Of a stretch of 64,000 bases of DNA, positions 1 to 64,000 are shown one piece after another. The first letter of the stretch is position 1. Each line of letters opens with the position of its first letter. The DNA is from Jeotgalibaca dankookensis (lineage in GTDB: Bacteria; Bacillota; Bacilli; Lactobacillales; Aerococcaceae): contig NZ_CP019728.1 of the NCBI RefSeq assembly GCF_002005405.1, positions 434,001 through 498,000 of the forward strand. The letters run 5' to 3'. The translations under genes and the position numbers were made by a program. Below the pieces are notes generated by a model. The model searched no databases. It was given only the letters and a program-made list of their open reading frames with translations, and was not told where the DNA came from.

Positions 1-2
1 AG

Positions 3-146
3 TTAATTGTTAATTGTTTAAAAATTAAAGGAATTTTAGGGCATAGGATTAGCGATACGCATGTATTTGTGAAACGAATATCGGAAGCTCAATTAAGCAA
101 CTTGCGAAGAGATGTTCCCATCCATGCTGTATTTAGAAGTCTATAG
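3..146 (+). CDS. C-terminal fragment, probable homoserine dehydrogenase
   Basis: An open frame enters from the left edge and ends at the TAG at 144-146, giving about 47 residues. Its end (THVFVKRISEAQL, then HAVFRSL) resembles the last strand-helix-strand of an ACT domain, as found at the C-terminus of homoserine dehydrogenase. The gene directly downstream is thrB, the usual partner of hom in threonine synthesis. The assignment rests on that context plus the short match, so it is tentative. A threonine synthase tail is less likely but not excluded. The stop lies 12 bases before the thrB start, so the two genes are probably cotranscribed. Confidence 0.4.
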   Translation, partial: LIVNCLKIKGILGHRISDTHVFVKRISEAQLSNLRRDVPIHAVFRSL

Positions 147-158
147 GGAGAAGATTAT

Positions 159-1026
159 ATGAAGCTAATAAGAGTACCGGCAACGTCCGCTAACTTGGGA
201 CCAGGGTTTGATTCCTTCGGTGTAGTGATTTCTCTATACTTATGAGTTAAAGGTTCTAGCACCAAGTGAAACCTGGTTTATTGCGCACAATTTAGGTAAG
301 GATATTCCTCATGACCACAATAACCTAATTATTCAAACAGCGCTTAAGTTAATTCCCAATCTAACTCCTCACCATTTGCAAATGACCTCTGAGATAGCAC
401 CAGCAAGAGGTTTAGGGAGCAGCTCGGCTGCTATTGTTGCTGGTATCGAATTAGCGAATTTATTAGGTGATCTAGAATTAACAGCGGATGCAAAAATTCA
501 ATGGGCTTCTAAAATAGAAGGACATCCAGATAATGTTACGCCTGCAATCGTTGGGGGATTTGTTGTAAGAGCAGTATTGGATGACCGTGTTTACTGGAAA
601 AAAATTCCTTTTCTAGATGTAGCGATGGTTGTCTGTGTACCAGAACATCAATTAAAAACCATTCAAAGTCGAACCGTTTTGCCAACAAATTTGCCGTTTA
701 AACAGGCTGTTAAAGTGAGTAGTTTAGCAAACGTTTTATTAGCATCCTTACAAAAGGGAAATTTAATAACGGCAGGTAAAATGATAGAGTCAGATATTTT
801 TCATGAACCCTATCGAGCTAAATTAATACCAGAACTTAATCACGTTCGTTCAATTGGCCATGAGGAAGCAGCCTATGGAACATATATAAGTGGGGCAGGT
901 ACAGCCGTTATGACAATGATTTCTCGTGAATATGCAAGGAATCTTCGAGAACGCTTACAAATAGAGCTTCCACGTTGTCGGACGCATATAACACATGTTG
1001 GTGGGAAAGAATCGGTCATTTTATAA
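159..1026 (+). pseudogene. thrB: Homoserine kinase, frameshifted
   Basis: Homoserine kinase (GHMP family) phosphorylates homoserine for threonine synthesis. The ATG at 159 follows a GGGAGAA ribosome site and encodes the typical N-terminus [19 protein letters not shown]. That frame hits TGA at 243-245, after SLYL. The rest of the protein continues in the +1 frame from about 241 ([12 protein letters not shown]) to the stop at 1026. It includes the ATP-binding motif GLGSSSAA near 415-440 and the late ISGAGTA motif. One surplus T around 240-241 explains the break; without it the protein would be about 288 residues, normal for ThrB. This is either a true inactivating mutation or a sequencing error. 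Confidence 0.85.
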
Positions 1027-1052
1027 AGGAGATAGACTTGGTAACGCTCTTC

Positions 1053-1080
1053 TTGTCTTTCTTTGCTATTCTCTTATAAT
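1053..1080 (+). promoter_or_regulatory. Sigma-A type promoter of the yqeG operon
   Basis: TTGTCT at 1053-1058 and TATAAT at 1075-1080 are separated by 16 bases, 45 bases before the yqeG start. Confidence 0.7.
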
Positions 1081-1125
1081 AAGGGTACAATTAATTGCTG
1101 AAAATAAACAGAACGAGGAGAAATT

Positions 1126-1653
1126 ATGCTGGAACAATTTAAGCCTGATTGGATGATTGAAACGGTTTATCAAATCACACCGGAGATGCTAAAAAAACAT
1201 AATATTAAAGCGGTTTTTGCAGATTTGGATAACACCTTGATAGCTTGGAATAACCCCAATGGTACACCAGAATTAAGAGAGTGGATTAAAAATTTAAAAG
1301 CCCATGAAATCCCTGTTGTTATTGTTTCAAACAACAGTAATAAACGTGTTAAAATTGTAGCAGAACTTTTGGGGTTAGGTTATGTATCGCGTGCTTTTAA
1401 GCCTCTTACGGCAGGGATAAAAAGAGCTTCTAGGAAGATTGGAGTACCAATTGAGGAGTGTGTTATGATTGGTGACCAACTGATTACAGATATTCAAGGG
1501 GCAAATCGAGCTGGGGTACGTACGATTTTAGTACGACCTATCATTGACTCGGATGCTTGGAATACACGCTTGAATCGTTTTATAGAAAGATACATCATGC
1601 GGTATTTATTGAAAAAAAATCCTGACATGAAATGGAGGAATGAATGTGACTGA
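1126..1653 (+). CDS. yqeG: YqeG family HAD-type phosphatase
   Basis: This 175-residue protein belongs to the HAD superfamily, YqeG subfamily. Motif I is DLDNT at residues 33-37. The motif II serine region is SNN at 68-70, the motif III lysine lies in FKP around 92, and motif IV is GDQLITD at 116-122. All catalytic positions of a Mg-dependent phosphohydrolase are therefore present. The cellular substrate of YqeG is not established; related proteins include a mitochondrial phosphatidylglycerophosphate phosphatase. A GAGGAG ribosome site precedes the ATG. The gene opens a conserved Firmicutes operon and overlaps yqeH by 14 bases. Confidence 0.9.
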   Translation: MLEQFKPDWMIETVYQITPEMLKKHNIKAVFADLDNTLIAWNNPNGTPELREWIKNLKAHEIPVVIVSNNSNKRVKIVAELLGLGYVSRAFKPLTAGIKRASRKIGVPIEECVMIGDQLITDIQGANRAGVRTILVRPIIDSDAWNTRLNRFIERYIMRYLLKKNPDMKWRNECD

Positions 1654-2761
1654 AGAAGAACTATATTGTATTGGTTGTGGGGCTAAAATACAAACAGAAG
1701 ATAAAACATTGCGCGGGTATACACCGGCTAGTGCATTAGCCAAAGGATTAGAATCTGGGCAAGTACTCTGTCAGCGTTGCTTCCGTTTACGTCATTATAA
1801 TCAACTTGAAAAAGTATTCGCAACTGACGATGAATTCTTAGCTATGCTAGATAGTATCGGTGAAGAGAAAGCATTAGTAGTGAAGGTGGTTGATATTTTT
1901 GACGTTTATGGGAGTATGATTCCCGGCTTACATCGTTTTGTGGGAAATAATCCTGTTTTAATGGTTGGAAATAAAGTTGATGTGTTACCACGGTCTATTA
2001 AACCATCACGGATTAAGCACTGGATGATGAAGCAAGCGCGCGTAGCTGGATTACGTCCTATTGATGCTATGTTAGTAAGTGGAAAAAAAGCCACGAATAT
2101 AGATGACTTACTAGAAATGATTGAAAAATACCGTGAGGGACGAGACGTTTATGTGGTTGGAGTAACCAATGTCGGCAAATCAACCATCATGAATCAGATT
2201 ATTAAAGCGGCTACTGGAAATAAAGAAGATATTATTACAACTTCACGTTTTCCTGGAACGACCTTAGATCAAATTCGTATTCCACTTGATGATGGTACTT
2301 TTTTAATTGATACACCAGGTATTATCCATCATCATCAAATTGCTCATGTCCTATCAGAAAAGGATTTGAATTTAGTATCGCCACAAAAAGAATTGAAGCC
2401 AGTTACCTATCAACTTAATCCCGGACAGACCTTATTCCTAGGAGGCATTGCTCGTTTTGATTATATTAGCGGCGAACGGGCTTCATTTACGTGTTACTTT
2501 AATAATGATTTAAAAATTCATCGTACAAAATTAGAAAATGCAAGTGCCTTTTATGAGAAACATAAAGGTGGTTTATTGCAACCACCTAACGAAAAAGATA
2601 GCCCTAGCTTCCCAGACTTAGTTAAACGCGAGTATATGGTCAAAGAACCGTCCGACATTGTCTTTTCAGGACTTGGATGGATTGCTGTCCACAAACCAGG
2701 GAAAATCGCTGCTTGGGTGCCTGAAGGCGTAGATGCGGTTATTCGCGAATCCATTATATAG
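1640..2761 (+). CDS. yqeH: Ribosome biogenesis GTPase YqeH
   Basis: YqeH is a circularly permuted GTPase needed for 30S subunit assembly. An N-terminal zinc knuckle is formed by CIGC at residues 10-13 and CQRC at 44-47. The GTPase motifs then run in permuted order: the NKVD base-recognition motif (111-114) comes before the P-loop GVTNVGKS (174-181) and the DTPG motif. Length (373) is normal. The ATG at 1640 overlaps the end of yqeG and is preceded by the GGAGG of AATGGAGGA. Translational coupling is likely. Confidence 0.96.
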   Translation: MNVTEEELYCIGCGAKIQTEDKTLRGYTPASALAKGLESGQVLCQRCFRLRHYNQLEKVFATDDEFLAMLDSIGEEKALVVKVVDIFDVYGSMIPGLHRFVGNNPVLMVGNKVDVLPRSIKPSRIKHWMMKQARVAGLRPIDAMLVSGKKATNIDDLLEMIEKYREGRDVYVVGVTNVGKSTIMNQIIKAATGNKEDIITTSRFPGTTLDQIRIPLDDGTFLIDTPGIIHHHQIAHVLSEKDLNLVSPQKELKPVTYQLNPGQTLFLGGIARFDYISGERASFTCYFNNDLKIHRTKLENASAFYEKHKGGLLQPPNEKDSPSFPDLVKREYMVKEPSDIVFSGLGWIAVHKPGKIAAWVPEGVDAVIRESII

Positions 2762-2775
2762 AAAAGAGTGAAAAC

Positions 2776-3087
2776 ATGAATTTAAGAGGAAAGCAAAAGC
2801 AGTTTTTAAAAAAAGAAGCACACCATCTACAACCGCTTTTTCAAATTGGAAAAGCAGGATTGACGGATGAGATTATTCATTCGATCGATGAAGCACTCGA
2901 AAAACGTGAGTTAATAAAAATTAATTTATTACAAAATACAGATGAAGAAGTTGGAGATGTTGCAGAACAAGTAGCAGATCGTACAGATGCATTGATCGTT
3001 CAACAAATTGGTAAAACAATTATCTTTTTCCGTGAATCAACGAAAGAAAAAAACCAAAACATCTCCACACAAGTTAAGAAGATATAG
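2776..3087 (+). CDS. yhbY: YhbY/YqeI family RNA-binding protein (CRM domain)
   Basis: A small (103 residues) basic protein made of a single CRM domain, which binds RNA and associates with pre-50S particles. The family start (LRGKQKQFLKKEAHHLQP) is clear, and the GKAGLTD segment and central helices match. The last 10-12 residues are a variable polar tail. It lies 14 bases after yqeH in an operon of ribosome-assembly and NAD genes. Confidence 0.93.
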   Translation: MNLRGKQKQFLKKEAHHLQPLFQIGKAGLTDEIIHSIDEALEKRELIKINLLQNTDEEVGDVAEQVADRTDALIVQQIGKTIIFFRESTKEKNQNISTQVKKI

Positions 3088-3111
3088 CTTAAAACGGAAG
3101 GTGACGGGAAC

Positions 3112-3762
3112 ATGGTTAGTTTGTTAAGTGTTGTTGAAAAAATGCAATTTTTTGTGTTAGAAGAAACGCAAGCCCATGAAGAGGTAGAAAAACGTCAACG
3201 AGTAGGAATTTTAGGGGGGACTTTTAATCCCCCTCATTTTGGTCATTTAATTATGGCAGAGCAAGCTGGTAAAAAATTGGGTTTAGATAAAGTTTATTTT
3301 ATGCCTGATGCAGAACCCCCTCATATTGATAGAAAACCATTCATCGCTGGAAGGCATCGTTCTGAGATGGTCAAGCGCAGTATTGCGGGTAATCCTCTTT
3401 TTGAGCTCGAAACAATTGAGTTAGAGCGTGGTGGGAAGAGTTATACCATTGATACTATGGAGGAGCTTATAAGGCGTCACCCTCATACCGATTATTACTT
3501 TATTATCGGAGGCGATATGGTTGAGTATTTGCCTAAGTGGCATCGAATCAACGAGCTTGTTACGATGGTTAATTTTGTTGGTGTTGCCCGTCCAGGATAC
3601 GAAAAAATAAGTCCTTATCCTATTATATGGGTCGACTCACCTGAAGTAGCAATCAGTTCTACCGAGGTCAGAAAGATGGTTCGAAACGGTCAATCTGTTC
3701 GGTACCTTGTCCCCGAAGCAGTTGAACAGTACATGATGGAAGAAGGGCTTTATCTTGATTAA
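3112..3762 (+). CDS. nadD: Nicotinate-nucleotide adenylyltransferase
   Basis: NadD converts nicotinate mononucleotide and ATP to deamido-NAD. The nucleotidyltransferase signature GGTFNPPHFGH is at residues 35-45, and the ISSTEVR motif lies near the C-terminus. The core is preceded by about 30 extra residues rich in charged and hydrophobic positions; Lactobacillales NadD proteins often carry such a leader. The ATG at 3112 has a GGAAGGTGA ribosome site. An internal ATG 10 codons later has no comparable site. The gene overlaps yqeK by 8 bases. Confidence 0.95.
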   Translation: MVSLLSVVEKMQFFVLEETQAHEEVEKRQRVGILGGTFNPPHFGHLIMAEQAGKKLGLDKVYFMPDAEPPHIDRKPFIAGRHRSEMVKRSIAGNPLFELETIELERGGKSYTIDTMEELIRRHPHTDYYFIIGGDMVEYLPKWHRINELVTMVNFVGVARPGYEKISPYPIIWVDSPEVAISSTEVRKMVRNGQSVRYLVPEAVEQYMMEEGLYLD

Positions 3763-4327
3763 TTCTTACACAAGTTGGGAACGCGCTGATATACTGAAGG
3801 AATTGAAAAAACAAGTTAAAAAAACACGTTTCGAACATATTTTAAGGGTGGAAGAAAAGGCATTAGAATTGGCTGAAAAATACCATGCTGATAAGGAAGC
3901 GTGTCAACTAGCAGCGCTTTTACATGACTATGCCAAAGATTTAGACGTAAAGGTAGTTAAAAAGTTACAAAAAGAAGCACATATCGATGATGAAATGTTA
4001 GCTTATGGGAGTAATGTCTGGCATGGTCCTATGGCGGCCTATTTTGCAAAAGAAAAATTCGGTATAACAAATCCAGAGATTCTAACGGCTATCTCCCAAC
4101 ACACGATTGGTGGCAGAGAGATGTCACTCGTGGGCAAAATTTTATTTATCGCCGACTATATTGAAGAAGGTCGAAAGTTCCCTGGAGTAAAAAAAGCACG
4201 TAGATTAGCTGATAAAAATATAGATCGTGCTGTCCGATATAAAGTGATACAAACGCTTTTACATTTAGTTGAAAATGAAAAGAAAATTTATCCTGAAACA
4301 CTAGAGGTCTATAATCAATGGGTGTAA
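3755..4327 (+). CDS. yqeK: HD-domain phosphohydrolase YqeK (symmetrical Ap4A hydrolase family)
   Basis: YqeK is an HD-domain hydrolase whose homologues split diadenosine tetraphosphate to two ADP. The metal-binding HD pair is H57-D58 in LLHDYAKD, with H28 upstream and the QHTIG segment and FIADYIE motif downstream. It begins with TTG at 3755 inside the last codons of nadD, so translation is coupled. Its 190 residues are normal for the family. Confidence 0.92.
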   Translation: MINSYTSWERADILKELKKQVKKTRFEHILRVEEKALELAEKYHADKEACQLAALLHDYAKDLDVKVVKKLQKEAHIDDEMLAYGSNVWHGPMAAYFAKEKFGITNPEILTAISQHTIGGREMSLVGKILFIADYIEEGRKFPGVKKARRLADKNIDRAVRYKVIQTLLHLVENEKKIYPETLEVYNQWV

Positions 4328-4347
4328 CTAATGGAGGTTGAAAGAAT

Positions 4348-4707
4348 TTGAATAATGAGGAAATATTAGAAATAATTGTTAAAGCTGCCGATGATAAACT
4401 GGCAGAAAATATTATGGTTTTAGATGTTCGGGGATTAACATCCTTAGGCGATTATTTTGTTATTATGAACGGGCGCAATGAACGCCAAATGCACGGGATT
4501 GTTGATGGTGTTTTAGAAGCTGCTCACAAAAATAATATGGAAGTTCTTCATCAAGAAGGAAAGAACTCTGGAAACTGGACCTTAATTGATTTAAATACCG
4601 TGATTGTCCATGTTTTTAATGCGGAAGAACGTTCCTATTATAATCTAGAAAAATTATGGAGTGAAGCACCACTTGTCGATATCACTGGAATGATAAATGA
4701 ACAATGA
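4348..4707 (+). CDS. rsfS: Ribosomal silencing factor RsfS
   Basis: RsfS binds protein L14 on the 50S subunit and blocks subunit joining when nutrients are short. The family core LDVRGLTSLGDYFVI and the later GNWTLIDLNTVIVHVF are intact. Start is TTG at 4348, chosen because GGAGG at 4333-4337 lies at usable distance and the family N-terminus begins here. The stop overlaps the next gene as ATGA. Confidence 0.95.
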   Translation: MNNEEILEIIVKAADDKLAENIMVLDVRGLTSLGDYFVIMNGRNERQMHGIVDGVLEAAHKNNMEVLHQEGKNSGNWTLIDLNTVIVHVFNAEERSYYNLEKLWSEAPLVDITGMINEQ

Positions 4708-5438
4708 GCTACCAAACTTTTGCTCACTTCTATGATAAAGTGATGGACCAGACGGTATATGATGATTGGATGGCTTTTATTGCCCGTTACAGGGCGCATT
4801 CAAAACCATTATCAATATTAGAACTCGCATGTGGAACTGGACAGGTTGCAGTTCAACTTGCTAAAGCGGGTCATGAGGTAACCGGATTTGACTTGTCTGA
4901 TGATATGCTTGTGCTCGCCAATGAAAGAATGATCGCTGAAGGTGTCAATTTTTCCCTTATACAAGGTGATATGCGTGATATAGGTCAAGTAGGTAAGTTT
5001 GATTTATGTACATGCTTCTCAGATTCACTCTGTTATTTAGATAATGAAGCAGATTTGCAGGATGTTTTTGATGGTGTCTATAAAAATCTTCAAGAAGATG
5101 GTTTGTTTCTATTTGATGTTCATTCACTCTATCAAATGCGAGAAGTATTCCCAGGTTACCAATATATCTATCAAGACCAAGAAGATGTTTTCTTGTGGGA
5201 AAGCTTTGAAGGAGACCTTGAAAACTCAGTGGAGCATGTATTAACTTTCTTTGTTCCGAATAAAAACGGGACATTTAATCGTCTCCAAGAAGTTCATCAA
5301 GAACGGGTATTCGAAATAGATGTTTACAAAAAAATACTTAAACGAGCAGGATTTGAAACAGTTGAAGTAAGTTCCGATTTTGGTCGTTCAACTGTGGAAG
5401 CAGAAAGTCCCCGTTGGTTTTTTGTTTGTCAAAAATAA
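4704..5438 (+). CDS. yqeM: Class I SAM-dependent methyltransferase YqeM
   Basis: A 244-residue Rossmann-fold methyltransferase. SAM motif I is LELACGTGQVAVQLA, followed by the acidic loop GFDLSDDML and the motif IV region FDLCTCFSDSLCYL. It is the YqeM member of the conserved yqeK-rsfS-yqeM run. The substrate of YqeM is not known; its place suggests RNA or a translation factor, which is inference. The start codon overlaps the rsfS stop (ATGA). Confidence 0.88.
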   Translation: MSYQTFAHFYDKVMDQTVYDDWMAFIARYRAHSKPLSILELACGTGQVAVQLAKAGHEVTGFDLSDDMLVLANERMIAEGVNFSLIQGDMRDIGQVGKFDLCTCFSDSLCYLDNEADLQDVFDGVYKNLQEDGLFLFDVHSLYQMREVFPGYQYIYQDQEDVFLWESFEGDLENSVEHVLTFFVPNKNGTFNRLQEVHQERVFEIDVYKKILKRAGFETVEVSSDFGRSTVEAESPRWFFVCQK

Positions 5439-5466
5439 GTTTCGCACTGTAAGGGGAGAAGTACTG

Positions 5467-6630
5467 ATGAAGAGTTGTGGTATTATAGCAGAATACAATC
5501 CTTTTCATAGTGGGCATGCTTATCACCTACAAGAAGCACGTCGTCAATCAGGGGCAGATATTTTAACCGTAGCGATGAGTGGAAACTTTACTCAACGAGG
5601 TGAACCGGCTATCTTTGATAAGTGGCAACGAGCACGAGCAGCTTTGGAAAACGGGGCTGATTTGGTAGTTGAAAATCCTGTCTTGGGCAGTGCACAGGCG
5701 AGTGATCTTTTTGCGAAATCTGGAGTGAGAATTTTACAGGCATTAGCCTGTGACTGGATTGCTTTTGGAGCGGAAAATGGATCATCTCAAGAGTTTTCAG
5801 AACTAGCTCAAGCATTAGTTGAACAAGAAGCTACAATTAATCAAACATTCCATCAAGTAAAAAATGATGGCCGTTCTTATGCCGTTCAGATGAATGAGGC
5901 TATTCAGAAAGTAATGAAGCCTTCGCGTATTGCTTTAGAGCAACCTAATAATCAGTTAGCGCTTGCTTATCTAAAAGAGAATGTTTCTTATCCACATCCG
6001 ATGCAAGCTCTTGCTATATTAAGACGTGGCGCTGACCACCATGCCCAACAAGCAGTTTCTACTCATTTTGCCAGTGGAACGAGTTTACGTTTATTGCTCT
6101 TAGCTAAGGAATATGATAATCTTGAACAGTGGGTTCCGAATGCAAAGACACTAAAAGTTTTAGAACCCCTTGATTGGGAAAAATATTGGCCTTTCCTAAG
6201 GTACCAAATCATCTTACAGAGCCATGCTGACTTGCAATCTATTTATCAGATGGAAGAAGGCATTGAGTACAGGCTGAAAGATAAAATTAAACAGGCAGAT
6301 TCTTTTGCGAGTTTTATTGGTTTGGTAAAAAATAAACGTTGGACTTGGGTTCGTTTACAGAGACTTTGTTTGTATGTTCTCTTAGGAATAAAAAAAGAAG
6401 AAGTCCTTTCTTTCTATAAGAATGAACCTGTTTTGCGCATACTTGGTTTTAATAAAAAAGGACAAGCTTATTTAAATCAACTGAAGCACCAAAGGGATTT
6501 AACAATAGTCACGAATTTAAATAAAAAGACGGCATCTTTATTACCAGTAGAAATTCGTGCTGACCGTATTTATATTTTGCCAAGTGGAAAAGAACAAAAT
6601 TTTAGTCGTATTCCTATTATGGTTTCATAG
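5467..6630 (+). CDS. tmcAL: tRNA(Met) cytidine acetate ligase TmcAL (YlbM)
   Basis: TmcAL uses acetate and ATP to make N4-acetylcytidine at the wobble base of elongator tRNA-Met. The nucleotidyltransferase-like start GIIAEYNPFHSGHAYHL and the SGNFTQRGEPA motif are diagnostic. I start at the ATG at 5467, because AGGGGAGAA lies 7-14 bases before it. The same frame is open 29 codons further upstream, but only inside the end of yqeM. The 387-residue length is normal. It closes the yqeG operon. Confidence 0.94.
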   Translation: MKSCGIIAEYNPFHSGHAYHLQEARRQSGADILTVAMSGNFTQRGEPAIFDKWQRARAALENGADLVVENPVLGSAQASDLFAKSGVRILQALACDWIAFGAENGSSQEFSELAQALVEQEATINQTFHQVKNDGRSYAVQMNEAIQKVMKPSRIALEQPNNQLALAYLKENVSYPHPMQALAILRRGADHHAQQAVSTHFASGTSLRLLLLAKEYDNLEQWVPNAKTLKVLEPLDWEKYWPFLRYQIILQSHADLQSIYQMEEGIEYRLKDKIKQADSFASFIGLVKNKRWTWVRLQRLCLYVLLGIKKEEVLSFYKNEPVLRILGFNKKGQAYLNQLKHQRDLTIVTNLNKKTASLLPVEIRADRIYILPSGKEQNFSRIPIMVS

Positions 6631-6668
6631 CATAATTATTTTTATATGAGCTTGTAAAGGAAAAAGCA

Positions 6669-6697
6669 TTGACAAACAATTTTTTGACTAGTATAAT
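6669..6697 (+). promoter_or_regulatory. Strong sigma-A promoter for yceD-rpmF
   Basis: Consensus TTGACA (6669-6674) and TATAAT (6692-6697) with a 17-base spacer, 28 bases before yceD. It suits a ribosomal-protein operon. Confidence 0.9.
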
Positions 6698-6725
6698 TCA
6701 ATTTGTTATTTTAGGGGTGAAATAA

Positions 6726-7283
6726 ATGAAATGGACCTTAAAAGAAATCAAAGAACATCGAGATGAACCCGTTTATTTTTCAGAAACGGTTAATCGGGAA
6801 GCGTCATTGATGAAGAGGGATAACGAAATTTTGGCAGTTTCAGATATTAAAGCAACTGGCTTTTTATTATATGAAAACCAATCCGTACTGGCCAATTTCC
6901 AGATCGATTATACGATCACCCTACCTTCGTCACGTTCTTTGGAGCCAGTAGAGCTAGCGTTAACTGTTCCGATTTTTGAAACTTACGTAGAAGATGAGGA
7001 AGATATCGATGGTTTTGATAACCCAGAAGATGTCATTATTCCAATCGAAAACGGTGAGATCGATTTAGTTCCAGCTATCGAAGACATGATTCTACTTTCA
7101 ATTCCTGTCCAAGTTTTAACGGCAGAAGAAATAGCATCTGGTCGTATGCCGCAAGGCGAAAGTTGGAGTGTCGTTACAGAAGATGACTACGAGCAACAAA
7201 GAGCGAAGGAAAAAGAAGAGCAAGATGATCCGCGCTTCGCAGGATTAAAGGCACTTCTTGAAGACGAAGAAAACTTAGATTGA
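6726..7283 (+). CDS. yceD: YceD family protein (DUF177)
   Basis: An acidic 185-residue protein of the DUF177/YceD family, nearly always encoded just before rpmF; in plants and bacteria the family has been linked to 23S rRNA maturation. A long Asp/Glu-rich stretch lies around residues 85-110, followed by the family segment near [15 protein letters not shown] and an acidic tail. GGGGTGA precedes the ATG. The strong promoter at 6669 serves both genes. Confidence 0.9.
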
Positions 7284-7332
7284 TGCTCGATTGCTGATTC
7301 ATTCAGCAAACAATACAGGGAGGTGTAAGGAA

Positions 7333-7512
7333 ATGGCAGTACCTAAAAGAAGAACATCTAAAGCGCGTAAAGCGAAAAGACGTACACATATCAAATTGGA
7401 AGTTCCAGGCATGACACTTTGTCCAAATTGTGGCGAATTCAAAAAGAGCCATCACGTGTGTGCTTCATGTGGTCACTATGACGGCAAAGAAATTGTTTCA
7501 AAAGAAGCATAA
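7333..7512 (+). CDS. rpmF: 50S ribosomal protein L32
   Basis: L32 of 59 residues. The N-terminus [18 protein letters not shown] is typical. Four cysteines at 30, 33, 43 and 46 (CPNC and CASC) form a zinc ribbon, so this is the zinc-binding (C+) form. The ATG at 7333 follows GGAGGTGTAAGG; the in-frame codons upstream from 7291 are not part of the gene. Confidence 0.98.
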
Positions 7513-7533
7513 TAAAGGATATAAGATCCACTA

Positions 7534-7566
7534 AAAACGGAAGACACTAGTCTTCTGTTTTTTTGT
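7534..7566 (+). terminator. Rho-independent terminator after rpmF
   Basis: Stem of about 12 pairs (7534-7545 with 7550-7561, GGAAGAC/GTCTTCT core, loop ACTA), followed by a T-run. Confidence 0.88.
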
Positions 7567-7652
7567 GTTTAAATTTAAGCGAATAGACCGTGCCTTTTTG
7601 ATTAATTCATTGTAAAATGAAAAGGATGAATATACGTGAGGATGTGTAAAAA

Positions 7653-8030
7653 GTGAGCAGGTTCGATTTGTTAGAAGTTTTTCTGTATATCATTCCGATT
7701 GCAGAAATATTATTGATTCATTTTTTCTTTAAACCTTATTTGCGTTATAAGGATCATTTTAGACTATCTGTTACGGATGTAGTACTTCCAATTATTCTAG
7801 TTGGAATGCACATTTTAAGCGTGCGTTTGCTTTCTTTTAGTATTCTGCCATATTATTTATTTTTAATTTGTTTAAGCGGACTCTTGATTACATTTTATTT
7901 TGAAAAAAAGCAAAATAAAAAGCCTATAAATAAAATTATATCAGTTGTTTTCAAACTATCATTTTTGGTCGGTTTTCTCAGTTACTATGGCATTGTAATT
8001 GCAAGAATAATTCAATTTATAAGAGGATAA
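7653..8030 (+). CDS. DUF3397 family membrane protein
   Basis: A 125-residue protein with four hydrophobic segments (about residues 6-27, 41-60, 64-84 and 99-122) joined by short basic loops. It matches the DUF3397 family, which in Lactobacillales often lies immediately before mraZ. Function is unknown; the context suggests the cell envelope. I take GTG at 7653, preceded by AGGATGTG. A terminator follows, so it is transcribed separately from mraZ. Confidence 0.75.
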   Translation: MSRFDLLEVFLYIIPIAEILLIHFFFKPYLRYKDHFRLSVTDVVLPIILVGMHILSVRLLSFSILPYYLFLICLSGLLITFYFEKKQNKKPINKIISVVFKLSFLVGFLSYYGIVIARIIQFIRG

Positions 8031-8066
8031 GCTATTATGAAAACTTCATATATTTTTTATTTAATA

Positions 8067-8107
8067 AAAAAACAACGTGAGATTAAAAATCGAAATGTTG
8101 TTTTTTT
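8067..8107 (+). terminator. Rho-independent terminator before mraZ
   Basis: AAAAAACAAC at 8067-8076 pairs with GTTGTTTTTT at 8097-8106. The T-run is part of the 3' arm, and the symmetrical A-run could work in the other direction. Confidence 0.75.
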
Positions 8108-8124
8108 CATTTCTATAGAATTTT

Positions 8125-8150
8125 AGTGGTGGGAAGTGGGGGATTGTGGT
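8125..8150 (+). promoter_or_regulatory. Probable MraZ operator: three boxes at 10-bp spacing
   Basis: AGTGG at 8125, AGTGG at 8135 and TGTGG at 8145 repeat at exactly one helical turn, and a fourth AGTGG lies at 8170-8174. MraZ is known to bind GTGG/TGGG-containing direct repeats with 10-bp period upstream of its own gene, and mraZ starts 37 bases after the third box. The role is inferred from this match. Confidence 0.75.
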
Positions 8151-8186
8151 AGACTAAAATTATATTAGTAGTGGGGGCTGATTTTC

Positions 8187-8618
8187 ATGTTGATGGGCGA
8201 ATATAGACACAATATGGATACAAAAGGCCGAATTATTATACCGGCAAAATTTAGGGAAGAATTAGGCCCATCTCTCGTCTTAACGAGAGGACTAGACGGG
8301 TGTTTATTTGGTTACCCCATGAGTCAGTGGCAGGTCCTTCAAGATAAATTAAAGCAGTTACCACTCGCTAAAAAAGATGCACGCTCCTTCGTTCGTTTTT
8401 TCTATTCAGCTGCGGTTGAAGTAGAAATAGATAAACAAGGTCGAATTAATATTCCCAAAACCCTACTTGAATACGCCAACATACAAAAGGAATGTCATGT
8501 TATTGGTGTTTCAGACCGTATTGAAATTTGGAGTAGTGAGAAATGGGAAAGTTTTGCTGAAGCAGCAGAAGAAACGTTTGAAGAAATTGCAGAAAATATG
8601 ATTGATTTCGGATTGTAG
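8187..8618 (+). CDS. mraZ: Transcriptional regulator MraZ
   Basis: MraZ (143 residues) carries two AbrB-like SpoVT swapped-hairpin halves. The [13 protein letters not shown] motif is in the first and [13 protein letters not shown] in the second, the family's hallmark. It assembles into rings that bind direct repeats before the division cluster. Start is ATG at 8187 giving MLMGEY, preceded by GTGGGGGCTG. A second ATG two codons later is possible. Rich spaced repeats upstream support autoregulation. Confidence 0.96.
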
Positions 8619-8626
8619 GTGTAAAA

Positions 8627-9577
8627 ATGACTGAATATGAACATTATAGCGTTCTTTTAGAAGAAGCGATAGAAGGCTTGGCAATCAAACCAAACGGTAT
8701 TTATGTTGATTGTACACTAGGTGGTGGCGGTCACAGCCTTAAAATATTAGAAAAATTAAATGAAGAGGGGCATCTCTACGCCTTTGATCAAGATCGTGTT
8801 GCGATTGAAAATGCTGAACGCGAATTAGCTACTTATATTGAAAAAGGGCAAGTCACCTTGATTAAATCTAATTTCAGAAACTTAAGAGAAGAATTAGAAA
8901 ACAGAAGCATCACTAGTGTTGATGGCATCCTTTATGATTTGGGTGTATCTTCTCCGCAACTTGATGAAGCGGAAAGAGGTTTTAGTTATCGATTTGATGC
9001 AACCTTAGATATGCGTATGGATCAAGATCAAGAGTTAACGGCTTACACAATCGTGAATGAATGGTCTTATGAAAAATTAGTAAAAATATTTTATCGTTAT
9101 GGAGAGGAAAAATTTTCCAAGCAAATTGCGCGTCGAATTGAGCGTATTCGTGAAGACAAGCCAATCCAGACAACAAGTGAACTCGTTGATATCATCCGTG
9201 ATAGTATCCCAGCAGCTGCTCGAAGAAAGGGTGGACACCCAGGCAAACGGATTTTCCAAGCTTTACGAATTGCTGTAAACGATGAATTAGGTGCCATTGC
9301 AGAGTCTTTAGAAGATGCATTGGATTTACTGAACGTTGGAGGAAGAATCAGTGTTATTACCTTCCAATCACTAGAAGATCGTATTGTTAAAACGATGTTT
9401 AAAGAAGTTTCATCTAGGGAAGAAATTCCAGCTAACTTGCCACTCTTACCTTCGCAAATGGAAGTTGATTATAAACTAATCAATCGAAAACCCATTTTAC
9501 CAAGTGAAAATGAGCTCAATCAGAATAAGCGCTCGCAGAGTTCAAAACTGAGAGTGATTGAACGAAGAAAAAAATAG
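8627..9577 (+). CDS. rsmH: 16S rRNA (cytosine1402-N4)-methyltransferase
   Basis: RsmH (MraW) N4-methylates C1402 in the ribosomal P site. The start [13 protein letters not shown] is followed by SAM motif [12 protein letters not shown], the substrate segment [20 protein letters not shown] and the late [11 protein letters not shown], all typical. Length 316 is normal. It begins 8 bases after mraZ with a TAGGTG site in the mraZ tail. Confidence 0.97.
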
Positions 9578-9629
9578 GTCGATGCAGTTTGTTTTAATAT
9601 GTATGGGCTAATAGAAAGGAATGTTTTCT

Positions 9630-10019
9630 GTGGCAACATCAGAATATGCGGAACAAGTATACAATCAAGCTGTCGAAATCCAAAACCCAAACCCAAACCC
9701 ACATCCTGTTCCTGTTAACCCTACCGTAACCGCACCACGCCGGAAATATAAAAAATGGAGCAAAGAAATTACCGCACTTGTCGCAATTATGATTACAGCA
9801 ATTATTTTAGTTTTCTTAAGTTTATTGACACAAGTGACTATTTCTAATCAGAATCGTCAATTACAGGATTTACAGGATCGCAGTTTAGTTATTTCAATGG
9901 AAAATGATAATTTATCACAAGAAGTTCAAGAGTTATCTCAATATAGTCGAATTATGGAAATTGCTGAGACGATGGGTCTTGAAATGAATGAAGCAAACGT
10001 AAGGAATGTCATGAGATGA
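9630..10019 (+). CDS. ftsL: Cell division protein FtsL
   Basis: FtsL is a bitopic divisome protein that pairs with DivIC/FtsB and DivIB. A cytoplasmic head carries the Asn-Pro-rich stretch NPNPNPHP, then KYKKWSKE, a membrane segment (about 45 residues in, ITALVAIMITAIILVFLSLL) and an extracellular coiled coil (NRQLQDLQDRSLVISMENDN onward). I choose GTG at 9630: the GAAAGGA site ends at 9620, 9 bases before it. The ATG at 9621 touches that site. The gene overlaps pbpB by 4 bases (ATGA). Confidence 0.88.
   Translation: MATSEYAEQVYNQAVEIQNPNPNPHPVPVNPTVTAPRRKYKKWSKEITALVAIMITAIILVFLSLLTQVTISNQNRQLQDLQDRSLVISMENDNLSQEVQELSQYSRIMEIAETMGLEMNEANVRNVMR
9683..9700 (+). repeat. Three tandem AAACCC hexamers inside ftsL
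   Basis: AAACCC repeats at 9683, 9689 and 9695 encode the Asn-Pro run in the FtsL head. Unit length is a multiple of three, so copy-number change would keep the frame. Confidence 0.85.
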
Positions 10020-12163
10020 AAAATAATAACAATCCGCAAAAAAACCGACGTAATATGACGCGTGTTTTAATGCTCTTCACCGGAGTAATCTTTCTTATCT
10101 TTGCTACCCGGTTTTCAATGATTATGATGACGAAAACAGTGAATGGCGAAAATTTAAGTGAACGGATTGAGAACTTGTATACTAGAAGTAGCATTCTACC
10201 AGCAAAAAGGGGAACTATCTATGATATAGGTGGGAATCCAATTGCTCTGGATGCTACTTCTTATTCATTAATCGGTGTTTTAACTGATAAATGGAGCAAT
10301 GAAGACCAACCTAATCACATTATTGAGAAAGAAAAAACGGCAGAAGCATTAGCGAAGCATATTGACTTGAGTAAAAGTGAATTATTAGAAATTTTGAATC
10401 AAACAGAAAGAGACCAAGTTGAATTTGGTGAACCGGGTATGAATTTAACGTATGGCGAAAAAATTAAAATTGAAGAAGAGAAGCTACCAGGAATTGTCTT
10501 CCAAGAGACACCTTCTCGACTCTATCCAAATGGAGTTTTTGCTTCGCATTTGGTTGGATACGCTGCTATTAGTGAGGAATCGAAAGAAGCAGCTGATCAA
10601 GTGTTGACTGGTTTTATGGGCGTTGAAGAAGAATTTGATAAACAATTAAAAGGAACCGATGGCGAAGTTATAAGACAACAAGATTCACAAGGTTATGCTT
10701 TACCTGGTATGGAGATGATTTTGGAAGAGCCAACGGATGGTAAGGATATTTATATGACTTTGGACTTACGGTTGCAAACCTATTTAGAATCTCTTATAAC
10801 TACTGCATTTGAAGAGTCAGAACCCAAATCCATGACTGCAATGCTCGTAAATGCTAAAACAGGTGCAATTGAGGCGGCAACGCAACGACCAAGTTTTAAT
10901 GCAACCACAATGGAGGGCGTTGACCTGAAATGGCAAAATTTGCTCGTAGAGGAGACATTTGAACCTGGGTCAACCTTCAAGGTTCTCACAATCGCTGCAG
11001 CTATAAATGAAGGTGTCTTTCAGCCGCAGGAAACCTATCAGTCTGGTTCTATTGCTGTTGAAGGTGGAATTATTTCAGATTTTAACAAAATTGGCTGGGG
11101 CGAAATCTCGTATTTAGAAGGATTCGCTCGTTCAAGTAATGTGGCAGTGGTAAAATTAATTGAAAAAATGGGCTTTGATGTTTGGGAATCTTATATGCAA
11201 GCATTTGGTATCTCAACAAGCACGAATTCGGGACTGTCCAATGAAGCGAAAGGTCACTACAATTTCGATTATCCCTTAGAACAAGCCAATACAGCGTTTG
11301 GCCAAGGTGTAACGGTCACACCTTTCCAATTAGTACAAGCTTTCACCGCGATTTCCAATGGCGGAACGATGATGAAAATTCACTATATTGACAAAATTGT
11401 TGACCCAAAAACAAAGGAAGTACAAAAAATAGAACCAGAAGAATTAGCATCTCCTATCACCCCTGAAACAGCAAAAGCTGTCTTGAATTATTTAACGGAA
11501 GTTGTTTATACAGACTACGGAACAGCCTCTGCTTATCAAATTGATAATGCACGAGTAGGTGTAAAAACAGGGACAGCTGAATTAGTAAATCCCGAAACTG
11601 GGATGTACTACACAGGTACTTACGAATACCTCTATTCAGCAATTGGTTTTGCTCCAATCGAAGACCCAGAGTATATTTTATATGTTACTTTGGAACTTCC
11701 ACAAAATAATGAACCGAAAGTTTTCGTCGATTATTTATCAGAAGTTTTCAATCCTTTAATGACACGGGCAGTGTCCTATGCACAATTAGGTAACGAGGAT
11801 CAAGAAGAAACAGTTCAAGCACAAATTCCCAAAGTCACTCAATTATCAAAAGAAGAAGCCATTACAAAGTTAGAAGAAGATGGCTTTGGTTTAATTAGCA
11901 CAATTGGTACCGGCAGTCGTATTGTCCAACAATATCCGGCACAAATGGTTCCAACCTTACTTAACCAAAGGATTATATTGATGACCGAAGGAGCAATGAC
12001 GATGCCAGATGTGAGTGGCTGGTCCCGTGATGATGTTTTAAAAGTTTCTGAATTAACAGGTGTTAATTTTCAATTTAAAGGAGAAGGATTTGTTAGTGAA
12101 CAAGATTTACCAGCTGGCTATCTTTTAGATACCAAAAAGACAATCCATATTACTTTAGAATAA
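10016..12163 (+). CDS. pbpB: Class B penicillin-binding protein (PBP2X/PbpB), septal transpeptidase
   Basis: A DD-transpeptidase that crosslinks septal peptidoglycan with FtsW. An N-terminal membrane anchor is at about residues 15-37, followed by a dimerisation domain starting RGTIYDIGGNPIA. The transpeptidase domain has STFK (catalytic Ser319), SSN at 373-375 and KTG at 517-519. Two PASTA repeats fill the C-terminus (from about residue 605), as in PBP2X. Length 715 is normal. It sits between ftsL and mraY as usual. Confidence 0.95.
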   Translation: MKNNNNPQKNRRNMTRVLMLFTGVIFLIFATRFSMIMMTKTVNGENLSERIENLYTRSSILPAKRGTIYDIGGNPIALDATSYSLIGVLTDKWSNEDQPNHIIEKEKTAEALAKHIDLSKSELLEILNQTERDQVEFGEPGMNLTYGEKIKIEEEKLPGIVFQETPSRLYPNGVFASHLVGYAAISEESKEAADQVLTGFMGVEEEFDKQLKGTDGEVIRQQDSQGYALPGMEMILEEPTDGKDIYMTLDLRLQTYLESLITTAFEESEPKSMTAMLVNAKTGAIEAATQRPSFNATTMEGVDLKWQNLLVEETFEPGSTFKVLTIAAAINEGVFQPQETYQSGSIAVEGGIISDFNKIGWGEISYLEGFARSSNVAVVKLIEKMGFDVWESYMQAFGISTSTNSGLSNEAKGHYNFDYPLEQANTAFGQGVTVTPFQLVQAFTAISNGGTMMKIHYIDKIVDPKTKEVQKIEPEELASPITPETAKAVLNYLTEVVYTDYGTASAYQIDNARVGVKTGTAELVNPETGMYYTGTYEYLYSAIGFAPIEDPEYILYVTLELPQNNEPKVFVDYLSEVFNPLMTRAVSYAQLGNEDQEETVQAQIPKVTQLSKEEAITKLEEDGFGLISTIGTGSRIVQQYPAQMVPTLLNQRIILMTEGAMTMPDVSGWSRDDVLKVSELTGVNFQFKGEGFVSEQDLPAGYLLDTKKTIHITLE

Positions 12164-12206
12164 TAAAAACAACTCGAATAAGTAGTTTAAATAAGGAGAA
12201 TTTAAT

Positions 12207-13172
12207 ATGCACTGGACAGAAATGTTATTGCCACCAGTATTTAGTTTTGCACTAACGGTTAGTATTATGCCGATATTTATAGGGTATTTGCGAATGCGTC
12301 AATTTGGTCAGACGACAAGAGAAGAAGGGCCATTATGGCATGAAGTAAAATCAGGAACTCCCACTATGGGAGGTGCCATTTTTGTTTTATCGGCGGCAAT
12401 TATTTTAATTGGTATGGCATTTTGGCAAAACGTCTTAAATGTTTCCACTTTTATGTTGCTTTTTGTCCTCTTGTTTTTTGCCGTTATCGGTTTTTGGGAT
12501 GATTTTATAAAAGTCTTTAAAAAACAGAATGAAGGACTAACCTCAAAACAAAAATTTATCGCTCAGCTTGCTGGGTCTGCAATTTTTGTCATGCTGTTTT
12601 ATTTTAGTGGATCAGAACCGATTTTAAGTTTACCTTTTGTTGGTTCAGTTGCAAATTGGTTACTTTTTGCCATTTTTACTATCATATGGATTACTGGCTT
12701 TTCAAATGCAGTGAATTTAACGGATGGCTTAGATGGTTTGGTAGCTGGAACAGCAACAATCGCTTATAGTGCCTATGCTTATATTGCTTATCTACAAAAT
12801 CAAATTGAAGTATTACTCTTCTGTCTAGTCATTATTGGTGGCTTAGTTGGTTTCTTTTTCTTTAATAAAAAGCCGGCCAAAATCTTTATGGGAGACGTTG
12901 GGTCCTTATCGTTAGGGGCCGGGCTTGCAGTGGTTTCTCTGGCTTTGCATCAAGAATGGTCTTTATTGATAATTGGTCTTATCTTTGTCATTGAAACAGC
13001 GAGTGTTATTTTGCAAGTAGGTTCATTTAAATTAAGAGGGAAACGTATTTTTAAAATGAGTCCAATCCATCATCATTTTGAAATGAGTGGTTGGAGTGAG
13101 TGGCGAGTAGTTATTACATTTTGGCTAGTTGGATTAGTAGGAGCTATACTGGGCCTTTTGTTAATTCTATAA
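12207..13172 (+). CDS. mraY: Phospho-N-acetylmuramoyl-pentapeptide transferase
   Basis: MraY transfers phospho-MurNAc-pentapeptide to undecaprenyl phosphate, making lipid I. The protein (321 residues) is polytopic with about ten membrane helices. Signature motifs are GTPTMGG near residue 50, NLTDGLDGL at 170-178, KIFMGDVGSL and the MSPIHHHFE loop near the C-terminus. ATAAGGAGAAT precedes the ATG. Confidence 0.98.
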   Translation: MHWTEMLLPPVFSFALTVSIMPIFIGYLRMRQFGQTTREEGPLWHEVKSGTPTMGGAIFVLSAAIILIGMAFWQNVLNVSTFMLLFVLLFFAVIGFWDDFIKVFKKQNEGLTSKQKFIAQLAGSAIFVMLFYFSGSEPILSLPFVGSVANWLLFAIFTIIWITGFSNAVNLTDGLDGLVAGTATIAYSAYAYIAYLQNQIEVLLFCLVIIGGLVGFFFFNKKPAKIFMGDVGSLSLGAGLAVVSLALHQEWSLLIIGLIFVIETASVILQVGSFKLRGKRIFKMSPIHHHFEMSGWSEWRVVITFWLVGLVGAILGLLLIL

Positions 13173-13184
13173 GGAGGTAGTAGG

Positions 13185-14567
13185 ATGTTGGAACGTAATC
13201 GGTTTAAAAATAAAAAGGTATTGGTTCTTGGTTTAGCTGTGAGTGGGTTTCATGCTGCAAAATTACTGCATGAACTAGGAGCAGATGTTACCGTCAATGA
13301 CGCAAAGGATTTATCAGAAAATGCAGATGCACAAGAACTCCTAGCAACTGGTATTCCCGTTGTATCTGGCTACCATCCAACTGATTTATTGGATGACACC
13401 TTCTCTTTTGTCATTAAAAATCCGGGTATTCCTTATTCTAACGAGATGATAAAGCAAGCTTTATCATTGGGAATTCCAATCTTTACGGATATAGAACTCG
13501 CTTATGAAATTATCAAAGCACCCATAATTGCGATTACCGGATCGAACGGAAAAACGACTACAACGACTATGGTTCATGAAATATTAAACTTAAATCGTCA
13601 ATCTGGTATTGCTTATAAAGCTGGCAACATTGGTATCCCAGCAACAACCATTTCAAAAGAAGCTTTACCTGAAGACGATGTTGTCATGGAGTTGTCAAGT
13701 TTTCAACTAATGGGAATTGATACCTTTCATCCCCATATCGCTGTCATTACGAACATTACGTCTTCACATTTAGACTACCACGGCTCCCGTGAGGCATATG
13801 TTGCTGCTAAATGGCGTATAACTATGAATCAAACTCCAGAAGATTACCTCATTTTGAATTGGGACCAAAAAGAGCTACAAGAACTGGCGCAAACTAGCCA
13901 AGCAAAAATTATTCCTTTTTCTCGTAAAGAAGTTTTATTGCAAGGAGCTTATGTAAAAGAAGATTGGCTCTATTTTAAAGAAGAAAAAATAATGCCGGTA
14001 GAAGCCATCGGTGTACCCGGTATTCATAACATCGAAAATGCTTTGGCTGCTTTAGCAGTAGCTAAAATAAAAGGTGCTAGTAACCAATCAATATTTGAAG
14101 CTTTAGCGGCGTTTGGAGGCGTAAAACACCGCATCCAATTTGTAACAGAAATAAAGGAACGTTCCTTCTACAATGACTCTAAATCCACAAACATTTTAGC
14201 AGCGCAAACAGCTTTAGAAAGTTTTCCTGATAAACCAATTATATTTCTGGCTGGCGGACTGAATCGTGGGGATAATTTCGATGCTTTAATTCCATATCTC
14301 ACGAACGTCAAGGCTATGATTGTTTTTGGTCAAACAGCAAAAAAACTAAAAGATATTGCGGTACAAGCGGGGATCGAAACAATTATAGAAGTTGAAGATG
14401 TCGCAGCGGCCGTTCCTAAAGCTTATCAAATAAGTGATTCTGGTGATATTATTTTATTGTCTCCGGCTTGTGCAAGCTGGGATCAATATAAAAACTTTGA
14501 AGAGCGTGGGGACGTTTTTATCCAAGCTGTCGAAGGTCTGTTAGAAAAAGAAAAGGAGGAGGCATAA
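13185..14567 (+). CDS. murD: UDP-N-acetylmuramoylalanine--D-glutamate ligase
   Basis: MurD adds D-glutamate to UDP-MurNAc-L-Ala in the cytoplasm. The ATP-binding loop GSNGKTTT is at residues 119-126. The central domain has ITNITSSHLDYHGS, and the C-terminal ligase domain has NDSKSTN and LLSPACASWDQY. Length 460 is normal. AAGGAGGTAG precedes the ATG; it directly follows mraY and is 1 base from murG. Confidence 0.98.
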   Translation: MLERNRFKNKKVLVLGLAVSGFHAAKLLHELGADVTVNDAKDLSENADAQELLATGIPVVSGYHPTDLLDDTFSFVIKNPGIPYSNEMIKQALSLGIPIFTDIELAYEIIKAPIIAITGSNGKTTTTTMVHEILNLNRQSGIAYKAGNIGIPATTISKEALPEDDVVMELSSFQLMGIDTFHPHIAVITNITSSHLDYHGSREAYVAAKWRITMNQTPEDYLILNWDQKELQELAQTSQAKIIPFSRKEVLLQGAYVKEDWLYFKEEKIMPVEAIGVPGIHNIENALAALAVAKIKGASNQSIFEALAAFGGVKHRIQFVTEIKERSFYNDSKSTNILAAQTALESFPDKPIIFLAGGLNRGDNFDALIPYLTNVKAMIVFGQTAKKLKDIAVQAGIETIIEVEDVAAAVPKAYQISDSGDIILLSPACASWDQYKNFEERGDVFIQAVEGLLEKEKEEA

Positions 14568-14568
14568 A

Positions 14569-15669
14569 ATGAGAATTCTCTTATCAGGAGGCGGGACGGG
14601 TGGACATATATACCCAGCATTGGCCTTGATGCGTCAAATAAAAAAGCAAGATCCTCAAGCAGAATTCTTATATGTAGGCACAGAGCGTGGTTTAGAAAGT
14701 ACGATTGTTCCTAAAACGGGTCTTAAATTTCAATCTGTTGAAATCCAAGGCTTGCGTCGTTCTTTTTCCTTAGAAAATATAAAAACCCTTTACTTAATGC
14801 TAACAAGTGTTCAAAAATCAAAAAAAATTATTCGTGCGTTTAAACCAGACGTTGTAGTAGGGACTGGTGGATATGTATGCGCACCTGTTCTTTATGCCGC
14901 TCACCGACTTGATATTCCTACAATCATTCACGAACAGAACTCAGTCGCTGGTGTGACTAATAAGTTTTTAGCGCCTTATGTTAATAACATTGCTATTTGT
15001 TTTGAGGATGTTCGTTCAGATTTTTCTAAGTATGCAAAAAAAGTTGTTTATACTGGAAATCCTCGTGCTCAAGAAGTAGTTGATAGCGAAGAGATTACTT
15101 CTTTAAGTACCTTTCATTTAAAAGATGACTTACCAACGGTTCTTGTATTTGGCGGGAGTCGTGGAGCAGAAAAAATCAATCAGTCAATGGTGGAAGCTGC
15201 TCCTTTTTTTGAAGGAAAAGCCTATCAAGCGATTTTAGTAACCGGGCAAAGGCATTATGAAGAGATTAAGACACAATTATCGGGGTTAAATTCGGTAGTA
15301 GACAATGTAAAAGTCGTTCCCTATGTTGATAACATGCCCGCTTTATTTCGTAGTGTAGATCTGGTTGTTTGTCGCAGTGGTGCAACAACTCTAATAGAAT
15401 TGACAGCCTTAGGTATTCCCAGCGTTTTAATTCCTAGTCCTTATGTCACAGCTAACCATCAATTAAAAAATGCTGAAAGTCTGGCAAAAAAAGGCGCAGC
15501 TCAAATTATTGAAGAAGAGGCCCTTTCAGGTGATAGCCTCTTTTCGAAAATTGATTCTTTGTTACAAGATGACCAAGTTCGAATGGAAATGTCACAACAA
15601 GCAATTAGCCTAGGAGTACCCGATGCAGCAGATCGCCTATTTAAGGTGATCCAATCTTTAATCGAGTAA
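14569..15669 (+). CDS. murG: UDP-GlcNAc:lipid I N-acetylglucosamine transferase
   Basis: MurG converts lipid I to lipid II at the inner face of the membrane. The glycine-rich start GGGTGGHIYPAL (residues 7-18) and GTGGYVCAP bind the acceptor. GGSRGAEKIN and the CRSGATTLIEL segment form the donor site. Length 366 is normal for GT28 enzymes. GGAGGAG at the end of murD serves as its ribosome site. Confidence 0.98.
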   Translation: MRILLSGGGTGGHIYPALALMRQIKKQDPQAEFLYVGTERGLESTIVPKTGLKFQSVEIQGLRRSFSLENIKTLYLMLTSVQKSKKIIRAFKPDVVVGTGGYVCAPVLYAAHRLDIPTIIHEQNSVAGVTNKFLAPYVNNIAICFEDVRSDFSKYAKKVVYTGNPRAQEVVDSEEITSLSTFHLKDDLPTVLVFGGSRGAEKINQSMVEAAPFFEGKAYQAILVTGQRHYEEIKTQLSGLNSVVDNVKVVPYVDNMPALFRSVDLVVCRSGATTLIELTALGIPSVLIPSPYVTANHQLKNAESLAKKGAAQIIEEEALSGDSLFSKIDSLLQDDQVRMEMSQQAISLGVPDAADRLFKVIQSLIE

Positions 15670-15686
15670 GTAAGGAGGTTAGTAAG

Positions 15687-16466
15687 ATGTTGAAAAAAGT
15701 AGGAGCAAAACGGCCCAGAAGAGATCAACGGATAAGACAGACGAATAAAAAATATATTGGCTTATACGCCGGATTTAGTTTGGGTCTCATGTTTACTGGT
15801 TTCCTCATCTCTCCCTATGGAAAAGTAAATGACGTTTATGTAGAGGGAGTAGAGCAGCTACCAGAACAGCTCGTACTAGATGCCAGTCAAATCAGTCGCC
15901 ATCAAACAACGATTGGGACACTAGCGAGCAGCCAAGCGGTAGAAGCAGCTATCATTTCAACACTTCCAAAGGTCAAAGCAGTTCAAGTCAAAAGAGAGGA
16001 ACTCCATGACATTGTTTTAGAGGTTGAAGAATTTGAAACAATCGCTTATTTAGACCAAGCAAACGGTTATCATAGTGTACTTGAAAATGGCAGTATACTA
16101 GATGAATTTCATCAGGTGCCCATCGGAAATAATCCGATTCTCTCTCATTTTGAGCAAGGCCCTCTACTCAATCAATTTATTACGGCGTTTCAAACGATAG
16201 ATGAAGAGGTACAAAATAGCATTTCTGAAATTACTTATGAAGGTACGAAACAAAATCCTTACAAGATTAGTTTATACATGAACGACGGTAATTATATTAC
16301 TGCGAATATCAATGATTTCGCAGAAAAGATTATTTATTACCCCGCTATGGCCCAAACACTAAAAGATAAAAAAGGGACAATTGACATGGAAGTCGGCGCC
16401 TTTTTTACACCATTTGATTCGGAAACAACTCAAGAAATTGATTTAGAACTGGAATCTAGTGAATAA
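15687..16466 (+). CDS. divIB: Cell division protein DivIB/FtsQ
   Basis: DivIB is a bitopic divisome protein. A basic cytoplasmic head (about 28 residues) precedes a membrane helix near residues 28-46. A POTRA domain begins at VNDVYVEGVEQLPEQLVLDA, with the beta domain after it (LPKVKAVQVKREELHDIVLEV). Only about 258 residues, with a short acidic C-terminal tail. It ends 136 bases before ftsA. Confidence 0.92.
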   Translation: MLKKVGAKRPRRDQRIRQTNKKYIGLYAGFSLGLMFTGFLISPYGKVNDVYVEGVEQLPEQLVLDASQISRHQTTIGTLASSQAVEAAIISTLPKVKAVQVKREELHDIVLEVEEFETIAYLDQANGYHSVLENGSILDEFHQVPIGNNPILSHFEQGPLLNQFITAFQTIDEEVQNSISEITYEGTKQNPYKISLYMNDGNYITANINDFAEKIIYYPAMAQTLKDKKGTIDMEVGAFFTPFDSETTQEIDLELESSE

Positions 16467-16602
16467 TCACTAAAATATTTAAAAAAACTAAAAATTTGTG
16501 CTAGAATAGGTAGGGTATAAGTAATTTTATAAAATCAATAAAAATGGTCACATTATTATCGCGATTCTGCGAAAGCATTAGCAAACGGAGGTTTCAATAA
16601 AC

Positions 16603-17925
16603 ATGAAGAATGAAGGTTTATTTGTCAGTTTAGATATTGGAACCACTTCAATAAAAGTAGTTGTGGCGGAATATGCAAATAATCAGTTAAACGTTATTGG
16701 AGTCGGAAATGAAATATCTAAAGGACTCAGCAGAGGCGTTATTGTGGATATCGATGAAACAGTTACGTCCATAAAAAATGCAGTTGAACAAGCTGAAAAG
16801 AAAGCAAACAAAAAAATAAAGAATGTTGTCGTTGGGATTCCTGGTAACCAAATTAGTATTGAACCCTGTCATGGCATGTATGGTGTCACAAGTGAAGATA
16901 AAGAGATTACAGACAGTGATGTCCAAAATGTTTTCGCTGCTGCAAAAGTACGCTCGATTACTCCTGATAGAGAGATTATCTCCATCATTCCAGAAGAATT
17001 TATCGTGGATGGCTTTGACGGTATTCGAGATCCGCGTGGCATGATTGGTGTCAGGTTAGAATTATATGCCAATATGATAACTGGACCTAAAACAGTTGTC
17101 CATAATATTAAGCGCTGTGTGGAAAGAGCTGGGCTGGTTGTAGAAGATATGGTCGTTCAACCATTAGCGACTGCAAGCGTTGCGATGAGTAAAGACGAAC
17201 GCGATTTTGGAACGATTTTAATTGATCTAGGAGGCGGACAGACAACAGCATCAGTCATACATGATGACCAGTTGAAATTTGTTTATGTCGATCCTCAAGG
17301 TGGCAATCTTGTTTCCAAAGATATTTCTATTATCTTAAATACAACAATGGACAACGCGGAATACATCAAACGTGAATTTGGTTGTGCCATCCCTGAAGAT
17401 GCATCCGATGAGGAATTCTTCCCAGTAGAAGTTATTGGAAAAGATGAACCAATGCGAGCAGATGAAAAGTATTTAGCTGAAATCATCGAGGCACGGTTAG
17501 TGCAGATTTTTGAAACTGTTAAGAAAGCGCTCGACCAAGTTGAAGCGCGTGACTTACCTGGTGGGATTATCTTAACCGGAGGCGGGTCGGCTATTCCTGG
17601 GATAATTGAACTAGCTGAAGAAATATTTGAATTGAATGTTAAGCATTATGTTCCTGAACAAATGGGAATGCGTCATCCAATTTTTGCAACAAGTCTTGGT
17701 TTAATTAAATATACAGGTGAACAAGATGAAATTAACCTGGTGGCAAAAAAACAATCAGTCAAAAACAGACAGTCTGAACCTAAAGTTATTCCGATTCAAG
17801 AACGGAAACAACCAGTGGTTCACACGGAACCAACTTATGTGGAAGAAGAGCCAGAACGCGAACGATCAAAAAGTCAGTCGTTTTTTGACCAAGTAAAACA
17901 ATTCTTCCAGTCAATTTTTGAATAA
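16603..17925 (+). CDS. ftsA: Cell division protein FtsA
   Basis: FtsA is an actin-like ATPase that tethers FtsZ to the membrane. The N-terminal phosphate loop SLDIGTTSIKVVV, the second one LIDLGGGQTT and the adenosine motif ILTGGGSAIPG are present. A polar linker after about residue 385 leads to a C-terminal amphipathic helix (SFFDQVKQFFQSIFE), the membrane-targeting sequence. GGAGGTTTC precedes the ATG. The 136-base gap before it is the longest inside the division cluster and may hold an internal promoter. Confidence 0.97.
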   Translation: MKNEGLFVSLDIGTTSIKVVVAEYANNQLNVIGVGNEISKGLSRGVIVDIDETVTSIKNAVEQAEKKANKKIKNVVVGIPGNQISIEPCHGMYGVTSEDKEITDSDVQNVFAAAKVRSITPDREIISIIPEEFIVDGFDGIRDPRGMIGVRLELYANMITGPKTVVHNIKRCVERAGLVVEDMVVQPLATASVAMSKDERDFGTILIDLGGGQTTASVIHDDQLKFVYVDPQGGNLVSKDISIILNTTMDNAEYIKREFGCAIPEDASDEEFFPVEVIGKDEPMRADEKYLAEIIEARLVQIFETVKKALDQVEARDLPGGIILTGGGSAIPGIIELAEEIFELNVKHYVPEQMGMRHPIFATSLGLIKYTGEQDEINLVAKKQSVKNRQSEPKVIPIQERKQPVVHTEPTYVEEEPERERSKSQSFFDQVKQFFQSIFE

Positions 17926-17959
17926 TTCAGTAACTTAAAGATACGTAGGAGGATATATA

Positions 17960-19198
17960 ATGGAATTAGAATTCGATTCAATCATGAGTGGTGGCGCAAA
18001 AGTTAAAGTAATCGGTGTTGGTGGCGCAGGTGGAAATGCTGTCAATAGAATGATTGCAGAAGGTGTCAAAGGCGTTGAGTTTATCGTTGCCAATACAGAT
18101 ACACAAGCGTTAAATGCTTCAAAAGCTGAAATGAAAATCCAACTTGGGCCAAAATTAACAAAAGGACTGGGCGCAGGCTCAATCCCTGATGTAGGTCGTA
18201 AGGCAGCTGAAGAAAGCGAAGCACAATTAGCAGAAGCACTTGCTGGAGCAGATATGATTTTTGTTACTTGCGGAATGGGTGGCGGAACCGGAACTGGTGC
18301 AGCACCTATTGTTGCTAAAATTGCTAAAGATCAAGGTGCTTTAACAGTTGGTGTTGTAACACGTCCATTTAGTTTCGAAGGCCCTAAAAGAGGTCGTTAT
18401 GCAGCAGAAGGTATTGCTGAAATGAAACAAAATGTAGATACATTAGTTATTATTTCTAATAACCGACTACTTGAAATTGTAGATAAGAAAACACCGATGC
18501 TTGAAGCATTCCGCGAAGCTGATAACGTTCTACGCCAAGGTGTACAAGGTATTTCTGATTTAATTACTGCCCCTGGATATGTAAACTTGGACTTTGCGGA
18601 TGTTAATACCGTTATGAAAGACCAAGGATCTGCTCTGATGGGGATCGGTATCGCTTCTGGTGAAAACCGTACTGCTGATGCGACTAAAAAAGCTATCTCT
18701 TCCCCATTATTAGAAGTTTCTATTGATGGCGCAGAGCAAATACTTCTTAATATCACAGGTGGTTCTGACTTAACACTATTTGAAGCACAAGACGCAAGTG
18801 ATATTGTTGCTCAAGCTTCTACAAGTGATGTTAATATCATTTTAGGTACTTCCATTAATGAAGAATTAGGCGATGAAGTAATGGTTACTGTTATCGCAAC
18901 AGGTATTGATGCTGACCGCAAAAAAGAAGAAAAAAAGACAACAAGCCGTGGTGGAAGTCCATTTAGATCACGTAAAGATTCTGGGTCTCAAACACAAGAA
19001 GAACCAGAGATGGCTGTCGAACAAGAAGAAGAAAAAGACTTGTTTGGAGATTGGGATATCCGCCGTGAATCAAACGTACGTGACACACATGCGCCATCAT
19101 CAAAAGAAAATTACCCACGTTACCAAAATACTAAAGATGAAGATCATGGTGATGACGAATTAGAAACACCACCATTCTTCCGTAAAAGACGGAGATAA
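17960..19198 (+). CDS. ftsZ: Cell division protein FtsZ
   Basis: Tubulin-like GTPase that forms the Z-ring. The GTP-binding signature [10 protein letters not shown] is at residues 107-116, and NTDTQAL and the synergy-loop region [11 protein letters not shown] are intact. After the core (about 320 residues) an acidic, variable linker leads to the conserved C-terminal peptide [11 protein letters not shown], which binds FtsA, SepF and EzrA. TAGGAGGATAT gives a strong ribosome site. Confidence 0.99.
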
Positions 19199-19200
19199 TA

Positions 19201-19875
19201 ATGACAATTGATTCAAACTATCAACGTGTTGAATCTGCTATTCAATCGCATTTAAATGCCGTAACTCGTAACCGTGACACATTAATTTGTGTTGCGGTTA
19301 CTAAATTACAGAGCCTAAATGATACAGAAGTTCTGTACCAAAATGGCTGTCGTCATTTTGGAGAGAATCGCGTTGAAGGGTTACTAGAAAAGAAAAGTTT
19401 TTTTAAACAAAACGATATCACATGGCATTTCATAGGTTCTTTACAGACACGGAAAGTTAAAGAAGTGATCAATAAAATCGATTATTTCCATTCGCTTGAT
19501 CGGGAGTCTTTAGCTAAAGAAATTAATAAGCGTGCAGAGAAACCTGTTTCGTGTTTTGTCCAAGTGAATGTGACTGGAGAACTATCTAAACATGGAATTT
19601 CGCCTAATGAATTGGATGCATTTATAAAGACAATTGAAAATTATCCAATGATTCATGTGGTAGGGTTAATGACGATGGCGCCCATTCATGCCCAAGAAAC
19701 CGAATTACGGGCTTGTTTTCGAACATTAAAGGAGTTACAAGAATCTATTGCTTCTCAAAAGCTGTCATATGCTCCTTGTCATGAAACAAGTATGGGAATG
19801 AGTCGTGATTACCCTATTGCGATTGAAGAAGGTGCGACATTTATACGAGTAGGATCTGCTTTATTTGAAAGGTGA
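19201..19875 (+). CDS. ylmE: YggS family pyridoxal phosphate homeostasis protein
   Basis: A 224-residue PLP-binding protein of the YggS/PROSC family, thought to buffer free PLP. K35 in VAVTKLQ is the PLP lysine. FGENRVEGLLEK, WHFIGSLQTRK and SMGMSRDYPIAIEEGATFIRVG-type segments are characteristic. It starts 2 bases after the ftsZ stop, and its ribosome site lies within the ftsZ tail (CGGAGATAAT). Confidence 0.95.
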   Translation: MTIDSNYQRVESAIQSHLNAVTRNRDTLICVAVTKLQSLNDTEVLYQNGCRHFGENRVEGLLEKKSFFKQNDITWHFIGSLQTRKVKEVINKIDYFHSLDRESLAKEINKRAEKPVSCFVQVNVTGELSKHGISPNELDAFIKTIENYPMIHVVGLMTMAPIHAQETELRACFRTLKELQESIASQKLSYAPCHETSMGMSRDYPIAIEEGATFIRVGSALFER

Positions 19876-19884
19876 GGGAGTCAA

Positions 19885-20334
19885 ATGAGTATAAAAACGA
19901 GTTTACGTAATTTTTTTGGAGTAGATGATGATGATGACCTAGACAGCAGCTCTACTCAGCCTCAAACCTATAAACAGGAACCGGAAGTATTTACCAGACA
20001 AACTAATAAAACTTCTCAAAGCAAAGTGAAAGTGGTCCCTATGATAAAACAAGTTGATCACCCAAAATCTAATATTTATATTGTAGAGCCCAGAGTATTC
20101 TCAGAGTCTGAAAAAATTGCGGACTATCTTATCAATAGCGAATCTGTTCTTTTAAATTTTAAAAGAATGGAAAATGATCAAGCAGCCAAAGTTATTGATT
20201 TTATTGCTGGGGCTGTCTACGCAATTGGTGGAGATATGAAACAAATCGGCGAAGGTATTTTTCTCTGCACGCCTCCTGAAATTGAAATAACAAGTATTGA
20301 AACAGAAGAACAACGAGAAAAATACTATTATTAA
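19885..20334 (+). CDS. sepF: Cell division protein SepF
   Basis: SepF is a membrane-binding protein that bundles FtsZ filaments. An N-terminal amphipathic helix (about SIKTSLRNFFGVDDDDD) anchors it; a disordered Gln/Lys-rich linker follows. The conserved C-terminal domain starts at NIYIVEPRVFSESEKIADYL and contains VIDFIAGAVYAIGGDMKQIG. Its 149 residues are normal. GAGGGAGTC precedes the ATG. Confidence 0.96.
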   Translation: MSIKTSLRNFFGVDDDDDLDSSSTQPQTYKQEPEVFTRQTNKTSQSKVKVVPMIKQVDHPKSNIYIVEPRVFSESEKIADYLINSESVLLNFKRMENDQAAKVIDFIAGAVYAIGGDMKQIGEGIFLCTPPEIEITSIETEEQREKYYY

Positions 20335-20375
20335 TTATTTATTATACGGAAAAAGATAGTAGAAAGGAAAATTGA

Positions 20376-20663
20376 ATGGTAAATATACTGCTTTGGTTAT
20401 TAGCAATCGTTCCCAGACTCATCAATGCCTATTCAACTCTATTAATTATTTATGCCTTGATGACCTGGTTACCAAACGCTTTTGCTTCAAAATTTGGACA
20501 ACTTATTGCGCGATTAGTTGAGCCTTACTTAAATGTTTTTCGCCGTTTAATCCCATCGGTTGGAATGGTCAGTTTTAGCGTCCTTTTTGCTATTCTTTTC
20601 CTTCGATTAGTCGAGTATGGCGCACAAGTTGTTTTGATATTTCTTATTCGTTTAGTCCAATAG
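20376..20663 (+). CDS. ylmG: YggT/YlmG family membrane protein
   Basis: A 95-residue protein with two membrane helices (about residues 4-28 and 64-90) around the family motif in YALMTWLPNAFASKFGQLIARLVEPYLN-type sequence. YggT proteins accompany SepF in the division cluster; they have been linked to osmotic tolerance and chloroplast nucleoid partition, without a settled mechanism. The site AGAAAGGAAAATTG precedes the ATG. Confidence 0.93.
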   Translation: MVNILLWLLAIVPRLINAYSTLLIIYALMTWLPNAFASKFGQLIARLVEPYLNVFRRLIPSVGMVSFSVLFAILFLRLVEYGAQVVLIFLIRLVQ

Positions 20664-20684
20664 TCAGGAAAGGCGGTGTAAGTA

Positions 20685-21464
20685 ATGGAACAAGTGTATC
20701 AGCATTTTCGTAAAGAAGAGCAACCCTTTATTGACTTAGTTGAATCTTGGTTAATTCAAGTACAGGAACAATACGTACCTTATTTAACAGATTTTTTAGA
20801 TCCTAGGCAACAATATATAATTGAAATGTTAGTGGGTAAACTAGGTGAAGTGAAGGTCCAGTTTTATGGTGGCTACCAAAATGCAGAACGTAAAAGAGCG
20901 CTTCTTTATCCAAACTATTTTGAACCAAAAGAAGAGGATTTTGAACTAGACCTCGTAGAAATTAATTACCCGATTAAATTTGCTACGCTAACGCATGGTA
21001 AAATTTTAGGTACCTTAATGGGAGCAGGCGTAAAGCGAGAAATGTTCGGCGACATTATGTCAGATGGCGAGCGTTGGCAGTTCTATTTAGCGCAATCCAT
21101 CCGTTCATTTATAATTCTACAAGTGACTAAAATTGGAAAAACAACAGTTCGTTTAGAAGAAAAAAACTATACAGATTTAATTAAACCAATTGATAATTGG
21201 GAAATTGAACATGACACGGTCAGTTCGCTACGGATTGATACTGTCATCTCTTCAGTCTATAACATATCGCGTCAACGTGCTAAAGACTTAGTAGCTGGTG
21301 GTAAAGTGAAATTAAATTGGGCAACCTATGATCGTCCCGATTTCGAATTGGGCGTACGAGATATTCTTTCCGTACGCGGGTATGGTCGTATTCAGTTACG
21401 TGAAATAGAAGGTAAGTCAAAGAAAGATAAATGGCGTGTTGAATTAGGAGTTCTTCGTAAGTAA
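20685..21464 (+). CDS. ylmH: S4-domain RNA-binding protein YlmH
   Basis: YlmH (259 residues) ends in an S4 RNA-binding fold (about residues 180-240: SLRIDTVISSVYNISRQRAK, then LVAGGKVKLNW). In B. subtilis it helps rescue stalled 50S-peptidyl-tRNA complexes. The family's YFEPKEEDFELDLVEI-type N-domain is present. It follows sepF-ylmG in the standard order. GGCGGTG precedes the ATG. Confidence 0.93.
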   Translation: MEQVYQHFRKEEQPFIDLVESWLIQVQEQYVPYLTDFLDPRQQYIIEMLVGKLGEVKVQFYGGYQNAERKRALLYPNYFEPKEEDFELDLVEINYPIKFATLTHGKILGTLMGAGVKREMFGDIMSDGERWQFYLAQSIRSFIILQVTKIGKTTVRLEEKNYTDLIKPIDNWEIEHDTVSSLRIDTVISSVYNISRQRAKDLVAGGKVKLNWATYDRPDFELGVRDILSVRGYGRIQLREIEGKSKKDKWRVELGVLRK

Positions 21465-21489
21465 ACAGTTTTGAAAGGAATGGTTTGGA

Positions 21490-22053
21490 TTGGGGTTAAC
21501 GCCGGTAGATATTCAACATAAAGAGTTTGATATAAAAATGCGTGGATATGATAAAGAGCAAGTTAATAATTTTTTAGAAAGTGTTAAACAAGAGTTCGAG
21601 CAACTTATCAAAAGTAAAAAAGAACTCGATAAAAAAGTAAACCTTCTAGAAAATCGTGTTAGCCATTTTGAGGGGCTACAAGATACACTGAATAAATCGA
21701 TTGTAGTTGCGCAAGAAGCAGCTGACCGTCTAAAAATAAATACACATGAGGAAGCTGACTTTATTTTATTGGAAGCGGAAAAAAGTGCCAATAAACTACT
21801 GAAGGAATCTGCTGAAAAAGCAAATCAGTTGATGAAAGAAACAGAAAAGGTTCGTCAGGAAAGCAGCCAATTTAAACAAGCGTTACTGGCATTAATTGAG
21901 TCCCAACTTGCATTAGTTAATAATGAAAAGTGGAATCTCCTTCTAACAAAGACCCCTGAACGTGATGTTCTAGCACCGACATTAGAAGAAATCATGGGAA
22001 AAAATACGAATATCCAAACCATGGCTGTTGAAATTTCTGAGGAAACAAAGTAG
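21490..22053 (+). CDS. divIVA: Cell division initiation protein DivIVA
   Basis: DivIVA binds negatively curved membrane at poles and septa. The lipid-binding N-domain LTPVDIQHKEFDIKMRGYD is followed by a long coiled coil (roughly residues 25-60 and 70-140) and a short tail. At 187 residues it is a short version; the enterococcal protein is longer. Start is TTG at 21490: the AAAGGA site is 10 bases before it, and the ATG at 21480 is in another frame. Confidence 0.94.
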   Translation: MGLTPVDIQHKEFDIKMRGYDKEQVNNFLESVKQEFEQLIKSKKELDKKVNLLENRVSHFEGLQDTLNKSIVVAQEAADRLKINTHEEADFILLEAEKSANKLLKESAEKANQLMKETEKVRQESSQFKQALLALIESQLALVNNEKWNLLLTKTPERDVLAPTLEEIMGKNTNIQTMAVEISEETK

Positions 22054-22074
22054 AATCATAGTAATCAATCAATG

Positions 22075-22310
22075 GAACACCCAAAGATTATAAACGAATA
22101 GCGAGTTGACAGCTGGTGGAAGGTCAACAGTCCCTATAATCGGCGGATCATCCGGGAAAATTTTGTTGAAACTCATACTGATAGTAGACAAAATCGCCTA
22201 AACCGCGTTAACAGTTTCTAGAGAAAGCAGGCTTTTTTATGCTTTAAATTTGGGTGGTACCACGAAGATTTCGTCCCTTTACCGAGGGAGAGGTCTTTTT
22301 TTATTTAATA
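22075..22310 (+). promoter_or_regulatory. T-box leader of ileS
   Basis: The conserved T-box core TGGGTGGTACCACG is at 22251-22264, followed by a terminator (about 22264-22305; AAGA...TCCCT paired with AGGGAG..TCTT, then a T-run). The 5' part holds a GTTGAC/GTCAAC hairpin near 22095-22120 and a candidate Ile specifier ATC near 22146-22151 (GGATCATCC). Uncharged tRNA-Ile would favour readthrough into ileS. Confidence 0.92.
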
Positions 22311-22334
22311 TAAATTATCGGAGGGATTTATTTC

Positions 22335-25097
22335 ATGAAAATGAAAGAAACATTGTTACTAGGAAAAACAAAATTTCCAATGAAAGCAAATTTACCTGTG
22401 CGTGAATTAGAACGCGAGAAAGACTGGGAAGAAAACCAAGTATATGAAAAACGACAAGCGAAAAATGCTGACAAACCATCTTTTGTCTTACATGATGGAC
22501 CGCCATATGCTAATGGCGCGATTCATATGGGACATGCTTTAAATAAAGTAAGTAAAGATATTATTGTTCGTGCGAAATCAATGTCTGGTTTCCGTGCTCC
22601 CTATGTTCCAGGTTGGGATACACATGGATTACCCATTGAACAAGCTTTAACGAACAAAGGGGTTAAACGTAAAGAAATGAGTGACGCTGAGTTTAGAAAA
22701 CTATGTGAGGATTATGCATGGAATCAGATCGATGACCAGCGTACGGTCTTTAAACGCCTTGGTGTTGCAGGAGACTGGGATAACCCTTATGTGACTCTAA
22801 ACCCCAAATATGAAGAGGCTGAAATTCGTGTCTTTGGTAAAATGGCAGAAAAAGGCTATATTTATAAAGGCTTAAAACCAATTTACTGGTCGCCATCTAG
22901 TGAATCTTCACTAGCAGAAGCTGAAATTGAATATAAAGACGTCAAGTCAGCATCTATTTATGTTGCTTTTCCAATAAAAGATGGGAAAGGTCTACTAGAT
23001 GAAGATACTTCGCTGGTTATTTGGACGACAACACCTTGGACCTTACCATCTAATCTAGGGATTTCTGTTCATCCTGATTTTAAATATGTAGAAATTGAAG
23101 CAGATGGCAAAAAATATGTTGTTGCCGAAGGTCTTCTAGAAACACTTACAAATGAAATTGGATGGGAAACCGTATCTGTTTTGAAAGAACTGCAAGGTTC
23201 AGAATTGGAATATATGACTGCTCATCACCCGTTTTATGACCGTGAATCATTAGTTATGCTAGGTGATCACGTGACGCTAGAAGCAGGGACTGGTCTTGTT
23301 CATACCGCACCTGGTCATGGGGATGATGACTATATTATTGGTAAAAAATATGGTTTAGATGTCTTATCACCAATTGATGATAGAGGATGTTTTACCGATG
23401 AAGCACCGGGCTTTGAAGGTGTCTTTTATGATAAAGCCAACAAAATGGTTACTGAATTACTAGAAGAAAAAGGGTTGCTTTTAAAACTAGACTTTTTTGT
23501 ACATAGTTATCCGCACGATTGGCGTACGAAAAAACCAGTTATTTTCCGATCAACTCCACAGTGGTTCGCATCTATCGAAGACTTCCGCCAAGATATTTTA
23601 GACGAAGTTGAAAAAGTTAATTGGATTCATCCTTCCGGTAAAGTCCGTATTTATAATATGATTCGCGATCGTGGTGACTGGGTTATCTCGCGCCAACGTA
23701 TTTGGGGTGTACCACTGCCTATTTTCTATGCAGAGAATGGTGAACCAATCATTACACCAGAAACAATTGATCATGTAGCTAAACTTATCGGCGAACATGG
23801 TTCAAATATTTGGTTTGAAAGCGAAGCTAAAGATCTGTTGCCAGAAGGATTTACACATGAAGACAGTCCAAATGGACACTTTACAAAAGAAACAGACATC
23901 ATGGATGTATGGTTTGATTCAGGATCATCCCATGAAGCAGTTTTACGTTCTCGTGAGGATCTCACCTTTCCGGCTGATATGTATTTAGAGGGTTCCGACC
24001 AGTATCGTGGCTGGTTTAATTCAAGTATCACAACCAGTGTGGCGATTAATGGTGTTTCACCATACAAGAGTGTGCTATCACAAGGTTTTGTTTTAGATGG
24101 TAAAGGGCGCAAGATGAGTAAATCTATTGGAAATACGGTCCTTCCTGAAAAAGTTATTAAAAATATGGGAGCCGATATCATTCGTTTGTGGGTGTCATCT
24201 GTTGATTATGAATCTGATGTTCGTATTAGTGATGAAATTCTAAAACAAGTTTCTGAAACTTATCGTAAAATTCGTAACACGATGCGCTTTTTAGTAGGAA
24301 ATACAGAAGACTTTAATCCAGCTGAGGATCGGGTTCCATACGAAGAACTGGGGTCGGTTGATCAATACATGCTTGTACGCTTAAATCAAGTGATTGATAC
24401 TTGCGTAAAGGCGTATGAAGACTACCATTTCTCAACTATTTATCAAACTATTATGAATTTCTGTACGCTGGAACTATCATCTTTCTACTTAAATTTTGCT
24501 AAAGATGTGGTTTACATTGAAGCAGAAGACAATAAAGCACGTCGCGCAATGCAAACTGTATTTTATGACGCTGTAGTAAGTATGACACGCTTATTAACAC
24601 CAATCATTCCACATACCAGTGAAGAAATTTGGGAGTATTTAAAAGAAGAAGAAGAGTATGTACAGTTAGCAGAATTTCCGAAAGCAGTTTTCCCAGAAGA
24701 TAAAGATGCTGTTTTAGCCAAATGGAATAAGTTCTTTGAACTACGCGATCAAATTCTGAAAGCTTTAGAAGAAGCTCGTAATGAGAAAATTATTGGTAAA
24801 TCGTTTGAGGCACATCTAACCTTGAAGGTAAATAAAGAAACGGCTGCTTTGTTTGAGTCCATTGATTCTGATCTAGCACAACTACTGATTGTTTCACAAT
24901 TAGTAGTTATTGAAACCGAACAGCCAGAAGCAATGATTGTCGAAGTGACACATGCTAAAGGAGAAACGTGTGAACGTTGCCGTGCGATTAAGCCAGAAGT
25001 TGGTACCATTGAAGATGCTCCAACTTTATGTGCACGCTGTGCTCATATTGTCCGTGTCTCATTCCCGGAAGCTTTAATACCTGAGGAAGAAGTATAA
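22335..25097 (+). CDS. ileS: Isoleucyl-tRNA synthetase
   Basis: Class I synthetase of 920 residues. The HIGH-type motif is HMGH at 64-67 and KMSKS begins at 593. The editing (CP1) domain lies between them ([13 protein letters not shown]). The C-terminus has a four-cysteine zinc site (CERC and CARC, about residues 885-907), the bacterial form. CGGAGGG precedes the ATG at 22335. The T-box before it makes expression depend on tRNA-Ile charging. Its place after divIVA is standard in Firmicutes. Confidence 0.98.
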
Positions 25098-25116
25098 GAA
25101 TATTTAAAAAATTAAG

Positions 25117-25158
25117 GAGAATGCCCTGAGAAAAAATCTTAGGACGTTCTCTTTGTTT
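25117..25158 (+). terminator. Terminator after ileS
   Basis: Fourteen-base arms GAGAATGCCCTGAG (25117-25130) and CTTAGGACGTTCTC (25138-25151) pair with a few GU/mismatched positions, then CTTTGTTT follows. Confidence 0.8.
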
Positions 25159-25197
25159 GTAAGGAATTGTTATCTTGGTATAGAAAAAAACAGGGGT

Positions 25198-25213
25198 ATT
25201 TAAACGCTTTCAA
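25198..25213 (+). promoter_or_regulatory. cre-like CcpA site before the cold-shock promoter
   Basis: ATTTAAACGCTTTCAA fits the cre consensus WTGNAANCGNWWNCAW except for one G-to-T change. It lies 11 bases upstream of the -35 box, where CcpA often activates. Assignment is by consensus only. Confidence 0.4.
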
Positions 25214-25223
25214 ATGAAGGAAC

Positions 25224-25252
25224 TTGCTTTTTTAAATAAACTTCATTATAAT
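25224..25252 (+). promoter_or_regulatory. Promoter of the first cold-shock gene
   Basis: TTGCTT (25224-25229) and TATAAT (25247-25252), spacer 17. The predicted start near 25259 gives a leader of about 110 bases, typical of csp mRNAs whose 5' structure responds to cold. Confidence 0.8.
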
Positions 25253-25368
25253 TAAGATAGTAATTTAGAATATAGATAATTATTTAGTTTTGCGATATTC
25301 GCACAATATAGTAAAAAAATTTATATCATTAAGTTACTAGAAAATATTTTTTGGAGGTACTGTAAAGT

Positions 25369-25569
25369 ATGGAACAAGGTAAAGTAAAATGGTTTAATGC
25401 AGAAAAAGGATTTGGATTTATCGAAGTTGATGGAGGAGAAGACGTATTCGTACATTTCTCAGCTATTCAAGACGAAGGTTTTAAAACATTAGAAGAAGGA
25501 CAAGACGTTCAATTCGACATCGTTGAAGGCGACCGTGGTCCTCAAGCAGCTAATGTAACTAAACTATAA
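25369..25569 (+). CDS. Cold-shock protein (CspA family)
   Basis: A 66-residue single cold-shock domain that binds single-stranded RNA/DNA as a chaperone. RNP1 is KGFGFIE and RNP2 is VFVHFS; both are intact. The strong TTGGAGG site precedes the ATG. A second, about 80% identical copy lies at 41648. The long leader and separate promoter and terminator make it a monocistronic unit. Confidence 0.97.
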
Positions 25570-25594
25570 TAGTTAGTTTCTACTTTGTAAATTC

Positions 25595-25628
25595 AAAGGC
25601 ATCGTAACTTTAGTTACGATGCCTTTTT
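25595..25628 (+). terminator. Terminator after the first csp gene
   Basis: Perfect 14-bp stem AAAGGCATCGTAAC/GTTACGATGCCTTT with loop TTTA, then TT and C. Confidence 0.92.
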
Positions 25629-25637
25629 CTATACAAA

Positions 25638-25666
25638 AGAGGATGGAATAAAAAATTCCATCCTCT
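25638..25666 (-). terminator. Terminator after the GlsB-like gene
   Basis: Perfect 12-bp stem AGAGGATGGAAT/ATTCCATCCTCT with a five-base loop; on the minus strand it is followed by TTTTG. Confidence 0.8.
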
Positions 25667-25681
25667 AAGTCTGCTTATAAT

Positions 25682-25930
25682 TTATCTTTTTGTTCTACTT
25701 AAGAAGAACGATACGATAAATATTAGTACAAGGGCACCAATTAAGGCAGGTATGATGTAGAATCCACCAATTTCAAATCCCCATTCTCCTAATAGAGAAG
25801 TACCGATCCATGAACCAATAAAACCTGCAATAATATTGCCAATAATTCCGCCTGGGATATCTCTTCCCATAATTGACCCTGCAATAGCGCCTAATACGCC
25901 TCCAACTATAAGTGACCAAATTAAACTCAT
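25682..25930 (-). CDS. GlsB/YeaQ/YmgE family stress-response membrane protein
   Basis: An 82-residue Gly-rich protein with three predicted membrane helices. The repeated GG.I.G and GxIGSWIG motifs are typical of the transglycosylase-associated (GlsB/YeaQ) family. In enterococci such proteins are encoded with the Gls24 stress proteins. No Gls24 gene is adjacent here. AAAGGAGGAG precedes the start on the minus strand. The biochemical role is unknown. Confidence 0.88.
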   Translation of the reverse strand: MSLIWSLIVGGVLGAIAGSIMGRDIPGGIIGNIIAGFIGSWIGTSLLGEWGFEIGGFYIIPALIGALVLIFIVSFFLSRTKR

Positions 25931-26052
25931 TCTAACTCCTCCTTTACTTTTTTGTCATAGCATTACTTGGCTATATCTTTATTATAAGGGAGATAGGTTA
26001 AAATTCATAATAATAACCCTTGATATTAGTTTATAATATAAAAAACTCAAAT

Positions 26053-27249
26053 CTAAGTTAAGCGTTCGTTCTCTTCTTTTTGTAAATTTAAAAGTTGCTC
26101 GCGGAGTTGATTCTCCATAGAAGACAATTCTTTCTCTGCATCCAAGCGTTTCGAGCGGCCTTCTTTTTGAATTCTAAGCGTTTCTTGTAAAGTTTCGATG
26201 AGGTCTTGCTGTGTTTTTTCCAAAGTCTCGATATCAATAATTCCACGCTCATTTTCTTGAGCCGTTTCAATGGCAGAAATTTTTAGCATTTCTGAGTTTT
26301 TAAGCATGAGATCATTAGTCGTTTGAGAAACTTGTCGTTGCGCTGTCACAGCATCTTTTTGACGTAAAAGTGTCATAGCAATGGCTACTTGATTTTTCCA
26401 AAGTGGAATTGCAGTATGAATTGAAGCTTGAATTTTTTCAGCCAAAGCTTGATTTGTATTTTGAATCAAGCGAATTTGTGGGGCTTGCTGAATCGTCATT
26501 TGACGCGTTAACAGTAAATCGTGTGTCCGTTTTTCAAGTCGGTCAAGAAATTGATTAAGGTCATTAACTGTTTGCACATCCATTTGACTGGAAGTCTTCT
26601 CTGCCTGTTCGATTGCTTGTGGAATGATCGTTTCTTGTAATTCTTGACGCTTTACTTCACCAGCAGCAATATAAATATTGAGCGCATGAAAATAATCTTC
26701 ATTTTTTTTATAAAGTTGTTCTAAAATAATATTATCATTTAATAAGCCGTTTTTCTCGTGTTCCAATTTGATCGCAATTTTATCAATTTGCGCACCAATT
26801 TGTTGGTATTTAGCTGTAATTTCATAAACACTTTGTCTAACTTTACCAAACATTTTTCTAAAAATATTCTTGTCTTCTGCTTGTAAGTCAGCGGGACTAG
26901 CTTCGTTCAGTTTAAACATGAGTTCATTCAATGAGTCTCCAAGCTCCCCAATGTCTTGGTTTTGAACGTGATCTAACATGGAATGTGAAAAGTCACCTAA
27001 TTTTTTTTGAGCTGCTGCACCGTAGCTAATAATAGCAGACATATTTTTTTCGTCTATTTGGGCTGCTAAGGCTCGCGCTTGTCGCTGGCTTTCCTCCGGC
27101 AAACGTGAAATCAGTGGGTCAACTGTTTTCGTATTCATGAGTTTATTTTTTTCTGTTTCTAATTGGTCTGTATTAGCAAAGGGATCAGTAAAAGGGTTGG
27201 CTAATAAGTCTTCTAATTCTTGGTTGACATCTTTCTGTTCATTATCCAA
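26053..27249 (-). CDS. telA: TelA family toxic-anion resistance protein
   Basis: A 398-residue, largely helical soluble protein of the TelA/KlaA family, first tied to tellurite resistance; in Firmicutes it often matters for envelope stress and bacteriocin or antibiotic tolerance. [27 protein letters not shown] and the [19 protein letters not shown] stretch are the family core. Asn/Gln-rich ends are variable. It is 11 bases downstream of xpaC, so the two form an operon. Confidence 0.9.
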
Positions 27250-27260
27250 TCTTATTCCTC

Positions 27261-27962
27261 CTATAGTTCAGTTTCTGATGGTTCTTTCACAACTTGAGTA
27301 TTATTATCGCTTTCACGTCCATAATTCGCAAGTTCGATTTCTATTTCAGCACGATTTAAGTCATTAGCCATAAAGTCACGATAGCTACTTTCTATTTGTT
27401 GGCAAAGTGCATCAATTGCTTCAGCGCTTTTAGCCAGTATTTGATAAGTTTCTTTTGTCTTGGAAAGATGACTATCTATTTCAATGTAGTGACTGGTTAA
27501 CTCTTTTAAATTGGGGAGTTGCGTGTATAAAAAAGTATTAACATCGTGTAAACGATTAGGTTGTTCAACGATGTGTCTAAAAAAATCTTTTAGTACTGGC
27601 ATGGTATGGTTACGGCTCGTTATAGCTAAAAGCTTGGTGTTTTTTTTAATGTTTTTCTCTATTTCGTAAATGTCAATTCGTGCTGTATACATAGTTTTTC
27701 GGAAAAGATTCATCTCATCTTTTGTTAATCCCTTTACTTGATAGAAAGCTTCTTTTTCGGGGCTCACACGCTCTAAAGAAGGGTGAGTAGTATTTGGATT
27801 CTTGATTTTCTCTTTTTGATAAAGAAAAGCGCCCAAAATAAAAGTTAAGGCAAGCGAAGTGAAAAAATCAAATCCAAAACCGAAAAAGAGCACGATTAAT
27901 GCTATCAGACAAATGACATTCGTAATGGTAAAGTAGAGTACATTTTTAATAGATGCCAACAT
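27261..27962 (-). CDS. xpaC: XpaC-like 5-bromo-4-chloroindolyl phosphate hydrolysis protein
   Basis: A 233-residue protein. Two close hydrophobic segments (about residues 5-45) give an N-terminal membrane hairpin, followed by a helical cytoplasmic domain ([19 protein letters not shown] onward) and an acidic tail. It matches the XpaC family, whose name comes from an indirect phosphatase phenotype; no catalytic motif is visible. XpaC and TelA are encoded together in many Firmicutes, suggesting a joint membrane function. Confidence 0.85.
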
Positions 27963-28143
27963 CTCTGTTCCTCCTAATAAAACTTATATTTATCTATCTT
28001 TATTTTAACATATTGGGAACTAAGGCCATCAGTCAAAAGGATGATTTTACTAAGATAATGACGAAAGAGATGATTACAGGTTGTATTCCTGTTATTAATT
28101 ACGGTATCATGAGAATAAAGACTTTGAAAAGGGAGTTGCTAGT

Positions 28144-28695
28144 ATGGAGTTTGAAGAAAAAACACTTAGCAAAGAAGTTATTTTTGATGGTGTCTTAGTA
28201 CATTTAGAACGCCTGGAAGTTTCTTTACCAAACGGTGGGACATCTGTTCGTGAAATTATTCGTCATCCAGGTGCTGTTGCAATGATTCCCTTTACGAAAG
28301 ATGGGAAAATGGTTTTAGTTCGCCAGTTTCGCAAACCCCTCGATCGAACCGTCGTAGAGATTCCAGCTGGTAAATTAGAAGCAACAGATGAAGACCCTCT
28401 AGAAGCTGCCAAACGCGAATTAGAAGAGGAAACCCATTACCAAGCAGCTAAATGGGAAGCAATTGTTACTATGTATCCGACACCGGCTTATTTGGATGAA
28501 AAATTTACCATTTACTTAGCAGAAGAGTTATCGCTTGTAGAAAATCCTTTGCCACAAGACGAAGATGAATTTGTAGAAGTATTAGAATGTACTTATGAAG
28601 AAGCATTAGCCTTGCAAGCTTCTGGAGAAATTTGTGATGCCAAAACTCTCTACGCACTCTTGTATTGGCAATTAAGAATGAAAGAACAGGGATAA
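28144..28695 (+). CDS. nudF: ADP-ribose pyrophosphatase (Nudix hydrolase)
   Basis: NudF/YqkG-type enzyme of 183 residues that splits ADP-ribose to AMP and ribose 5-phosphate. The Nudix box begins PAGKLEA and runs to AAKRELEEETHY; the metal-binding RELEEE is intact. The usual Gly of EETGY is His here. AAGGGAG precedes the ATG at 28144, with a possible TTGTAT-18-TATCAT promoter before it. It heads an operon with a small membrane protein and mtnN. Confidence 0.93.
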   Translation: MEFEEKTLSKEVIFDGVLVHLERLEVSLPNGGTSVREIIRHPGAVAMIPFTKDGKMVLVRQFRKPLDRTVVEIPAGKLEATDEDPLEAAKRELEEETHYQAAKWEAIVTMYPTPAYLDEKFTIYLAEELSLVENPLPQDEDEFVEVLECTYEEALALQASGEICDAKTLYALLYWQLRMKEQG

Positions 28696-28701
28696 AAATA
28701 G

Positions 28702-28902
28702 ATGAAAAAGAAAAATAACGAAGCAGGTTTGAAGCGAAAAAAACAGCGAAAAGGAAGCGTCAATACAGGTAAAACGATTGAAACAGGACAGCGCCTTTTA
28801 GAAAAAGAACAAGGAAGAAAGCTAGATACCTTTTATAATTGGGCTATTATCACCGTTATAATCGCTATTGTTTTGGTATTTGTATTGGCTTTTGTAATTT
28901 AG
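28702..28902 (+). CDS. Small single-pass membrane protein of unknown function
   Basis: 66 residues: a very basic, hydrophilic head (about residues 1-42, many Lys/Arg) and one C-terminal hydrophobic helix (AIITVIIAIVLVFVLAFVI). It begins 6 bases after nudF and ends 19 bases before mtnN, so it is cotranscribed with both. I do not recognise the family. The pattern suggests a tail-anchored, inner-leaflet protein. Codon use resembles its neighbours. Confidence 0.75.
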   Translation: MKKKNNEAGLKRKKQRKGSVNTGKTIETGQRLLEKEQGRKLDTFYNWAIITVIIAIVLVFVLAFVI

Positions 28903-28921
28903 TAAGGGAAGAGGAAGTTAG

Positions 28922-29611
28922 ATGATTGGTATTATTGGAGCAATGGAAGAAGAAACGCGGGTTTTATTAGCACAAATGGAAAATCAAAAAAAAGAAAAGA
29001 TTCATCATTTATCTTATATAAGTGGTGAAATAGCGGGGAAACCTGTCGTCCTGACGCAATCAGGTATCGGCAAAGTAAATTCAGCTTTAGCAACAGCTTT
29101 TATGATTGATTGTTACCAACCGGAGCTCGTTATTAATACCGGGTCTGCTGGGGGCTTACAACCGGGCTTAAAAGTTGGAGATGTTTTAGTAGCTGATGAA
29201 CTAAGTTACCATGATGTTGATGCAACCGCCTTTGGCTACGCTAAGGGTCAGGTGCCGCAAATGCCAGTTAGCTATCAAAGTGACAGCCTGGCAGTGAAAA
29301 CGTTTATGGCAGCTGCGGAATTGCTCGGTCTAAGTCCTCACAAAGGTTTAATCGTATCCAGTGATTCGTTTGTGGCAAGTAAAAGAGAAGTTGAACGAAT
29401 TCTTAAAGAGTTTCCCCAAGCAGGTGCAACTGAAATGGAAGGTGCTTCAATTGCGCAAGCGGCTTATTTACTAGAAGTTCCCTTTGTTGTTATTCGCTCT
29501 ATTTCAGATAGTGCTGATGAAGAAGCATCTATCTCTTTTGATGAATTTATTATTAAGGCTGGTAAAAAATCAGCAGAATTAGTAATCAGTTTTATCAAAA
29601 ATTACAAATAA
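28922..29611 (+). CDS. mtnN: 5'-methylthioadenosine/S-adenosylhomocysteine nucleosidase
   Basis: MtnN (Pfs) cleaves adenine from MTA and SAH, serving methionine salvage and detoxifying SAH; its S-ribosylhomocysteine product feeds LuxS. Family motifs include IGAMEEE at the start, GIGKVNSA, NTGSAGGL, the substrate Glu segment TEMEGASIAQ and SISDSADEEA with the catalytic Asp. Its 229 residues are typical. GGAAGAGGAAG precedes the ATG. Confidence 0.97.
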   Translation: MIGIIGAMEEETRVLLAQMENQKKEKIHHLSYISGEIAGKPVVLTQSGIGKVNSALATAFMIDCYQPELVINTGSAGGLQPGLKVGDVLVADELSYHDVDATAFGYAKGQVPQMPVSYQSDSLAVKTFMAAAELLGLSPHKGLIVSSDSFVASKREVERILKEFPQAGATEMEGASIAQAAYLLEVPFVVIRSISDSADEEASISFDEFIIKAGKKSAELVISFIKNYK

Positions 29612-29614
29612 TAA

Positions 29615-29648
29615 GAGCTTCGGGGATTTAGTTTCCCGAAGCTTTTTT
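29615..29648 (+). terminator. Terminator after mtnN
   Basis: Nine-bp stem AGCTTCGGG/CCCGAAGCT, loop of about 10, then a run of T. Confidence 0.9.
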
Positions 29649-29654
29649 AAATAC

Positions 29655-29682
29655 GAAAAAAGCAGAACCCGAAGGTTCTGCT
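29655..29682 (-). terminator. Terminator after rpsD
   Basis: AGCAGAACC (29661-29669) pairs with GGTTCTGCT (29674-29682); the A-run at 29655-29660 is the T-run on the minus strand. Confidence 0.92.
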
Positions 29683-29693
29683 TGAGATACTTA

Positions 29694-30305
29694 TTAGCCT
29701 AATTTGTTGTAGTATTCAACGATGAATGACTCATCTACATCAGCAGTCAGTTCGTCACGAACTGGCAAGCGATTTAGAGAACCTTCAAGTTTTTCAGCAT
29801 CAAAAGTAATGAAGTCTGGACGACCAAACAATGATTCAACTGCACTGCGGATAATAACTAAATCTTTAGATTTATCGCGAACAGAAATTGTTTGTCCAAC
29901 TGAGACTTGGTAAGATGGAATATCAACACGTTTGCCGTCAACTTTGATATGACCGTGGTTTACCAATTGACGTGCTTGACGACGTGTAGTAGCTAAACCC
30001 AGACGGTAAACAACGTTGTCTAAACGACGTTCTAGAAGGATCATAAAGTTTTCACCTTGTTTACCTTCTTTGATTTTACCTGCTTTATTGAATGTTGTAA
30101 CGAATTGACGTTCGTTTAAACCATACATCAAGCGTAGTTTTTGTTTTTCTTGTAGTTGTAGACCATATTCAGACATTTTTCTGCGGCTGTTTGGGCCGTG
30201 TTGTCCTGGAGCATATGGACGACGTTCAATTTCTTTCCCAGTACCTGTTAAAGAAATTCCTAAACGACGTGATTTTTTCCAACTTGGACCTGTATAACGT
30301 GACAT
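29694..30305 (-). CDS. rpsD: 30S ribosomal protein S4
   Basis: S4 (203 residues) nucleates 30S assembly by binding 16S rRNA. The start [19 protein letters not shown] is typical, and the S4 fold starts near [20 protein letters not shown]. No N-terminal cysteines, so it is the zinc-free form. It stands alone on the minus strand, as in most Firmicutes, with its own promoter and long leader. GGAGGAA precedes the ATG. Confidence 0.98.
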
Positions 30306-30479
30306 AATTTTATTCCTCCAATAATAGTTTTGGAGTAAAATAATAATGAAAATAGAATAGGTACGTGCATTTCATCCTTCAATCTTCACCTTATGCAGCC
30401 GACAGGGTACACAATTGAACCTCGAAAGGCGATAAAATGTTGACGCGGAAACTCTATTTTCGCTGCATTATTTTACACA
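30306..30479 (-). promoter_or_regulatory. Probable S4-binding autoregulatory leader of rpsD
   Basis: The rpsD mRNA leader is about 174 bases. On the minus strand it contains GTGTACCCTGTCGGCTGCAT (complement of 30393-30412). Its GCTGCAT (30393-30399) is complementary to ATGCAGC near the transcript start (30462-30468), allowing a long-range helix. Firmicutes rpsD is repressed by S4 binding such a leader; the match here is by position and partial sequence memory. Confidence 0.65.
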
Positions 30480-30485
30480 TTCACC

Positions 30486-30514
30486 ATCATACCATCATTC
30501 AATACTTTTTGCAA
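30486..30514 (-). promoter_or_regulatory. Promoter of rpsD
   Basis: On the minus strand TTGCAA (30514-30509), 17-base spacer, TATGAT (30491-30486). Confidence 0.85.
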
Positions 30515-30657
30515 ATCGTTATCTAAAAAGAAACACGCTTATTCCTTTAGCGGTCACTTTTTTTATAAAAAAAACTATGCTATACTAAACGATGACACTA
30601 TGGTCGTTTTGTTAAAGTGAAGTCATAACAAAAATAGACTAGATGGAGGATTCTTAA

Positions 30658-32373
30658 ATGGACTTATTTTACTGGTTAGCAGGAATATTAGTAGTCGCTT
30701 TAGTTGGCTATGCTATTGTCTACTATCTAAATCGCAAACAAGCAAATCGTATCAAAGAAACACAGAAAAAAAAGCATAAGATGATGACAATTCCCGTTGC
30801 GGATAATCTATATACTTTAAAGAACCTTAATTTAACGGGACAGACAAGACGTACTTACGAAAGTTGGCAGGCAACTTGGCAGACAATCACACGTTTTCAA
30901 TATCCTGAAATTGAAGCCACACTTAGTAAAGCAGAAGACAATATTCAACAATTTAAATTTATAAAAGCAAAACAAGCCATTGACCATACGAACAAGCTAA
31001 TTGAAGAGACGGAAACAAGTGTTTTAAAAGTTAATCGCGCACTTGAAGAACTTCTAGAAAGCGCTCAAGAAAATCGCAAAGAGCTGGAAGAAAGCAAAGA
31101 ACGTTATAATAAAATACGCAAGCAACTACTCGCACATAGTTTTACATTTGGGCCTGCTGTTGAAACACTCGAGAAGAACTTAAACTATATGGAACTCGAT
31201 TTCACCAAGTTTAATTCTTTAACAAACGAAGGCGATCATATGGAAGCAAAAGAAATTCTTGATCGTATCAATGAAGATTTAACAGTTCTTGAGGAAGTTG
31301 TGACCGAAATACCAGAATTAAACAATCAAATTAACGAAGAGTATCAAGAGCAACTCGAAGACTTACGTGATGGCTATGATCGTTTAATTGCCGATAAATA
31401 TGTTTTTGATCATGTGAATGTTCCAGAAAAATTTAATGAAATTGAAATGGTTCTTAAAGAAGCAAAAAAAGCACTAGCTCAAGCTGATGTAAGTGGTGCA
31501 CGGAAAAAAATGGATAAAACGGAACAAATTATTGATGAAACTTATACAGTTATGGAGAATGAGATGGAGGCCAAAGAGTTTGTTGATCGCCATCAAGCGA
31601 ACCTTTCTCGTAAAATGGATCATGTCATGCAAAGTAACCGCTATGTGCTACTTGAAATCGATCGTGTTTCTCAAAACTTCTTCTTAAACAACAATGAATT
31701 AAGTCGTGCGCAAGAGTATGAAGAACAGTTACTTGCAGAAAATGAAGTGCTCCGATACCATGATAAAATGGTGAGTGAACATCAAATCTCATATACCGCA
31801 ACAAAAGCTTATTATGAAAAAGTTTCTCAAAAATTAGCACAAATTGATAAAGAACAATCCGATTTTGTCTCTAAGCTAAGTAATTTACGTAATCGTGAAA
31901 AACAAGCAAAAAGTGCTGTCGATACTTTTGAAATGAATATGCGCAACATGAAACGGACTTTAGAAAAGCAGCATTTACCAGGACTTTCTCCTATGTACTT
32001 AGATTTATTCTTTTCAGTCTCTAACCGTATTGAAGAGTTGTCCTCTAAATTAAATCGATTAAAAATCGATATCGAGGAAATTGAAAAATTAACAACAATG
32101 TGTAAAGAAGACATCGAAATGCTAGAAAAACGAACGGAAGAAATATTGGATTACGCAAATATGACTGAATACTTAATTCAATATGCAAATCGTTATCGCC
32201 AAGAATATCCCGATATAGAGCGTGCAACAAGCGAAGCCATGCAACTCTTCCAAGTCTCGTATGATTATGAAGGTGCCATGTCAATTATGAAGCAAGCGTT
32301 AGATAAAATTGAATCAGGCGCATTTGAGAAGGTAGAAAAAAGTTATCGTGAAGACAAAAAGCGTCAGTCCTAA
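30658..32373 (+). CDS. ezrA: Septation ring formation regulator EzrA
   Basis: EzrA is a membrane-anchored, spectrin-like protein that limits and positions FtsZ rings. An N-terminal membrane helix (residues 4-24) is followed by about 545 residues of almost continuous coiled coil. Its 571 residues match the family. ATGGAGGATT precedes the ATG. It lies outside the main division cluster but acts with FtsZ, SepF and DivIVA encoded there. A weak TATACT -10-like box lies near 30579. Confidence 0.95.
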   Translation: MDLFYWLAGILVVALVGYAIVYYLNRKQANRIKETQKKKHKMMTIPVADNLYTLKNLNLTGQTRRTYESWQATWQTITRFQYPEIEATLSKAEDNIQQFKFIKAKQAIDHTNKLIEETETSVLKVNRALEELLESAQENRKELEESKERYNKIRKQLLAHSFTFGPAVETLEKNLNYMELDFTKFNSLTNEGDHMEAKEILDRINEDLTVLEEVVTEIPELNNQINEEYQEQLEDLRDGYDRLIADKYVFDHVNVPEKFNEIEMVLKEAKKALAQADVSGARKKMDKTEQIIDETYTVMENEMEAKEFVDRHQANLSRKMDHVMQSNRYVLLEIDRVSQNFFLNNNELSRAQEYEEQLLAENEVLRYHDKMVSEHQISYTATKAYYEKVSQKLAQIDKEQSDFVSKLSNLRNREKQAKSAVDTFEMNMRNMKRTLEKQHLPGLSPMYLDLFFSVSNRIEELSSKLNRLKIDIEEIEKLTTMCKEDIEMLEKRTEEILDYANMTEYLIQYANRYRQEYPDIERATSEAMQLFQVSYDYEGAMSIMKQALDKIESGAFEKVEKSYREDKKRQS

Positions 32374-32402
32374 AATATACGGGACCTCTATATAAAACAA
32401 GT

Positions 32403-32436
32403 AAAGCTGAGACATAGCGTTTTATGTCTCAGCTTT
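32403..32436. terminator. Hairpin after ezrA
   Basis: Perfect 14-bp inverted repeat AAAGCTGAGACATA/TATGTCTCAGCTTT. Only three Ts follow it on the + strand, so it may be a weak terminator or a processing signal. Confidence 0.6.
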
Positions 32437-32466
32437 CGCTATGTAAAAAACAGAAAGGATTAAGCG

Positions 32467-33606
32467 ATGATTTATTTTGATAATAGTGCAACAACAAAAA
32501 TATTTCCAGAAGCATTAGAAACGTACTTTAAAGTCAGTGAGGAAGTCTTTGGAAACCCTTCTTCTTTGCATCAAGAAGGTGTCTATGCGGACCAGCTCCT
32601 TCAACAGGCACGCCAACAAGTAGCACGTCTGCTAGAGGTTTCCCCGCAGGAAATATACTTTACGAGTGGGGGAACCGAGGGTGATAATTGGGTGATTAAA
32701 GGAACTGCTATGGAAAAATACCCACATGGTAAACATATTATCACTTCTGCGGTTGAACATCCTGCAGTTTCAAAATCTATGAAGCAACTGGAAAAGCTAG
32801 GGTTTGAAATAACTTATCTCCCGGTAAATGAACGTGGTGTCATTTCAACTGCGGATTTAGAGCACGCTATTCGCACCGATACCATCCTCGTATCCTTAAT
32901 AGCCGTTAATAATGAAGTAGGTGCCGTTCAACCACTTAAAGAAGTAGGCGATATTCTAGAGCACTACCCACGAATTCATTACCATGTGGATGCTGTCCAA
33001 GCAGTTACTGAACAGAGAGCAGTCATTACCCATTCGCGTATTGACTTTTTAGTCCTATCTGCGCACAAATTTAATGGTCCAAAAGGAGTAGGAATTGTTT
33101 ATAAGAAAGCAGGCCGACGTTTAGCGCCATTGTTAAGTGGTGGTGGACAAGAGTCGGGCGAAAGAAGCTCTACTGAGAACTTGCCAGGTATAGCAGCGAC
33201 CGCTCGTGCTCTTCGAATTACAATTGAAGATAATCTGGAAACCCGTCAACATGAAAAGAAATTGCGTGATTTACTTATGAAGTTTTTAAAATCATTTGCA
33301 GATGTCCGATTATTTAGTGGTGTAGAAGGGGCCGCACATATCATTTGCTTTGCGATGCGCGATGTCCGAGGGGAAGTTATGGTTCATGCGTTTGAAGATG
33401 CAGGAGTCATCCTTTCAACGACAAGTGCTTGTGCAAGTAAAAAAAGTGATACACCGGCTACGTTACAGGCTATGGGAGTTTGTGATAGTTGGTCGCGTTG
33501 CGCCGTACGCATCAGTTTGTCAAAAGACAATACGGTCGAAGAAGTCGAGGACTTTAAAAAAATATTTGATCAGTTACATAGAAAATTTAAAAAAATACAA
33601 AAGTAA
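32467..33606 (+). CDS. Cysteine desulfurase paired with ThiI
   Basis: A PLP enzyme (379 residues) that strips sulfur from cysteine. The PLP lysine is in SAHKFNGPKGVG, the active-site Cys322 in TSACASK, and the start IYFDNSATTKIFPEA is typical. The thiI gene begins 13 bases later. In B. subtilis the neighbouring desulfurase NifZ supplies ThiI for 4-thiouridine; the same dedicated pairing is inferred here. A second desulfurase at 56802 serves mnmA. AGAAAGGATT precedes the ATG. Confidence 0.93.
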   Translation: MIYFDNSATTKIFPEALETYFKVSEEVFGNPSSLHQEGVYADQLLQQARQQVARLLEVSPQEIYFTSGGTEGDNWVIKGTAMEKYPHGKHIITSAVEHPAVSKSMKQLEKLGFEITYLPVNERGVISTADLEHAIRTDTILVSLIAVNNEVGAVQPLKEVGDILEHYPRIHYHVDAVQAVTEQRAVITHSRIDFLVLSAHKFNGPKGVGIVYKKAGRRLAPLLSGGGQESGERSSTENLPGIAATARALRITIEDNLETRQHEKKLRDLLMKFLKSFADVRLFSGVEGAAHIICFAMRDVRGEVMVHAFEDAGVILSTTSACASKKSDTPATLQAMGVCDSWSRCAVRISLSKDNTVEEVEDFKKIFDQLHRKFKKIQK

Positions 33607-33619
33607 GAAGGAATGACAA

Positions 33620-34831
33620 ATGGAGACACGTATCCAAATTCGTTTTGGAGAATTATCAACGAAAGGTAAAAATAAAAAGAGGTTTGTCCAACAATTAACT
33701 AGAAATATACGACAAGCGACATTCGCTTTTCCTCAAATTGAAGTGAAGCCAACACATGACTTTATATTTCTTAATTTAAATGGAGAAGATGAAGCAGCTG
33801 TAATCGAACGCTTAAAAGACATATTTGGGATAGCTAATTTTTCACCTGTTTATGTCTTACCACGTGACTACGAAAGGGCACAAACTTTTATTGTCGAAGC
33901 ATTAGGTAAAAAAGCCAAAGCAGGGACCACCTTTAAAGTGGACACCCGTCGATCTGACCATACCTATGAACATGACACTGCTTGGATAAATTCAAAATTG
34001 GGAGCAGCTATATTAGACGCATATCCGGACCTGCGGGTTAAAATGAAAAATCCTGAGATACGAATTCGTTTTGATGTAAAAGAAGATTATTTTTTAGTGA
34101 GTACAGAAACTTATTCTGGAGCTGGCGGATTACCAGTAGGATCAAATGGTCGCGGTATGCTGATGCTTTCTGGAGGTATTGACTCTCCTGTTGCAGGCTA
34201 TTTGGCGATGAAACGCGGCGTTCAAATTGAAGCCTTGCATTTTCACAGCCCCCCTTATACCAGTCCTCAAGCTTTGAAAAAAGCACAAGATTTAACGACA
34301 AAATTAACACGATTTGGCGGAGAAATCTCTTTTATTGAAGTTCCTTTTACTGAAATACAAGAAGAAATAAAAGCTAAAATACCCGATGAATATGCCATGA
34401 CGATTACAAGACGTATGATGTTGCGAATAACGGATAAGGTGCGTGCAAAAAAGAAGCATACTGTTATTTTTAATGGCGAAAGTTTAGGACAAGTTGCTTC
34501 TCAAACCTTAGACAGTATGGCGGTTATTAACGAAGTAACTTGCACGCCGATTATCCGGCCCCTCGCAACTATGGATAAAAATGAAATCATTGCGTTAGCT
34601 AAAAGAATTGATACCTTCGACTTATCAATTCAACCCTTTGAAGATTGTTGTACGTTATTTGCGCCACGTGCCCCCAAAACACGTCCGCATTTCGATAAAA
34701 TTCATCGCTTTGAGCAGCTGTTAGATATTTCCGGATTGGTTGAGCGGAGTGTGGGTGGCATGATTGTGACTAAAATGAATGAGCAATTGTCTTCAAGCGA
34801 AAAAGGCCGAGACTATTCTGCCTTACTATAA
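33620..34831 (+). CDS. thiI: tRNA 4-thiouridine synthase ThiI
   Basis: ThiI thiolates U8 of tRNA and contributes to thiazole synthesis in some bacteria. An N-terminal ferredoxin-like/THUMP region (residues 1-165) precedes the PP-loop ATPase motif SGGIDS at 184-189. The adjacent cysteines in FEDCCTLFAP are conserved. It stops at 403 residues, without the C-terminal rhodanese domain found in E. coli, as in other Firmicutes. Sulfur is therefore likely delivered directly by the desulfurase encoded upstream. Confidence 0.96.
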   Translation: METRIQIRFGELSTKGKNKKRFVQQLTRNIRQATFAFPQIEVKPTHDFIFLNLNGEDEAAVIERLKDIFGIANFSPVYVLPRDYERAQTFIVEALGKKAKAGTTFKVDTRRSDHTYEHDTAWINSKLGAAILDAYPDLRVKMKNPEIRIRFDVKEDYFLVSTETYSGAGGLPVGSNGRGMLMLSGGIDSPVAGYLAMKRGVQIEALHFHSPPYTSPQALKKAQDLTTKLTRFGGEISFIEVPFTEIQEEIKAKIPDEYAMTITRRMMLRITDKVRAKKKHTVIFNGESLGQVASQTLDSMAVINEVTCTPIIRPLATMDKNEIIALAKRIDTFDLSIQPFEDCCTLFAPRAPKTRPHFDKIHRFEQLLDISGLVERSVGGMIVTKMNEQLSSSEKGRDYSALL

Positions 34832-34844
34832 GAAGTGTTATTTC

Positions 34845-34872
34845 TTACAATTGTACCTTTTATTGGTATAAT
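34845..34872 (+). promoter_or_regulatory. Promoter of tpx
   Basis: TTACAA (34845-34850), 16-base spacer, TATAAT (34867-34872), 29 bases before tpx. Confidence 0.7.
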
Positions 34873-34901
34873 AGAATTAAATCATTTAAGGAGGAATAAT
34901 T

Positions 34902-35393
34902 ATGGAAATTACACGTAAAGGTCAAGCAATTCCACTAGAAGGTACCGTACCAACAGTAGGGGAAGCTATTCCCTCATTTTCATTAACAACTATCAAAGGT
35001 GAAACGGTGAGTAATGAGACCTTAAAAGGTCAATTAGCAATATTGAGCGTTTTCCCTGACATCAATACAAGTGTATGCGACCAACAAACACGCACCTTTA
35101 ATGAAAAGGCTGCTAATATTGATAATATCCAACTTATTTCAGTTTCTAGAAACACCAAGGAAGAATTGAACAACTGGTGCGCAGCACAAGGTTTAGACAT
35201 GGAAATGTGGATTGACGATAAGGGTGAGTTTGGCCAAGCATTTGGAATTAATATGCCAAGTTTAGATAAACTAGCGCGTAGCGTTTTTGTGATTACAGCA
35301 GATGGGCTATTAGCTTACAAAGAAATTGTTCCAGAAATGGTTGAGGAACCAAACTACGATGCAGCAATAGGTGCGGCAAAAGATTTACTTTAA
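34902..35393 (+). CDS. tpx: Thiol peroxidase Tpx
   Basis: An atypical 2-Cys peroxiredoxin (163 residues) reducing hydroperoxides with thioredoxin electrons. The peroxidatic Cys59 is in TSVCDQQTR and the resolving Cys93 in NNWCAAQG, the spacing typical of Tpx. GGAGGAATAAT precedes the ATG. It has its own promoter and is followed by the valS leader. Confidence 0.96.
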   Translation: MEITRKGQAIPLEGTVPTVGEAIPSFSLTTIKGETVSNETLKGQLAILSVFPDINTSVCDQQTRTFNEKAANIDNIQLISVSRNTKEELNNWCAAQGLDMEMWIDDKGEFGQAFGINMPSLDKLARSVFVITADGLLAYKEIVPEMVEEPNYDAAIGAAKDLL

Positions 35394-35463
35394 AAATGAT
35401 TCATTTGATGATAGACTATCTAAGTAAAGATGCGATTGGACTAGGAAAAGTAATTTCGTAAAC

Positions 35464-35668
35464 GTTACACAGAGAAAAAAGTGAATGGTGAGAGCTTTTT
35501 TAACGAACGCGATGAAAGTAGCCTAGGAGCAAGTGAAATGAAGGGGAACTGTGTAATTTTACTCGGAGATACCTCCGTTATCAAATTGAGAGATGGGTAG
35601 AGTATGCCCATAAGTTTAGGTGGTACCGCGAGTTAATCGTCCTGCATAGTTGCAGGGCGTTTTTTTTA
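35464..35668 (+). promoter_or_regulatory. T-box leader of valS
   Basis: T-box core AGGTGGTACCGCG at 35618-35630 is followed by a terminator (CGTCCTGCA at 35638-35646 with TGCAGGGCG at 35651-35659, then eight T). GTTACACAG (35464-35472) pairs with CTGTGTAAT (35549-35557) at the base of stem I. I could not place the Val specifier with confidence. No clear promoter is seen; some transcription may come from tpx. Confidence 0.92.
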
Positions 35669-35689
35669 TTTAAATATGAAAGGATGAAA

Positions 35690-38338
35690 ATGATGACAGT
35701 AGAAGAAAGTATGTCAACCAAATATCAACCCTTAGAAGTTGAAAAAGGTAAATATCAAGAGTGGGTTCACAATAAATTGTTCCGTCCAAATGGAAATATG
35801 GAGGCAAAACCTTACTCCATCGTTATTCCCCCACCAAATGTCACTGGCCGCTTACACTTAGGCCATGCATGGGATGTTACCTTACAAGATATGTTGATTC
35901 GTATGAAACGCATGCAAGGATATGACACCTTATGGTTACCAGGTATGGATCATGCAGGAATTGCAACGCAAGCTAAAGTGGAAGAGAAACTCGCTAAAGA
36001 AGGCATTTCTCGCTATGATTTAGGTCGAGAAGCTTTTGTTAACAAAGTATGGGAATGGAAAGAGGACTATGCCAGTGTTATCCGTGACCAATGGGAAAAA
36101 ATGGGTATTTCTGTTGATTATGACCGTGAGCGTTTTACCTTAGACCAAGGGTTATCTGAATCGGTTCGAAAAGTCTTCGTCAAACTTTATGAAAAAGGGC
36201 TCATTTACCGTGGCGCTTATATCATTAACTGGGATCCAAAAGCACAAACGGCACTTTCGGATATCGAAGTGATTCATAAAGATGTCAATGGTGCTTTCTA
36301 TCATTTCCGCTACCCTTTAGCGGATGGAACGGGCTATTTAGAATTAGCAACAACGCGTCCTGAGACAATGTTAGGAGATACTGCCGTGGCGGTTCATCCA
36401 GAAGATGAACGTTATAACCAACTAATTGGTAAATCAATTATGCTGCCATTAGTTAACCGCGAAATTCCAATTATAGCAGACGACTATGTTGATCGAGAAT
36501 TTGGAACGGGTGTCGTTAAAATTACCCCGGCTCACGATCCTAATGACTTTGAAATTGGTTTACGCCATGATTTACAACAACTAGTTGTTATGAATAAAGA
36601 TGCAACGATGAATGAATTAGCAGGGAAATACCAAGGTATGGATCGTTTTGTAGCGCGTAAAGCGATTGTAAAAGATATGGAAGAATTAGGACTTTTAGTT
36701 AAAGTTGAAGAAATGGTTCACAGTGTAGGTCATTCGGAGCGAACAGACGTAGTAGTAGAACCACGTATTTCAACCCAATGGTTTGTAAAAATGCAACCAC
36801 TAGCTGAATCGGCGATGGCAAACCAAACGACAGATGATAAAGTTAATTTTTTCCCGGAACGATTTGAAGGAACCTTTATGCGGTGGATGGAAGGCGTCCA
36901 TGATTGGGTTATTTCGCGTCAATTGTGGTGGGGACATCAAATACCAGCTTGGTATCATAAAGAAACAGGAGAAATGTTTGTCGGAATGGAGGGACCAGCG
37001 GATATAGAAAACTGGGAACAAGATCCAGATGTTTTGGATACTTGGTTTAGTTCTGCTCTATGGCCATTTTCAACGATGGGGTGGCCGGATGAAGAATCTG
37101 CTGACTTTAAGCGTTATTTCCCAACCAGTACCTTGGTGACCGGTTATGATATTATTTTCTTCTGGGTCAGTCGGATGATTTTCCAATCACTCGAATTTAC
37201 TGACCAAGCACCATTTGAGAACGTTTTGATTCATGGCTTGATACGTGATGAAGATGGACGTAAAATGAGTAAATCATTAGGAAATGGTATTGATCCAATG
37301 GAAGTCATTGAACAATACGGAGCCGATGCCTTGCGTTGGTTCTTAGCCAATGGTTCGGCGCCAGGGCAAGATGTGCGCTTTAGTTATGAAAAGATGGATG
37401 CATCTTGGAACTTTATTAATAAAATTTGGAATGCCAGTCGCTATGTACTAATGAACTTGGACGGATTAACTTACAATCAGATTGATATCTCAGGGGAGAA
37501 AACACTGGCTGATAAATGGATCCTTTCTAAGTTAAATCGAACCATTGAAAAAGTTACCGAACTCTTTGATAAGTTTGAATTTGGAGAAGCTGGTAAGACA
37601 CTTTATCATTTCATTTGGGATGATTATTGTGATTGGTACATCGAAATGACAAAAGAAGTGCTTCAAGGCGAGGACGAAACAGCCAAACATACAGCTCGTA
37701 GTGTACTAGCTTACGTTTTGGATAATATTTTACGTCTGCTACATCCAATTATGCCTTTTGTAACGGAAGAAATTTGGCAAAATGCACCGCATGAAGGAAC
37801 GTCTATTGTGGTTGCGGATTACCCAACGTTTGATAAAGAATTCATTGATTCTGAATCTGAATCGGCAATGGATAAATTGATTGGATTGATACGTGGTGTT
37901 CGTAACATCCGTAATGAAATGAATACTCCACTATCTAAAAAAGTTCCGATGCAAATAAACGTTCTAGATGAAGAAACGGAAAGAATATTTACACAAAACC
38001 AAGCTTATATTATTCGTTTTTGTAACCCTGAAAGTCTAGAAATAGGTCAGAATATTGAAACCTCAGGTGAAACAGTAACGGCAATTATATCTGGTGGTGA
38101 GGTCCATATGCCTTTAGCTGGTTTAATTAAATTAGAAGATGAAATCACCCGTCTAAGTGGAGAAGCAGCTAAACTTGAAAAAGAAGTTGACCGAGTTGTT
38201 AAAAAACTTTCTAATGATAAGTTTATCAACAAGGCGCCACAAAAAGTTGTTGAAGCAGAACAAATCAAAGAAAAAGATTATCGTGAAAAATTAGCAACTG
38301 TAAAAGAGCGGATTGAAAAATTAAAAGAGCAACTATAA
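35690..38338 (+). CDS. valS: Valyl-tRNA synthetase
   Basis: Class I synthetase of about 882 residues. HIGH-type motif HLGH is at residues 56-59 and KMSKS begins at 525. The editing domain lies between ([16 protein letters not shown]). A C-terminal coiled coil (about the last 70 residues) binds tRNA. I start at the ATG at 35690: the GAAAGGA site abuts the ATG at 35684 but leaves about 6 bases before 35690. The ATG at 35693 is also possible. Confidence 0.97.
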
Positions 38339-38344
38339 AAAATA

Positions 38345-38374
38345 AGAGATGGCTGAAAAATCAGCCATCTCTTT
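38345..38374 (+). terminator. Terminator after valS
   Basis: Perfect 12-bp stem AGAGATGGCTGA/TCAGCCATCTCT with loop AAAA. The T-run is short. Confidence 0.75.
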
Positions 38375-38391
38375 AGAGTGAAGGTGAAAAG

Positions 38392-39705
38392 GTGTTTACG
38401 ACTTATGAAGAAGCACTGGATTGGATTCATACAAGAAGAGGTTTCGGACCAAAACCAGGTATACGACGAATGGAATGGTTAATGAACAAAATGAATCATC
38501 CTGAAAGAGACTTTCCATCCATCCATATTGCTGGAACGAATGGAAAGGGCTCAACAGTCGCTTATTTGACCAGTTTATTTCAAACAGCTGGCCATAGTGT
38601 AGGGAGTTTCACATCCCCTCATATTATGAAATTTAATGAGCGAATCAGCTTAAACGGAACGCCAATTTCTGACGAAACGGTTAGACAGTTAGCCAATGAC
38701 CTCTATCCTTTATGTGAAGAAATTTCGCAGACTGAATTAGGCGGATTAACAGAATTTGAAGTCGTTACGGCTATGATGTTTCGCTATTTTTCAATGTCTC
38801 AACCAGATGTCGTTTTGATAGAGGTTGGCTTGGGTGGTCTTTATGATAGTACAAATATAGTCACTCCAGAGGTAACCATTATTACCACTATTGGTATGGA
38901 TCATGTGCAAATATTAGGAAATAGTTTGGAAGAAATTGCCTTTCAAAAAGCTGGTATTCTTAAAAAAGGAGTTCCGGCTATTTTAGGAAATATTCCCGAT
39001 ACAGCTAAGAAAGTTATTTACGAGGTAGCTCAAGAGACTGAGAGTGGTGTTCAAGCTTATAAAGATGATTTTCAAGCGATTGATTTACCAAAAAAGCAGG
39101 CCTTTCATGAATACTTTAATTTTCAAAATTCAAACCAATTTATAGAAAATATTGCGATTAGCTTAATGGGACATCATCAAGTTGATAATGCGGCAACGGC
39201 TCTCCAGGCTTTTCTTTTATACTGTGATCGTTTGGGGTTAACATATTCCAAAGAGACGATTAGAAAAGGCTTTAAAGAAACTTTTTGGCCGGTACGGATG
39301 GAAATTATTTCTCAGAAGCCTTTTATTATTTTAGATGGTGCACATAACGAGCCAGCACTCAGTGCACTTTTAGAGACTATAGAGGGTAACTTTTCCGATA
39401 AAAAAATAAAAATACTCTTTGCGGCTTTGACGACAAAAGAGCTTGAAAAAATAGCCATATGGTTACAAAAAATTCCCAATCATGAAATACATCTTACAAC
39501 GTTTGATTTTCCACGTGTTGCAAGCCTAGCTGATTTAAAGGAACGGATGGCTATTCCAAAAGCAATCTATCATGAAGACTGGAAACAAGCGTTAAATAGT
39601 CTGAAAGCAAACTTAACCGATGATGAAATCTTGCTTGTGACTGGCTCCTTGTACTTCCTATCTGATGTCCGGCATTTCTTTATGGATGATAGTTTGTCAA
39701 ATTAA
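38392..39705 (+). CDS. folC: Bifunctional folylpolyglutamate/dihydrofolate synthase
   Basis: FolC adds glutamate to folates (and to dihydropteroate). The Mur-ligase-like ATP loop is HIAGTNGKGST near residue 50, followed by SFTSPHIMKFNERI, GLGGLYDSTN and LDGAHNEPA. GTG at 38392 follows GTGAAGGTGAAAAG. At 437 residues it is full length. Its TAA stop (39703-39705) is formed by the first bases of an IS30-family element inserted at its 3' end, so the last residues may differ from the ancestral protein. Confidence 0.94.
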   Translation: MFTTYEEALDWIHTRRGFGPKPGIRRMEWLMNKMNHPERDFPSIHIAGTNGKGSTVAYLTSLFQTAGHSVGSFTSPHIMKFNERISLNGTPISDETVRQLANDLYPLCEEISQTELGGLTEFEVVTAMMFRYFSMSQPDVVLIEVGLGGLYDSTNIVTPEVTIITTIGMDHVQILGNSLEEIAFQKAGILKKGVPAILGNIPDTAKKVIYEVAQETESGVQAYKDDFQAIDLPKKQAFHEYFNFQNSNQFIENIAISLMGHHQVDNAATALQAFLLYCDRLGLTYSKETIRKGFKETFWPVRMEIISQKPFIILDGAHNEPALSALLETIEGNFSDKKIKILFAALTTKELEKIAIWLQKIPNHEIHLTTFDFPRVASLADLKERMAIPKAIYHEDWKQALNSLKANLTDDEILLVTGSLYFLSDVRHFFMDDSLSN

Positions 39706-40632
39706 GTGCAACACCTCTTCCATAAAGACCTCGTGAGGCGTTCGGTAGCCAAGACATTTTCTTGGTCTATTATTAATCAGGTACAAAGCTTTTTGAAGTT
39801 CTTCCTGTTCCACATGATCAAAGTTGGTTCTCTTCGGAAAGAACTCCCTCAGGAGTCCATTACTGTTTTCATTGCTTCCTCGTTGCCAAGAAGAATAAGG
39901 ATCTGCGAAATAAACAGGGATGCTTAAGTCTTCTTCAATGACAGGATAACAGCTGAATTCCTTTCCTCTGTCTGTCGTAAAACTTTGGAAGGCAGTTTCA
40001 GGAAAAAGCGTAGTCAGTTTTCGTATAGCCCCTTCCATTGAGGAAGCGGAACGGTTGGGAATTTTGATGGCGAGGTACCAGCGGCTTTTCCTCTCTAGGA
40101 AAGTAGCAACGCAACCTTTTGCCTGTCCGCGTCCTGATACGACGGTGTCCAGCTCCCAGTGACCGAAGGTCGTTCGCTTCTTGACGTCTTTTGGTCGTTT
40201 TGAAATAGAGGTTCCGATATTGAATCTTCCTCTGGTTTCTTTTGGTTTCTGTCGTTTGCCTTTTTGTCTCAGAACGGACAATGGAACTTGTAAGAGACCG
40301 TAATAGAGCCAGCGATAGATTGTTTTGAAAGAAATTTTCCCTTGAAATAGCCGGCCTACAATTTGTTCTGGAGACGAGGTAAGAGTTAGTTTTTCCTGAA
40401 CCTTTTCTTTGATTTCAGAAGTCAACTTTGATTTTGCTCCACAGTTCGCTTTCTTTTGTTTATAGCGTTCCTGTGCCTGATCACACTGATAATATGGGTT
40501 CCTGTTCAGTTCCCGTGAAACAGAAGAAGGGGCACGACCAAGGATTCGAGCGATCCGGCGGATCGAAAAACCTAGATCACGAAGCGTTTCTATTTTTGAG
40601 CGTTCGGCTATGGTAAAATGAGTGTAGCTCAT
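39697..40632 (-). CDS. IS30-family transposase
   Basis: A 311-residue DDE transposase. The N-terminal helix-turn-helix (FTIAERSKIETLRDLGFSIR, then RILGRAPSSVSREL) binds the ends. The catalytic core has WELDTVV (first Asp), TTDRGKEF (second Asp) and SSWQRGSNENSNGLLREF (Glu). The frame is intact, so it may be active. The stop codon TGA lies at 39699-39697, outside the inverted repeat, in folC-derived DNA. Confidence 0.96.
   Translation of the reverse strand: MSYTHFTIAERSKIETLRDLGFSIRRIARILGRAPSSVSRELNRNPYYQCDQAQERYKQKKANCGAKSKLTSEIKEKVQEKLTLTSSPEQIVGRLFQGKISFKTIYRWLYYGLLQVPLSVLRQKGKRQKPKETRGRFNIGTSISKRPKDVKKRTTFGHWELDTVVSGRGQAKGCVATFLERKSRWYLAIKIPNRSASSMEGAIRKLTTLFPETAFQSFTTDRGKEFSCYPVIEEDLSIPVYFADPYSSWQRGSNENSNGLLREFFPKRTNFDHVEQEELQKALYLINNRPRKCLGYRTPHEVFMEEVLHLI
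39703..39716 (+). repeat. Left terminal inverted repeat of the IS30 element
   Basis: TAAGTGCAACACCT, the exact reverse complement of 40709-40722. Its first three bases are the folC stop. Confidence 0.9.
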
Positions 40633-40708
40633 GGCGAGTCCTCCAGTCGAATGTTGTGTGGTAACTCCATTCTACACGAGGTCGTCATGGGTTTCTTTTA
40701 TTTTACCT

Positions 40709-40722
40709 AGGTGTTGCACTTA
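40709..40722 (-). repeat. Right terminal inverted repeat of the IS30 element
   Basis: AGGTGTTGCACTTA, upstream of the transposase gene; reverse complement of the left end. Confidence 0.9.
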
Positions 40723-40815
40723 ATATTACAATTCATCGGATAAATAAAATAAAAAAACGTCATTTTACTTTTTTTGCATATTTATATCTATAGAAGGAAA
40801 TAGAGGAGAGAAGAT

Positions 40816-41502
40816 ATGCAAGAGACAACATTAGTTCGAGAAGTTCCAAAATCATCACGACCACGTGAAAGACTAGCAAGCTATGGCGAAAAAGCACTTG
40901 CAACGCATGAATTGTTGGCAATTTTATTACGAACTGGTCCAAAAGATAGTAATGTTTTACAATTAGCGATGCGGGTATTAAATGAGTTTGAAGATCTTCA
41001 CTCATTAAAAATGGCTTCAGTAGAAGAGCTGACAGCAATTAATGGTATCGGACCAACAAAAGCAATTGAAATCAAGGCTTGCATAGAGCTAGGATTACGC
41101 TTGGCTCATTCCTCCCAACTTAAAAGTGGAATTATTACCTCTACAAAAGCAGCCGGTGGTTTGTTTATGGAAGAGATGCGGGATCTACAGCAAGAGCATG
41201 TTATTGCACTTTATTTAAATACCAAAAATGAAATTATTAAAAAGAAAACAATCTTTGTGGGTAGCTTAAATAGCAGTGTGGCGCATCCGCGTGAAATATT
41301 TAGAGAAGCAGTTCGTTTTGCAGCAGCGCGAATTATTCTTGCCCATAATCATCCCTCGGGTAATCCAGAACCATCAGAGGCCGATTTAGTTTTTACAAGG
41401 AGAATGGTGGAGTGTGGTGAAATGATGGGGATTGATTTATTGGATCATTTTATTGTTGGAGACCAAAAATATATAAGCTTGAAAGAATACGGAATAATCT
41501 AG
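40816..41502 (+). CDS. radC: RadC/JAB-domain protein
   Basis: A 228-residue RadC homologue. An N-terminal helix-hairpin-helix (INGIGPTKAIEIKACIELG) is followed by a JAB1/MPN-like metal site (the HPREIF segment and LAHNHPSGNPEPSEAD). The old label DNA repair is poorly supported for the family; the actual role is unsettled. AGAGGAGAGAAG precedes the ATG. The IS30 element immediately upstream may have separated it from its native promoter. Confidence 0.95.
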   Translation: MQETTLVREVPKSSRPRERLASYGEKALATHELLAILLRTGPKDSNVLQLAMRVLNEFEDLHSLKMASVEELTAINGIGPTKAIEIKACIELGLRLAHSSQLKSGIITSTKAAGGLFMEEMRDLQQEHVIALYLNTKNEIIKKKTIFVGSLNSSVAHPREIFREAVRFAAARIILAHNHPSGNPEPSEADLVFTRRMVECGEMMGIDLLDHFIVGDQKYISLKEYGII

Positions 41503-41510
41503 CACATTAC

Positions 41511-41539
41511 TTGCAAACTTATCATTCTAACGGTATAAT
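41511..41539 (+). promoter_or_regulatory. Promoter of the second cold-shock gene
   Basis: TTGCAA (41511-41516), spacer 17, TATAAT (41534-41539). The leader to the start codon is about 100 bases. Confidence 0.85.
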
Positions 41540-41647
41540 AAGCTTGTGTTTTTGTAAGGTAAAGAAAGTTATGTCGTGAACATTCCGATCGTACCATTTG
41601 CAAATAACATCAATATTTGTGCAAATTGCACGAGGAGGAATATTTAC

Positions 41648-41848
41648 ATGGAAAATGGAACAGTAAAATGGTTTAACTCAGAAAAAGGTTTTGGATTTAT
41701 CGAACGTGAAAACGGAGAAGACGTATTCGTACATTTCTCAGCAATCAACAGCGATGGATTTAAAACATTAGAAGAAGGACAAGCAGTTTCTTTCGACATC
41801 GTTGAAGGCGATCGTGGACCTCAAGCATCAAACGTAGAAAAAATATAA
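41648..41848 (+). CDS. Cold-shock protein (CspA family), second copy
   Basis: 66 residues, single cold-shock domain with KGFGFIE and VFVHFS. The start is ATG at 41648, with GAGGAGGAATATT before it; the 24 in-frame codons upstream are leader. It differs from the first copy at about a dozen positions (for example [13 protein letters not shown] against [13 protein letters not shown]), while the promoter-to-start leaders share no clear sequence, so the two may be regulated differently. Confidence 0.97.
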
Positions 41849-41869
41849 TTTTTTCAATCAATTGTAATG

Positions 41870-41904
41870 AAAAGTTGAGACATTTATATGTCTCGACTTT
41901 TTTT
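41870..41904 (+). terminator. Terminator after the second csp gene
   Basis: Fourteen-bp stem AAAAGTTGAGACAT/ATGTCTCGACTTTT (one GU pair), loop TTAT, then a T-run. Confidence 0.92.
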
Positions 41905-42017
41905 ATTTTCTTAAAATATTAAAGATTTAATATAATTACGAATTTCTATTTTAAAGGACTTTTTTATGTTAAAATATGAGGGATGCTTTATTCAAAAAGA
42001 GGAAATGAGGTATAGAG

Positions 42018-42875
42018 GTGAATCAATTTTTCAATAATAAAAGAATGATCGTCTTATTAATTTCCGTTATTATTTTTATCAGTACAATTGCCTTCTCTAT
42101 CACTCGTAGCCGAGAAGAAACGTCATCTTCGCAGTTGTTTATAAATGATATAACTAGTCTTGGGACAGCTATTTTAGCTAAACCAGGGGAGATAGCGGAT
42201 AGTTTTGTGGACTCAGTGGATAATCTAATCCATACTTATGAAGAAAACCAACATCTAAAAAAGAAAATAGATGACTTAGAAAATATGCAAGCGAATCTGT
42301 ATAGTCTTACAGAAGAAAACCAGGCTATGAAAGAAGAGTTAGCATTACAAAAAAACTTAACCGAATATACTAAAATTAATGCAACGGTTATTGCTCGAAA
42401 TCCAGATACTTGGTTGGATCAAATTGTCATCGACAAAGGAAGTCGAGATGGTTTAGCAGTAGATATGTCTGTTATGTCAGGACAAGGACTGATTGGTCGT
42501 GTATCGGAAGTGAGTGCGACAACTGCTAAAGTATTACTGTTATCAACCAAAAATGCAGCTGCTAATCGTATCTCTGCAGAAATTCAAATGGCCGATTATA
42601 CAATCCATGGTATTGTTGATAATTATGAGGAAAAGAGTCATTTATTAATTATGTCAGAGATCGACCCCAAAGCGAAAATCGAACTCGGGAAACAAATTGT
42701 TACTTCCGGTTTAGGTGGTATCTCTCCAAAAGGATTAGTCATTGGAACGGTAAAAGAAGTTAGAATGGATGAGCTTGGTTTATTCCAAGAGGTTACAATT
42801 GAACCTGCTGGAAATCTTTCGGATGCTTCTTTTGTAACAGTTATCGTTCGGGGGAGTGAGGTAATCGAGGAATGA
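42018..42875 (+). CDS. mreC: Rod shape-determining protein MreC
   Basis: MreC is a bitopic elongasome protein. A membrane helix (about residues 10-27) is followed by a coiled coil (about 73-115, ENQHLKKKIDDLENMQANL) and two beta domains with VIARNPDTWLDQIVIDKGS and GLIGRVSEVSATTAKVLLL. Start is GTG at 42018, preceded by TGAGGTATAGAG. It overlaps mreD by 4 bases. No mreB is next to it, as is common in Lactobacillales. Confidence 0.96.
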   Translation: MNQFFNNKRMIVLLISVIIFISTIAFSITRSREETSSSQLFINDITSLGTAILAKPGEIADSFVDSVDNLIHTYEENQHLKKKIDDLENMQANLYSLTEENQAMKEELALQKNLTEYTKINATVIARNPDTWLDQIVIDKGSRDGLAVDMSVMSGQGLIGRVSEVSATTAKVLLLSTKNAAANRISAEIQMADYTIHGIVDNYEEKSHLLIMSEIDPKAKIELGKQIVTSGLGGISPKGLVIGTVKEVRMDELGLFQEVTIEPAGNLSDASFVTVIVRGSEVIEE

Positions 42876-43396
42876 TTCGGAATCGTAAATTAAGCCATAC
42901 CTACGTCATCCCGTTGATTATTTTTTTAGGATTGATTTTAGATGGCATTATTATGAATGTATTCTCCTCCCAATTAATCGATGGCAATTATGTGCTGGTA
43001 CCGCGATTGATGATGGTATTATTAATTGTTTTATCGCTCTTATTTCCTAAACAGCCGCTCTTTTTTTATGCATTCATTTTTGGTGTTATTTATGACAGTT
43101 ACTACGTAGGGGTAGTAGGAATTTATACGGCAGGTATTGTTTCTTGTATTTATCTTTTGAAACGAAGTCAAAAATATGTACAATTAACACCATTGGTTTT
43201 GTTATTGCTTTATTTTTTAAGTTTAAGTTATATTGAAATATTTTCTTTTACGACCTACACGATACTTAGTTTGGTTGATATGTCTTTCTTTCGATTTTTA
43301 ATAACTCGTCTCGCACCCACCTTATTGTTAAATACGTTTTTCCTTGTTTTTACTTATTTGCCTTTGAGGAAGCTAAGTGATTGGATGTATCGTTAA
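42872..43396 (+). CDS. mreD: Rod shape-determining protein MreD
   Basis: A 174-residue polytopic protein with five to six hydrophobic segments, typical MreD. It follows mreC with an ATGA overlap. The family start (LSHTYVIPLIIFLGLILDGI) and the FGVIYDSYYVGVVGIYTAG region are recognisable. MreC and MreD connect wall-synthesis enzymes in peripheral growth. Confidence 0.93.
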   Translation: MIRNRKLSHTYVIPLIIFLGLILDGIIMNVFSSQLIDGNYVLVPRLMMVLLIVLSLLFPKQPLFFYAFIFGVIYDSYYVGVVGIYTAGIVSCIYLLKRSQKYVQLTPLVLLLLYFLSLSYIEIFSFTTYTILSLVDMSFFRFLITRLAPTLLLNTFFLVFTYLPLRKLSDWMYR

Positions 43397-43428
43397 CTGA
43401 ATTAAATCATAGAAAAAGTGTTTCATAC

Positions 43429-43456
43429 TTGTCATTAAAAAAATATGTGTTATTAT
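43429..43456 (+). promoter_or_regulatory. Promoter of the T-box/ABC importer operon
   Basis: TTGTCA (43429-43434), spacer 16, TATTAT (43451-43456). Confidence 0.65.
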
Positions 43457-43504
43457 TACTCTACCTAAATGAAATGCCTAGAAGAGAAAAAGTAGTTTTC
43501 CAAA

Positions 43505-43760
43505 CATTCAATAGAGAGTTTGCGCTTGGTGGAAGCAAACGTTTGAGGGAAATGAACACACATCTCTGAGCAAGCCTACCGAAAAGATTACGATCGCAAG
43601 TAAGTAGACTCGGGTGTGCCCGTTATCGCACTAACGTTTAATAAATGAACGTGACAAGGTAATATCTGTGAAGGTATTACAAATAAAGGTGGAACCACGA
43701 AGCAAATTTGCTATCGTCCTTTGATTTCCTATTATAGGGAATCAAAGGGCGATTTTTTTG
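43505..43760 (+). promoter_or_regulatory. T-box leader of an amino-acid ABC importer
   Basis: T-box core GGTGGAACCACG at 43688-43699, followed by a long terminator stem (about 43715-43730 with 43736-43751; CTTTGATTTCC arms) and seven T. Stem I shows AGAGA (43513-43517) complementary to TCTCT (43563-43567); just 5' of the latter is GAACACACA, offering CAC (His, 43557-43559) or ACA (Thr) as specifier. A 62-codon open frame across the leader is not a gene. Confidence 0.9.
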
Positions 43761-43848
43761 TTGGACTGCAGCCGATGAAATACTGGTAAAACCCCATCGC
43801 TACCATTTCGCTAGGTATAAGAGCTATTTAAATTAGGAGGAAATAATC

Positions 43849-44640
43849 ATGAAAAAACTGATAATGCTAGCAACTTCCACACTTTTACTAGCCGCATGTG
43901 GACAAGAAGTAGAAACAGAAACGACAGAATCCATAGTTGATGGTGCTTTAAAAGAGTCCTACATCATCGGTTTAGATGAAACGTTTGCACCAATGAGTTT
44001 TCGTGATGTCGAGGGTGATATTGTTGGTTTCGATGTAGATTTTGCAACGGAGATTGGTAAACTCAGTGGATTGCGTTTTGAATTTCAACCGATTGATTGG
44101 GTGATGAAAGAAACGGAATTAAATGCTGGTAATATTGATTTGATATGGAATGGTTATACTATTACGGAGGAGCGGAAGGAAAAAGTCGCTTTCAGTGATG
44201 CTTATTTAGAAAATTCCCAAATTATTGTGACGTTAAACGATAGTGACATTCAAAGTAATGAAGACTTAGCAGGACAAGTCGTCGCAACGCAACAAGCATC
44301 AGCAACTCTAAATGCGATGGAAGCGGATGAAACTGGTATTGTAGAAAAGTTTGATGGGGGAGAACCCATCCTTTATCCGACCTTTACAGATGTTTTTAAC
44401 GATTTAGAAAGTGGCCGAAGTGACGCCATTGTAGTTGATGAAGTTTTGGGTCGTTACATTATGAAGCAAAAAGGTTCAGAAAAATTTAATGTTTTAACGG
44501 ATAACTTTGGGGATGAAGAATACGGTGTAGGAATTCGAAAAGAAGACACTGCCCTACAAGAGGCTATAAATGAAGGTTTAGTTGAAATAAAAGAAAACGG
44601 TACATATGACACAATCTATCAAAAATGGTTTGCAAAATAA
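43849..44640 (+). CDS. Amino-acid ABC importer, substrate-binding lipoprotein
   Basis: 263 residues. A lipoprotein signal peptide ends at Cys17 (TLLLAACGQE). The mature part is a family 3 polar amino-acid binding protein: YIIGLDETFAPMSFRD, GFDVDFATEIGKL, DLIWNGYTITEERKEKVAFS and KEDTALQEAINEGL are typical. Ligand cannot be read from the sequence; the T-box specifier hints at histidine. AGGAGGAAATAAT precedes the ATG. Confidence 0.92.
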   Translation: MKKLIMLATSTLLLAACGQEVETETTESIVDGALKESYIIGLDETFAPMSFRDVEGDIVGFDVDFATEIGKLSGLRFEFQPIDWVMKETELNAGNIDLIWNGYTITEERKEKVAFSDAYLENSQIIVTLNDSDIQSNEDLAGQVVATQQASATLNAMEADETGIVEKFDGGEPILYPTFTDVFNDLESGRSDAIVVDEVLGRYIMKQKGSEKFNVLTDNFGDEEYGVGIRKEDTALQEAINEGLVEIKENGTYDTIYQKWFAK

Positions 44641-44682
44641 ATGGAGACTTTTTTTCCACAAGAATAAAAAGGAGCGCTAAAT

Positions 44683-45318
44683 ATGGAACTTATACAAACA
44701 ATTTGGCCATCATTAATGTCTGGCTTTCTTATCTCCCTGCGAATCTTTTTTATTGTAGGCCTAATCAGTATTCCTTTGGGTTTTTTAATCGCTGTGGTGC
44801 GCGTATACGCACCACGATGGATTGGGGCGCTTATTCAGGTATATATTTTTATAATGCGCGGAACTCCGCTATTACTGCAGTTAATGTTTTTCTTCTTTGG
44901 CCTTCCTTTTGTCGGAATTGTTATGGATCGTTTTACTGCAGCAATTTTAGCCTTTATCATTAATTATGCTGCTTATTATGCAGAGATATTCAGAGGAGGA
45001 ATCATGGCGATTCCAAGGGATCAATTCGAATCGATTGATGTTTTAGGTATTGGCAAACTAAGAGGGTTTATTCGTATTATTATCCCCCAAGTTTTTCGAA
45101 TCGTTTTACCATCAATCGGCAACGAAATTATATCTTTGGTCAAAGATACTTCCCTCGTTTATATATTGGGCATTGGTGAGCTATTACGGGCCGGACAAAT
45201 CGCAGCTAATACCTATGCATCTTTAATCCCATTTTTAGGGGTAGGCGTTTTATATCTCGTAATTACTGGTATTATTACACTTATTTTAAATAGCCTTGAG
45301 TCTAGAAGAAAATTTTAG
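44683..45318 (+). CDS. Amino-acid ABC importer, permease
   Basis: 211 residues with about five membrane helices, HisM/GlnP-type. The coupling motif (EIFRGGIMAIPRDQFES, then DVLGIGKLRGFIRIIIPQ) is complete. One permease gene suggests a homodimeric channel. AAGGAGCGC precedes the ATG, 42 bases after the binding-protein gene. Confidence 0.93.
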   Translation: MELIQTIWPSLMSGFLISLRIFFIVGLISIPLGFLIAVVRVYAPRWIGALIQVYIFIMRGTPLLLQLMFFFFGLPFVGIVMDRFTAAILAFIINYAAYYAEIFRGGIMAIPRDQFESIDVLGIGKLRGFIRIIIPQVFRIVLPSIGNEIISLVKDTSLVYILGIGELLRAGQIAANTYASLIPFLGVGVLYLVITGIITLILNSLESRRKF

Positions 45319-45330
45319 GAGGTGGTTAGC

Positions 45331-46011
45331 ATGTTACTAGAAGCAAAAGAAATTTCAAAAAAATTCCAAGGGAAAACAATTTTATCAAACTTTTCGTTTA
45401 AAATTGATAAGGGTGATATCATCGTTTTAACCGGGCGATCAGGTACTGGTAAGACGACCCTCATGCGCATATTAAATAATTTAGAAACAGCAGACAGTGG
45501 CAGCTTAGCGATAGGTGACACGGTACTGTTCAGTCAAACAGAAAAAGGGGTGACTTATGCATCCCGTAAACAGCGGAAATTATTTCAAAACAAGATTGGA
45601 ATGGTTTTTCAAGATTACGCCTTGTTTCCTAACTTAACAGTTCGCGAAAATCTCTTAGAAGCACCTTTGGCTCAGAAATTGGGCAGTAAAGCAGAAATTA
45701 TCCAACGAGCAGAAGCATTAACAGAAGAAATGGGAATCACTGATCAAATGGATAAAATGCCATCACAACTTTCTGGTGGTCAAAAACAACGCGTCGCTAT
45801 TGCCCGTGCCATGATGTTAAATCCCACGATATTATGTTTTGACGAACCCACATCGGCTTTAGACCGCGAATCAGCCGACAGTATTGGACAATTAATTAAG
45901 AAGATTGCAGAAAAAGGAACAGGTATTTTAATAGTAACCCATGATATTCCTTTTGGAGAAAAATATGGGACACGCGTTTTTTCTTCTTCTGATTTTATTA
46001 ATAAGAGTTAA
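45331..46011 (+). CDS. Amino-acid ABC importer, ATPase
   Basis: 226 residues. Walker A GRSGTGKT is at 35-42, the Q-loop in MVFQDYALFPNLTV, signature LSGGQKQRVAIARA, Walker B ILCFDEPTSALD and H-loop THDIPF. The ATG at 45331 is 8 bases after AGGAGGT; the in-frame GTG at 45322 overlaps that site. With the two preceding genes it forms a complete polar amino-acid importer. Confidence 0.94.
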   Translation: MLLEAKEISKKFQGKTILSNFSFKIDKGDIIVLTGRSGTGKTTLMRILNNLETADSGSLAIGDTVLFSQTEKGVTYASRKQRKLFQNKIGMVFQDYALFPNLTVRENLLEAPLAQKLGSKAEIIQRAEALTEEMGITDQMDKMPSQLSGGQKQRVAIARAMMLNPTILCFDEPTSALDRESADSIGQLIKKIAEKGTGILIVTHDIPFGEKYGTRVFSSSDFINKS

Positions 46012-46018
46012 ATAAAGC

Positions 46019-46046
46019 TTGTAAAAGATGTGAAGACTTGTATAAT
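46019..46046 (+). promoter_or_regulatory. Promoter of the MFS gene
   Basis: TTGTAA (46019-46024), spacer 16, TATAAT (46041-46046), 55 bases before the start codon. Confidence 0.75.
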
Positions 46047-46101
46047 AATGGAGAACTAAAATAAAGAATGACGAGAGCATTCATTTTGAGGAGCGATTAT
46101 T

Positions 46102-47313
46102 ATGGATAAAAATAGAATACTTGTGCAACGTGCTGCAATAATAGGGTCAGGAACAGATGATTTAACAAACATGTTTCTGTCTCTTTCTTTGTCTTCAATT
46201 ATAATTGATTTAGGAATTACCAACGTTCAAGCGGGATCCATTTCAACAATCACGAATTTTGGTATGTTGCTTGGTGGATTGGTATTTGGTTATTTGGCAG
46301 ATAAATACGGGACCCTCAAGCTATTTAAAACGACTTTAATATTATTTGCATTAGCAACGGCTAGTATGTATTTTGCTACCAGTATGACCACAATTTACAT
46401 ACTACGTTTCTTGGCAGGAATTGGTACAGGTGGAGAGTACGGAATTGCTATTAGTCTCTTAGCTAAAGTCACTCCGTCTTCTAAAATGGGCAAAATGTCT
46501 GCTTATAATGGTGTCGCTGGAATGGTTGGGAATATTTTAGCAGCATTGTTAGCAAGTATTATTTTACCGACATTAGGCTGGAATTTTCTTTTCCTACTGG
46601 GTTTATTACCCTTATTGATTGTTGCTTGGGTACACTTCAATGTAAAGGATGATGTTCTTAATCAAACCGAGCATTCGGTTAAAGCAATTAAGCCCTCTTA
46701 TAAAGAACTTTTTAAAACACCAAAACTCGCGCGTCAGACTTTTGCGCTTATGTTTATGGCGATTGTGCAAATTAGTGGCTACTTTGGGTTGATGAATTGG
46801 TTGCCACAAATCATGCAACAAAGTCTTGGGTTAACCGTGTCGGGAAGTTCTTTATGGATGATTGCGACTATAGTTGGGATGTCCGTTGGGATGATTTTTT
46901 TTGGGAGAACATTGGATGCTTTTGGCCCAAGATTAGCCTATAGTATATTTTTAATTGCTTCGGCCTCAGCCGTCTTTTTATTCACTCTAGTGACGAATGA
47001 ATTTGCAATGTTAATCGGTGGCGCTTTGGTTGGCTTTTTTGTAAACGGAATGTTTGCTGGCTATGGAGCAATCGTTAGTAAATTATATCCCAAACACGTC
47101 CATTCAATGGCAAATAATCTTATTATAAATGTAGGACGAGCAGTGGGAGGGTTTTCCTCAATTATTATTGGCTTCCTAATGGATTTTGGGAATATCACCA
47201 CAGTGATGATCTTTTTATCATGTAGTTATCTGGCAAGTTTTCTAGTTATGATGACGATTAAAGAATTTTCAAAACAACGGTACCAGTATGCGGTGATTAA
47301 TATTGAGATTTAG
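46102..47313 (+). CDS. MFS transporter, sugar/aromatic-acid porter-like
   Basis: 403 residues with twelve predicted membrane helices. The loop 2-3 motif GYLADKYGTLKLFK and GTGGEYGIAISLLAKVTPSSKMGKM are typical of metabolite:H+ symporters of the AAHS/sugar-porter branch. The substrate cannot be assigned. It has its own promoter, and the rplU promoter follows its stop at once, with no clear terminator between. Confidence 0.85.
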   Translation: MDKNRILVQRAAIIGSGTDDLTNMFLSLSLSSIIIDLGITNVQAGSISTITNFGMLLGGLVFGYLADKYGTLKLFKTTLILFALATASMYFATSMTTIYILRFLAGIGTGGEYGIAISLLAKVTPSSKMGKMSAYNGVAGMVGNILAALLASIILPTLGWNFLFLLGLLPLLIVAWVHFNVKDDVLNQTEHSVKAIKPSYKELFKTPKLARQTFALMFMAIVQISGYFGLMNWLPQIMQQSLGLTVSGSSLWMIATIVGMSVGMIFFGRTLDAFGPRLAYSIFLIASASAVFLFTLVTNEFAMLIGGALVGFFVNGMFAGYGAIVSKLYPKHVHSMANNLIINVGRAVGGFSSIIIGFLMDFGNITTVMIFLSCSYLASFLVMMTIKEFSKQRYQYAVINIEI

Positions 47314-47314
47314 T

Positions 47315-47343
47315 TTGACGGCTTCTAGCAAGTTTGGTATACT
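47315..47343 (+). promoter_or_regulatory. Promoter of rplU-prp-rpmA
   Basis: TTGACG (47315-47320), spacer 17, TATACT (47338-47343), beginning 2 bases after the MFS stop. Confidence 0.85.
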
Positions 47344-47349
47344 ACCAAT

Positions 47350-47440
47350 GTTGTAAATGTGTGCACCACAACTACAACCGCACGTAAAGAGTTGAAGTTC
47401 CTTTTGGACACTCTGGTCGGCGAGTCTAAGTATAATAAGG
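47350..47440 (+). promoter_or_regulatory. Probable L21 leader RNA
   Basis: The about 100-base leader before rplU contains CACAACTACAACCGCACG and a GGACACTCTGGTCGGCGAGTC-like hairpin segment (47406-47428), resembling the Firmicutes L21 leader thought to bind L21 for autoregulation. Identified by position and remembered motif. Confidence 0.7.
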
Positions 47441-47452
47441 AGGTGCAGGAAT

Positions 47453-47761
47453 ATGTACGCAATTATAAAAACAGGTGGAAAACAATTAAAAGTTGAAGTT
47501 GGACAACCAATCTACATTGAAAAATTGAATGTTGATGCTGGAGAACAAGTAACTTTTGAAGAAGTTGTTTTTGTTGGTGGAGAAGACACTAAAATCGGTG
47601 CTCCTTTAGTAGAAGGCGCAACTGTTGTCGGAACTGTTGAAAAACAAGGCCGCGAGAAAAAAGTGACAACTTACAGATATATGAGAAGAAAAGATTCTCA
47701 CCGTAAACAAGGTCATCGTCAACCTTATACTAAGGTTATGATCGAAGCAATTAACGCATAA
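47453..47761 (+). CDS. rplU: 50S ribosomal protein L21
   Basis: L21, 102 residues, starting [15 protein letters not shown] with the conserved [20 protein letters not shown]-like end ([20 protein letters not shown]). AAGGAGGTGC precedes the ATG. It is the first gene of the rplU-prp-rpmA operon. Confidence 0.98.
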
Positions 47762-47775
47762 GAGATGTGAACAGA

Positions 47776-48111
47776 ATGATCATTGCAAAATTCATAGAAA
47801 ATTCAAAGGGTCTGATTTACTCCTTTGAAATTACCGGACACGCAGGTTACGCTGAAGCGGGTGAGGACATTGTTTGTGCTGCCGTTTCTGTTTTAGCAAT
47901 TGAAACAGTAAACAGCATCGACAAAATGGCGGATCATCAAATGTTTGTTGAAGAAGCAGATAATGATGGTGGTTATCTGTTTGCACAGATTAAACCTAAC
48001 CTTTCAGAGAATCAAGCACAGGTGACACAAATTTTGCTCAAACATTTATATTTATCTCTTCAGGATGTTGCAACGACTTATCCTGATTATGTAACCATTG
48101 AGACTATCTAA
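47776..48111 (+). CDS. prp: Ribosomal-processing cysteine protease Prp
   Basis: Prp (YsxB, 111 residues) removes the N-terminal extension of L27. Catalytic His22 (GHAGYAEAGED) and Cys34 (DIVCAAVSVL) are in the conserved spacing. I start at ATG 47776 because family members begin close to this point (MIIAKFIENSKGLI); the in-frame GTG at 47767 would add three residues. It sits between its substrate rpmA and rplU, as in other Firmicutes. Confidence 0.95.
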   Translation: MIIAKFIENSKGLIYSFEITGHAGYAEAGEDIVCAAVSVLAIETVNSIDKMADHQMFVEEADNDGGYLFAQIKPNLSENQAQVTQILLKHLYLSLQDVATTYPDYVTIETI

Positions 48112-48143
48112 TAATTTAAATCTGTGCCAGGGAGGTGCAACTC

Positions 48144-48428
48144 ATGTTGAAACTAAATCTACAATTATTCGCTACTAAAAAAGGTGGTGGATCTACAAGT
48201 AACGGTCGTGATTCCCATTCAAAACGTTTAGGAGCTAAACGTTCAGATGGACAACTCGTTTCTGGTGGTTCAATTTTGTACCGTCAACGCGGAACAAAAA
48301 TCCATCCAGGTGCTAATGTAGGCAGAGGTGGCGACGATACACTATTTTCCAAAATCGATGGAATCGTTCGTTTCGAACGTGTTGGTCGTAATAAAAAACG
48401 CGTATCCGTTTACCCTAACGCTCAATAA
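48144..48428 (+). CDS. rpmA: 50S ribosomal protein L27 with cleavable N-terminus
   Basis: L27, 94 residues. It begins [19 protein letters not shown]: the first nine residues are the extension cut by Prp (LNLQLFA then TKKG), needed to expose the tail that reaches the peptidyl-transferase centre. Start is ATG 48144 after GGGAGGTGC; the GTG at 48135 lies in that site. The rest ([30 protein letters not shown]) is standard. Confidence 0.98.
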
Positions 48429-48469
48429 TGATTGGTATTACCAATCACACCATTTTCATACACACAACT

Positions 48470-48505
48470 ACTTGCGAAGGGATAACCTGACGCAAGTTTT
48501 TTTTT
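48470..48505 (+). terminator. Terminator after rpmA
   Basis: ACTTGCG (48470-48476) pairs with CGCAAGT (48491-48497), followed by a nine-base T-run; the loop is 14 bases. Confidence 0.85.
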
Positions 48506-48534
48506 GAAACTTAATGGTAGGAGGGAAGATACAG

Positions 48535-49542
48535 ATGGTAAATATTGGAAAATTAGAAGGTTTATTTAATCAATTTGATGAAGCGGTCGGGTTGCTGCAA
48601 ACAGCAATCGATGTATCTTATGTAGAAGCATTAACTGAGACCCTTCAAAATGTTGCCTATGAGGGTAAAGCCCAGCAGTTGGAGGGGTTACCGTCAGATG
48701 AAGTAGTAGCGAAATTAAATCGGCTCTATCGAAAAATGAAATGGGACGAGCTTTCACGTGAAGATGTTCGTAAGTTAGTCCAACTAGGTTTTATTAAAGC
48801 AATTCGAGTAGATAAGATTCAATCCAATCATCAAATGACTCCTGATACAATTGCTTTTTTACTCGCGTATTTCATAGGAGCCATTAAGAATGATCCGACT
48901 GAGGCCTTACATATTCATGATTTAGCAGTTGGGACAGGTAATTTATTGATGATAGTCATGGATTACTTAGGAAAACGTGGTAACAAGGTTACTGCTGAGG
49001 CAGTCGATAATGATGATTTATTAATTGCACTGGCATCTAACCATGCTCACTTACAAAAGTGGGACCAAGCGATTAGCTTTAATCATTCAGATAGTCTGCA
49101 AGAGCTATTAATCAAGCCAGCGGATCTGGCCGTAACAGATTTACCGGTTGGTTATTATCCCGTGTCCGAACGTGCAAATAAATTTTCGACTTCTTTTGAA
49201 GAAGGATATTCATATGCGCACTTTCTTCTCATTGAGCAACAGCTTAAGTATTTAAAAGATGGTGGGTGGGGATTTTTTATCGTTCCAAAAAATCTAATTG
49301 AGAGCGATAAAGAAGGTGTCTTTATGAATTGGCTGAAAGGGAATGCTTATCTTCAAGGAATGTTACAGCTTCCTGAGAGTCTCTTTCATTCTGAACAAAT
49401 GCAAAAATCAATTTTGATTTTGCAAAAGAAGGGAAACCAAGCCAGACAAGTAGATGAAGTCTTATTAGGAAGCATTCCGAATATAAAAGATGCAAAAAGA
49501 ATGCAGGCTTTTCTTGGTCAATTTAACAATTGGGTAAAATAA
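48535..49542 (+). CDS. ytxK: YtxK-type class I methyltransferase
   Basis: 335 residues of an N6-adenine-type methyltransferase fold. SAM motif DLAVGTGNLL and the catalytic-motif variant TDLPVGYYP are present. The family lies after the comG operon or next to ackA in many Firmicutes; no com genes are here. The target is unknown. I start at ATG 48535, 10 bases after AGGAGGG, not at ATG 48514, which precedes that site. Confidence 0.88.
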   Translation: MVNIGKLEGLFNQFDEAVGLLQTAIDVSYVEALTETLQNVAYEGKAQQLEGLPSDEVVAKLNRLYRKMKWDELSREDVRKLVQLGFIKAIRVDKIQSNHQMTPDTIAFLLAYFIGAIKNDPTEALHIHDLAVGTGNLLMIVMDYLGKRGNKVTAEAVDNDDLLIALASNHAHLQKWDQAISFNHSDSLQELLIKPADLAVTDLPVGYYPVSERANKFSTSFEEGYSYAHFLLIEQQLKYLKDGGWGFFIVPKNLIESDKEGVFMNWLKGNAYLQGMLQLPESLFHSEQMQKSILILQKKGNQARQVDEVLLGSIPNIKDAKRMQAFLGQFNNWVK

Positions 49543-49552
49543 ATGATATAAT
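49523..49552 (+). promoter_or_regulatory. Possible promoter of ackA
   Basis: TTAACA (49523-49528), spacer 18, TATAAT (49547-49552), 43 bases before ackA and partly inside ytxK. Confidence 0.5.
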
Positions 49553-49594
49553 TAATGAGATTGATACTAACAAAACCAGATAGGAGCGGAATTA

Positions 49595-50794
49595 ATGTCT
49601 AAAATTATTGCAATTAACGCAGGGAGTTCAAGTTTGAAGTTCACGTTATATGAAATGCCAGGAGAGGTTACAGTATCTTCAGGAATTATTGAAAGAATCG
49701 GTTTAAAAAATTCCATTTTTACAATTAAATACGGAGATGGCCAAAAATACAATGTCGTTGAAGATATTGAAAATCACGAAGTTGCCGTTGAAAAATTAAT
49801 GAAACAGTTGAAAGAACTAGGAATTATAGCTGATTTTAGTGAAATTACAGGTGTTGGACACCGAGTTGTTGCAGGAGGAGAACTTTTTAAAGAATCTACA
49901 CTAATTACCGATAATGTGTTAGAAAAAATTGAAGAATTATCCGAATTAGCTCCACTTCATAACCCAGCTAATGCAACAGGAATTCGTGCTTTCAAAAAAT
50001 TATTGCCAGAAATTACGAGTGTAGCAGTTTTCGATACAGCATTCCACACAACCATGCCGAAAGAAAATTATCTATATAGTATTCCAATGGAATATTATGA
50101 TGATTTTGCTGCTCGCAAGTATGGTGCTCATGGAACAAGTCATCAATATGTTTCGGAACGTGCAGCAGATATGTTAGGTAAACCACTTGAAGATTTAAAA
50201 ATTATTACTTGTCATTTGGGTAATGGTGCTTCGATTACTGCTGTAGATGGTGGTGTTTCAGTTGACACATCAATGGGCTTTACTCCTTTAGCAGGTGTTA
50301 CAATGGGAACACGTTCAGGTGATATTGACGCTTCCTTGCTACCTTACTTAATGAATAAACTAGAAATCACTGATATTAATGAAATGATTAATATTTTAAA
50401 TAAAAAATCTGGTTTATTAGGTTTATCTGGTATATCTAGTGATATGCGTGATATTGAAGAAGCAGCTGAAGCTGGTAATGATCGTGCTCAGACTGCACTA
50501 GATATTTTCCATAACCGTGTTCAAAAATATATTGGTCAATATATTGCAGTTATGAACGGTGTGGATGCTATTGTATTTACTGCCGGAATTGGCGAAAATG
50601 CTGCCTCTACTCGTAAAATTATTATTGATGGTATTAGCTGGTTTGGCTGTGAAATAGATGATGAAAAGAACAATATCCGTGGGGAAGAACGTGTTATTTC
50701 GTCAGAAGATTCCAAGATTAAAGTTTTATTGATACCAACTGATGAAGAATTGGTTATTTTACGCGATGTTGTATGTTTTGCAGAAAAAGCTTAA
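49595..50794 (+). CDS. ackA: Acetate kinase
   Basis: AckA makes ATP from acetyl phosphate in fermentation. The start [16 protein letters not shown] is the first ASKHA phosphate motif. GHRVVAGGE, the [11 protein letters not shown] active-site segment, [11 protein letters not shown] and FTAGIGENA follow. At 399 residues it is normal. AGGAGCGGA precedes the ATG. Confidence 0.98.
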
Positions 50795-50843
50795 AGCATA
50801 AAAAAAGGGTGGGTCCATTGAGGCCCATCCTTTTTTATGCTTT
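50793..50843. terminator. Bidirectional terminator between ackA and usp
   Basis: A 20-base arm starting AAAGCATAAAAAAGG pairs with its complement ending CCTTTTTTATGCTTT (one GU), loop about ten bases. A/T runs on both sides serve the converging genes. Confidence 0.93.
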
Positions 50844-51303
50844 AAAATTTACTATAATTTTCTAAATCAGTTCGAACAACAGTAACGTCACAAGGAGCAT
50901 TTCGAATAACGTACTCAGAAATGGATCCAATAAATAATCGTTCTACAGCATTCAAACCTGTTGCTCCAATCATAATTAAATCAGCATGGTTTTTTACAGC
51001 TAAATCTTTAGCGATCATTATCTTGGGCGAACCATAATCGACGACGGTCTCAACATCTTTAACCCCATGATCACGCGCAATTTTTTCATGGTAATCCATC
51101 ATGACTTTTGTTTGACGAATGATTTCGTCTGAAAAATTACCTTCAAACCCCGATGGTGTTTGGATTGCTCTTGTATCAATGACATGCGCAATCACAAGTT
51201 TTGCATTAATTTTTTTTGCCACATGAACGGCTTTTTTAAAAGCTAACTCAGACTGTTCCGAACCATCAACGGGCGATAGAATCACTTCATATTCTTTCAT
51301 CAT
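50842..51303 (-). CDS. Universal stress protein, UspA family
   Basis: About 153 residues, a single Usp domain. VILSPVDGSEQSELAFKKAV at the start and GATGLNAVERLFIGSISEYV near the end form the nucleotide-binding site (G-x2-G-x9-G(S) pattern), so it is probably an ATP-binding Usp. I start at 51303, 8 bases after GGAG; GTG at 51312 overlaps that site. The stop lies in the shared terminator. Confidence 0.92.
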   Translation of the reverse strand: MMKEYEVILSPVDGSEQSELAFKKAVHVAKKINAKLVIAHVIDTRAIQTPSGFEGNFSDEIIRQTKVMMDYHEKIARDHGVKDVETVVDYGSPKIMIAKDLAVKNHADLIMIGATGLNAVERLFIGSISEYVIRNAPCDVTVVRTDLENYSKF

Positions 51304-51382
51304 CTCAACCACTCCATTCTATAAGTCTTCTGATACTTATATTGTAACCGATAACACAAGAAACATAAAGAAAAGGAAACGG

Positions 51383-51655
51383 TTATTTTTTAAGCGAAGA
51401 AGCTAATCGAATCGAGAAAAAAGCCGTATAGATAGAAATGATAGTTAAAATGACCGTATAAATAAGTTGGCTATTTAATAAAACGCTGAAAAAAGATAAA
51501 ATTGTAAAGGAAAAGTAAATTTTTCCATTAAAACGAAGGGTTTTTTCTACACTTTTTTTATCAAAGACAAGGACTATTTCACTGGATTTTGTTAATAAAA
51601 ACCAAGTCAAAAGTCCAAGCAAAAGAGAGAATAGGAACATCATAGCTTGAATCAT
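51383..51655 (-). CDS. Small membrane protein of unknown function (DUF-like)
   Basis: 90 residues with three hydrophobic segments (about 4-22, 45-63 and 66-84) and a central KKSVEKTLRFNGK loop. TAGGTG precedes the ATG. I do not recognise it with certainty. It follows the terminator of the probable 6S RNA and precedes usp on the same strand. Confidence 0.65.
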   Translation of the reverse strand: MIQAMMFLFSLLLGLLTWFLLTKSSEIVLVFDKKSVEKTLRFNGKIYFSFTILSFFSVLLNSQLIYTVILTIISIYTAFFSIRLASSLKK

Positions 51656-51671
51656 TTTATCACCTACAAAA

Positions 51672-51908
51672 TTAAAAGCCGCTCATAAGAGCGGCTTCTA
51701 AAGTTAATACTTTATAAAAAATTCCGATGGTGCCGTTTTTGTTATTCTACTAGTTTTGAACCCGCAATATCAGCAGGTGGGCTCCACAAAATGTCATCTA
51801 GTGTCCATATGAAGTGGCATGCTATTTGAACATTTATCAAGGATCCCAAGGTAAAATTATTTGTTCGGTCAACACATTGAGAATATATCGTACACCTCAG
51901 AACTTCTT
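51672..51908 (-). ncRNA. ssrS: Probable 6S RNA
   Basis: A gene-free 354-base gap holds a complete minus-strand transcription unit: a promoter at 51915-51943 and a terminator (AGCCGCTC/GAGCGGCT, 51677-51696). The RNA of about 200-237 bases has no usable open frame. Firmicutes 6S RNA is commonly encoded next to rarA, as here, and segments such as CTGAGGTGTACG and CCTTGGGATCCTTG recall that family. The assignment is not proven; folding into a rod with a central bubble was not computed. Confidence 0.6.
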
Positions 51909-51914
51909 GTACTT

Positions 51915-51943
51915 ATAGTAGCATATCGAAAAAACTTATGCAA
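51915..51943 (-). promoter_or_regulatory. Promoter of the probable 6S RNA
   Basis: Minus strand: TTGCAT (51943-51938), 17-base spacer, TACTAT (51920-51915). Confidence 0.7.
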
Positions 51944-52009
51944 GAATGAATACTTAAAATATTAAAAAAAGCTCTAGAAGATAAGGATGGAAGCGCCGTC
52001 TTGATGATG

Positions 52010-53269
52010 TCATTTCCTTTTTTTCAACTGACTGGAAAGTGCTTGTTCATACTTGCCAGTCACAGCTGGCTTATAATAAACAGCCTGTTTAATTGAATCG
52101 GGAAGGTATTGTTGGGCAACCCAGTGATCCTCATAAGCATGCGGAAACTTATAAGAAACTCCCCGACCTAAAGCTTCTGCTCCTTTATAATGAAAATCCT
52201 TTAAATGCTTGGGAACATCACCTGATTTTCCATCTCGAATATCCTGTAGTGCGCGATCAATTGCTTCTATCGACGAATTAGATTTAGGAGATAAGGCAAG
52301 ATCGATAACGGCATGCGCCAAAGGAATACGTGCTTCGGGCAACCCCAGCATCTGTGCTGCTTGTACTGCAGAGACTGTTCTCTGGACAGCATTTGGATTG
52401 CCAAAGTTAATATCTTCATAAGCAATCACCATTAAGCGGCGGCAGATGACAGTTAATTCACCAGCTTCAACAAGACGGCCTAAATAATGAAGGGATGCAT
52501 CGACATCACTGCCACGAATTGACTTTTGAAAAGCTGAAATAACGTCGTAATGAGCATCACCATCTTTGTCGTGAACAAGTGCTTTCCGTTGTAAGCACTC
52601 CTCAGCAACAGCTAGAGTAATTTTAATATTTCCGTTTTCATTAGGGGGGGTAGAAAGGGCAGCTAATTCTAATGCGTTGAGAGCACCTCGTAAATCTCCC
52701 ATAGAGCTGCGAGAAAGATGCAATAAAGCACTTTCATCAATTACGATTGGAAGTTCTCCCAAACCGTCAGTTTTGTCCTCTAAAGCGCGATTCAGTGCTT
52801 TTTGCATATCGGTGCTGCTTAACGGTTTTACTTCAAATATTTGACAGCGACTTCGAATCGCAGGACTAATACTAATATAAGGGTTTTCTGTTGTCGCTCC
52901 GATTAGGATAACAAGGCCACTCTCTAGGTGAGGTAAGAGGAAATCTTGTTTTGGTTTATCGAGACGATGGATTTCATCCAAGAGTAAAATAACTTGACCT
53001 GAAAATTTAGCTTCTTCTACTACAATTTGTAAATCTTTTTTTGAATCTGTCGCGGCATTTAAATGTCGAAAAGCTGACTTTGTTGATCCAGAAATGGCGC
53101 TAGCAATACTTGTTTTTCCGGTACCAGGTGGTCCATATAAAATCATTGAAGATAGCATTTTCGCATCTACCATACGCCGAATAATTCGATTTTTGCCTAC
53201 TAAGTGTTCTTGTCCTACAACTTGATCAATCGTTTTAGGACGCATCCGGTAGGCTAGTGGTTTCTTCAT
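52010..53269 (-). CDS. rarA: Replication-associated recombination protein RarA (MgsA)
   Basis: An AAA+ clamp-loader-like ATPase (419 residues) acting at stalled forks. Walker A GPPGTGKT is at 46-53 and Walker B LLLDEIHRLD near 97, with GATTENPYISI (sensor 1) next. The C-terminal MgsA tetramerisation region (SDVDASLHYLGRLVEAGE, YEDINFGNPNAV) is present. It is monocistronic, with the probable 6S RNA unit just downstream. Confidence 0.97.
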   Translation of the reverse strand: MKKPLAYRMRPKTIDQVVGQEHLVGKNRIIRRMVDAKMLSSMILYGPPGTGKTSIASAISGSTKSAFRHLNAATDSKKDLQIVVEEAKFSGQVILLLDEIHRLDKPKQDFLLPHLESGLVILIGATTENPYISISPAIRSRCQIFEVKPLSSTDMQKALNRALEDKTDGLGELPIVIDESALLHLSRSSMGDLRGALNALELAALSTPPNENGNIKITLAVAEECLQRKALVHDKDGDAHYDVISAFQKSIRGSDVDASLHYLGRLVEAGELTVICRRLMVIAYEDINFGNPNAVQRTVSAVQAAQMLGLPEARIPLAHAVIDLALSPKSNSSIEAIDRALQDIRDGKSGDVPKHLKDFHYKGAEALGRGVSYKFPHAYEDHWVAQQYLPDSIKQAVYYKPAVTGKYEQALSSQLKKRK

Positions 53270-53359
53270 AATACCCGCTCCTTTGTCTTTGTTATTATAA
53301 GCTATTGGCTACAAAGGAACAAACATTCGATTTAATTTACATTATATAAGTAAACTTGC

Positions 53360-53388
53360 TTATCAAAACCCATGTGTATGGTTATAAT
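53360..53388 (+). promoter_or_regulatory. Promoter of gshF
   Basis: TTATCA (53360-53365), spacer 17, TATAAT (53383-53388), 39 bases before the start. An imperfect palindrome ATAAG..CTTAT covers the -35 region. Confidence 0.65.
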
Positions 53389-53427
53389 AGAACCATTGAA
53401 TATTGTTTATGAAAGTGAGCTTAAAAA

Positions 53428-55701
53428 ATGAATATACAAGAGGTTATAAAGAAAAATAAATTAGAACCCCTATTTACGCAAGGGACATTCGGGATCGAAA
53501 AAGAGTCGCAACGAATATTAAAAGATGGCCATATTTCAAAAACAGATCATCCTTCAGAATTTGGGAATCGTAATTTTCATCCATACATACACACGGATTT
53601 TGCCGAATCACAAATGGAACTTGTTACCCCCCCATTAGAAAGTGTAGAAGAAGTTTCAAGGTGGCTAATGGCTATTCATGATGTGTCATTACAAACAATC
53701 CCTGAAGATGAGTACTTGCTACCAACGAGTTCACCGCTTTATATGCCAGCTGATGAAGATATTAAGGTTGCTAAACTTGACCGTGCCAAAGATGTCGCTT
53801 ATCGGGAGTATTTAGTAGAGACATATGGAAAAAGAAAACAGATGGTGAGTGGTATTCATTATAATTTTGAATTCCATGCCGATTTTATCAAGGCGCTATA
53901 TGGACAAAAAACTACTGACATCAGTTTAAAAGATTTTAAATCACGCGTTTATTTGAAATTAGCTCATAATTTTTTACGCTATCAGTGGGTGTTAACCTAT
54001 TTGATGGGCGCATCTATTGAGACAAAACCCGAATATTTTCAGGAAAATCAAATACCAGAAGATATTCCTGACGGTTTGATAAGAAGTTTACGTAGTAGTA
54101 AATATGGGTATGTAAATAATGAAGATGTTTTTGTTTCTTTTGAGTCTGTCGAAGAATATGTTAAGACAATTGGACAAATGGTAACAGATAAGAAATTGAT
54201 TGCGGAAAAAGAGTTTTATTCAAATGTACGTTTTCGCGGCGGAAATAGCGCACAAGAAATTTTAAAAAACGGCATTGCTTATTTAGAATTTCGTTTGTTT
54301 GATTTGAATCCCTTCGCCCCGTTTGGGATTACAACCGAGGATATGAAATTTATCCATTACTTTTTAATGTATTTGGTATGGACTGAAACAGAAGTGGGCC
54401 AAGAGGGTAGAGCAATTGGTAAAAAGATGAACCATGTAACGGCTTTTGAACATCCACATTCCGAATCCACCTACAAGGAAGAAGGCATCCAACTATTAGA
54501 AGGGATTAAACAAATGCTTGTTGAGCTAGGAATAGATACCAGTATTGTAGAAGAAAAAATAGCTGCTTTTTACAATCCAAGCTTAACAATTAGCGGACGT
54601 CTGGCTTCAATTCCTAGAGAAGAATACTACAAATGGGTATTGGATCAAGCAAAAGCTTACAAAGCTGAAGCACTAGAGAGACCGTACGCTTTGCGTGGAT
54701 TTGAAGAAATGGAACTATCGACACAAATTTTACTTCATGATGCTATTCAAAAAGGTTTACACATTGAAGTATTGGACCGCCATGATCAGTTTTTATCACT
54801 GAGATATCAAGATCATTTGGAATATGTTAAAAATGGGAACATGACGTCACTCGACACTTATATTTCATCACTCGTGATGGCGAATAAGGTGGTAACTAAG
54901 AAAATTTTAGCTAAAGAAGGTTACGTTGTTCCTGCAAGTAAAGAATATACACAAGTAGAGGATGCGCTTCGCGACTACAGTCTTTTTGAAAAGAAAGGGT
55001 TCGTTGTAAAACCAAAATCGACTAATTACGGTATTGGGATTTCAATCTTTAAAGATGGAGCTAACGAAACAAATTATCGAAAAGCCATTGAAATTGCTTT
55101 CGAAGAAGATACGACCGTACTTGTAGAAGATTTTGTTCATGGTACAGAATACCGTTTCTTCGTAGCGGGTGATGAAACAAGAGCTGTTTTGTTGCGTGTA
55201 GCTGCTAACGTTGTTGGTGATGGGGAGCATACTATAAAAGAATTAGTAGCTATTAAAAATAATAATCCTCTTCGTGGTAAAAATCATCTGACTCCTTTAA
55301 CGTTAATAGAACTCGGTAAAATTGAACAATTAGCTCTGGATGAACAAGGCTATACAGTAGATTCTGTACCTGAGGAAGGGACAACGGTTTATTTGCGAGA
55401 AAATTCAAATATCAGTACCGGTGGGGACTCTTTTGATTTTACAGATGATATGCATGAAAGTTATAAAAAAATTGCTGTGGGTGTCGCGAAAGCAATGGGG
55501 GCTACTTTTTCTGGTGTAGACATCATGGTGGACGATTACCGGATTCCACCAAGCGAAGAAAATCCCGGGTATGGTATTATTGAAGCAAACTTTAACCCAG
55601 CAATGATGATGCACATCTATCCTTATCAAGGCCAAGGACGTCGTTTGACTCTAGATGTTCTGGGTTTGTTATTTCCAGAAATGGAGATAAAGGGGGAGTA
55701 A
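53428..55701 (+). CDS. gshF: Bifunctional glutathione synthase GshF (gamma-GCS and GS)
   Basis: A 757-residue fusion. The N-terminal half (to about residue 460) is a proteobacterial-type glutamate-cysteine ligase (FGIEKESQRI, GIHYNFEFH, YLEFRLFDLNPF). The C-terminal half is an ATP-grasp glutathione synthetase (FVVKPKSTNYGIGI, VLVEDFVHGTEYRFFV, RENSNISTGGDSFDFTDDM). One protein thus makes glutathione from Glu, Cys and Gly, as known in streptococci, enterococci and listeriae. It heads a group of sulfur-related genes. No separate gshA or gshB is in view. Confidence 0.97.
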   Translation: MNIQEVIKKNKLEPLFTQGTFGIEKESQRILKDGHISKTDHPSEFGNRNFHPYIHTDFAESQMELVTPPLESVEEVSRWLMAIHDVSLQTIPEDEYLLPTSSPLYMPADEDIKVAKLDRAKDVAYREYLVETYGKRKQMVSGIHYNFEFHADFIKALYGQKTTDISLKDFKSRVYLKLAHNFLRYQWVLTYLMGASIETKPEYFQENQIPEDIPDGLIRSLRSSKYGYVNNEDVFVSFESVEEYVKTIGQMVTDKKLIAEKEFYSNVRFRGGNSAQEILKNGIAYLEFRLFDLNPFAPFGITTEDMKFIHYFLMYLVWTETEVGQEGRAIGKKMNHVTAFEHPHSESTYKEEGIQLLEGIKQMLVELGIDTSIVEEKIAAFYNPSLTISGRLASIPREEYYKWVLDQAKAYKAEALERPYALRGFEEMELSTQILLHDAIQKGLHIEVLDRHDQFLSLRYQDHLEYVKNGNMTSLDTYISSLVMANKVVTKKILAKEGYVVPASKEYTQVEDALRDYSLFEKKGFVVKPKSTNYGIGISIFKDGANETNYRKAIEIAFEEDTTVLVEDFVHGTEYRFFVAGDETRAVLLRVAANVVGDGEHTIKELVAIKNNNPLRGKNHLTPLTLIELGKIEQLALDEQGYTVDSVPEEGTTVYLRENSNISTGGDSFDFTDDMHESYKKIAVGVAKAMGATFSGVDIMVDDYRIPPSEENPGYGIIEANFNPAMMMHIYPYQGQGRRLTLDVLGLLFPEMEIKGE

Positions 55702-55703
55702 GA

Positions 55704-56777
55704 ATGAAATTAAAACAGTTTTTTCTAGTTTTTGTTTCTTTTATTGCTCTGAGCTTTGGGTATTTAGTTGGAAGGAATCAGACATTCGATCAGCTGATTA
55801 ACTCAATACCACTTATTCAATTAGTAATTGTTATGTTAATAGCTGTTTATACACAGTATATTCATATCATGCTTCATGAAAGCGGACATTTTTTATTTGG
55901 GAAACTAACTGGTTATAGGTTGGTTTTCTTTCAATTATCCAATATTCGCTATGATGCTATAAATAAAAAAATAAGACGAATGTCTATAAATCAATCTGTT
56001 TTTAAAGCGCAATGTGTGATGACGCCATCCACTAATAAGAAGGGTTTACAAACGCCTTATTTTTTATATCTGGCTGGAGGACTTCTTGTTAACCTTATAA
56101 CAGCAGTCACTTTTTATACAGGTTCTTTTTTTCTTCAAGGTATTTGGAGTTTTTCGGCATTTGCTCTAAGTTTGCCACCCTTTTTATTATTTTTCTGGTA
56201 CCTCTTAGAAGAAGGCACTCTTATTCGAACGATTAGCCAGTCTGAGCGAGCTAAAAAAATATTTTTAAAGGAATTAAATATAAAAGCTTTACTCGAAGCA
56301 GGTCAAACATTTGAAGATTTACCAGCTGACTACTTTGATGAAATTGAACAAAGTATTTTTACGGAGTCGCGTTTAGGAGAGTATCTTTTATTAGTCGCTT
56401 ATCAAAGACAACTATCAGTTTTAGATTTTGAAAAAGCTGAACAGCTGAGAAGGCAATACGACCAACATTGGAACTTTCTTCAATCTCCTTATGCAAGGAA
56501 ATTAGCTAGTGCCAACCTCTTCCTGTATGCTCTCTTTGGTCGTTATGATGCCGCAAAAAAACTCTCTAAACAAATTGATCAAAGGCGAGAACTAAAAACT
56601 TACTATGAACAGTCTATTGCTGTGCAAGCGGCTTACAGCTTTTTTATAAAAATAGATATCAATCAAACGAAACAGATATTAAAAAATAAAAGCGCGCTTT
56701 CTCAAATAAGTGTGAGTCAAGCAGAATTACAGTTGCAAAAAAAATTACTTGATTGGTTAAAAGAATATATCGATTAA
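55704..56777 (+). CDS. Putative M50-like zinc metalloprotease, polytopic membrane protein
   Basis: 357 residues. Hydrophobic segments are at about residues 6-22, 36-55, 118-140 and 147-166. HESGH at 58-62 fits the HExxH zinc motif, and YLAGGLLVNLITAV resembles the AGPLxN element of M50 site-2 proteases. The usual third motif with the zinc-binding Asp is not evident, and the last 180 residues are soluble, helical and TPR-like in pattern. It starts 2 bases after gshF, so the genes are coupled. Substrate unknown. Confidence 0.65.
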   Translation: MKLKQFFLVFVSFIALSFGYLVGRNQTFDQLINSIPLIQLVIVMLIAVYTQYIHIMLHESGHFLFGKLTGYRLVFFQLSNIRYDAINKKIRRMSINQSVFKAQCVMTPSTNKKGLQTPYFLYLAGGLLVNLITAVTFYTGSFFLQGIWSFSAFALSLPPFLLFFWYLLEEGTLIRTISQSERAKKIFLKELNIKALLEAGQTFEDLPADYFDEIEQSIFTESRLGEYLLLVAYQRQLSVLDFEKAEQLRRQYDQHWNFLQSPYARKLASANLFLYALFGRYDAAKKLSKQIDQRRELKTYYEQSIAVQAAYSFFIKIDINQTKQILKNKSALSQISVSQAELQLQKKLLDWLKEYID

Positions 56778-56801
56778 ATACGAAAAGAAAAGAGGAAGAT
56801 A

Positions 56802-57956
56802 ATGATTTATTTTGACAATGCTGCTACAACTCCTGTTGACAGTGACATCGTTGCTGTGATTTCAGAGACTTTAGCTAATAATTATGGTAATCCGTCAAGT
56901 CTCTACCAAATTGGTCGAGAAACACGCCAATTAGTAGATCAAGCACGTGAGGTGTTTGCTAGGTCAATTCAAGCGAAGTCAGAAGATATCATCCTAACAA
57001 GTGGTGCAACAGAATCAAACAATACAGCTATTATTGCAACTGCAATGGCTTTACGTGAAAAAGGACATCACCTTATTACCACCATGGTCGAACACCATTC
57101 AGTTTTACATCCCATGCAGTATTTAGAAACGCAAGGATTTGAGGTTACCTATTTACCAGTAGATAAGTACGGTTGCGTAACAGCTCAGCAAGTAAAAATG
57201 GCATTGCGTTCGGATACCATTTTAGTTTCAATCATTTATGCTAATAACGAAGTTGGGAGCGTCAATCCAATTAAAGAAATTAGTGAAGTCGTAGCGCAAC
57301 ATCCTGCATATTTCCATACGGATGCTGTCCAAGCGTATGGGACGTTGCCGATTGACGTCAAGGCTGAAAACATTGATCTTTTATCTGTGACGGCACATAA
57401 ATTAAACGGTCCGAAAGGAACCGGATTTTTATTTCGCCGTAGTGCTTTACACTTACCCAACTACTTACACGGAGGAACGCAGGAAAATGATCACCGTGGT
57501 GGAACAGAAAATACTGCCTATATTCATGGCTTTGCCAAAGCAGTTGAAAAAATGCTCGCAAATCGTCAAGAAAATAATGACCATAAGCAATACTTACGTC
57601 AATATTTCCTGCAACAACTAACCGAATATGGGGTTCATTTTGGAGTGAATGGCCAAATTGAAGGAGGCCTACCACATATTATCAATATCTGGTTGCCTCA
57701 CCTAAAGTCGGACAAGCTATTAATCCAATCTGATCTACAAGGAATCATGATTTCAGCTGGTTCGGCCTGTACGGCTGGTAGTCTCGAACCGAGTCATGTG
57801 TTGATGGCCATGTTTGGTGATAACAAAGAACGCATCTTAGAATCCATACGGGTTTCTTTTGGAAAAGAAAACACCACTCAAGAAATAGATCGCTTTGTTG
57901 CACTATTAGCTAAGTTACAAGGAAGATATAACGAAGAAACAATAAAGGAGGGCTAA
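56802..57956 (+). CDS. Cysteine desulfurase paired with MnmA
   Basis: A 384-residue IscS/NifS-type PLP enzyme. The start IYFDNAATTPVDSD, HHSVLHP, PLP lysine in TAHKLNGPKGTGF and Cys323 in GSACTAGSLEPSH (long-loop, class I type) are all present. A DUF1831 gene and mnmA follow. In B. subtilis the desulfurase YrvO supplies MnmA for 2-thiouridine; the same is inferred here. It differs clearly from the copy at 32467. GAGGAAG precedes the ATG. Confidence 0.94.
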   Translation: MIYFDNAATTPVDSDIVAVISETLANNYGNPSSLYQIGRETRQLVDQAREVFARSIQAKSEDIILTSGATESNNTAIIATAMALREKGHHLITTMVEHHSVLHPMQYLETQGFEVTYLPVDKYGCVTAQQVKMALRSDTILVSIIYANNEVGSVNPIKEISEVVAQHPAYFHTDAVQAYGTLPIDVKAENIDLLSVTAHKLNGPKGTGFLFRRSALHLPNYLHGGTQENDHRGGTENTAYIHGFAKAVEKMLANRQENNDHKQYLRQYFLQQLTEYGVHFGVNGQIEGGLPHIINIWLPHLKSDKLLIQSDLQGIMISAGSACTAGSLEPSHVLMAMFGDNKERILESIRVSFGKENTTQEIDRFVALLAKLQGRYNEETIKEG

Positions 57957-57958
57957 GG

Positions 57959-58300
57959 ATGTCAAGTAGTAAAACAGTCAGCTTCAAAGGGGATACAAAG
58001 CAATATCGGCTTAATCAAAACGTTAAGCGGTATACTTTACGAGACCAAGGGTTTACTGAAACAAAATCAGGTAAATTTCAATTCATTCGCGATTTGAGTA
58101 CTGTTACTAATAGTAAGCAAGGTATTTTGTTAAAAGTAGTGGTTTCAAATGATCTTACCGATCTGAAAATGTCTACAACGAGCGCAAACGGTTTACGAAC
58201 AGTCGATATTTACAGCAACGAGAGTATGCGTCCACTTATTGAACAGCTTGAATATTTACTTAATAATTTTGTAGAACAAGGTATCTTAGAAGTCGTTTAA
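57959..58300 (+). CDS. DUF1831 family protein
   Basis: 113 residues, soluble. KYTLRDQGFTETKSGKFQFIRDL-like and GLRTVDIYSNESMRPLIEQLEYLL segments match DUF1831, a small Lactobacillales family of known fold but unknown function. It begins 2 bases after the desulfurase stop with GGAGGGC as its ribosome site, and precedes mnmA. A sulfur-transfer or accessory role is inferred only from this constant neighbourhood; no Cys is visible in the sequence. Confidence 0.85.
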   Translation: MSSSKTVSFKGDTKQYRLNQNVKRYTLRDQGFTETKSGKFQFIRDLSTVTNSKQGILLKVVVSNDLTDLKMSTTSANGLRTVDIYSNESMRPLIEQLEYLLNNFVEQGILEVV

Positions 58301-58307
58301 GAAAACC

Positions 58308-58339
58308 AAAGAAGCTAGGAATTTTATCCTAGCTTCTTT
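58308..58339 (+). terminator. Terminator after DUF1831 gene
   Basis: Perfect 13-bp stem AAAGAAGCTAGGA/TCCTAGCTTCTTT with a six-base loop. mnmA is therefore mainly expressed from a later start. Confidence 0.85.
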
Positions 58340-58459
58340 ATATTTAATATTTAAAAACTAGCAATGAAACAAAGAGGTTGCTATCTACGCTTAATTCGTG
58401 TATTATTCCTATTTGTATACAAGTTACTTATTATTTAGAAGTGAACAGGTAAAAAATGA

Positions 58460-59599
<1,140 letters not shown>

Positions 59600-59606
59600 A
59601 ATGCGG

Positions 59607-59640
59607 CACTTCTTAAAAAGAAGTGTCTTTTTGTTTTTTT
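59607..59640 (+). terminator. Terminator after mnmA
   Basis: CACTTCTT (59607-59614) pairs with AAGAAGTG (59618-59625), then a long T-rich tail. Confidence 0.85.
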
Positions 59641-59705
59641 CATTTAGGTTACTTCGATATTTTGGTATGATAGAGGGTAGAAAAGAATGAAAGGAGATAG
59701 ATGGA

Positions 59706-62099
59706 ATGGAAGAAACGTCACAACCCTATATTACTGGTGAAATAAAGGCTATATTTTATGAAAATCCATCTAACTTCTATAAAGTTGTTCTTATTAGCCT
59801 AGAAGAAAATAATTTTGAATTAGAAAACGATGAAATTGTCGTAACGGGTACTTTCGGGGAAATGACAACCGATACGCGCTACCGTTTTTTTGGATCGGTT
59901 GTTAATCACCCTCGTTATGGTGTGCAATTTCAAGCAATTTCTTATGAGAGAGAAAAACCAACGGGTAAAAGTGGTCTTATTGCTTATTTATCTGGGGAAC
60001 GTTTTCCAGGTATTGGAAAACGAACAGCTGAAAAAATTGTTGAACACTTAGGCCTCGATTCTATTGATGCCATATTAGAAAATCCCGCATCGTTAGAGGC
60101 GGTTAAGGGCTTAAATGATAAAAAACGCGCTTTAATCTATGATGTGATTCAGCAAACACAAGGTACTGAAAAGACGATCATTGAGTTGGTCAATTATGGG
60201 TTTTCAAACAACATGGCGGCTGCGATTATAAATGTTTATAAAGGTGACACGCTAAAAATCATCAAAGAAAATCCTTACCAGCTCATAGAAGATGTTGAAG
60301 GTTTAGGCTTTCAAACAGCCGATCGGTTAGCAGAAGAACTTGCGATTCCGGCTGACGATAAAAACCGCATTAAAGGGGCCTTATTGGCAACGATCAATGA
60401 TATTTGTTTAGCAAATGGTGATACCTATGTAGCGAGTAATGAGTTGATGACCTATAGTTTACAGATGTTAGAAACCTCGCGTCGTTTCATTATCGAGGAT
60501 AAACTCTTAATTGAAGCTTTGGTTGAACTAGTTGAAGAAATGAAAATAATTGAAGATGAACGACGATTTGCCTTGCCTTCTCTTTACTTTTCAGAAGAAG
60601 GAATTGCTGCTAATTTAGATCAATTACTAAATAAAAGACAAGAAGTAACGTACCCAGAAACGGATATAAAAAAGGAATTAAAAACAATTCAAAAAAATTT
60701 AGAAATTGTTTATGATGCCATTCAAGTAGATGCTATTGTTCGAGCGATCAGTAACCGTTTTTTTATTTTAACGGGCGGTCCAGGAACCGGAAAAACCACT
60801 GTATTAAAGGGAATTGTCCAGTTATTTAGTGCACTGAATGATTTACCACTCGATTCTAATGAATTTACTGATGGTATCTATCCGATTATTATGGCAGCAC
60901 CAACTGGTCGTGCCGCTAAGCGAATGAACGAAATGACTGGCATTCCTAGCAGCACCATTCACCGTTTATTAGGCTTAACGGGACAAGAAAATCCAAATGA
61001 AGAAATGTATACTGCTGAGTTAGAAGGTAAGCTATTAATTATTGATGAAGCGTCCATGGTTGATACTTGGCTGATGCATCGGTTATTAAAATCAGTACCC
61101 GCTGGTATGCAGGTAATTCTTGTGGGAGACAAGGATCAACTACCTTCAGTAGGGCCCGGTCAAGTATTAAATGATTTATTAGAAAGTAAGGCAATTCCAC
61201 ATATAGAATTGTCGCAAATATACAGACAAGCTGATGATTCTTCTATCATTCCACTTGCCCATGATATAAAAAACGGGCGTTTACCCGATGACTTTAAAAG
61301 CAATCAACCGGATCGCTCTTTTTTTTCTTGTCAAGCAGCTCAAATTGAGCCACTTGTTCGAGTCGTCGTTGAAAAAGCTAAAGCCAAGGGGTTTATGGCT
61401 AAAGATATCCAAATATTAGCCCCTATGTATAAAGGACCAGCAGGGATTAATGCTTTAAATGTAATGATGCAAGAAATAATGAACCCTAATCCAGATAAAA
61501 AAAGGCGCGAAGTAAAACATTTTGATTTTGTTTATCGTGTAGGAGATAAAGTGTTACAACTTGTTAATCAGCCAGAGCTGAATGTTTTTAACGGCGATAT
61601 GGGTGAAATTACCAGCATTCAACTTGCCAAAGAAACAGCTGATAAAGTGGATGAAGTAACTATTCTATTCGATACAACCGAAGTTACCTATCAGAAAAAA
61701 GACTGGAATAAGTTTACGCTTTCTTATTGTTGCTCCATTCATAAAGCCCAGGGTAGCGAGTTTGATATGGTTATTTTACCAATGGTTCGCCAATATGGTC
61801 GGATGTTGAGACGAAATCTTTTGTACACAGCGATTACACGTAGTAAAAACAAACTAATCCTTTGCGGCGAAGAAGCCTCTTTTGCCTTTGCGACAGAAAA
61901 CACCGGTGACATTCGAAAAACAATGCTGGTAGAGAAAATTGTGCGTTTTAATCAGCGCGAAAAACAAGTTTATTTAGAACCGAAACCGCCAGAGAAAATA
62001 AAAGAATCTTACATATTAACGCATGCCATGATAATCAACCAAGAGGTTGACCCTATGATTGGCATGACAGACTTAGGGCCAAAAGAATTTATGAAATAG
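59706..62099 (+). CDS. recD2: ATP-dependent helicase RecD2
   Basis: A 5'-3' superfamily 1B helicase of 797 residues. An N-terminal OB-like domain and tandem helix-hairpin-helix region (FPGIGKRTAEKIVEHLGLDS) come first; then Walker A GGPGTGKTT at 357-365, motif II IIDEASMVD, LVGDKDQLPSVGPG and the C-terminal HKAQGSEF and RNLLYTAITRSKN motifs. The RecD2 form without RecBC acts in replication and mismatch-related maintenance. AAGGAG at 59691 sets ATG 59706, not the ATG at 59701. Confidence 0.96.
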   Translation: MEETSQPYITGEIKAIFYENPSNFYKVVLISLEENNFELENDEIVVTGTFGEMTTDTRYRFFGSVVNHPRYGVQFQAISYEREKPTGKSGLIAYLSGERFPGIGKRTAEKIVEHLGLDSIDAILENPASLEAVKGLNDKKRALIYDVIQQTQGTEKTIIELVNYGFSNNMAAAIINVYKGDTLKIIKENPYQLIEDVEGLGFQTADRLAEELAIPADDKNRIKGALLATINDICLANGDTYVASNELMTYSLQMLETSRRFIIEDKLLIEALVELVEEMKIIEDERRFALPSLYFSEEGIAANLDQLLNKRQEVTYPETDIKKELKTIQKNLEIVYDAIQVDAIVRAISNRFFILTGGPGTGKTTVLKGIVQLFSALNDLPLDSNEFTDGIYPIIMAAPTGRAAKRMNEMTGIPSSTIHRLLGLTGQENPNEEMYTAELEGKLLIIDEASMVDTWLMHRLLKSVPAGMQVILVGDKDQLPSVGPGQVLNDLLESKAIPHIELSQIYRQADDSSIIPLAHDIKNGRLPDDFKSNQPDRSFFSCQAAQIEPLVRVVVEKAKAKGFMAKDIQILAPMYKGPAGINALNVMMQEIMNPNPDKKRREVKHFDFVYRVGDKVLQLVNQPELNVFNGDMGEITSIQLAKETADKVDEVTILFDTTEVTYQKKDWNKFTLSYCCSIHKAQGSEFDMVILPMVRQYGRMLRRNLLYTAITRSKNKLILCGEEASFAFATENTGDIRKTMLVEKIVRFNQREKQVYLEPKPPEKIKESYILTHAMIINQEVDPMIGMTDLGPKEFMK

Positions 62100-62117
62100 A
62101 GCTCGTACTTTTTGTAC

Positions 62118-62146
62118 TTGCACTGGTGTTTGTTTTTAGTTATAAT
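62118..62146 (+). promoter_or_regulatory. Promoter of the alaS T-box unit
   Basis: TTGCAC (62118-62123), spacer 17, TATAAT (62141-62146). Confidence 0.85.
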
Positions 62147-62164
62147 AGCAACGATTGTAAAAGG

Positions 62165-62376
62165 CCATATTATTTGTAACAGAAAGAGAGTCCACCACTG
62201 GTGAAAGGGGACACCGCAAATAATGCTCCCTTTTTTTAATACGATAGCAATATCGTCGCGACCAGCGTTAACGGTATAGAGACGTAATGATGAATGAAAT
62301 GACTAACATTCCATTGCAATCAAGGTGGTACCGCGTTAAAACGCCCTTGAATGCAATGGGGTGTTTTATTTTTTTT
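62165..62376 (+). promoter_or_regulatory. T-box leader of alaS
   Basis: T-box core AGGTGGTACCGCG at 62323-62335, then AAACGCCC paired with GGGGTGTTT and a T-run to about 62376. CCATTGCAATCAAGG before the core is nearly complementary to the CCTTGAATGCAATGG after it, giving an alternative fold. In stem I, GCT at 62225-62227 is a candidate Ala specifier (a GCA lies a few bases earlier). Confidence 0.93.
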
Positions 62377-62401
62377 AAAATAGTGAAGAGGATGATACAT
62401 A

Positions 62402-64000
62402 ATGAAACAATTAACCAGTAATGATATCCGCAACTTATTTTTAGATTTTTGGGCTTCTAAAGGGCACAAAGTTGAGCCAAGTGCTTCTCTAGTACCAGTT
62501 GATGATCCCACACTGCTTTGGATTAACTCAGGAGTAGCGACATTAAAAAAATATTTCGACGGATCTGTTAAACCAGATAATCCTCGAATTACGAATGTCC
62601 AAAAAAGTATTCGGACGAATGATATTGAGAATGTCGGTGTAACTGCGCGCCACCATACCTTATTCGAGATGTTGGGTAATTTTTCAATTGGTGACTACTT
62701 CAAAGAAGAAGCGATTCCATGGGCATGGGAATTTTTAACAGATGAAAAGTGGTTAGGTTTTGATCCTGACCTTCTATATGTCACCTATTATCCTGAAGAT
62801 ACAGATACCAAGCGTATATGGTCTGAGAAAGTTGGTTTAACAGATGAGCATATTGTAGCAGTTGCTGATAATTTCTGGGATATCGGAGCAGGCCCTTGTG
62901 GCCCCGATACCGAAATTTTCTATGATCGCGGCCCAAAATTTCAGGATTTAGACGATAGTGATCCAGAAATGTATCCAGGTGGAGAAAACGAACGGTATCT
63001 TGAAATTTGGAACTTAGTTTTTTCTGAGTTTAATCATATGCCAGATGGCAGTTATCAACCACTACCGCATAAAAATGTCGATACAGGAATGGGATTGGAA
63101 CGTGTTGTTTCGATCGTTCAAAATGCGCCAACTAACTTTGAAACAGATTTATTCATGCCTATTATCCATAAAATTGAAGAGCTTGCCGGTAAGGTAAAAT
63201 ACGGGCAAGATAAGCAGGCAGACGTTTCTTTTAAAGTTATCGCAGATCATGTTCGTGCTGTAAGCTTTGCAATTGGCGATCGGGCATTACCATCTAATGA
63301 AGGCAGAGGGTATATTCTTCGCCGCCTAATCCGCCGCTCTGTTATGCACGGTCAGAAACTGGGAATAAACCGTTTATTTTTATTTGAACTTGTTCCGGTA
63401 GTGGCTGATATAATGGCTGTTTATTATCCAGAAGTAAAAGCAAATCAAGAATTTATCATTAAAGTTATTACAAATGAAGAGCAACGTTTCCAAGAAACCA
63501 TCCATGACGGACTTGATATTTTATACTCGGTATTTGATACAATCGAACAAAATAATACACAAGTGGTTCCAGGTAAAGATGCCTTCAAACTGTACGATAC
63601 GTATGGGTTTCCATTAGAATTAACAGAAGAGTACGCAGAAGAAAAAGGTTTCACTGTTGATAAAGATGGGTTTAATGAAGAAATGCAGAGTCAGCGCAAT
63701 CGTGCCCGTGCAGCTCGTCAAGTAGAAGATTCTTTTTCTGTCCAAACGCGTGTCTTAGGTGAAATTGATGTCGACAGTCGTTTTGTGGGTTATGACCAAT
63801 TGGTTATAAATTCTGAGTTGTCTGTTTTAATTGTAGAAGACGAATTGCAAAATACAGCAAATGCTGGTGAGACAGTCCAAGTTATCTTTAAAGAAACGCC
63901 TTTCTATGCTGAAATGGGGGGGCAAGTAACGGATAAAGGGCTTTTACAAGATAAAACAGGTAAAGTAGTCGGAGAAGTTACTGAAGTTAAGCGCGCTCCA
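62402..64000 (+). CDS. alaS: Alanyl-tRNA synthetase, 5' part (533 codons, runs off the window)
   Basis: A class II synthetase; about 60% of the usual 880 residues is inside the window, with no internal stop. The start [20 protein letters not shown], motif 2 region [30 protein letters not shown] and [13 protein letters not shown] are typical. After about residue 445 the frame enters the region before the editing domain. The distal editing and C-Ala domains lie beyond the edge. GAAGAGG precedes the ATG. Expression is under the T-box upstream. Confidence 0.98.

Follow-up and report, generated by a model that had tools for sequence, protein, structure and literature searches.

Which amino acid does an ABC importer carry when family models leave it unnamed, and what controls its synthesis? 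We addressed this question for an operon of Jeotgalibaca dankookensis. It lies in a window (the whole stretch of DNA analysed) of 64,000 nucleotides, taken from positions 434,001 to 498,000 of the forward strand of contig NZ_CP019728.1; window positions are counted from its first base. We conclude that a transcriptional, His-specific T-box riboswitch very probably controls a histidine ABC importer, hisX-hisY-hisZ*.

A full-length T-box leader with mutually exclusive hairpins

An earlier note on this DNA had described a complete T-box with terminator upstream of the importer genes, beginning at 43505. The Rfam covariance model for T-box leaders (RF00230) recovered this element with a score of 117.5 bits (E 2.3e-25, cut-off 93) and an alignment that spans model positions 1-219 of 219, its full length. 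The leader is therefore present as described and complete with a 19-pair terminator, but its start lies 35 bases further upstream, at 43470 (Table 1). The specifier loop, UGGN bulge, antiterminator and terminator of the family are all present. Two differences from the model were seen: (i) GAA and the specifier are separated by two bases in the window leader but by one in the model; and (ii) its bulge, UGGA, faces C73 of tRNA-His. The upstream promoter is reported as a consensus match only, because 9 such sites occur in the region and 8.3 are expected from shuffles.

Table 1. Positions in the window of the T-box leader, its elements and the importer genes.
Feature	Position	Strand	Basis
Sigma-70-like promoter, TTGTCA-16-TATTAT, TG before the second hexamer	43429..43456	+	10/12 matches
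T-box leader RNA (RF00230)	43470..43724	+	Covariance model match
5' arm AGAGA of the Stem I helix below the specifier loop	43483..43487	+	Pairs with UCUCU 43563-43567; sequence and model alignment
GAA of the specifier loop	43554..43556	+	Aligned to GAA in the Rfam model
Specifier codon CAC (His), then A43562, then helix	43559..43561	+	Model columns, synthetase-leader register, conservation in relatives
Antiterminator, AAAGG (43685-43689)/CCUUU (43718-43722) plus ACGA (43697-43700)/UCGU (43714-43717)	43685..43722	+	Model pairs, extended by eye
T-box bulge UGGA, expected to meet the NCCA end of the tRNA	43690..43693	+	Sequence and model
Intrinsic terminator hairpin, 19 pairs, then T run	43713..43753	+	Terminator scan and folding
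hisX-like lipoprotein substrate-binding protein, 263 aa	43849..44640	+	SBP_bac_3, E 3.1e-40
hisY-like permease, 211 aa	44683..45318	+	BPD_transp_1; HEQRo_perm_3TM above its cut-off
hisZ*-like ATPase, 226 aa from ATG 45331	45331..46011	+	Pfam ABC_tran; ORF list has GTG start 45322, 229 aa

The terminator has a folding energy of -27.2 kcal/mol, compared with a mean of -8.04 for shuffled sequences (z -7.85), and none of 200 shuffles was as good. The 5' arm of the terminator contains both 3' arms of the antiterminator (43714-43722). Hence, the two structures share this segment and are mutually exclusive, as expected for a transcriptional T-box. Folding Stem I as a single sequence was uninformative (z -0.22) and was set aside.

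The specifier codon and its conservation

The window reads GAACACACA followed by TCTCT at 43554-43567, giving a loop of the form GAA-CACACA-UCUCU. This loop contains two overlapping CAC triplets (43557-43559 and 43559-43561) with an ACA between them. The Rfam specifier columns hold the second CAC, with one inserted base before the codon, and this triplet occupies bases 2-4 before the end of the bulge, which is where the TBDB description (PMC7778990) places the specifier. The earlier note had expected a T-box model to return CAC or CAT and had taken the CAC directly after GAA. The codon was right and no other specifier emerged, but the triplet used is the second one, which we chose because the Rfam alignment puts the specifier there and because relatives have CAC at the corresponding place.

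We used the other T-boxes of this genome (17 in all, hence 16 besides the importer leader) to judge the register. Nine synthetase leaders had an alignment shown, and in eight of them the specifier columns hold the codon of the leader's own gene: valS GUA, tyrS UAC, leuS CUC, serS UCC, thrS ACC, ileS AUC, pheS UUC and alaS GCU. All eight genes are named by NCBIfam above cut-offs. The ninth leader, upstream of hisS, holds GAC (Asp), and aspS is the gene after hisS; the proS (CCU) and glyQ (GGC) leaders agree by eye. As the hisS-aspS leader (L011, G000:C1:790274-790478; also L205) reads GAC and has no His codon, the specifier of the importer leader is the only His specifier read among the T-boxes of this genome.

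Several of the remaining leaders are recorded here in their own right. Those in the window precede valS (GUA, 35426-35647), ileS (AUC, 22059-22281) and alaS (GCU, 62147-62351), the last two positions being computed from genome coordinates. Two neighbouring T-boxes (L002 and L009, G000:C1 about 1357149-1359124) carry CGC (Arg) by our reading; an amino acid ABC permease lies downstream of one and a 454-aa ORF without clear family downstream of the other. Tandem Met (AUG) T-boxes (L007/L008, G000:C1:1729639-1730184) are followed by a MetN-like, NIL-domain ATPase, for which the best NCBIfam model is MetN, under its cut-off. The T-box L016 (G000:C1:1954167-1954349) holds UAC (Tyr) in its specifier columns and precedes an NhaC family antiporter.

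For comparison with relatives, we searched 76 genomes of the family for the binding protein and took 30 binding-protein loci. Leaders were detected by the T-box motif and specifiers by a lenient pattern (CAC or CAT, a purine, at most one more base and two pyrimidines) over about 180 bases, a length at which CAC alone could arise by chance. A motif leader with CAC and a purine was found at 29 of the 30 loci; at the other, L062, the contig ends before the leader region. The two neighbouring families had the motif at 21 of 23 loci, all 21 with CAC. A further 68 loci were counted after L084-L091, L100, L113, L115 and L116 (Trichococcus, Globicatella, Bavariicoccus, or matching family contigs) had been left out. 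The motif was present in 12 of these, from which we dropped L107 (motif 1.3 kb upstream, no CAC); the other 11 are binding-protein leaders that read GAA-CAC-A, with no extra base.

The resulting set of 61 motif-detected leaders (29 from the family, 21 from neighbouring families and 11 others) includes one identical pair, L056 and L058; second leader copies in L071 and L074 were excluded from the family count. GAA, 0-2 bases, CAC and a purine occur in this order in 59 of the 61 importer leaders, versus none of the 16 other T-boxes of the genome. The lenient pattern gave CAC in 4 of those 16, and only in L016, where the Rfam columns hold UAC, did it fall in the specifier loop. Rfam places CAC in the specifier columns of 10 of the 14 importer-leader alignments shown. 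In L072, L073 and L074 the codon is interrupted by a gap, with CAC standing two bases away from the run of pyrimidines; in the second leader copy of L071, the columns hold ACG instead. Rfam was also run on 10 of the 56 non-family loci without motif, plus L107, and found two further importer leaders outside the 61, both with CAC (L093 and L105).

The spacer between GAA and CAC measures two bases in 26 of the 29 family leaders (one base in L067, GAA unclear in L075 and L077) and in 20 of the 21 leaders from neighbouring families, with one base in the remaining leader; all 11 outgroup leaders have none. In this clade CAC is typically preceded by a two-base spacer. Loops of the window's genus read GAA-CA-CAC-A, or GAA-AA-CAC-A in G053, and those of the Trichococcus group mostly GAA-AU-CAC-A/G, with G064 alone reading GAA-CA-CAC-A. 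Thr (ACA), Asn (AAC) and Ile (AUC) were each considered as specifiers and rejected: their triplets come and go among relatives, and CAC stays.

We infer that the leader depends on tRNA-His, that histidine is the ligand and that the transporter works in the import direction. When histidine is short, the GUG anticodon of uncharged tRNA-His would pair with the CAC codon, and its CCA end would pair with UGG of the bulge. The bound tRNA would then hold the antiterminator, allowing polymerase to pass 43753 and the importer to be made. Charged tRNA-His would be unable to seat its 3' end; the terminator would form and transcription would stop.

The importer and its probable ligand

A family 3 binding protein, a polar amino acid permease and an ATPase are encoded in one cluster, under histidine-linked regulation as predicted from the His specifier. 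We filed the operon as hisXYZ* rather than hisYZ*X (permease, ATPase, binding protein), because the binding protein comes first. For the binding protein, no listed NCBIfam model scored above its cut-off. HisJ, HisM and HisP scored far under their cut-offs on the importer proteins, as did every other ligand-specific model shown. The view in the earlier note that the proteins alone give no ligand thus applies to the family models, but similarity to one solved structure does hint at histidine.

By sequence, the first solved relative of the binding protein is 3HV1, from Streptococcus thermophilus, and the second is 4OHN (phmmer E 2.2e-50), a substrate-binding protein of S. pneumoniae whose entry title says 'with Bound Histidine'. 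Both share 36 to 40% identity with the window protein over the domain. 4OHN is the best-matching solved entry with a ligand in its title; our literature search found no paper on it, and the ligand is given by that title alone. Both entries come from Streptococcus, a genus in which Ashniev et al. 2022 (PMC9413887) report hisYZ*X without a known regulator. The AlphaFold model of the binding protein has a mean pLDDT of 88.6, from 21 aligned sequences (21 of 30). In the structure search, 3HV1 was top (Z 29.6, rmsd 1.9, 237 aligned; title without ligand name), and 4OHN was twelfth by Z score (Z 24.8, rmsd 5.0, 235 aligned), after several glutamine-type binding domains. This search shows a fold common to many ligands; of the nearest entries, we relied on the titles only.

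The same His T-box could also govern an importer that accepts cationic or polar amino acids more widely, histidine being the regulatory signal. The family of the binding protein does cover polar amino acids broadly; its good matches include lysine/arginine/ornithine, glutamine and arginine binding proteins, and ArtJ of Geobacillus binds arginine, lysine and histidine according to its entry title. However, the closest match with a ligand-naming title is the histidine-bound 4OHN, and the leaders of many genera keep the His codon alone. We consider this wider range unlikely.

We found no match to HisD or HisB in this genome, which is 99.99% complete. The control searches were positive in 13 of 14 genomes; the exception was B. 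subtilis, which has hisD and hisB, so the absence is not absolute. The host seems unable to make histidine, and for such an auxotroph an importer under a His T-box makes sense.

Bulge, spacer and relation to published operons

T-box bulges usually pair with the discriminator base of the tRNA. In this genome, tRNA-His has C73 and an encoded G-1, and the A of the UGGA bulge does not pair with C73. The thrS and glyQ leaders also carry UGGA, which fits U73 of tRNA-Thr(GGU) and of tRNA-Gly. TBDB, as described in PMC7778990, waives the discriminator-pairing criterion for His T-boxes, because this base can be paired inside tRNA-His. Across the 61 CAC leaders the last bulge base is A in 45, G in 13, U in 2 and C in 1; hence, it does not track C73, as read from tRNA-His in the window's genome only.

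The ill fit of UGGA to C73 would suit a threonine T-box, with ACA at 43558-43560 or 43560-43562 as the specifier and threonine as the imported amino acid. Within CACACA, an ACA indeed lies one base after GAA, a usual spacing in this genome (valS, tyrS and pheS), and the ACG placement in the second L071 copy points the same way. However, the middle ACA is missing from most Trichococcus-type leaders (GAA-AU-CAC-R), the outgroup register is GAA-CAC-A, and UGGA does not pair either with A73, the discriminator of the single tRNA-Thr detected in this genome for the ACA codon (anticodon UGU). An ACR triplet sharing the last two bases of the specifier is formally conserved, but it leaves no base before the helix in the window. 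We regard a threonine specifier as very improbable; CAC is preferred because of the comparison with relatives, and not from the window sequence alone. It is likewise highly improbable that the loop is read by more than one tRNA, for example His and Thr: it is longer than those of the outgroups and offers CAC and ACA frames, but the frames other than CAC are not kept (AACACA in G053, of the same genus, and AUCACR in most Trichococcus leaders).

We suggest only tentatively, as a rather unlikely possibility, that the families around the window's genus hold a distinct class of His leader. Such a class would combine a binding-protein-first operon, the two-base spacer and a bulge that has ceased to match the discriminator, since C73 would be engaged with G-1. 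If true, only the anticodon and CCA of tRNA-His would be read here, and the specifier loop would be altered.

The earlier note had mentioned His T-boxes before predicted histidine importers in Lactobacillales, and these are indeed published. Ashniev et al. 2022 (PMC9413887) put the number of His T-boxes in Firmicutes at 158 (abstract) or 159 (text), the majority in Lactobacillales. These precede his operons, hisYZ*X, hisXYZ* or yuiF, where X is the binding protein, Y the permease and Z* the ATPase; importer operons of this kind were, as cited there, first predicted by Vitreschak et al. 2008. The 2022 paper describes the same composition as in the window, a His-specifier T-box followed by genes for a single binding protein, permease and ATPase of an ABC importer, and histidine auxotrophs among the carriers. 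The gene order differs: the Lactobacillales rows of its Table 3 have hisYZ*X, with the binding protein last, whereas the window operon has it first, the order given there for clostridial operons. Its main text has no mention of Trichococcus, Jeotgalibaca or Globicatella. Within the open-licence literature we found no paper on His T-boxes in this clade, and for T-box together with histidine transporter PMC9413887 only.

The binding protein also comes first at the 23 loci of the two neighbouring families and at the loci of the window's family. The Y-Z-X order was seen at all 12 hand-picked loci from five other families of the order, 11 of which have the T-box motif (L197 has none; in L202 it lies 0.7 kb before the permease; in L203 the gene-proximal leader copy has no CAC). 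Five of these hisYZ*X loci (L193, L194, L199, L200 and L201) show two T-box motifs 104-126 bases apart before hisY. A second Stem I would not fit into this distance, and a single CAC may therefore be shared by two antiterminator units.

The order mreC-mreD, operon, rplU is kept in the window, five further genomes of the genus, G045, Alkalibacterium kapii (L093) and Trichococcus (L084), which indicates a long history of the locus within the clade. In several relatives a second gene for a binding protein stands between X and Y; the window's genome is without it. This second hisX-like gene is intact in G051, G053 and Trichococcus and broken in L167 (G050, about 2903-3674), with stops inside the match. 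Downstream of hisZ*, an MFS transporter gene (46102-47313; nearest NCBIfam model an aromatic acid/H+ symport family, under cut-off) precedes a ribosomal protein L21 leader (47366-47437), which is followed by rplU. The MFS gene is present in 5 of the 6 genus genomes looked at and missing in G051, G045, Trichococcus (L084) and Alkalibacterium (L093). We also note a 6S RNA at 51717-51906 (-; 65.5 bits) and a transposase-like gene at 39697-40632 (-) with HTH_38 and integrase core domains, which we take to be IS30-like.

The window operon is a clear but ordinary new example of the published arrangement. The histidine-importer reading of the earlier note is supported, as a prediction, by the conserved CAC specifier, the similarity to 4OHN and the parallel in PMC9413887. 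The evidence visible at the sequence level comprises the leader, its specifier, the exclusive hairpins, the gene content, the conservation and the lack of a hit to two histidine biosynthesis genes. The analysis provides a firm prediction of histidine as the ligand of an importer that family models had left unnamed, and ties this predicted histidine importer to a genome without detected HisD or HisB. The 61 leaders, with a variable bulge base and a constant specifier, should help to address how tRNA-His, with a discriminator that can be paired, is recognised by T-boxes.
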